The translations under genes and the position numbers were made by a program. Below the pieces are notes generated by a model. That model was not told where the DNA came from and did not search any database. It worked only from the letters and a program-made list of their open reading frames with translations. A stretch of DNA of 21,078 nt from a virus. The DNA lies in the IMG/VR virus record IMGVR_UViG_3300046458_000055, positions 1 through 21,078 of that record; one strand, written 5' to 3'. Below, one piece after another: positions 1-21,078 of the stretch. Each line of letters starts with the position of its first letter. Position 1 is the stretch's first letter.

Positions 1-220
1 GGTACTCGCGGCCCGGCTTTTCAATAGCTGTCTTGCTACGTGATACCTGAGCTGCCAGTGAAGCTACCCGAGCGCGGCCCTTTGCAGTGGTCAGGTCAGG
101 GACTTCATTCACAGCCTGCTTAATCTGCTCAATGTACTGATCGAGACCATTCGGCACATAAACCGCCGGCGCTTGTTCCGGCTTAATTTCGAGTACTGCG
201 ATATCCGTTGTTTCGCTCAT
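1..220 (-). CDS. Phage early left-operon protein, N-terminal part
   Basis: This is a partial gene: 73 codons from an ATG at 218-220, running out of the window at base 1. The start is supported by an AGGAGAGG ribosome site at 223-230. The protein begins MSETTDIAVLEIKPEQAP and continues with a helical region containing TAKGRARVASLAAQVSRSKTA, a pattern I associate with uncharacterised coiled-coil phage proteins encoded next to recombination genes in pL operons. That association is from memory, not from a search. It lies downstream of N and of an intrinsic terminator, so it should be expressed early and need N antitermination. Function unknown. Confidence 0.75.
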   Translation of the reverse strand, partial: MSETTDIAVLEIKPEQAPAVYVPNGLDQYIEQIKQAVNEVPDLTTAKGRARVASLAAQVSRSKTAIEKPGREY

Positions 221-239
221 ATTCCTCTCCTGTGGGCAT

Positions 240-261
240 AAAAAAGGCCTCCGGAGAGGCC
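240..261 (-). terminator. Intrinsic terminator in left operon
   Basis: Read on the minus strand, GGCCTC-TCCG-GAGGCC (246-261) forms a 6-bp GC-rich stem and tetraloop followed by a run of six T. It ends the transcript of the 367-642 gene region and sits just before the next gene's ribosome site. Being inside the pL operon, it is a natural target for N-dependent readthrough. Confidence 0.8.
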
Positions 262-278
262 AAGCTGAACAATAACGG

Positions 279-352
279 CCAACGCCACCTTGTCTAAAGC
301 GCGTTGGTTGATGACTGGGCGCCATCGTCGAGCTGAATCAGTGAATCAGCTC
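279..352 (-). other. Structured 3' untranslated region with two hairpins
   Basis: Two inverted repeats precede the terminator: GAGCTGA/TCAGCTC (arms 330-336 and 346-352) and CCAACGC/GCGTTGG (279-285 and 301-307). With the terminator stem this gives three consecutive hairpins in about 115 nt with no credible gene. It could be a structured mRNA tail or a small RNA. I see no clear promoter for an independent transcript. Confidence 0.4.
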
Positions 353-366
353 TGCGATGCATCCAG

Positions 367-642
367 TTACTTGCCTAGCGCCTTAGCTATGGCTGCGCGG
401 GCTTTTTCCTGCCATGCCACCGAGTGAGAACCCGTTACCCCAAGGTTGGCTGTTATGACTAAATCAAGTAGTTCAGGAGCTGCTGCAAATAGGGGTCCGT
501 TTGAGAAATCTTCCTCTACGCTGGTCATGTAAGAACCGACAACGCAGACAACATCACCATTATCAGCAACTACCACCTGCCCACCGTCACCATCATCTTC
601 ATCGAATATCCACGGCCCCGGCGTACCTTTAAACTCGCTCAT
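367..642 (-). CDS. Small phage protein with TPGPW motif
   Basis: A 91-residue acidic protein starting MSEFKGTPGPW. The motif TPGPW near the N terminus, a central V-V-DNGDVVC strand region and a C-terminal APELLDLV...ARAAIAKALG helix are typical of a common uncharacterised family of small proteins in enterobacterial phages (recalled, not searched). The ATG at 640-642 is preferred over an in-frame TTG at 657 because it is preceded by GAGAGGTGGAAGG. The start lies inside the end of the 54-codon gene at 629-793, an overlap of 14 bases, so translation is probably coupled. No catalytic motif is visible and function is unknown. Confidence 0.75.
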   Translation of the reverse strand: MSEFKGTPGPWIFDEDDGDGGQVVVADNGDVVCVVGSYMTSVEEDFSNGPLFAAAPELLDLVITANLGVTGSHSVAWQEKARAAIAKALGK

Positions 643-793
643 CCTTCCACCTCTCAAACTGGTCTTTGTTCATCTGCTGGCTGATTACCTTGCCTGCAAA
701 TACCCCTTTACCTTCTGTTAAATCAGCGCGCCAATGACAGCCACAGGCCATCTGTGTGACGCGCCATTTACCGTCTTTGCGGTCGACTATCAT
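629..793 (-). CDS. 54-residue early phage protein
   Basis: A short gene running from an ATG at 791-793 to a TAA at 629-631. It has a CGGAG ribosome site about 7 bases before the start. The protein starts MIVDRKDGKWRVTQMACGCHW, includes a CxC (Cys-Gly-Cys) followed by His, which might bind metal, and ends QFERWKDERV. Its 3' end overlaps the start of the TPGPW gene by 14 bases. The good ribosome site, the overlap with the next gene, and the terminator directly upstream that separates it from the 836-1366 gene support it as real. Function is unknown. Confidence 0.65.
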   Translation of the reverse strand: MIVDRKDGKWRVTQMACGCHWRADLTEGKGVFAGKVISQQMNKDQFERWKDERV

Positions 794-809
794 GGTGTGC
801 TCCGGGCAT

Positions 810-833
810 AAAAAAGGCCGCCTGGTGGCAGCC
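810..833 (-). terminator. Intrinsic terminator after the 836-1366 gene
   Basis: On the minus strand GGCTGCC-ACCA-GGCGGCC (816-833) forms a 7-bp stem with one G-T pair, followed by six T. It begins three bases past the stop codon of the 836-1366 gene. The 16 bases at its T-run side, GGGCATAAAAAAGGCC at 804-819, recur exactly at 234-249 beside the other left-operon terminator. Both are expected N-readthrough sites. Confidence 0.85.
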
Positions 834-835
834 TG

Positions 836-1366
836 TTAGTGAAATCTCACGCACCCGTTGTTGGATGCCATATCAAATGCAGCCCTCCAGTACTGATAGT
901 TTTGGTAAAAGTCACCGCCTTCCTTTTTGGCTTTTGCGTCAAAGTCAGCAAAGTCCCTTGCCAGTTTCTCGCTAACTTTCGTACCAATTACACCCTCGCA
1001 ATCACTGAAGTTTATCAACTCATAAAAAGGGCCATTACCGGCAGCTAATGCTCCTGCAAAGTGGCAACTTTCAACACGTCCGTATTGAATTTGTTCCGCC
1101 AGGAGATAACCGGCAATATCAGCCAGTTTGTCCCGCCACCAGTAATGACCTCCATATCCAATGCCATGGCCAGTGCAATCTTCGTATGAATAGACTGCAC
1201 CAGTTTCAATTTCATCTGCGCGACCCGTGAAGTCTGGGTTAACCCATGGTGTGAACCATTCGCTATCACACGGCAATTCTTCGCGAGTTTTATTGTCGAT
1301 AGCTTCACCGTCGTCATTGATGAACGCATCCAGCTTCTTAATGCCCCTATAAGAGGAATGCTGCAT
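836..1366 (-). CDS. Hypothetical early left-operon protein
   Basis: A 176-residue soluble protein starting MQHSSYRGIKKLDAF. The central part is rich in Gly, Tyr and Trp (GHGIGYGGHYWWRDK) and the protein has several Cys and His, but no motif I can tie to a function. It follows N in the pL operon. Its ATG lies inside the N reading frame, at the base after the conserved N tail begins, and there is only a weak AGAAGA ribosome-site candidate, so translation may depend on ribosomes finishing or passing through N. In this frame a TAA lies 14 codons upstream of the ATG with no other standard start between, so the start is well fixed. It is the convincing frame where it overlaps the N frame extension. 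Confidence 0.65.
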   Translation of the reverse strand: MQHSSYRGIKKLDAFINDDGEAIDNKTREELPCDSEWFTPWVNPDFTGRADEIETGAVYSYEDCTGHGIGYGGHYWWRDKLADIAGYLLAEQIQYGRVESCHFAGALAAGNGPFYELINFSDCEGVIGTKVSEKLARDFADFDAKAKKEGGDFYQNYQYWRAAFDMASNNGCVRFH

Positions 1367-1605
1367 CCGCGCATCTTCTGGCGGGCATTCGTTAGCTGTC
1401 CGTAAGGGTTATTCACCTTCCGGTACTCAGGATTCTCGCGAGTCACAAACTCAGGATCAGGCTTACTACGCACTCCAGGTGCTGTTACTGCTCTCAGAAC
1501 CCGGTCAGTGCAGCCAGTCACTGATGTATTGCGCTCAGCTGCACGTTTAGCCCTGCGGCGATTTCTGGCGTTATCAGAGGCCAGATAGGTCATTACGATT
1601 GTCAT
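1045..1605 (-). CDS. N: N-type transcription antiterminator with long frame extension
   Basis: First gene of the pL transcript with a recognisable product. The arginine-rich segment DNARNRRRAKRAAERN (residues 11-26) matches the boxB-binding helix of P22/lambda N proteins, and NARQKMRGCSIPLI (73-86) closely matches the end of lambda N (SGRQKIKGKSIPLI). N binds the nut RNA with host Nus factors and makes RNA polymerase pass terminators. The start is the ATG at 1603-1605 after GGAGG; an ATG four codons later is possible. Lambda N stops directly after SIPLI, which here would be base 1348, but this frame stays open for 100 more residues to base 1045, overlapping the 836-1366 gene in another frame. 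The extension looks like a shadow of that gene and may or may not be functional. Identity of residues 1-86 is firm. Confidence 0.8.
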   Translation of the reverse strand: MTIVMTYLASDNARNRRRAKRAAERNTSVTGCTDRVLRAVTAPGVRSKPDPEFVTRENPEYRKVNNPYGQLTNARQKMRGCSIPLIGALRSWMRSSMTTVKLSTIKLAKNCRVIANGSHHGLTQTSRVAQMKLKLVQSIHTKIALAMALDMEVITGGGTNWLILPVISWRNKFNTDVLKVATLQEH

Positions 1606-1855
1606 ACTTACCTCCGGTAATTGGCTTAGGTGATTGGATGGCCGGCGCTGATCTCCGGCTTAGGGCTTCCACCTTTTCATGACGAGTTTGAGACCGTGGA
1701 GCGTCTTCCTCAGTGCGGTTGCCCGCCACCAGTAAACTGGCGTTCTGTGGTCCATCGTCTTTTCAGAATCGCGTCTTAACCAGATCGGGATACAGGCACG
1801 TACTCTGAGTGCAGCAACTGCACATTCATCCAATCCCAAAGCCAACTTCACTTTG
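1606..1855 (-). other. Untranslated N leader between nutL and N
   Basis: About 250 bases of pL leader RNA. It contains a GCCGG/CCGGC inverted repeat near 1635-1655 and a repeated CCTAAGCC. Lambda has an RNase III-cut hairpin in the equivalent place, and this may be similar. A 75-codon open frame (1660-1887) crosses the region but starts inside nutL without a ribosome site, so I do not treat it as a gene. Confidence 0.4.
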
Positions 1856-1902
1856 GTTCCCCGCATTTCGGCGGGAACAAACCCCATCAATGTTAAAGAG
1901 CA
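1856..1902 (-). promoter_or_regulatory. nutL: boxA and boxB antitermination site
   Basis: On the minus strand, TGCTCTTTAACA (1891-1902) is identical to the boxA I recall from enterobacterial rRNA operons. Twelve bases further is the boxB hairpin (1856-1878): arms GTTCCCGC and GCGGGGAAC around the hexaloop CGAAAT, with one bulged G. It lies 34 bases past the expected pL start and upstream of N, as in lambda. The same loop recurs in nutR at 5463-5484, which strengthens both calls. Confidence 0.85.
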
Positions 1903-1942
1903 TCGGCTTCCTGCCGGTCAGTGCGTCCTGCTGATGGTATAA

Positions 1943-1971
1943 AGAATACTATCGGTATTTATTATTGTAAA
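1943..1971 (-). promoter_or_regulatory. pL promoter
   Basis: TTTACA (1966-1971) and TATTCT (1943-1948) are separated by 17 bases on the minus strand. The -10 overlaps operator oL1 and the -35 overlaps oL2, so repressor binding should block it. The design mirrors pR (TTTACT-17-TATTCT). Transcription should start near 1936. Confidence 0.85.
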
Positions 1972-2029
1972 TACTGCGGGTATTTATTGTTGATGTAAAT
2001 CTAAGATGTTTATGAATATTAAGGGTATT
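1945..2029. promoter_or_regulatory. oL: three CI/Cro operators
   Basis: Three 15-bp near-palindromes of the form AATAC-N5-GTATT: AATACTATCGGTATT (1945-1959), AATACTGCGGGTATT (1970-1984) and AATATTAAGGGTATT (2015-2029). Centre spacing is 25 and 45 bases. They match the oR sites in half-site and length, so the same CI and Cro should bind both regions. Confidence 0.85.
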
Positions 2030-2100
2030 TATTTTTTATTCCGCAGGAAGACGGCATCTCATGGAAGGTTTTGAGCGGGGTTCAACTGAAATGCAGGCAC

Positions 2101-2124
2101 AAAAAACCCGGCGCGGAGGCCGGG
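2101..2124 (-). terminator. Terminator of the immunity operon
   Basis: On the minus strand CCCGGC-CTCCGC-GCCGGG is followed by six T. It lies 18 bases after the 32-codon gene and about 70 bases before oL/pL, which is where lambda ends the cI-rexA-rexB transcript. It should insulate pL from lysogenic transcription. Confidence 0.9.
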
Positions 2125-2141
2125 CTGTGTGAAGGGGGATG

Positions 2142-2240
2142 TTAGCTCTTATGCTTAGATTCGTTGATAAGCATGATGAGCTTTTTCCTTTCTTCTTGAC
2201 TAAGTTTAGTTACAGGTTTTGTAGGCAGTTTATCTTTCAT
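2142..2240 (-). CDS. 32-residue basic peptide downstream of SIR2 gene
   Basis: An ATG at 2238-2240 with a consensus AGGAG ribosome site 6 bases before it opens a 32-codon frame ending in TAA at 2142-2144. The peptide, MKDKLPTKPVTKLSQEERKK then LIMLINESKHKS, is highly basic with a likely amphipathic C-terminal helix and no membrane segment. It is the last gene before the immunity terminator and has the same direction as cI and the SIR2 gene, about 107 bases after the SIR2 stop. It may be a partner or regulator of that gene, or an unrelated small regulatory peptide. I do not recognise the family. Confidence 0.6.
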   Translation of the reverse strand: MKDKLPTKPVTKLSQEERKKLIMLINESKHKS

Positions 2241-2347
2241 ACAAATCTCCTTAATGGTGAGTGCGGAACAATGCTACGAAACTTGCTCATCAGTATGATG
2301 TTGTCACTATGGCATAGCCTCAACAGGTACGCTAGCTGATATACTCA
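2241..2347 (-). other. Spacer between SIR2 gene and 32-codon gene
   Basis: No gene is seen. It holds an 11-bp palindrome CTATGGCATAG and the ribosome site of the 32-codon gene. I looked for a minus-strand promoter and found only poor matches, so cotranscription with the SIR2 gene is the simpler reading. Confidence 0.4.
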
Positions 2348-4249
2348 TTAATGATGAACAGAAGCATCGGAAGATTCTTGTAGATCAATAGCATCTTCGT
2401 TTGCTACTGCATCTAAAATAATACTGCTCGTTTTATCTTCACAATCCTCGAGCTCATCATTTTCATGAGGATCATCTGATGCTTCAACATAATCTCTCAT
2501 TATAGCCAATTCCAAGATATATTCTCTCACGGATTCTGACATGTAGTTAAATATTGGCATCTCACCTGAAATTGTAGTAATTATTTGTGATTCATCTAAA
2601 AATTCTATGCAGGTGATAGCCTTATTGTCATCACCTAATAAGATTGCGAATCCAAATGCAAGCCAGTGTTCACCCGCAGCAATTGCCTTATCAAACTCTT
2701 CGGATAATTGAATTTTCAATTCCTCTGTTATTTCTTGTTCTTGAATCTTCAAAAGTAACGCATTGTTTATTATTGCAAAGGAATTTATTTTTGCTGGAAG
2801 TGAATGTTCTCTCATTAACTTCAATATATATTCTGCTGTTTGGTAATCTTTATTTGACATAAAGTCAACGACTAAAGAAATTAATCTATTACCATCTTTG
2901 TTGTCAATGAAAAGTAAGCTATTTATCATTGGTATAAAGTTTGATATTGCATCTTTTAATTCATCATTTTCATCACTGTTTCTTTCAATCATTAACAATG
3001 AACGCAGATATAATGTTAATGACTCAATACTGAAGTGTGCCTTTAAGGAACGCTCAGCATAATCTTTAGCTTTATGAAAATCTTCTTTATGAAAAGCCGA
3101 GTTAGCAAGCAAAATATTCGGCATGCTATAAATGTGAATGTCTTTGCCATTTTTTAAAAATTCAGTTTCTTTTAACATAGTAGATAATGCTGATTGTGCA
3201 TCTTCTGAATCAATATCTGTGCTGAATTGATTCATTTTAGCCCTTAAGCTTGTAATGAACTCTTTTGCAGAATTAATGTGAACTACATGTTCAGAAAGAA
3301 GTTTCATGTCTTTTTTAATGTATTCTGACTTTATATCATCATCTTCAAGGCCAGAAAAATATCTATCAAGCTTAGTTGATAAAGCCGAGTACGGGTCTGA
3401 AACTTCTTCCTGAAGGTTGAATCCAATGGAATGGTGAATTTCAGCCATTGCCTCATCAAATCCTTCTATTTCAATAAGATGGAACCTTGAGAAACGAGCG
3501 AGATTTTTCAGTTCTTCTGGGAGTTGTTCAAAAGTATTGCCTTTCCTGATGCACCAATAAATACCATGAGGGAAACTATTTTCAGAGTGAAGAAGTGTAT
3601 TAAGAGTATCCATTATTGAACGATCATTACCAGCATAACCCATAACGATCATTCCAAATTCCGTTGCGTACTGTTTGAATTTAGTGCGCATATTATCTTC
3701 AAGAGACTCAAGCTCTCTAATTGTATTTTTCAGATCGTCAAACAAAAAATCACCATGCAACTTTACTATCTTCGGCCTATTTGATGTTAATCTTATATTT
3801 TTTATACTTGAGTCATGGGCGCATACTACCGGCCTTAAGTTGTTAGAAAATGTATAACAGGCTTCATTTATTAAATCATCAAAATTAGTAGTAAAAACCG
3901 TATTGAAGGTTTTCTCTTTCAGTAAATTAACTAAATATACATACCCCCATGAAGGGTTGCTGTTTACTATGCATCTTTCGATATATTCTCTTCGTTGAGT
4001 AGGTTGGTCATACAACTTTTCAAATAGTTCGGAATATTCATTACCCTTTTCTAACCACGGTTCTAACTTAAGTTTTTCTAGCCCATACATATCAATGTAT
4101 GATGCCTTCCATTCCTCAATCATTTCTTTAGCGCTTTTTATTCCGCTAGTTATACTAGCACCTGCACCTAGAAATAAAGTGAAATTTGGGTGGTGTTCTT
4201 TAGTGGTTTTTAGGATATTTATTAAGTGTTTAAGAGGTTTGATGTTCAT
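2348..4249 (-). CDS. SIR2-domain protein in the rexAB position, candidate phage defence gene
   Basis: A 633-residue protein with an N-terminal SIR2 (sirtuin-like NAD-binding/NADase) domain: FLGAGAS (26-32), TTNFDDL (120-126, with the conserved Asn and Asp), KLHGD (163-167, catalytic-type His165) and VMGYAGNDRS (202-211). The rest, about 230-600, is helical with repeat-like stretches (HKAKDYAERSLKAH) suggestive of TPR-type sensor regions, and it ends in an acidic tail. SIR2 domains joined to large helical regions are known from anti-phage systems that deplete NAD+. The gene is much more AT-rich than the phage around it and lies between cI and the immunity terminator, exactly where lambda has the exclusion genes rexAB. 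The ATG at 4249 is the first in frame; its ribosome site is weak. An in-frame TTG at 4342 would add a poorly conserved-looking hydrophobic extension. Function as defence is inference. Confidence 0.85.
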   Translation of the reverse strand: MNIKPLKHLINILKTTKEHHPNFTLFLGAGASITSGIKSAKEMIEEWKASYIDMYGLEKLKLEPWLEKGNEYSELFEKLYDQPTQRREYIERCIVNSNPSWGYVYLVNLLKEKTFNTVFTTNFDDLINEACYTFSNNLRPVVCAHDSSIKNIRLTSNRPKIVKLHGDFLFDDLKNTIRELESLEDNMRTKFKQYATEFGMIVMGYAGNDRSIMDTLNTLLHSENSFPHGIYWCIRKGNTFEQLPEELKNLARFSRFHLIEIEGFDEAMAEIHHSIGFNLQEEVSDPYSALSTKLDRYFSGLEDDDIKSEYIKKDMKLLSEHVVHINSAKEFITSLRAKMNQFSTDIDSEDAQSALSTMLKETEFLKNGKDIHIYSMPNILLANSAFHKEDFHKAKDYAERSLKAHFSIESLTLYLRSLLMIERNSDENDELKDAISNFIPMINSLLFIDNKDGNRLISLVVDFMSNKDYQTAEYILKLMREHSLPAKINSFAIINNALLLKIQEQEITEELKIQLSEEFDKAIAAGEHWLAFGFAILLGDDNKAITCIEFLDESQIITTISGEMPIFNYMSESVREYILELAIMRDYVEASDDPHENDELEDCEDKTSSIILDAVANEDAIDLQESSDASVHH

Positions 4250-4428
4250 GCATATTAACCCGTATAGTAACTTTATAATTAAACTTCTAATGTTTATTTT
4301 AGTGGCTAAAAAACTTATTAAGTGATGTGCAAAGGAAATCAAAATTTATAATGTTAATCGGCAGGATCAAAAAAAACTTTAACCCTGTCAATCACATTTA
4401 GGTTCATCAATTTTATGAGTGTTAACTG
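4250..4428 (-). other. Spacer between cI and the SIR2 gene
   Basis: An AT-rich 179-base spacer with no gene. A TTGACA lies at 4386-4391 on the minus strand but has no good -10 at 16-18 bases. TATAAA near 4345-4350 has only weak -35 candidates. A GTTAAC-type dyad lies near 4421-4434 over the cI stop. The SIR2 gene may be read from pRM/pRE through cI, from a weak local promoter, or both. Confidence 0.4.
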
Positions 4429-5139
4429 TTAAACCAGCCTAAGCTTCGTCTCAACACCCACACCGATGATCCTGCAATTACCGTTGACTGGCGTCATCGG
4501 CCAGGCTGGATTCAGCCCCTTCAAATACTTCTGGCTGCCATCGAAAATCAGGCGCTTAAAAGTAGCCTCGTTCGAATCGGACAGCTTAGCGATTACCAAG
4601 CTGTTATTGATTGCATCACGACCGGTATCGAAGAGGACGAACGTTCCCTCTGGAATGCTCAGGCCGGCAGGTGCTGTCATGGAGTCACCCTCCACCTCAA
4701 GCCAGAACGCATCGCCCTGAATATGAGCGTCAGACTCTAGCCACAGGTCTATATCCTTCAGGGTGTAGGCTTCACATGCCTCCGCCCAAGCTCCCGCCTG
4801 AACCTTGCTAAGGACTGGGTATTTTTTTCCTGGGCTATAAGGTCGGTACCCGGATACATTTGCATCAACCGTGGCAGCATAGCGGCCTACTTCAGCAGCT
4901 AGAGTAGGGCTTATTTCGGATACTTGAGCATTCAAAATTCTGGCGAACGCCGTTACCGTTGGCACGTTCAATCCAATCCTTCCGTTCAAGTAATGGCCCA
5001 CAGCACCTTGAGAAATCCCCATCTCATCAGCGATCGTGTACTGGGTTACCCCTAATTGCTTTTTCTTGGACTCATACAAAGCCTTCAGGCGCTTAGCGTC
5101 TTCAAGTTGGGTTGCAGTCAGATTTTTTTTGTTTTCCAT
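4429..5139 (-). CDS. cI: CI repressor
   Basis: A 236-residue lambda CI relative. The N-terminal helix-turn-helix domain (about 5-75) starts ENKKNLTATQLEDAKRLKAL, close to lambda's start, with recognition region MGISQGAVGHY. The C-terminal LexA/S24-type self-cleavage domain has the Ala115-Gly116 cleavage site in VQAGAW, nucleophile Ser153 in EGDSMTAP and Lys195 in TFKRL. It should bind the oL/oR operators, hold the lysogenic state and be cut on RecA activation. The ATG at 5139 coincides with the expected pRM start point, so the message is probably leaderless as in lambda; a GTG two codons upstream is the alternative. Confidence 0.97.
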   Translation of the reverse strand: MENKKNLTATQLEDAKRLKALYESKKKQLGVTQYTIADEMGISQGAVGHYLNGRIGLNVPTVTAFARILNAQVSEISPTLAAEVGRYAATVDANVSGYRPYSPGKKYPVLSKVQAGAWAEACEAYTLKDIDLWLESDAHIQGDAFWLEVEGDSMTAPAGLSIPEGTFVLFDTGRDAINNSLVIAKLSDSNEATFKRLIFDGSQKYLKGLNPAWPMTPVNGNCRIIGVGVETKLRLV

Positions 5140-5145
5140 AATCAC

Positions 5146-5174
5146 ATTCTAATACCAACAGTAATCAATAATGA
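5146..5174 (-). promoter_or_regulatory. pRM promoter
   Basis: On the minus strand a TAGAAT -10 (5146-5151) is 17 bases from a poor -35, TCATTA (5169-5174). The -35 abuts operator oR2 (5175-5189), the lambda arrangement in which CI at oR2 touches polymerase and activates its own gene. The expected start falls on the cI ATG. Confidence 0.75.
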
Positions 5175-5214
5175 AATACCCCAGATATTTACTTGTATAA
5201 ATACTTGTAGTATT
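5151..5214. promoter_or_regulatory. oR: three CI/Cro operators
   Basis: oR3 AATACCAACAGTAAT (5151-5165), oR2 AATACCCCAGATATT (5175-5189) and oR1 AATACTTGTAGTATT (5200-5214, perfect arms). Centres are 24 and 25 bases apart. oR1 is the most symmetric and overlaps the pR -10; oR3 overlaps the pRM -10. Confidence 0.9.
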
Positions 5215-5216
5215 CT
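5188..5216 (+). promoter_or_regulatory. pR promoter
   Basis: TTTACT (5188-5193), 17-base spacer, TATTCT (5211-5216). The promoter covers oR1 and touches oR2 and drives cro, cII and the replication genes. Transcription should begin near 5223. Confidence 0.85.
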
Positions 5217-5244
5217 TTTGGTTGTGAATCCCAAGGAGTGATTT

Positions 5245-5433
5245 ATGAATCGAATGACTTTAGAGGATTACGCAAAGATTCACGGCCAAGCCAAGGCTGC
5301 TAAGGATTTCGGCGTTATCCAATGTGCGATTAGTAAGGCCATTCGCACAGGCCGCAATATATTTGTGACTATCGGCAAAGATGGTGTTGTTAAGGGGGAA
5401 GAGCTGAAACCTTTCCCAAGCACCAAGAAGTAA
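5245..5433 (+). CDS. cro: Cro repressor
   Basis: A 62-residue protein that aligns along its length with lambda Cro: [20 protein letters not shown], the helix-turn-helix [20 protein letters not shown] (about 15-34), then [20 protein letters not shown] and the PFPSTKK tail. Cro binds the same operators as CI and lowers cI and early transcription during lytic growth. AAGGAG precedes the ATG by 7 bases. It is the first gene of the pR transcript, divergent from cI. Confidence 0.97.
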
Positions 5434-5440
5434 TCATCAC

Positions 5441-5484
5441 CGCTCCTTAAAACTTTGAAGCCGCTCCCACCGAAATGTCGGAGC
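5441..5484 (+). promoter_or_regulatory. nutR: boxA and boxB antitermination site
   Basis: BoxA CGCTCCTTAAAA (5441-5452) starts 7 bases after the cro stop codon. BoxB (5463-5484) has arms GCTCCCAC and GTCGGAGC with one C-C mismatch around the loop CGAAAT, identical to the nutL loop. Position between cro and cII is as in lambda. Confidence 0.85.
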
Positions 5485-5493
5485 AAAACCCAA

Positions 5494-5517
5494 GTGACTT
5501 GCTCACCGCAAAGTCAC
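5494..5517 (+). other. Hairpin between nutR and cII
   Basis: GTGACTT/AAGTCAC arms with a 10-base loop. It is followed by GAAAAAAC, not a T-run, so it is not a classic intrinsic terminator. It lies where lambda has the Rho-dependent tR1, and could be part of such a site. Confidence 0.4.
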
Positions 5518-5541
5518 GAAAAAACACAATCAACACGGAGA

Positions 5542-5574
5542 AGTATCGGATATGGAACACGCAAACAACAGCAA
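5542..5574 (-). promoter_or_regulatory. pRE, CII-activated promoter for cI
   Basis: On the minus strand TTGC-N6-TTGC (5561-5574), the CII recognition pattern, is followed after 13 bases by GATACT (5542-5547). Lambda pRE has the same pattern, the same 13-base interval, and the same position over the start of cII. It would make a cI message antisense to cro. Confidence 0.85.
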
Positions 5575-5821
5575 GTTAATCAACCAGGTAGAAACAGAAC
5601 TCCGCTCCCGGCTAACCCATAAAGGCCAACGCGCATTAGCGAGTGAGGCAGGGTGGCACGAATCAAAAGTAAGCCGCTTGAATCTTCGCGACATGGCGAC
5701 TGTTTTCGTGCTGCTGGAAAAGGTGTGGGAGACAAGCCTGATCGCTGAGGTTGCCAGGCAGGCAGTCGAAGCTGTGATGGGAAAAGAAAAAGCCCCAAAC
5801 GCTGGAACGCTTGAGGCCTGA
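5552..5821 (+). CDS. cII: CII transcription activator
   Basis: An 89-residue CII family protein. The helix-turn-helix QRALASEAGWHESKVSRLNLR (about 26-46) corresponds to lambda's TEKTAEAVGVDKSQISRWKR, followed by a tetramerisation helix (VFVLLEKVWETSLIAEVARQA) and a variable tail. It should activate pRE, paQ and an integrase promoter outside the window, steering infection to lysogeny. Its start lies under pRE and its 3' end under the OOP-like antisense terminator, so it is opposed from both ends. The ribosome site, GGAG, is 12-13 bases from the ATG and not ideal. Confidence 0.9.
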   Translation: MEHANNSKLINQVETELRSRLTHKGQRALASEAGWHESKVSRLNLRDMATVFVLLEKVWETSLIAEVARQAVEAVMGKEKAPNAGTLEA

Positions 5822-5846
5822 TGCGAAAAGACTGGATCAATTCACA
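5782..5846 (-). ncRNA. OOP-like antisense RNA to the cII 3' end
   Basis: On the minus strand a 10-bp stem, GCCTCAAGCG with CGTTTGGGGC around loop TTCCAG (5792-5817), is followed by TTTTTCTTTT, a clear intrinsic terminator inside the cII coding end. A promoter at 5853-5881 would start the RNA near 5846, giving about 65 nt. Lambda OOP RNA (77 nt) has the same place and direction and promotes RNase III cutting of cII mRNA. Confidence 0.75.
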
Positions 5847-5852
5847 GGAGTA

Positions 5853-5881
5853 ATTATGTCATCACTTTCACAGTTGTACAA
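5853..5881 (-). promoter_or_regulatory. pO promoter for the OOP-like RNA
   Basis: TTGTAC (5876-5881), 17-base spacer, CATAAT (5853-5858) on the minus strand. The -10 overlaps the start codon of the ParB-like gene. Confidence 0.7.
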
Positions 5882-6689
5882 ATACAAAGACCAGAACGGC
5901 ACTGAAACCACGGTACGAAAGACCTTCCTTGTTCCGCTGTCAGAAATCTATGTCGAGCCGGGATATAACGTCCGAGATATCGACCAGGCGCATGTTGAAG
6001 AATTCCGGGATGCATTCATTGCCGGTGAGTTTGTTCCGCCGCTGGCGGTTCAGGTCACTGAGCAGGGCGTTAAAGTCATCGACGGCCATCACCGGTATTA
6101 CGGCGCAAAGCTGGCTACCGAATCCGGTACCGAGATTCCACGCCTGGAGTGCAAAGACTTTGTTGGCACTGAAGCCGATCGCATTGCCTTCATGGTCACC
6201 AGTTCTCAGGGTAAGGCTTTGGCTCCACTGGAGCGCGCGGCCGCTTATCTGCGCCTGAGCAATCAGGGTTGGGAAGTTGGTGAGATAGCGAAGAAGGTAA
6301 AACGCAGCGTTGCTGACATTGATCACCATCTTCAGCTGCTGGAGTGCGGCGACAGTCTGATTGAAATGGTCAGGGCAGGTGAGGTGGCGCCCACGACTGC
6401 GGTCGCTCTTTCCCGCCAGCACGGCACACACGCCGCCGCAGTCGCTGAGATTCAACTGGGCAAGGCCAAAGCATCTGGCAAGACCAAGCTTACCAAATCA
6501 GCGGCAATGCCTCAGTTCAGCGCTCACAAGGCACGTCGACTGGCTGAATTGCTGGTTGATGCTGAGTTCGGTGTTGATGGTGGTTTTCACCAGCTAATCC
6601 TCTCTCAAGGCACCGTTGAAGAGATTAAACGCATTCTCGCTGAATACCGTTCAGGTGTCGGCGGAAAACAGGGTGAGGAAGCAGTATGA
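5856..6689 (+). CDS. ParB-like protein of the replication operon
   Basis: A 277-residue protein with a ParB/sulfiredoxin-type N-terminal domain: substrate-type segment VEPGYNVRDID (33-43) and the signature VIDGHHRYYGAK (74-85), then a probable helix-turn-helix (WEVGEIAKKVKRSVADIDHHL, about 135-155). Such proteins occur in the pR operon of several lambdoid phages just before O; some family members are nucleases or CTP-dependent DNA-binding proteins, but the role here is not known. The start at 5856 has CAGGAG 5-6 bases upstream; an earlier in-frame TTG is unlikely. It overlaps O by four bases (ATGA). Confidence 0.85.
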   Translation: MSSLSQLYKYKDQNGTETTVRKTFLVPLSEIYVEPGYNVRDIDQAHVEEFRDAFIAGEFVPPLAVQVTEQGVKVIDGHHRYYGAKLATESGTEIPRLECKDFVGTEADRIAFMVTSSQGKALAPLERAAAYLRLSNQGWEVGEIAKKVKRSVADIDHHLQLLECGDSLIEMVRAGEVAPTTAVALSRQHGTHAAAVAEIQLGKAKASGKTKLTKSAAMPQFSAHKARRLAELLVDAEFGVDGGFHQLILSQGTVEEIKRILAEYRSGVGGKQGEEAV

Positions 6690-7489
6690 GCCTCGCCAAA
6701 GTAATCCAGTTCCCAAAACAAACCGAGCAAACGGGAGGTCATATGGCCGACCTGTCCAACGGGTATACCAAAGTAGCCAACGAGATACAGCAGCTTAAGC
6801 CTCGCCTGAGAATGTCGGGCAGGGAGTGGCAGTGCTTTGAAGCGGTGATATGGCTTACCTACGGATGGAATAAAAAACAGGACAGGGTAACGAACACTGT
6901 AATCGCTGAAATGACAGGCCTCAGTGATAAGCATGTTTGTGATGCCATCAAGTCTCTGGCAGAACGCAATATAATCTTCAGCCGCAAGCAAGGAATGATG
7001 AAGTTGGTTGGCGTGAATACAGAGATTTCAGCATGGATTTTAGATAGACCGGAAATGGGAACAAAATCCCCGAAAACGGGAATAAGGCTCCCGGAATCAG
7101 GTAAAACATCCCCGGAAACGGTAACCACCCAATACAAGAACAAGAACACTAATAAAACCCCCCTTAATCCCCCCAAGGGGAAAACTAAATCATTCGATCC
7201 GATGGCTGTAGAAATTCCTGAATGGCTGAGCAAAGGCGCTTGGCAGGAGTGGGTTCAGTACCGGAAAGAATCCCGGAAGTCTATTAACTCTCAACTGACG
7301 GTGACCAAGGCCTTCAATGCGCTCAATGATTACCGCTCTGAAGGCCATGACCCGGTGGATGTTATCAACCACTGTATCGCCAATAGCTACCAAGGCCTTT
7401 ATCCACCAAAGGGCAAGCAAAGCCGGCAACAGGGCGTTGCTCAGCCTTCAAAGCCAATGAATCACATTCCGGAGGGCTTCACAGGATGA
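6686..7489 (+). CDS. O: Replication protein O, origin binding
   Basis: A 267-residue lambda O relative. The N-terminal domain has the family layout: IQFP leader, ADLSNGYTKVANE (22-34), then a winged helix (REWQCFEAVIWLTYGWNKKQDRVTN, about 46-70; IAEMTGLSDKHVCDAIKSLAERNII). It should bind the iterons at 7048-7126, which lie in its own coding sequence as in lambda, and recruit the helicase loader encoded next. The start at 6686 overlaps the ParB-like stop and has GAGGAAG; an internal ATG at 6743 with GGGAGG could also initiate, giving a form lacking the leader. A charged, Lys/Pro-rich linker follows the origin-coding segment. Confidence 0.92.
   Translation: MSLAKVIQFPKQTEQTGGHMADLSNGYTKVANEIQQLKPRLRMSGREWQCFEAVIWLTYGWNKKQDRVTNTVIAEMTGLSDKHVCDAIKSLAERNIIFSRKQGMMKLVGVNTEISAWILDRPEMGTKSPKTGIRLPESGKTSPETVTTQYKNKNTNKTPLNPPKGKTKSFDPMAVEIPEWLSKGAWQEWVQYRKESRKSINSQLTVTKAFNALNDYRSEGHDPVDVINHCIANSYQGLYPPKGKQSRQQGVAQPSKPMNHIPEGFTG
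7048..7126 (+). other. Phage replication origin, four iterons
   Basis: Four imperfect repeats inside O: ACCGGAAATGGGAACA (7048), CCCCGAAAACGGGAATA (7068), TCCCGGAATCAGGTAAA (7089) and CCCCGGAAACGGTAACC (7110). Their cores are 20-22 bases apart, two helical turns, as expected for O dimers on one face. An A-rich stretch (7131-7157) and a CCCCTT/AAGGGG hairpin (7160-7180) follow, resembling the unwinding side of lambda ori. Confidence 0.8.
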
Positions 7490-8214
7490 GCACACATGAC
7501 CTACTGAAACGCCTACAGGCTTCAATGCCTCCCGGCGTGCAACCGAAGTTCACCACTGGCGAGGAGTGGAAAGCCTGGCAGGAAGAGCAGGGCCGGATTT
7601 CATCTCAGCGCGTTGCCGAACGGAACCGACTTACCCGGCTTCAGGCTGTGCTCGGGCGTTCAGGAATTCAGGGGCTTCACCAGTCCTGCACCTTCCAGAA
7701 CTACAACGCCGACCTGCCAGGCCAACAGCACGCACTTGGAATGGCAAAGCAATACGCCTTCCAGTTTGGCAATGGCTTTGGTGGGTTCATTTTCAGCGGC
7801 GGTTGCGGCACTGGAAAGAATCACCTGGCGGCCGCGATCGGCAATCATCTGCTTTCAAAGGGCCAGTCTGTGCTCGTTGTTACCGTTCCTGACCTGATGA
7901 TGCGATTTCGTGAAACGTACCAGGATGGCGCCCGACTGAGTGAGTCAGACCTGATGAAAGACCTCTGCAATGTTGACCTACTGGTGCTCGATGATATCGG
8001 CGTGCAGCGAGGCAACAAAAACGAGGAAGTGGTGCTTTTCCAGATCGTGGATAACCGTCTGAGCAACCGTAAGGCTGTCGGCATGCTGACCAATCTGGAC
8101 GAGAAGGGCATGACCGAAGTGCTGACTGAGCGGATCATGGACCGGATGATAATGGACGGCGGCATGTGGATAAACTTCGACTGGTCCAGTTACCGTAGCC
8201 AGGTGAAATCATAA
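7486..8214 (+). CDS. DnaC-like helicase loader
   Basis: A 242-residue AAA+ ATPase. Walker A is GGCGTGKN (105-112), with the unusual GKN ending also found in E. coli DnaC; Walker B is LLVLDDIGV (165-173). The match to DnaC extends through GKNHLAAAIGNHLLSKGQSV, the sensor-1 MLTNLDEKGMTE and the end MDRMIMDGGMWINFDWSSYR. It should deliver the host DnaB helicase to O at the origin, taking the place of lambda P. It overlaps the end of O by four bases and so belongs to the same translationally coupled unit. Confidence 0.93.
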   Translation: MSTHDLLKRLQASMPPGVQPKFTTGEEWKAWQEEQGRISSQRVAERNRLTRLQAVLGRSGIQGLHQSCTFQNYNADLPGQQHALGMAKQYAFQFGNGFGGFIFSGGCGTGKNHLAAAIGNHLLSKGQSVLVVTVPDLMMRFRETYQDGARLSESDLMKDLCNVDLLVLDDIGVQRGNKNEEVVLFQIVDNRLSNRKAVGMLTNLDEKGMTEVLTERIMDRMIMDGGMWINFDWSSYRSQVKS

Positions 8215-8395
8215 TTTTGTCATTGGATGTTTGGATATCACTTACAAGCCATCACTCGTAATAGCTGTATTTGCATTGTTTTCTGCAGCAATTGACGCAT
8301 GCAAAGCTATGAAATAATTATCACACCGATAACAAGAGCGGCTGTATTGCGGCTTGTGAAATAACAAATACCCTACTGAAACACAGGAGCAATTC
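8215..8395 (+). other. Spacer after the helicase loader, possible micro-ORF
   Basis: No firm gene. A 28-codon frame from a TTG at 8231 to TAA at 8315-8317 would encode a hydrophobic peptide (core SLVIAVFALFSAAIDA) able to span a membrane, but its GGATG ribosome site is too close to the TTG. The last bases carry the ACAGGAG site of the next gene. AT content is higher than in the flanking genes. Confidence 0.3.
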
Positions 8396-8575
8396 GTGAC
8401 AGCTGATGTAATCCCATTAAAACCCCGCCAAGACCATCTATCCGAAGTCAGCAATGCACTGTTGCTGCTGAAAGTGATGGTTGCCCAAAATCACAGCCCG
8501 GTGCTAATCAGCGAAATACTGATGAAAGCAGAGTATGAACTCGCTTTGCACAGGGAGCAGGTAAAAAGGAGGTAG
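8396..8575 (+). CDS. 59-residue nin-region protein
   Basis: A GTG start at 8396 with CAGGAG 5-6 bases upstream opens a 59-codon frame, ending in TAG at 8573-8575, within the ribosome site of ninB. The protein begins MTADVIPLKPRQDHLSEVSN and is predicted almost wholly helical (ALLLLKVMVAQ, VLISEILMKAEYELALHREQ) with a basic end. No family recognised. The tight spacing to ninB supports it as part of the nin block. Confidence 0.65.
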   Translation: MTADVIPLKPRQDHLSEVSNALLLLKVMVAQNHSPVLISEILMKAEYELALHREQVKRR

Positions 8576-8578
8576 AGT

Positions 8579-9013
8579 TTGAACAAGCAAAGTTACTTTC
8601 TGATTGATTCAGAACGACGACGAAACTGCATTGAATTCATCAAGACCCTACCAGCCAATCCCGCTTCACCCCTCGTAGTAACCATCCAAGAGAAAACCCG
8701 CAGCCTCGACCAGAACGCCAAGCTTTGGGCGACGCTTTCTGACGTCTCCGATCAGGTTGACTGGCATGGACGCAAACTGACCAGTGAAGAATGGAAATGG
8801 GTGTTTACCGCGGCGCTGAAAAAGCAGGATGTCGTGCCGGGGATTGATGGCGGCTTTGTGGTTTTAGGCCAGTCAACCAGCCGCATGACCGTCGGTGAAA
8901 TGCGGGACTTAATCGAACTAATCAGCGCCTTTGGTGCAGAGCAGGGCGTCCGCTTCGGTGATGAAGCATCTGAAGCCTTGCAATGGGCCCGGCGTTACGG
9001 GAGAGCAGCATGA
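8579..9013 (+). CDS. ninB: NinB recombination protein
   Basis: A 144-residue NinB (Orf) family protein, strongly like lambda NinB: VVTIQEKTRSLDQNAKLWA (33-51), DVSDQVDWHGRKLTSEEWKW, VFTAALKKQDVVPGIDGGFVV and GQSTSRMTVGEM. Lambda Orf binds SSB and single-stranded DNA and stands in for host RecFOR in phage recombination. The start is a TTG, chosen because a full AAGGAGG lies 6 bases upstream at 8566-8572 and no ATG is near; the N terminus then matches the family. Confidence 0.92.
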   Translation: MNKQSYFLIDSERRRNCIEFIKTLPANPASPLVVTIQEKTRSLDQNAKLWATLSDVSDQVDWHGRKLTSEEWKWVFTAALKKQDVVPGIDGGFVVLGQSTSRMTVGEMRDLIELISAFGAEQGVRFGDEASEALQWARRYGRAA

Positions 9014-9273
9014 GCAAAGTAAAAGTGGCAATCAGTGAAGCGCTGGAATCAGGTGAATGGCTTACCGCCAGCGAGATTACAGCCAGAACCCAGTTTGCAG
9101 GCCCATCGATAAAGGTAACCCTGTCCCGGATGTGCTCTGACAGCCTGGTTATCAGCAAAGACAATCCTCAGGTCATCGGCGGGTTGCTCTACAAAAAAGG
9201 CATCGTCAATTCTGGTTTCGGCATTGGAAACATCGCTCAGCTGGACAAGCTTCTCCGCGAGGTCAGGCCATGA
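9010..9273 (+). CDS. Small winged-helix-like protein
   Basis: An 87-residue protein overlapping the ninB stop by four bases (ATGA), with GGGAGAG upstream of the ATG at 9010. The sequence VAISEALESGEWLTASEITARTQFAGPSIKVTLSRM followed by a Gly-Gly-hairpin (DNPQVIGGLLYKKG) reads as a winged helix-turn-helix DNA-binding fold. It may be a small regulator of phage or host genes. I cannot name a family member. An in-frame earlier ATG at 8983 lies deep inside ninB and lacks a site. Confidence 0.7.
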   Translation: MSKVKVAISEALESGEWLTASEITARTQFAGPSIKVTLSRMCSDSLVISKDNPQVIGGLLYKKGIVNSGFGIGNIAQLDKLLREVRP

Positions 9274-9419
9274 GAAAAGGCAGATATGAGCATTACACCC
9301 GTGAGGATGCGGCCAAAATCGCAAAGCTCAGGAAGTCAGGTCTAACGTGGGGCGTCATTTCAGAGCGGCTCGGCATCTCGAAACGAACATGCTACAGCCT
9401 GTGGGAGAAAGCCAGATGA
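9270..9419 (+). CDS. 49-residue helix-turn-helix peptide
   Basis: ATG at 9270 overlaps the previous stop by four bases; TGA at 9417-9419 overlaps the next start. The protein starts MRKGRYEHYTREDAAKIAKL and contains a compact helix-turn-helix, KLRKSGLTWGVISERLGISKR, ending TCYSLWEKAR. It resembles isolated resolvase/Hin-type HTH modules found in nin regions. Overlap on both sides argues that it is translated. Confidence 0.65.
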   Translation: MRKGRYEHYTREDAAKIAKLRKSGLTWGVISERLGISKRTCYSLWEKAR

Positions 9420-9622
9420 GCAAATCATGGTTCCACCACTCAGACTGCACCACCGAAGAAGCAAACCAGTTAATCCTCAGCTACACCGCCCGCAACATCA
9501 AAACCGAAAAGCACCTCGCCGCCGACTACAAGTCCTGGACGGTTTCTGCATTGCTGCCTGAAACCAAATACGAACCGATCCCAAGCAAGCGCTGGGAACA
9601 GCCGATATGGAGCAGGGCATGA
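9416..9622 (+). CDS. 68-residue nin-region protein
   Basis: Starts MSKSWFHHSDCTTEEANQLI and contains SYTARNIKTEKHLAADYKSW and PSKRWEQPIW. The ATG at 9416 overlaps the previous stop in the ATGA manner and has GGGAGAAAG upstream; a longer in-frame start at 9347 would run over the HTH gene. The helical N terminus and the aromatic-rich C terminus are reminiscent of a small uncharacterised phage family, but I cannot give a name or function. Confidence 0.65.
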   Translation: MSKSWFHHSDCTTEEANQLILSYTARNIKTEKHLAADYKSWTVSALLPETKYEPIPSKRWEQPIWSRA

Positions 9623-10140
9623 TTACCGAAAAAATGAATCATGACGAGTTATGCATGCGCGCCGATCGCTATTTGCGCTCTAACGGATTTGGCGTGGCTT
9701 TTAACGATAAGTTCCGCGCCTACTCAGGAACAGGCGAGCTACCTGATGCCATTGGTTTCCGTAATGGGGTTTCCTGCCTGATTGAAGTGAAATGCTCCCG
9801 AGGAGATTTCCACGCAGACAAGAAAAAGCACTTTCGCATCGACCCGGCGGCTGGGATGGGTGACTGGCGATTCTTTATGTGTGAGCCCGGCATCATAGAG
9901 GTTTCAGACCTGCCTGCAGGCTGGGGACTGCTTCACGTTAAAGGCAATAGGGTGCTGAAGGTTCACGGCTGGCCGCCTAATTCGTGGTGGTTCTCACAGA
10001 AACCTTTTACAGGGAATAAACAGGCTGAATGCGATTTCATGTATAGCGCACTTCGCCGGATGGTTGTTCGCGGACACTTCAATGAGATTTATGACGGCCT
10101 ACCGGTGATTGGCGAGGTGACTGATGACACAGCCGCCTGA
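9619..10140 (+). CDS. MmcB-like putative nuclease/DNA repair protein
   Basis: A 173-residue protein with a PD-(D/E)XK-nuclease-like arrangement: ELPDAIGF (Asp near 43), CLIEVKCSRGDFHADKKKH with the E-x-K pair (near 57-59), preceded by a helical start LCMRADRYLRSNGF. MmcB-like proteins and related phage proteins have this layout. Placement in the nin recombination block near ninB and ninG fits a DNA-processing role. The ATG at 9619 is chosen for its GGAG site and four-base overlap with the upstream stop; ATG 9607 is the alternative. Confidence 0.65.
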   Translation: MITEKMNHDELCMRADRYLRSNGFGVAFNDKFRAYSGTGELPDAIGFRNGVSCLIEVKCSRGDFHADKKKHFRIDPAAGMGDWRFFMCEPGIIEVSDLPAGWGLLHVKGNRVLKVHGWPPNSWWFSQKPFTGNKQAECDFMYSALRRMVVRGHFNEIYDGLPVIGEVTDDTAA

Positions 10141-10288
10141 CCCACTTTGCGCCAACTGTGGAATTCCACTCTCGCCTGATGAGTGCCACGTCTGCGACGA
10201 GTGCGCCGCGTTCTACGAAATGACCGATCCCAATTTCAGAATGGAGGATGAAGATGGCAACAGTCATCAAGCCGCCGAAGAAGCCTAA
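10124..10288 (+). CDS. 54-residue zinc-ribbon protein
   Basis: ATG at 10124 lies inside the end of the nuclease-like gene and TAA is at 10286-10288, within the start of ninG. The protein begins MTQPPDPLCANCGIPLSPDE and has two Cys pairs, CANC and CHVCDEC, the spacing of a zinc ribbon, then an acidic tail. Overlap on both sides is usual in nin blocks. Ribosome site GGCGAGGTG is moderately placed. Function unknown. Confidence 0.65.
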   Translation: MTQPPDPLCANCGIPLSPDECHVCDECAAFYEMTDPNFRMEDEDGNSHQAAEEA

Positions 10289-10886
10289 GCCGAAGAAATG
10301 CCCAATCTGCACCACCGAATACATCCCTCGCTCCAGCCTTCAGAAAGTTTGCCATGACTGGCATTGCGCCCTCGAATTCAACAAGCAACGTGACGCTGAT
10401 ATTGCTGCGCGTGAAATACGCAAGCAGGAGAAGCTACAGCGTGATGATTTGCGTGCGAGAAGGGAAAGACTAAAGGGAAAATCGGAGTGGTCTAAAGAGG
10501 CGCAGATTGCGGTAAATCGGTACATATTTTGGCGTGATTTCGGACATCCCTGTATTGCGTGCGGGAAAGAGCTGAATTATGGCGTCCGGGGCGGAGCAGT
10601 AGACGCAAGCCATTACCGTTCTCGCGGCTCAGCATCCCATCACAGATACAATGTTTTCAACATTCATGCCGGTTGCGTTCGCTGTAACCGGGAGCTTTCC
10701 GGGAACCTGATCCCATTCCGCATAAACCTTATCGATAAGATTGGCGCTGATCGCGTTGAACAACTCGAACACGACAACACCCCTCGCAAATTCGATATCG
10801 ACTACCTGAAACGAGTGAAATCCATCTTCACGCGCCGGGCTCGTCATTACGAAAAGTTGCGCAAAAGACATCTGGAGGCCGCATGA
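10254..10886 (+). CDS. ninG: NinG (Rap) recombination endonuclease
   Basis: A 210-residue NinG family protein. It has the N-terminal zinc-finger-like CPICTTEY...CHDWHC, the charged coiled stretch REIRKQEKLQRDDLRARRER, and the conserved core: PCIACGKELN, DASHYRSRGSAS, NIHAGCVRCNRELSGNLIPF. These match lambda NinG/Rap, a structure-specific nuclease acting on D-loops and Holliday junctions. GGAGG lies 6 bases before the ATG at 10254; the in-frame ATG at 10248 abuts the site and is unlikely. Confidence 0.92.
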   Translation: MATVIKPPKKPKPKKCPICTTEYIPRSSLQKVCHDWHCALEFNKQRDADIAAREIRKQEKLQRDDLRARRERLKGKSEWSKEAQIAVNRYIFWRDFGHPCIACGKELNYGVRGGAVDASHYRSRGSASHHRYNVFNIHAGCVRCNRELSGNLIPFRINLIDKIGADRVEQLEHDNTPRKFDIDYLKRVKSIFTRRARHYEKLRKRHLEAA

Positions 10887-11020
10887 CCGAATACCTCAAA
10901 GAAAAATGGCGGATGCTTAGGCTCTATCACACCCACAACACTTTCCCGATTGACTACCGCATCCTCCGCAACACAGCAAAGCTAATGGGAGCCAGAAATG
11001 AGCCTAGAATCAGCCGTTAA
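10883..11020 (+). CDS. ylcG: YlcG family protein
   Basis: A 45-residue protein, MTEYLKEKWRMLRLYHTHNT then FPIDYRILRNTAKLMGA, matching the pattern of E. coli YlcG (RWGRLRLYR...TDYRILKNYAK). YlcG is a small protein of unknown function found in the same place between ninG and Q in lambdoid prophages. ATG overlaps the ninG stop by four bases and follows GGAGG; the end overlaps Q by 23 bases. Confidence 0.75.
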   Translation: MTEYLKEKWRMLRLYHTHNTFPIDYRILRNTAKLMGARNEPRISR

Positions 11021-11765
11021 ATACTTCTTCCCAAAGAGCACCCAGATAAGCGACTCACCACGGGCAACCGCGTCAGAGGCATTAACCGGAACTGACCAGA
11101 TGGCAGCAATGGGGATGGTTCAATCGATGGCGCCAATGGGGTTTAGCGCGTTCTTGGGGAAAGTTGGGGTAAGTAATAACGACTCCCGACGAGCCGTTAC
11201 TCTGTTAACTGAATATGCCTTACAAACCTGCGATAAGGTTGCCGCCTTACGCAAACTCGATACAGATATTAAACCAGCGGTCATGCAAACACTCGCAACT
11301 TATGCCTATCAGGATTATTGCCGCAGCGCAGCCAGCCTCAAGCCGTGCGACTGTTGTGCCGGTGAGGGCTTCATTGCTGCAGAAGTGGTGACGATGAAAT
11401 CAATGCTCTCAGGTGTGGCAAACAGGCAGGTAAGGGAGCAAGTCCGCGTCCTGTGCAAGCCCTGCAAGGGTAAGGGGGTTATCTCGGCAGCTTGCCGGGA
11501 TTGTAGCGGCAGGGGGCGGGCGGTCGATCGCAAAAAGACTGAAGAACAGGGCTTGCCGGTAATGTGTGACTGCAAGCAGTGCGGTGGGCGAGGCTATGAT
11601 CGCATACCCTCAACTGAAGCATATCGGGCTGTTTGCAAGTTGACCGACAGTATCAGCCAGGCAACATGGGAAAAGAGCGGCAAGAAATTCTATGATCAGT
11701 TATTGGGCAAAGTTGAGATAGAGGAATCGTGGGCTAACTCAGTGTTGAGCAAAGTGACTGCATAG
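10998..11765 (+). CDS. Q: Late antiterminator Q, phage 82 type
   Basis: A 255-residue protein of the phage 82 Q family: SDSPRATASEALTGTDQMAAMGMVQ (18-42), FLGKVG, KVAALRKLDTDIKP, YCRSAAS, then a DnaJ-like zinc module with CDCCAGEG, CKPCKGKG, CRDCSGRG and CDCKQCGGRG, and the end AYRAVCKLT...ATWEKS. Q loads onto polymerase paused at pR' and lets it read through tR' into the late genes. It is about 45 residues longer than the 82 protein as I recall it, the extra length being in the Cys-rich part. A CII-type antisense promoter lies inside it at 11266-11298. Confidence 0.9.
   Translation: MSLESAVKYFFPKSTQISDSPRATASEALTGTDQMAAMGMVQSMAPMGFSAFLGKVGVSNNDSRRAVTLLTEYALQTCDKVAALRKLDTDIKPAVMQTLATYAYQDYCRSAASLKPCDCCAGEGFIAAEVVTMKSMLSGVANRQVREQVRVLCKPCKGKGVISAACRDCSGRGRAVDRKKTEEQGLPVMCDCKQCGGRGYDRIPSTEAYRAVCKLTDSISQATWEKSGKKFYDQLLGKVEIEESWANSVLSKVTA
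11266..11298 (-). promoter_or_regulatory. paQ, CII-activated antisense promoter within Q
   Basis: On the minus strand TTGC-GAGTGT-TTGC (11285-11298) is followed by 13 bases and TAATAT (11266-11271). This is the same motif, spacer and -10 distance as pRE at 5542-5574. The transcript would start near 11259 and be antisense to the first third of Q, delaying late gene expression when CII is high. Confidence 0.75.
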
Positions 11766-11774
11766 CGCAATAAG

Positions 11775-11805
11775 AAATAGCTCATTAATTTATCGTGAGC
11801 TATTT
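11775..11805 (+). other. 10-bp inverted repeat after Q
   Basis: AAATAGCTCA and TGAGCTATTT are perfect arms around an 11-base loop, just past the Q stop. The right arm reaches into the pR' -35. Only a short T-run follows. It may be a weak Q terminator or part of the Q-binding site. Confidence 0.6.
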
Positions 11806-11831
11806 ACTTTTCCGGAAGTCAGGGATATAGT
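11803..11831 (+). promoter_or_regulatory. Late promoter pR'
   Basis: TTTACT (11803-11808), 17-base spacer, TATAGT (11826-11831). Start is expected near 11838, about 40 bases before tR'. The initial transcribed sequence has a -10-like TAGAAAT that could hold sigma and cause the pause Q needs. Confidence 0.7.
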
Positions 11832-11877
11832 CCTCTAACACTAGAAATCCGTTGCTTGTTACGGTGATCTAGAAAAG

Positions 11878-11908
11878 AAGCCTCGGCCTTAACGGTTGGG
11901 GCTTTTTT
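11878..11908 (+). terminator. tR' late terminator
   Basis: AAGCCTCGGCC and GGTTGGGGCTT pair over 11 positions (three G-T) around loop TTAAC, followed by six T. It stops pR' transcripts unless Q is present. Confidence 0.85.
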
Positions 11909-12038
11909 ATTGCCTGAAGCATACAGGGTAAACCTCTAAGCAATGACAGGAATCAAGCTGAACACATAAATTTCATTTCTTGGTTATACCGGGCAGATGT
12001 ATTCTCTTTGGCTTGAATACTTGCCCTGGGTTGGACTA

Positions 12039-12446
12039 ATGAAACTTAGATTACTGATGATTTTTGGTGTGGTGCTGCTATCAGGCTGCGCTAGTGATGA
12101 TATCGAAGATATGCCGCGTGACGCCCGTATAAAGTTCGCCAACATGGAAGGGTACTCAAATAATCCTTACCCCAATGCGGCAATGCTTGGAGAAGTCACT
12201 GGCATGAGTTGTGCTAGGAGGGGAGGTTCTTCAACCATGATAACTGAAGTTGGTGGAAATCTTTTTGCTACCACTTCAGGACCCGATGTAGCTACCGGGG
12301 CTGAGGCTTTGGAAAACATGCGCTACAAAGCTGCAATGAAAGGCGGCGACGCTGTAGTGAATGCAGTGTGCAAATCTGGCGGTGTTGACTGGGGGCATAA
12401 TTGCTGGTCAACGGTGAAATGCGTTGGAGATGTCGTTAAAAAATAA
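12039..12446 (+). CDS. RcsF-like outer-membrane lipoprotein (moron)
   Basis: A 135-residue lipoprotein. Residues 1-17, MKLRLLMIFGVVLLSGC, are a signal peptide with lipobox LSGC; Ala-Ser after the Cys predicts outer-membrane sorting. The mature part resembles RcsF: LGEVTGMSC (50-58, RcsF LGEVSGDSC), a helix with ALENMRYKAAMKGGDAVV (RcsF ARKRMQINASKMKANAVL), then Cys111, Cys122 and Cys128 in the C-x10-C-x5-C order like RcsF's C109, C118, C124. RcsF senses envelope stress and signals through IgaA to the Rcs phosphorelay. This gene lies alone between tR' and its own terminator. The ATG at 12039 gives a normal signal peptide; an in-frame ATG at 11997 gives an odd one. A promoter was not identified. 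Role inferred. Confidence 0.75.
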   Translation: MKLRLLMIFGVVLLSGCASDDIEDMPRDARIKFANMEGYSNNPYPNAAMLGEVTGMSCARRGGSSTMITEVGGNLFATTSGPDVATGAEALENMRYKAAMKGGDAVVNAVCKSGGVDWGHNCWSTVKCVGDVVKK

Positions 12447-12465
12447 AACCAATCAACACGATAGG

Positions 12466-12488
12466 GCTCGCCTCGGCGGGCTTTTTTT
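12466..12488 (+). terminator. Terminator after the RcsF-like gene
   Basis: GCTCGC-CTCG-GCGGGC with a T-C rich continuation of seven T. It closes the lipoprotein gene and separates it from hicAB. Confidence 0.85.
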
Positions 12489-12508
12489 ATGTCTGAGATC
12501 TGGCCACA

Positions 12509-12537
12509 TGAGCCGAATAATGAATTTAATCGGCTCA
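12509..12537. repeat. 8-bp inverted repeat upstream of hicAB
   Basis: TGAGCCGA and TCGGCTCA flank 13 AT-rich bases, 26 bases before the hicAB -35. It could be a regulator-binding site or a remnant terminator; no T-run follows on the plus strand. Confidence 0.5.
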
Positions 12538-12562
12538 CTCCTGCATGGAGTAAGCAAAAATG

Positions 12563-12591
12563 TTGACTTGGTAATCATAAATGTTTACTAT
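12563..12591 (+). promoter_or_regulatory. hicAB promoter
   Basis: TTGACT (12563-12568), 17-base spacer, TACTAT (12586-12591), start near 12598, about 23 bases before hicA. A TAAATGTTTA dyad lies in the spacer and could take part in HicB autoregulation. Confidence 0.75.
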
Positions 12592-12620
12592 AGTTCCATG
12601 TTCAACAGACAGGAGGAGTA

Positions 12621-12797
12621 GTGAAGCAAAGCGAGTTCAGGCGGTGGCTTGAATCTCAGGGAGTTGAAGTTTCAAACGGCACAAACCACTTGAAGCTGAG
12701 ACTAAACGGGAAGGTGAGTGTAATGCCTAGACATCCCGGAGCTGAGTTAAAAGAACCACTGCGAAAGGCCATACTCAAGCAGTTAGGTCTGAAATAA
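12621..12797 (+). CDS. hicA: HicA mRNA-interferase toxin
   Basis: A 58-residue protein nearly the same as E. coli HicA along its length: KQSEFRRWLESQGVEV, NGTNHLKLRLNGK, VMPRHPGAELKEPLRKAILK. The dsRBD-like fold carries the catalytic His23 (NGTNH). HicA cuts mRNA and blocks growth until neutralised by HicB. It starts at GTG, supported by AGGAGG four to five bases before it; no ATG is available near. Toxin precedes antitoxin, the usual hicAB order, with a hairpin between them. Confidence 0.95.
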   Translation: MKQSEFRRWLESQGVEVSNGTNHLKLRLNGKVSVMPRHPGAELKEPLRKAILKQLGLK

Positions 12798-12800
12798 CAA

Positions 12801-12820
12801 ACCAGCCCCTCGGGGCTGGT
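12801..12820 (+). other. Hairpin between hicA and hicB
   Basis: ACCAGCCC-CTCG-GGGCTGGT, an 8-bp perfect stem starting 4 bases after the hicA stop. Without a T-run it should not terminate efficiently. It may protect or process the message, or hinder readthrough, changing the toxin:antitoxin ratio. Confidence 0.75.
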
Positions 12821-12845
12821 ACTCGCGGAGATTCACTAAGACGAT

Positions 12846-13253
12846 ATGCGATACCCTATAAATCTGGAATCGTGCGAAGGGGGATATTTTGTTTCATTCC
12901 CTGATATCCCCGCAGCGCTGACTCAGGGCGACACGCGAGAAGAAGCGTTAGAGATGGGGCTGGATGCGCTGGTTACTTCATTCGATTTTTACTTTGAAGA
13001 TAATCGGCCTGTTCCGCTTCCCGGTGATATAACCGGCGATTACGTTGATGTGCCCGCCAGCGTGGCGGCAAAGGTGATGATGCTCAATGCGTTCATTGAT
13101 TCCGGCTTAACTCAGGTTGAGCTGGCTTCGCGCATGGGGGTAAAAAAGCAGGAAGTAACGCGGCTTTTTAATCTGCATCACTCAACGAAAATCGACACTA
13201 TTCAGAAGGCGCTATCCGCGCTGGGTAAACGGTTGGAACTGACCGTAGAATAA
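12846..13253 (+). CDS. hicB: HicB antitoxin
   Basis: A 135-residue HicB. N-terminal partial RNase H-like domain (MRYPINLESCEGGYFVSFPD, DIPAALTQGDTREEALEM, FDFYFEDNRPVPLP) masks HicA; the C-terminal helix-turn-helix (TQVELASRMGVKKQEVTRLFNLHHSTKID, about 85-115) binds the promoter. It matches E. coli HicB closely. The ribosome site is weak (AAGA at -10 or GGAG further away), unlike hicA, so expression may depend on the intercistronic RNA structure. Confidence 0.95.
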   Translation: MRYPINLESCEGGYFVSFPDIPAALTQGDTREEALEMGLDALVTSFDFYFEDNRPVPLPGDITGDYVDVPASVAAKVMMLNAFIDSGLTQVELASRMGVKKQEVTRLFNLHHSTKIDTIQKALSALGKRLELTVE

Positions 13254-13271
13254 ACCACCAACATTATTCAA

Positions 13272-13296
13272 AGGCTGCCTTCGGGTGGCCTTTTTT
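13272..13296 (+). terminator. Terminator after hicAB
   Basis: AGGCTGCC-TTCG-GGTGGCCT with a UUCG tetraloop and six T. With the terminator at 12466-12488 it brackets hicAB as a self-contained unit inside the late operon. Confidence 0.85.
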
Positions 13297-13407
13297 CGTT
13301 TTGCGCTCCGTGAATCCCCTTAAGACTCTCCTGTGTCCATTCTCACGGCAGCGCATTTTATTACAACAGCAAAAGAGCCGGTCTGACCGGGATCGCCGGA
13401 GACGGCT
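13297..13407 (+). other. Spacer before the lysis cassette
   Basis: No gene seen. It ends in a CCGGAGA ribosome site for the 13408 gene. A GGTCTGACCGGGATC dyad-rich stretch lies just before it. No clear promoter, so lysis genes are likely read from pR'. Confidence 0.4.
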
Positions 13408-13815
13408 ATGGCATTTGATATAACCAAAGAGTTCTTCATTGGTGCTGGCGGTTCTCTGGCCGCATCCATTGCTGGAGTCATGGCGTTTGGTCGATACTGG
13501 GTTAGCAGCAGGGCTCAGAACGCGAATGACAAATCTCAGATCAACATGCTGCAGTGGCAGATGGATCAGTTAAAGCTTTCCAAGGAAGAGAACAAGCAGC
13601 TGCGTGATGAGATAGAAGAGCGTGACGAGACGATCAGAAAGTATTGGGCTGAGATATCAGAAACCAAAACTACGCTCCAGATAATCCAGTTATCCCAAAA
13701 ACACCTCGAAGAACAAAACACCCTACTTAAGGAGCAGGTGAAAGAACTGACCACCTCAAACATGGAGATGGTTAAGCAACTCATCGAGCTTCGAGAATCC
13801 CTGAGGGTTCAATGA
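13408..13815 (+). CDS. Membrane-anchored coiled-coil protein of the lysis cassette
   Basis: A 135-residue protein. Residues about 9-32 (FFIGAGGSLAASIAGVMAFG) are one transmembrane segment, and from about 45 to the end it is a long charged coiled coil (KLSKEENKQLRDEIEERDE, QKHLEEQNTLLKEQVKEL). The form is like an inner-membrane spanin or a scaffold, but a proper spanin pair lies downstream, so the function is uncertain; interference with superinfecting phage or holin control are options. Overlaps the next gene by four bases, with CCGGAGA before the ATG. Confidence 0.75.
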   Translation: MAFDITKEFFIGAGGSLAASIAGVMAFGRYWVSSRAQNANDKSQINMLQWQMDQLKLSKEENKQLRDEIEERDETIRKYWAEISETKTTLQIIQLSQKHLEEQNTLLKEQVKELTTSNMEMVKQLIELRESLRVQ

Positions 13816-14051
13816 TGATCAAGAACTCCCAAGGTGAAACCATCCTGACCTGGCAAATGCTGGTGATTATTTCCTTAACGTCATTCGCAATATTCCTTGG
13901 CGGGGTTTCATCCGGTTACTTCTACTTTCGTGCTGAGTACCTGCCAAAGGCAGAGGCTCGCGACAAGGTAGTTGAAGAGATTAAGAAGCAGGTCGATCAG
14001 CTTCCCACTCAAAAAGAACTTAAGCAGGCGGTAACGGAGGATTCGAAGTGA
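13812..14051 (+). CDS. Single-pass membrane protein of the lysis cassette
   Basis: A 79-residue protein: short polar N terminus, one transmembrane helix (WQMLVIISLTSFAIFLGGVS, about 14-33), then a charged helical tail (KAEARDKVVEEIKKQVDQLP). Small size, single membrane helix and location directly before the endolysin suggest a holin, antiholin or pinholin-like role, but the helical tail is longer than usual. The previous stop overlaps this start. Two ATGs are adjacent (13812 and 13815). Confidence 0.75.
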   Translation: MMIKNSQGETILTWQMLVIISLTSFAIFLGGVSSGYFYFRAEYLPKAEARDKVVEEIKKQVDQLPTQKELKQAVTEDSK

Positions 14052-14515
14052 GCCAGATTATTGCGATCCTCAATTACGAAGAGGGTTATCGGGAAATTCC
14101 TTACGTTGATAGTGAGGGTTACCCGACAGTAGCGGTCGGCATCAAGATTGGCCCCAAAAATGCCAACCTTGCCAACTACACGTTCCGTGTGCCTAAAGCA
14201 GTCAGTGACACCTGGACGCAGTGCATGGTTGACCAGAAAATCCGCGACATGAACACCCGCCAGAATATTGCCGTTGCGCTGAAGCAATGCAATCCGGCGC
14301 GCGCAGACATCCTCTACTCCATGGCATATCAGATGGGCGTGGATGGGCTGGCGGCATTCAAGAACACGCTGGTGATGATTTCTAACGGCAACTTCTCAGG
14401 CGCGTCCGCCGGCATGCTCAACAGCAAGTGGGCAGTGCAAACGCCAAGCCGAGCACAACGCCACGCTGAAGTAATGCGCACCGGTAGTTATGACGCTTAC
14501 AAGGGGCTGATATGA
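14048..14515 (+). CDS. Endolysin, T4-type lysozyme (GH24)
   Basis: A 155-residue muramidase. The catalytic triad of the family is visible: Glu12 in NYEEGYRE, Asp21 in YVDSEGYPT and Thr27, with the E-x8-D-x5-T spacing of T4 lysozyme. The second lobe has AYQMGVDGLAAFKNTL, WAVQTPSRAQRHAEVMRTGS and DAYKGL, all close to T4 lysozyme. It cleaves the glycan strand of peptidoglycan. There is no signal or SAR segment, so it should need a large-hole holin. Overlaps both neighbours by four bases. Confidence 0.93.
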   Translation: MSQIIAILNYEEGYREIPYVDSEGYPTVAVGIKIGPKNANLANYTFRVPKAVSDTWTQCMVDQKIRDMNTRQNIAVALKQCNPARADILYSMAYQMGVDGLAAFKNTLVMISNGNFSGASAGMLNSKWAVQTPSRAQRHAEVMRTGSYDAYKGLI

Positions 14516-14856
14516 GCCTGTTAATTTTCTTCGCCATCATCCTGATCGCCATCTTCGCCTTATTGCTAATCCGCAAATACTCATCCATTGAGTTTGTGGC
14601 GCATGCCCGGCTGCTATTCAAAGCCTGGTCCGTGTGGCTGGCCTCGATCGGTTCAGCTCTAAGCGCATGGGTTCAGTCTTTCCCTGATGCCGCTATGAAT
14701 GGCTGGAACATGCTTCCACCTGACATCAAGTCATTTCTGCCTCAGAACTACCTTGGCCTCATCGGGGCGTTCATGGTGGCAATGGCCGTCATGTCCCAAT
14801 TCATCCGCCAGCACAAACTGGTAGTGCAGAAGCAGGAAATGGAGCGCACACCATGA
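14512..14856 (+). CDS. Putative holin
   Basis: A 114-residue membrane protein with an N-terminal transmembrane helix (LLIFFAIILIAIFALLLI, 3-20), a middle amphipathic stretch (LFKAWSVWLASIGSALSAWV) and a C-terminal helix (YLGLIGAFMVAMAVMS). The LPPDIKSFLPQNYLGLIG motif between them is characteristic of a widespread enterobacterial holin family as I recall it. It lies right after the endolysin with ATGA overlap on both sides. It would release the endolysin to the periplasm. Good but not certain. Confidence 0.75.
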   Translation: MSLLIFFAIILIAIFALLLIRKYSSIEFVAHARLLFKAWSVWLASIGSALSAWVQSFPDAAMNGWNMLPPDIKSFLPQNYLGLIGAFMVAMAVMSQFIRQHKLVVQKQEMERTP

Positions 14857-15149
14857 ACGAATTCATCTCACTGTTTACGGGTAGCTGGGGCTGGTTAGCC
14901 GGCCTTGGGCTGGCTGCTGCTGCACTGGTTGGCACATATCTTGGCGGAAAGAAGATTGGCGCCGTGAAAACTCAGGCGGCCGCAGACGTCACCGCGGCGA
15001 AAGTCGAATCAGCTCAGGTATCTGCCGTAGCTGAAAAGCAGAAAGAAAACACACAGGTGGTGAAGGATGTTCAGCAAAGCAATTCTGCTCTCAGCTATGA
15101 CGCTGCTCGCAACAAGCTGCAGCAATCCCGTTTCAACAGGCCAGAGTAA
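14853..15149 (+). CDS. Inner-membrane spanin (Rz-like)
   Basis: A 98-residue protein with an N-terminal membrane helix (WGWLAGLGLAAAALVGTYLG, about 12-31) and a periplasmic coiled coil rich in Ala, Lys and Gln. It is shorter than lambda Rz (153 residues). The next gene starts out of frame inside its 3' end and encodes a lipoprotein, the classic overlapping i-spanin/o-spanin arrangement. The two join the inner and outer membranes to complete lysis. Confidence 0.8.
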   Translation: MNEFISLFTGSWGWLAGLGLAAAALVGTYLGGKKIGAVKTQAAADVTAAKVESAQVSAVAEKQKENTQVVKDVQQSNSALSYDAARNKLQQSRFNRPE

Positions 15150-15297
15150 CCCGACCACTGTAGCTGACTCCAGCTGCACTCTATTCGGCCCGATCTACAC
15201 CTACGGCAAAGACTCTGAGCTGATGGACATTCGTACCGTCAGGGAAATCAACACGCATAACGACACCTACGTGAAAGTTTGCGGAGAGCCAAAATGA
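15067..15297 (+). CDS. Outer-membrane spanin (Rz1-like lipoprotein)
   Basis: A 76-residue lipoprotein in another frame, overlapping the i-spanin by 83 bases. Signal peptide and lipobox are MFSKAILLSAMTLLATSC with lipid Cys18. The mature part is 59 residues, Ser/Thr-rich then VADSSCTLFGPIYTYGKDSE, and lacks the proline-rich stretch of lambda Rz1; two further Cys (37 and 73) could form a disulphide. GTGAAGG precedes the ATG. Confidence 0.8.
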   Translation: MFSKAILLSAMTLLATSCSNPVSTGQSNPTTVADSSCTLFGPIYTYGKDSELMDIRTVREINTHNDTYVKVCGEPK

Positions 15298-15569
15298 ACA
15301 TCCTTAAACGAGCCTGGCTATGGCTCATCACAAAACACCAGAAGGAAACACCTGTGACCGACATTACAGCATCAGATACCGCACCAGAATCAACCACCAC
15401 CGTGCAGAACGTGACAGTTGATCCAACTCCAATCCCAGCCACAGTGGAAGTGGTAAAAACCGGCGTGAAGGACTTCGAAGCGGCTTTTGCATTCGTTGAA
15501 GCTGGTGTTGCTCAGCTGGGTGACGCTGCAAAAGATGAATTGAAAGCGCTGGCCCAGAAATATCTCTAA
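15294..15569 (+). CDS. 91-residue protein after the spanins
   Basis: Starts MNILKRAWLWLITKH, overlapping the spanin stop by four bases, with GGAG upstream. A short amphipathic/hydrophobic N terminus is followed by a Thr/Pro-rich linker (about 20-55) and an acidic amphipathic helix (FEAAFAFVEAGVAQLGDAAK, ending ALAQKYL). Similar small proteins occur next to lysis genes in other enterobacterial phages from memory. Function unknown. An in-frame start at 15279 would sit inside the spanin gene and is not needed. Confidence 0.7.
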   Translation: MNILKRAWLWLITKHQKETPVTDITASDTAPESTTTVQNVTVDPTPIPATVEVVKTGVKDFEAAFAFVEAGVAQLGDAAKDELKALAQKYL

Positions 15570-15598
15570 CTGACCCTAAGTTACCTTCAGCACTATCA

Positions 15599-15621
15599 GC
15601 CTCGCATCTGCGGGGCTTTTT
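15599..15621 (+). terminator. Terminator after lysis cassette
   Basis: GCCTCGC-ATCT-GCGGGGC (one G-T pair) then five T. Late transcription must pass it to reach the terminase, which Q-modified polymerase can do. Confidence 0.85.
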
Positions 15622-15794
15622 AACATCCAGAAGACAGTGGTGGAGTATTACAAACTACTTCCATTCGCGCATCTCACGCGCATATCAACGAGAGCCTTTC
15701 AGTAAGCGAGCCTGAGAATAGCCGTTATAGGTGGCGACCTTCTCTCGGGCGGCTTTTCTGTGAGACAGGCTCACTTTCTAAAAGGTAAAACGCA
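15622..15794 (+). other. Structured spacer before the KilA-N gene
   Basis: No gene. GAGCCTG (15708-15714) pairs with CAGGCTC (15766-15772), and inside it AGCCG (15720-15724) pairs with CGGCT (15750-15754), giving a nested, branched fold of about 65 nt that ends just before the AAAGG ribosome site. It could be a structured 5' leader or a small RNA. Confidence 0.45.
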
Positions 15795-16322
15795 ATGACA
15801 TATCCAACAGTGATCGTAAATGGCGTATCTGTCCGGGTGGATAGCGAAGGCCGCTATAACCTGAATGACCTTCACGCTGCTGCTGTGTTGAAAGGTGAGG
15901 CAACTGACAATCAGAGGCCTAGTCAGTTCATGCGAAGCAAGCAAGTGCGCAAGTTTGTACAGACATTGAGCGCAGTGCAAAAATGCACGGCGGTTGATTC
16001 TGTTAATGGCGGACCAACCCACGGCGTGTGGGGAATGGAATTGGTAGCTATTCGATACGCCGCCTGGCTCAGTCCAGAGTTTGAAATCCGGGTATATGAA
16101 ACGTTCCGTGAAGCCGTACTCAATGGCATTGGCAACATGACTCGCCTTAACCGGCTAGACCTGCTGATCGCAAGTGAAACCAAAGAGGTAAGCGCCTGCG
16201 CCCGCAAGATGAATAAGTGGGGAGTGGGCGGCCGCAAGAGAATGCTCAGTGGCACCAGAGAAAACCTGCTGGAACAGTTAGACCCGGACATGGTTGCACT
16301 GATGGGAGGAAAGGCAGCATAG
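15795..16322 (+). CDS. KilA-N domain protein
   Basis: A 175-residue protein with a KilA-N DNA-binding domain: YNLNDLHAAAV (21-31), PSQFMRSKQVRKFVQ (42-56), THGVWGMELVAIRYAAWLSPEFEIRVYETF (about 75-105). The short C-terminal part is helical and basic. KilA-N proteins in phages act as antirepressors or regulators; P1 KilA is lethal to the host when expressed. Here it sits in the late region as a probable accessory gene. AAAAGG is 7-8 bases before the ATG. Confidence 0.9.
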   Translation: MTYPTVIVNGVSVRVDSEGRYNLNDLHAAAVLKGEATDNQRPSQFMRSKQVRKFVQTLSAVQKCTAVDSVNGGPTHGVWGMELVAIRYAAWLSPEFEIRVYETFREAVLNGIGNMTRLNRLDLLIASETKEVSACARKMNKWGVGGRKRMLSGTRENLLEQLDPDMVALMGGKAA

Positions 16323-16483
16323 CCAACGCAAATCTGCGTCGGCAGAGAGCCAATTTCACAACGGTTTTTCTTTAGTTGACGCGAAACGCACATAAAACCA
16401 AAAATAGTTACCGCTATCACATCATTGGAAAATAATTTTTAGGATAATGTTAACTCAATGAAATTATCACCAATGGTGATCAA
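16323..16483 (+). other. AT-rich spacer after the KilA-N gene
   Basis: An imperfect hairpin GCCAACGCA/TGCGTCGGC (16322-16343) overlaps the KilA-N stop, without a T-run. The rest is AT-rich and marks the left edge of an island of different base composition. Possible -35 TTGACG and TTGGAA lack convincing -10 partners. Confidence 0.4.
16466..16480. promoter_or_regulatory. Perfect 15-bp palindrome before the 16484 gene
   Basis: ATCACC-AAT-GGTGAT ends 3 bases before the ATG of the 16484 gene, covering its only ribosome-site candidate (GGTGAT). It could be an operator or an RNA hairpin that hides the start. It differs from the AATAC operators of CI/Cro. Confidence 0.55.
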
Positions 16484-16780
16484 ATGAAATCTTCCGGCTT
16501 TTATTTTCTGTTATCTGACGATAGTAAAGTTTTCATTTCTCCAAATTCAGGCATGGAAAAGTGCTCTGCGGTATATAAGGGATTAGAAATCTTAGTGGAT
16601 GTGGAAGGAGGCTCATTTTCCTCATCTAATATTGAAAGTGAAAAAAATAGCTTGGGAGTCAAAGAGTTTAAGAGAGTTGATCTTGATGATCCCAAAGATG
16701 ATAAATCGGGAGGTGTCGATGCAAAGGGATGCCGCGTATCAGGCTGCTGCTGCAACTGTGGTGGTGGATGGATCTGCTAA
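16484..16780 (+). CDS. 98-residue protein with Cys-rich C terminus
   Basis: Starts MKSSGFYFLLSDDSKVFISP; acidic and polar through the middle (KEFKRVDLDDPKDDKSGG), then ends GCRVSGCCCNCGGGWIC, with six Cys in the last 17 residues. The first 80 residues look like a small beta-rich protein. The Cys-rich end is encoded where another frame encodes a 28-residue peptide with a better ribosome site, so one of the two may be a frame artefact, or the tail may be real. No signal peptide. Unknown family; DNA is AT-rich. Confidence 0.5.
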   Translation: MKSSGFYFLLSDDSKVFISPNSGMEKCSAVYKGLEILVDVEGGSFSSSNIESEKNSLGVKEFKRVDLDDPKDDKSGGVDAKGCRVSGCCCNCGGGWIC

Positions 16781-16805
16781 TTACTATTCACAGAATGCTA
16801 TCTAA
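16719..16805 (+). CDS. 28-residue Ala-rich peptide overlapping the Cys-rich gene
   Basis: ATG at 16719 follows GGGAGG at 6 bases, a strong site. It encodes MQRDAAYQAAAATVVVDGSA then NYYSQNAI and stops at 16803-16805, just before a terminator-like hairpin. It overlaps the 3' end of the 98-codon gene in a different frame. Whether it is made is unproven; the ribosome site is the main support. Confidence 0.4.
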   Translation: MQRDAAYQAAAATVVVDGSANYYSQNAI

Positions 16806-16808
16806 GCT

Positions 16809-16829
16809 CCGCCTACGGGTGGTTATTTA
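16809..16829 (+). terminator. Weak terminator-like hairpin
   Basis: CCGCC-TACG-GGTGG followed by TTATTTAT. Stem and loop resemble the stronger terminator at 17181-17203. Confidence 0.5.
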
Positions 16830-16839
16830 TAGCATCACA

Positions 16840-16861
16840 AAGCGCATTTACGAGTGCGCTT
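16840..16861. repeat. 7-bp inverted repeat
   Basis: AAGCGCA/TGCGCTT around an 8-base loop, in the spacer between the small genes. No T-run on either side. Confidence 0.5.
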
Positions 16862-16942
16862 GAAGATGAATCATAAATTTTGCTTCACTAAGATTAATCC
16901 TAACGGTAGTGTATAACCTCACTTTATGAAAAGGAGGCTGTG

Positions 16943-17161
16943 ATGTTAGATGGCTATTATGACTTGGATGGGACGCGTGGTGAGCAGGTAGCAACCGAGC
17001 GGAAAAGGCTATTAGCAGTAAAAGCTGCTTTAGAAATTGCAAAAGCTGCGGTTGGAAGCAATGCTTCTTCAACAGTTTCAAGAGCTGATGACGACTTGAA
17101 AAATGTTGCAAAAGAAGTGGCTAATTTAGCTGATGCCATTCAGGCCGCTTTAGCGAAGTGA
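16943..17161 (+). CDS. 72-residue helical protein
   Basis: ATG at 16943 with a strong AAGGAGG site 5 bases upstream. After a short aromatic start (MLDGYYDLDGTRGEQ) the protein is Ala/Lys-rich helix: KAALEIAKAAVGSNASS, then DDDLKNVAKEVANLADAIQA. It ends 19 bases before a strong terminator. No membrane helix. It looks like a small helical bundle or an antitoxin-sized partner protein, but I do not recognise a family. Confidence 0.65.
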   Translation: MLDGYYDLDGTRGEQVATERKRLLAVKAALEIAKAAVGSNASSTVSRADDDLKNVAKEVANLADAIQAALAK

Positions 17162-17180
17162 TCTATTAATATTAAGTACA

Positions 17181-17203
17181 ACCGCCTACGGGCGGTTTTT
17201 TTT
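17181..17203 (+). terminator. Terminator after the 72-residue gene
   Basis: ACCGCC-TACG-GGCGGT and eight T on the plus strand. It bounds the small plus-strand genes from the antisense genes that follow. Confidence 0.9.
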
Positions 17204-17212
17204 GTTGGTGCA

Positions 17213-17545
17213 TCAGTTAGAAAACATCGGGGAAATCCAGTGATAAACTGTCTCATAAACAGAGCCGTGGTAAGTATTTTCAATGCTGCTAAGGTAGATA
17301 ATCATCGATTCTATGGTTGTGTCAGTCAACAAGGTGTTTATTCGGGCAGGTTGGTCATCATCTTCATCAATGTATTCAAAAAGTAAGGCAGGTCTGCCGT
17401 TCAGGATCACGTCTGAGATAACTACATTATAAGTTCCACTCAGTTCAAACTGGATTTTGAAGTTACCAAGAATCTCATGGCTACGAGGATAAAAATAGAG
17501 CGATTCATTTTTATTAAGTGCTGTTTCCCAATCAAAAATACCCAT
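17213..17545 (-). CDS. 110-residue protein antisense to the late operon
   Basis: A minus-strand gene within plus-strand late genes. From an ATG at 17545 it reads MGIFDWETALNKNESLYFYP and goes on with alternating strand-like segments (FKIQFELSGTYNVVISDVIL, PALLFEYIDEDDDQPARI) and a C-terminal helix. It is acidic and soluble, without motifs I know. A TTG at 17560 would add five residues; neither start has a good ribosome site. AT-rich and oriented against the operon, it looks acquired. An immunity-type or regulator role is possible but unsupported. Confidence 0.55.
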   Translation of the reverse strand: MGIFDWETALNKNESLYFYPRSHEILGNFKIQFELSGTYNVVISDVILNGRPALLFEYIDEDDDQPARINTLLTDTTIESMIIYLSSIENTYHGSVYETVYHWISPMFSN

Positions 17546-17616
17546 TTTTTTAAAATCCAATTCATTGGTTTATAAGTAATATCTCGAATTTCATCGCGCA
17601 AGCCAAGGAATATCCA

Positions 17617-17721
17617 ATGACCAAACTTGACTGGAAGTCTACCGAATCGGCTTACCGGGATGGCTATATGCGCTTTCCATCGACAGTAACGCTGGCATCA
17701 GCTGAACTGTTAGGAATGTAG
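17617..17721 (+). pseudogene. Possible truncated plus-strand gene start
   Basis: ATG at 17617 with CAAGGA upstream begins MTKLDWKSTESAYRDGYMRF and runs 34 codons to a TAG, the second half lying over the end of the antisense 17664-17891 gene. The first 20 residues look like the start of a genuine protein, the rest does not. It may be the remnant of a late gene cut off by insertion of the antisense gene. Confidence 0.3.
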
Positions 17722-17891
17722 ATTCTCACCTTCTTTCCAGCATCGGTAATCACTTCAATGGTGACTGATGTTGAAGGCGCGCCAGTATCGTCGCCAGTGA
17801 AAAAAGTAACCGTATCTATTGAGTTTTTACCTTCAATGATTGGCATAAGGTCACCATTAACCAAGCCAGCGTAAATTTTCACGTTGCCCAT
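17664..17891 (-). CDS. 75-residue beta-rich protein antisense to the late operon
   Basis: ATG at 17891 with GGGAG 6 bases upstream. The protein, MGNVKIYAGLVNGDLMPIIE onward, is a run of beta strands with VTFFTGDDTGAPSTSVTIEV and KKVRIYIPNSSADASVTVDG. It resembles small conserved proteins found just before terminase genes in some enterobacterial phages, from memory only. It is transcribed away from the terminase, starting 23 bases from the terS start, so a divergent promoter region should lie between. Function unknown. Confidence 0.65.
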   Translation of the reverse strand: MGNVKIYAGLVNGDLMPIIEGKNSIDTVTFFTGDDTGAPSTSVTIEVITDAGKKVRIYIPNSSADASVTVDGKRI

Positions 17892-17914
17892 TAGCATCTC
17901 CCAAAGGAATTCAC

Positions 17915-18484
17915 ATGGCACTCACCGACAAACAAGAAATGTTCTGTCGCGAGTACCTCATCGATTTGAACGCCACGCAAGCGGCAATTCGGGCGGGGTA
18001 TAGCGAAAATACCGCCCGCAAGATTGGTAGTGAGAACCTCTCAAAACCAGACATCCAAAATAGAATCGCCGAACTCAAAGTACAACGCAACGAGCAAGTA
18101 AACATTGATGCTGCTTATGTTCTGCGCCGCCTGGTTGAGATAGATGAAATGGACGTGCTGGACATCCTTAAAGATGACGGCGGACTGAAAATGGTTCACG
18201 AATGGCCGAAGGTTTGGCGCACCACATTAAGTGGTCTGGACATCCTCACGACCGTCACCAATTTCGATGAAACGACCATGGAAAACATCCTCAAGAAAAT
18301 TAAGTGGCCGGACAAGGTTAAAAACCTTGAGTTGCTCGGAAAGCACATCTCGGTGATGGCCTTCAAAGAGCAGGCGACCCATGAGCACACTGGTAAGAAC
18401 GGCGGTCCTGTAGAAACGGCTGTACTGAGTAAAGACGAATACAAGGCTGCCCGGCGGGAGATGTTGGAGGATGACGACTGCTGA
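17915..18484 (+). CDS. Terminase small subunit
   Basis: A 189-residue Terminase_2-type small subunit. The N-terminal DNA-binding domain has the family pattern: LTDKQEMFCREYLIDLNATQ (3-22), AAIRAGYSENTARKIGSENL (23-42), PDIQNRIAEL, followed by a dimer/oligomer helix (AAYVLRRLVEIDEMDVLDIL) and KNLELLGKHISVMAF. It recognises phage DNA and brings it to the large subunit. AAAGGA lies 7 bases before the ATG. Ends 14 bases into terL. Confidence 0.93.
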   Translation: MALTDKQEMFCREYLIDLNATQAAIRAGYSENTARKIGSENLSKPDIQNRIAELKVQRNEQVNIDAAYVLRRLVEIDEMDVLDILKDDGGLKMVHEWPKVWRTTLSGLDILTTVTNFDETTMENILKKIKWPDKVKNLELLGKHISVMAFKEQATHEHTGKNGGPVETAVLSKDEYKAARREMLEDDDC

Positions 18485-19943
18485 GCAAAAGAACTATGCG
18501 CGCCGGTTAGAGTGTGAGGAAGACGGTCTCTATTACGCCCGCTACTTCTTCAAGCAACGCACCGGCGGGAAGATGATTGTCGCGCCGCATCACAAAGTGA
18601 TTCAGCAAACGCTGGACCGCGTTATCGATGGTGAGATTACCCGGCTCATTATCAACGTTCCGCCTGGCTACACCAAAACAGAATTGGCAACTATTAACAT
18701 GATGGGCCGGGGGCTGACGCTCAATAACCGTGCCCGATTCATGCATCTGTCTTATTCGCACAACCTCGCACTACTCAATTCATCTACCGCACGCAGCATG
18801 ATCAGGTCTCAGACTTATCAGAGCATGTGGCCGATGGAATTGCGGGACGATGCTGACAGCAAGGCGATGTGGTGGAACGAGTTTGGGGGGGGTGTTTATG
18901 CCTCTTCAGCTGCAGGACAGGTTACTGGCTTTCGAGCTGGTCATATGGAGCCAGGCTGGCAGGGCGCATTGATTATTGATGACCCGGTAAAGCCTGACGA
19001 TGCCTATAGCGAGACAGTTCGCGATGGCGTTAACAACCGCTTCAACGAAACCATCAAGTCACGCCTGGCTATTGAAACCACGCCGATGATCGTGATTATG
19101 CAGCGCATCCACTATCAGGACTTGAGCGGGTATCTCCTGCGGGGCGGTAGCGGTGAAAAGTGGCATCACCTGAATTTGCCAGTGCTCATCGACAATAGCC
19201 AGTCTTACGCCGCGCTTTACCCAGAGAATACCCACGCCATACCGATTGAACATGGCCTGGCAGAAGGCTGGCTCTGGCCCTTCAAGCACAACGAATCGCA
19301 TCGCATTTCGCTGTTCTCTCACCGCAGAACGGCTGAGGCGCAGTACATGCAAAAGCCACGGCGCTTTAATGCCGAAGGTGCGCTGTGGAATGAGGGGATG
19401 ATAGCCAGCGCGCGTGCGCTGCAAATTGCTATAGATGCGACTCGCACAGTGATCGCGATCGACCCTCAGGTGACCAATAACGAGGACAGCGATGAAACAG
19501 GCATTGTCGCTGCAAGTTCATACGGCAAAGGTAATGAGCGCATGTTCTCAGTGGATGCGGACTACTCTGGCAAATTCTCGCCGAATGGGTGGGCCAAAAA
19601 AGCCATATGGGCCTACAACGAACATCGCGCTGAAGCGATCGTGATCGAAACCAATCAGGGTGGCGACATGGCCGAGGATACCTTGCGAAATGCCGGGTTT
19701 ACCGGCCGCATCATTCGGGTACACGCCAGCAAAGGGAAGTATGCCAGGGCTGAGCCGATTTCAGCCCTTTATGAGCAAGGCCGTGTGGCGCATAGAGGCA
19801 ACCTCTACGCCCTGGAAAATCAGCTGATGGAGTACGTACCTGCAACCTCTAAAAAATCACCAGACCGGCTCGATGCGCTGGTTTGGGCAATAACCGAATT
19901 GTTCCAGCCGAAAGGAACGACGGTCAGGCCTTTCTCTGGATAA
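18471..19943 (+). CDS. Terminase large subunit
   Basis: A 490-residue packaging motor. ATPase domain: Walker A variant NVPPGYTKTE (about 62-71), Walker B ALIIDDP (about 166-172), and the coupling-region MQRIHYQDLSG. RNase H-like nuclease domain: VIAIDPQVTNNEDSDETGIV (first Asp), AIVIETNQGGDM (Glu) and the final SPDRLDALVWAI (Asp). It powers DNA entry and cuts concatemers. Its ATG directly follows GGAGG inside the terS end, so translation probably depends on coupling. Confidence 0.93.
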   Translation: MTTAEQKNYARRLECEEDGLYYARYFFKQRTGGKMIVAPHHKVIQQTLDRVIDGEITRLIINVPPGYTKTELATINMMGRGLTLNNRARFMHLSYSHNLALLNSSTARSMIRSQTYQSMWPMELRDDADSKAMWWNEFGGGVYASSAAGQVTGFRAGHMEPGWQGALIIDDPVKPDDAYSETVRDGVNNRFNETIKSRLAIETTPMIVIMQRIHYQDLSGYLLRGGSGEKWHHLNLPVLIDNSQSYAALYPENTHAIPIEHGLAEGWLWPFKHNESHRISLFSHRRTAEAQYMQKPRRFNAEGALWNEGMIASARALQIAIDATRTVIAIDPQVTNNEDSDETGIVAASSYGKGNERMFSVDADYSGKFSPNGWAKKAIWAYNEHRAEAIVIETNQGGDMAEDTLRNAGFTGRIIRVHASKGKYARAEPISALYEQGRVAHRGNLYALENQLMEYVPATSKKSPDRLDALVWAITELFQPKGTTVRPFSG

Positions 19944-19955
19944 CTGGATAAAACA

Positions 19956-21078
19956 ATGAGTAATGACGTTCGCAACAGGTCAGCAAAAGTCGAGGCCATC
20001 GCCACTTGCTGGCCGATGATTACTGCCTTACTCGGCGGTACGTCTGCAATGCGCGATGCCGGGAAAGTTTATCTTCCTCAGTGGCCGAATGAGGACGAAG
20101 GCTTTTATAAAAGTCGCCTGAAATCAGCCACCCTGTTTCCTGCTTTCTCACGAACCATTGAAGTGCTTAGCGGAAAGCCGTTTTCCCGCCCGGTTACATG
20201 GGATGAGAAGAAGGTGCCTGAGAGCATTCAGAAAATGTTCCCGGATATCGATATGCAGGGAACAAACCTGCATTCGTTCCTTGCCAGCGTTTGCGAAGAG
20301 GCAATGGGGTACGGCTTGTCTGGAATATTGGTAGAACATCCACCCACCGAAGGAAATCTGACTGTAGCTGAAGAGAAACGCCGTGGACTGAGGCCTTACT
20401 TTGCCAAGATAGCCGGCAACAGCTTGCTGGACTTCGACTCAAAGCAGATTGATGGTCAGGAGACATTCACCATGCTCCGCTTCGTGGAAGTAGTATCTGA
20501 GCGTGATCCGCAAAATGAGTTTGCTGAGAAACAAATTGAGCAGGTCAGGGTACTGAATATCGGCAGGTGGCGAATCTATCGTGAGAAGAAAAACGAGACG
20601 ACTGGCGCTATAGAGTGGTCGCTGCATCAGGAGGGAACAACCAGCCTGCAGAAGATTACCTTCGTGCCGGTCTATGGTGACCGACTGGGATTCATGCAGT
20701 CCAAGCCGCCAATGGCTGAGCTGGCCTTCCTGAACGTCGAGCACTGGCAGTCTAAAAGCGACCAGCAGACAATTCTTCACGTTGCCCGCGTACCGGTCCT
20801 CTTCGGTAGAAAGTTGGGTGATGGGCCGATCACCGTAGGCGCCGCGTCTGCGATAGTTTCTGATGAAGAAGGCGCAGATCTCAAGTACGTCGAACATACC
20901 GGCAAAGCCATTGAAGCCGGCCGCATTGATATCCTCGACCTTGAGGACAAGATGCGGCAAATCGGTGCTGAGCTACTTGTTGTGAAGCCGGGACGGCAAA
21001 CGGTTGTTCAGACTGTGGCTGATAATGAGGCCGGTACGTGCGCACTCCAGCGCATCATCGGCGATCTCACAGACGCAA
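19956..21078 (+). CDS. Portal protein, DUF4055 type, partial
   Basis: An open frame of 374 codons from the ATG at 19956 to the window end, without a stop. It begins MSNDVRNRSAKVEAIATCWP, then ALLGGTSAMRDAGKVYLPQW, LKSATLFPAFSRTIEVLSGK, NLHSFLASVCEEAMGYGLSG and FLNVEHWQSKSDQQTILHVA. This order matches the DUF4055 family of phage portal-like proteins that follow terL. It forms the ring through which DNA enters the head. The ribosome site (TGGAT) is weak, 12 bases after the terL stop. Confidence 0.85.
   Translation, partial: MSNDVRNRSAKVEAIATCWPMITALLGGTSAMRDAGKVYLPQWPNEDEGFYKSRLKSATLFPAFSRTIEVLSGKPFSRPVTWDEKKVPESIQKMFPDIDMQGTNLHSFLASVCEEAMGYGLSGILVEHPPTEGNLTVAEEKRRGLRPYFAKIAGNSLLDFDSKQIDGQETFTMLRFVEVVSERDPQNEFAEKQIEQVRVLNIGRWRIYREKKNETTGAIEWSLHQEGTTSLQKITFVPVYGDRLGFMQSKPPMAELAFLNVEHWQSKSDQQTILHVARVPVLFGRKLGDGPITVGAASAIVSDEEGADLKYVEHTGKAIEAGRIDILDLEDKMRQIGAELLVVKPGRQTVVQTVADNEAGTCALQRIIGDLTDA

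Follow-up and report, generated by a model that had tools for sequence, protein, structure and literature searches.

What does a SIR2-domain gene do when it lies directly behind the repressor of a lambdoid prophage, and does it act alone? The DNA that raises this question (hereafter the window) is the 21,078-base virus record IMGVR_UViG_3300046458_000055; its gene order is lambdoid, it shares patches of ~92–93% identical DNA with Erwinia phages vB_EhrS_49 and vB_EhrS_59, and its carrier is a dormant virus (prophage) of a plant-associated bacterium. A first-pass annotation had drawn attention to a single AT-rich open reading frame with SIR2 motifs, on the cI strand between cI and the immunity terminator, in the position that rexAB takes in lambda, and had proposed that it encodes a defence expressed along with CI. 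Our analysis leads us to favor, at a probability of roughly two in three, a two-gene abortive-infection cassette that joins a SIR2 NADase carrying a TPR sensor to a dedicated micropeptide, most likely its inhibitor.

Reading leftward from the right operator region, the immunity region consists of cI, the SIR2 gene, a micro-ORF, a terminator-like hairpin and the left operator region (Table 1). The operator pattern occurs 15 times in the window at up to two mismatches, against 7.3 expected, a count that none of 100 shuffles reached, and the three left and three right operator-like sites have the OL/OR arrangement of lambda. The hairpin, a predicted intrinsic terminator, closes what reads as one cI–SIR2–micro-ORF transcription unit. 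Judged by its sequence context, the SIR2 gene occupies the lambda rexAB slot: it sits directly downstream of cI and between the two sets of operator-like sites, shares the cI strand, and lies in a stretch that is replaceable among phages. Its GC content is 33%, whereas the window averages 48% and cI 50%. On these points of position, strand and composition the first-pass annotation was borne out. A consensus scan for a promoter between cI and the SIR2 gene performed at chance (9 found, 11.4 expected); because nothing upstream of it resembles a promoter convincingly, we assume that the gene is transcribed from the repressor promoter. Elsewhere the window encodes NinB, NinG, Q, lysis genes and terminase, with a HicB-like antitoxin gene at 12846–13253 between Q and the lysis genes. 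The ParB-like gene between cII and the O-like gene shares 95.6% DNA identity with Eho59; a partition-like protein is odd in an integrating lambdoid phage.

Table 1. Features of the immunity region and its surroundings in the window
Feature	Position	Strand	Evidence or remark
N-like antiterminator	1045–1605	-	phrog_271, 4e-7; left of slot
Left operator region, three AATAC-N5-GTATT palindromes	1945–1959, 1970–1984, 2015–2029		Pattern search; two exact, one with 1 mismatch
Terminator-like hairpin	2105–2126	-	8 pairs, 6 GC, T run; fold -17.7 kcal/mol, z -3.6
Micro-ORF, 32 aa, MKDKLPTKPVTKLSQEERKKLIMLINESKHKS	2142–2240	-	Net charge +5; strong Shine-Dalgarno TTAAGGAGATTTGTATG
SIR2-TPR gene, 633 aa	2348–4249	-	ATG at 4249, stop 2348–2350
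Disordered acidic C-terminal tail, residues 592–633	2351–2476	-	pLDDT ~27
TPR-like alpha-solenoid, residues 345–590, presumed sensor	2480–3217	-	AlphaFold2 and profile
SIR2 NADase-type domain, residues 1–277	3419–4249	-	SPARSA SIR2 matches by PADLOC, PDB phmmer, VIA-align
Catalytic dyad N122, H165	3884–3886 (N122 codon), 3755–3757 (H165 codon)	-	Alignment to SPARSA N142/H186
cI repressor (HTH and S24 peptidase)	4429–5145	-	Pfam Peptidase_S24 4e-23, HTH_3 3e-7
Right operator region (cI/cro interval), three operator-like sites	5151–5165, 5175–5189, 5200–5214		One exact, two with 1 mismatch
cro	5245–5433	+	Pfam Cro 5e-25, lambda-type; strand opposite SIR2 gene
CII-like	5552–5821		
ParB-like	5811–6689		
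O-like	6686–7489		
DnaC-like	7486–8214		

The slot content has been exchanged as a cassette. When the window is aligned with three related phages, the terminator stretch 2096–2127 is common to the window, Eho59 and Midgardsormr38, homology restarts at cI (at 4430 against Midgardsormr38 and at 4555 against Eho49), and the interior from terminator to cI has no shared sequence. Eho49 carries a TPR protein in the slot, Eho59 two genes matching the PADLOC defence candidate PDC-M63A/B, and Midgardsormr38 a P63C-domain protein; no micro-ORF was found in these alleles that lack SIR2. The Eho59 pair (3683–4971 in that phage), PDC-M63B and the nucleotidyltransferase-like PDC-M63A, is by position presumably expressed with CI. 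The cI-n region is a mosaic hotspot that houses RexAB and BstA (PMC8585504). Lambda RexAB and BstA of Salmonella BTP1 thus resemble our locus in their slot, in presumed co-expression with the repressor and as prophage-encoded exclusion (PMC8585504), although both are unrelated proteins without a SIR2 domain.

The encoded protein carries FLGAGAS at residues 26–32, TTNFDDL at 120–126, KLHGD at 163–167 and GYAGND at 204–209, and it matches Pfam SIR2_2 with an E value of 7e-13. Homologues share its first residue, which backs the assigned start codon, and phrog_23427, a PHROG without assigned function, spans residues 1–613 at 794 bits. Because full-length relatives occur in many phages and N122 and H165 are invariant in all relatives compared, a chance ORF is excluded. 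Profile searches and structure prediction, both proposed in the first-pass annotation, place the SIR2 half closest to SPARSA. In PADLOC the protein scores best against SPARSA SIR2 proteins (2e-70), and these matches centre on the SIR2 half; the SIR2-APAZ models end by residue 277, and one pAgo model reaches residue 385. Against PDB sequences, phmmer returned SPARSA SIR2-APAZ chains as the sole credible matches (3e-24, residues 68–273), with N122 and H165 opposite SPARSA N142 and H186, two residues that SPARSA needs for NADase activity, as alanine mutants show (PMC10781750). SPARSA SIR2 is also the top structural match, with a VIA-align Z of 21 over 270 residues, followed at Z 12–15 by the SIR2 domains of SIR2/HerA, ThsA, KomC and DSR2. 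The protein sequence lacks the CxxC zinc motif of canonical sirtuin deacylases. Because the dyad aligns with that of SPARSA, the best fold is that of SPARSA, and CxxC is absent, we read the domain as NADase-type, and we predict that the protein very likely has NADase activity.

Beyond the SIR2 domain, the first-pass annotation had described about 400 helical residues and an acidic tail. The tail stands (residues 576–633 are 33% Asp/Glu, with a net charge of -17), but the helical part is nearer 310 residues (278–590), leaving a tail of ~42, and its helices form a TPR solenoid. In the full-length AlphaFold2 model the SIR2 fold of residues 1–277 has middling confidence, with pLDDT blocks of 40–84, and the solenoid of residues 381–590 reaches ~84–94 except in one block at 69; a separate model of residues 286–595 is also a TPR solenoid. 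Searched as a profile, the C-half hits consensus TPR chains in the PDB at E values of 1e-20 and below; PADLOC returns nothing for the C-half of the window protein. With the TPR half as sole query, Foldseek gave nothing at E <0.001 and the best VIA-align Z was 10.9, in the range common for helical repeats; because these structural matches are at helical-repeat background, we claim no specific TPR relative. Foldseek against BFVD gave no match <0.001, and low-scoring Pfam matches to RhoGEF, IL15 and PPR were judged spurious.

The earlier suggestion that the protein fits no single named system also held, since SPARSA, DSR, ThsA, SIR2-HerA and Avs5 each fail on a defining feature. SPARSA shares the Asn-His NADase dyad and is the closest solved and catalogued relative of the SIR2 half. 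The protein is not a SPARSA component: it has no APAZ domain, its C-half being TPR, and no short Argonaute gene accompanies it. A PIWI search found no match in 36 phage records including the window and detected the Argonaute of a control genome. Because there is no short Argonaute gene, guide-directed sensing by an Argonaute of its own is excluded. DSR2 is a SIR2 effector with a C-terminal sensor (PMC10981675), and DSR1 and DSR2 share with our protein an N-terminal SIR2 NADase and a C-terminal helical sensor in one chain and, presumably, the logic that links them. DSR2 differs in length, at about 1000 residues against 633 (the DSR MID and CTD sensor, which tail tube activates, accounts for about 700), and as described is without a micropeptide partner (PMC10981675); the length and the lack of any DSR match in the PDB by single protein or profile led us to reject membership. 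Only the SIR2 domain is comparable with that of DSR2, because Z is ~12–13 there and the rmsd is near 20 over both parts. Avs5, a SIR2-STAND protein with TPR-type C-terminal repeats (TPR/Sel1/PPR; PMC12931631), has a similar pairing of SIR2 effector and repeats; here SIR2 joins TPR directly, with no STAND ATPase, as the sequence contains no Walker A motif and has no NTPase Pfam match. Thoeris ThsA does not fit either: Pfam finds no SLOG domain, the C-half is helical, and ThsA matches only the SIR2 half in relatives. SIR2-HerA (Nezha) is set aside because the neighbours are cI and the micro-ORF, or phage genes in relatives, with no HerA. PDC-S65 of PADLOC, a SIR2-type defence candidate comparable in length (592 positions), matches only within the SIR2 half, at residues 21–277. 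SIR2 effectors, TPR sensors, the rex slot and prophage hotspots are all known; our search of the open-access literature found no description of a SIR2-TPR and micropeptide cassette.

The two halves of the protein diverge at different rates. Across the family, mean identity is 79% in the SIR2 half, 35% in residues 346–575 and 28% in the tail. Because dN/dS is well below 1 in both halves where measurable and synonymous sites are about equally saturated in the two, both halves are maintained. The difference is as expected if the C-half is under looser or shifting constraint, which would fit contact with changing phage or partner molecules, and by analogy with related systems we presume that the TPR half is the sensor and the SIR2 half the effector.

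Full-length relatives of 45–78% identity come from IMG/VR, two Vibrio phages and Vibrio genomes, and lie in phages of lambdoid, Mu-like, P2-like and PM2-like type. They are rare: one was found among 369 Gammaproteobacteria genomes and three among 297 Vibrionaceae genomes, and 31 of 5,426 E. coli genomes have matches. No full-length match was found on plasmids. The single window protein retrieved no relative from genome contigs, where a profile search retrieved one Vibrio genome, and viral scans with three other family members added no further full-length members. The positions of these genes vary. In four lambdoid contigs the SIR2 gene directly follows unrelated repressors; in E. coli lambdoid prophages the cassette comes after gene P; and one locus places it in an early-region or nin-like context. 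In P2-like Vibrio phages the gene lies between cI and integrase, and in a PM2-like tailless Vibrio phage it lies beside the integrase. In two Mu-like phages (L022 and L023, ~4700–7100) the cassette, terminator included, sits before a tape-measure-sized gene in a presumed tail operon, whose gene roles are read from size and order. The proposal of a defence expressed along with CI therefore fits the slot in the window and fails as a family rule, because relatives occupy several non-rex sites; lysogen-only expression is not general either, since in several relatives the gene is on the lytic strand or forms part of a late operon. The cassette looks like a self-contained unit that unrelated viruses have acquired repeatedly. 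Rousset et al. 2022 (PMC9122126) name the cI-int site used in the Vibrio P2-like prophages as a hotspot of defence genes. Because the alternative slot cassettes include PDC-M63AB and P63C and relatives lie at known hotspots, we place the cassette in a defence context, and we consider an anti-phage function likely.

Two of these placements deserve mention in their own right. The Mu-like one is a textbook moron position. The E. coli one (L053, 8140–11566), between gene P and the nin region, is the position of lambda ren, which is said to relieve Rex exclusion.

The SIR2 gene is not alone in its slot: a micro-ORF, overlooked in the first-pass annotation, lies between its stop and the terminator. 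Counterparts of 26–32 aa follow the SIR2 gene directly in the relatives, as located by tblastn and a Shine-Dalgarno search, one of them (L018/L019) with a weaker ribosome site. The micro-ORF is present in the window and in 13 of 13 distinct relatives; it is missing from none of the full-length relatives whose downstream sequence is available. Two of these loci (L057 and L058), fetched later by the SIR2 profile alone, both carry it, an out-of-sample success. By comparison, a basic, Shine-Dalgarno-led ORF of such size follows 11 of 559 control genes (2%). The peptides align with one single-residue gap around a core of M-K-x-K ... K-L-S-x-E-x-K-x-x-L-x-x-L and score 17 sd over shuffled peptides, a control that leaves relatedness in; their identity to that of the window is 13–55%. 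Because close pairs have a pN/pS of 0.24, with 18, 12 and 42 differences at codon positions 1, 2 and 3, the micro-ORF behaves as a coding gene. A hairpin and T run follow it in the inspected loci, and the cassette therefore comprises the SIR2-TPR gene, the micro-ORF and the terminator.

In E. coli, 26 genomes have the micro-ORF region and 26 have a nearly full-length SIR2 gene; these are the same genomes among the matches listed, and in none of those does RefSeq annotate a gene at the micro-ORF. An orphan micro-ORF without SIR2 turned up neither among the E. coli genomes, by count, nor in a DNA search of sequenced phages. Nor was a micro-ORF found downstream of a sister family of ~864 aa, which has only the SIR2 half in common (≤49% identity) and occupies the portal/replication-gene interval of P2-like E. 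coli prophages, itself a P2 hotspot (Rousset et al. 2022, PMC9122126). Searches with the peptide itself gave little: tblastn with the 32-aa window peptide returned one chance-level match (E 8), and PHROGs and Pfam held nothing credible and no DNA-binding domain.

All peptides are basic, with charges of +3 to +9, and the TPR halves carry -5 to -19. Across 13 related sequences, peptide distances correlate with those of the TPR half at r 0.58, against r 0.31 for the SIR2 half. The correlation and the charge complementarity hint at peptide-TPR contact. We regard it as quite likely that the peptide is a functional partner of the SIR2-TPR protein. Sofic provides a parallel: this Abi-type protein was thought to act solo until a tiny downstream partner was found, the 47-aa AS1, which neutralises Sofic as an antitoxin (PMC12249575), although Sofic is a FIC AMPylase and not a SIR2 protein. 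This analogy, together with the need to restrain a lethal enzyme inside a lysogen, makes the role of inhibitor the likeliest; granted the partnership, we lean toward an inhibitor over the alternative of an activating subunit.

Under the abortive-infection reading, transcription of the two genes would come from the immunity region's repressor side, and the SIR2 NADase would be held inactive in the uninfected lysogen. The C-terminal TPR solenoid would act as sensor: a component of a competing phage, or the host shut-off that it causes, would engage the TPR half, upon which the SIR2 domain would open or oligomerise, NAD+ would be destroyed, and the infected cell would stop before phage release. 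The 26–32-aa basic peptide may dock on the acidic TPR half and set the threshold or give self-immunity; lodged in the TPR groove, where it would serve as an internal brake (or as bait), it could be a built-in self-immunity or trigger element. At the level of sequence or model, our analysis establishes the gene, its domain order and catalytic dyad, the slot, the mobility of the cassette, and a micro-ORF that is constant and under selection. We infer NADase activity and abortive infection from related SIR2 systems; the trigger, the binding of the peptide and the direction of its effect are conjectural.

A toxin-like gene that shares its transcription unit and single terminator with a tiny basic partner could also form an addiction module, in which the micropeptide would be the labile antitoxin of a SIR2 toxin, loss of the prophage would kill the cell, and defence would be secondary or absent; that the E. 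coli micro-ORF, by count, never occurs without the SIR2 gene agrees with this. We nonetheless think it unlikely. The partner lies downstream and has no recognizable DNA-binding domain, unlike most autoregulated antitoxins, a long and fast-evolving TPR half would be superfluous for a plain toxin, and some of the sites are known prophage defence hotspots. The addiction and defence readings overlap, as antitoxin loss on infection would also yield defence.

We give somewhat less credence to the SIR2 protein defending alone, with the micro-ORF as a separate travelling gene (for example, one for an anti-host or anti-phage peptide) that makes no contact with it. In favor of this reading, the peptides are short and diverged; against it, every member examined, from Caudoviricetes to a PM2-like virus, has the micro-ORF, the sister family with only the SIR2 half in common has none that we could find, and the peptide diverges with the TPR half rather than with the SIR2 half.

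It is improbable that the protein is an NAD+-dependent deacylase or ADP-ribosyl transferase that tunes lysogeny through host or phage proteins, rather than an NADase. Yeast Hst2 matches the fold at Z 13–14, and the cI-adjacent position suggests steady expression in the lysogen; the NADase-type SIR2 domains are closer (SPARSA, Z 21 and E 3e-24), the CxxC zinc motif is missing, and the carrier phages have unrelated repressors. Finally, the SPARSA-type SIR2 domain and the lack of PIWI in the 36 phage records could mark a degenerate SPARSA component that lost its Argonaute and became non-functional cargo, an idea we consider barely credible given an intact ORF, purifying selection in both halves where measurable, a TPR half and micro-ORF of its own, and an architecture unchanged in many phages.

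Prophages must arm the host without killing themselves along with it, and solutions are known for few systems (BstA-aba, Tha). Here a probably lethal NADase lies beside a conserved micropeptide and moves with it among unrelated phages, including a tailless one, so that a start-codon mutation could test self-protection. We put forward tentatively, at a little under even odds, that the cassette represents a mobile two-gene family of prophage defences whose SIR2 NADase and TPR sensor are set by a dedicated 26–32-aa peptide, possibly the first SIR2 defence with encoded micropeptide control. Other SIR2 defences regarded as single genes may have partners below annotation size; the micropeptide was overlooked because annotation pipelines often skip such short ORFs.

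More distant SIR2 proteins lie in other settings. A SIR2 tree was set aside as evidence, its deep branches being weak and its long Haloferax branch misplaced. On the conjugative plasmid P2 of Pantoea agglomerans (L012, 3396–7568), a SIR2 family protein of 860–869 aa has an integrase as its neighbour, and a gene for an AvrE-family type III effector is a few genes away. Haloferax virus Halfgib1, an archaeal pleolipovirus, encodes a 555-aa SIR2-TPR protein (L010, 2062–3729); a weak small ORF without resemblance to the micro-ORF overlaps its stop, and the gene adjoins a winged-helix regulator near an integrase; the domain order is that of the window protein, here in another domain of life.
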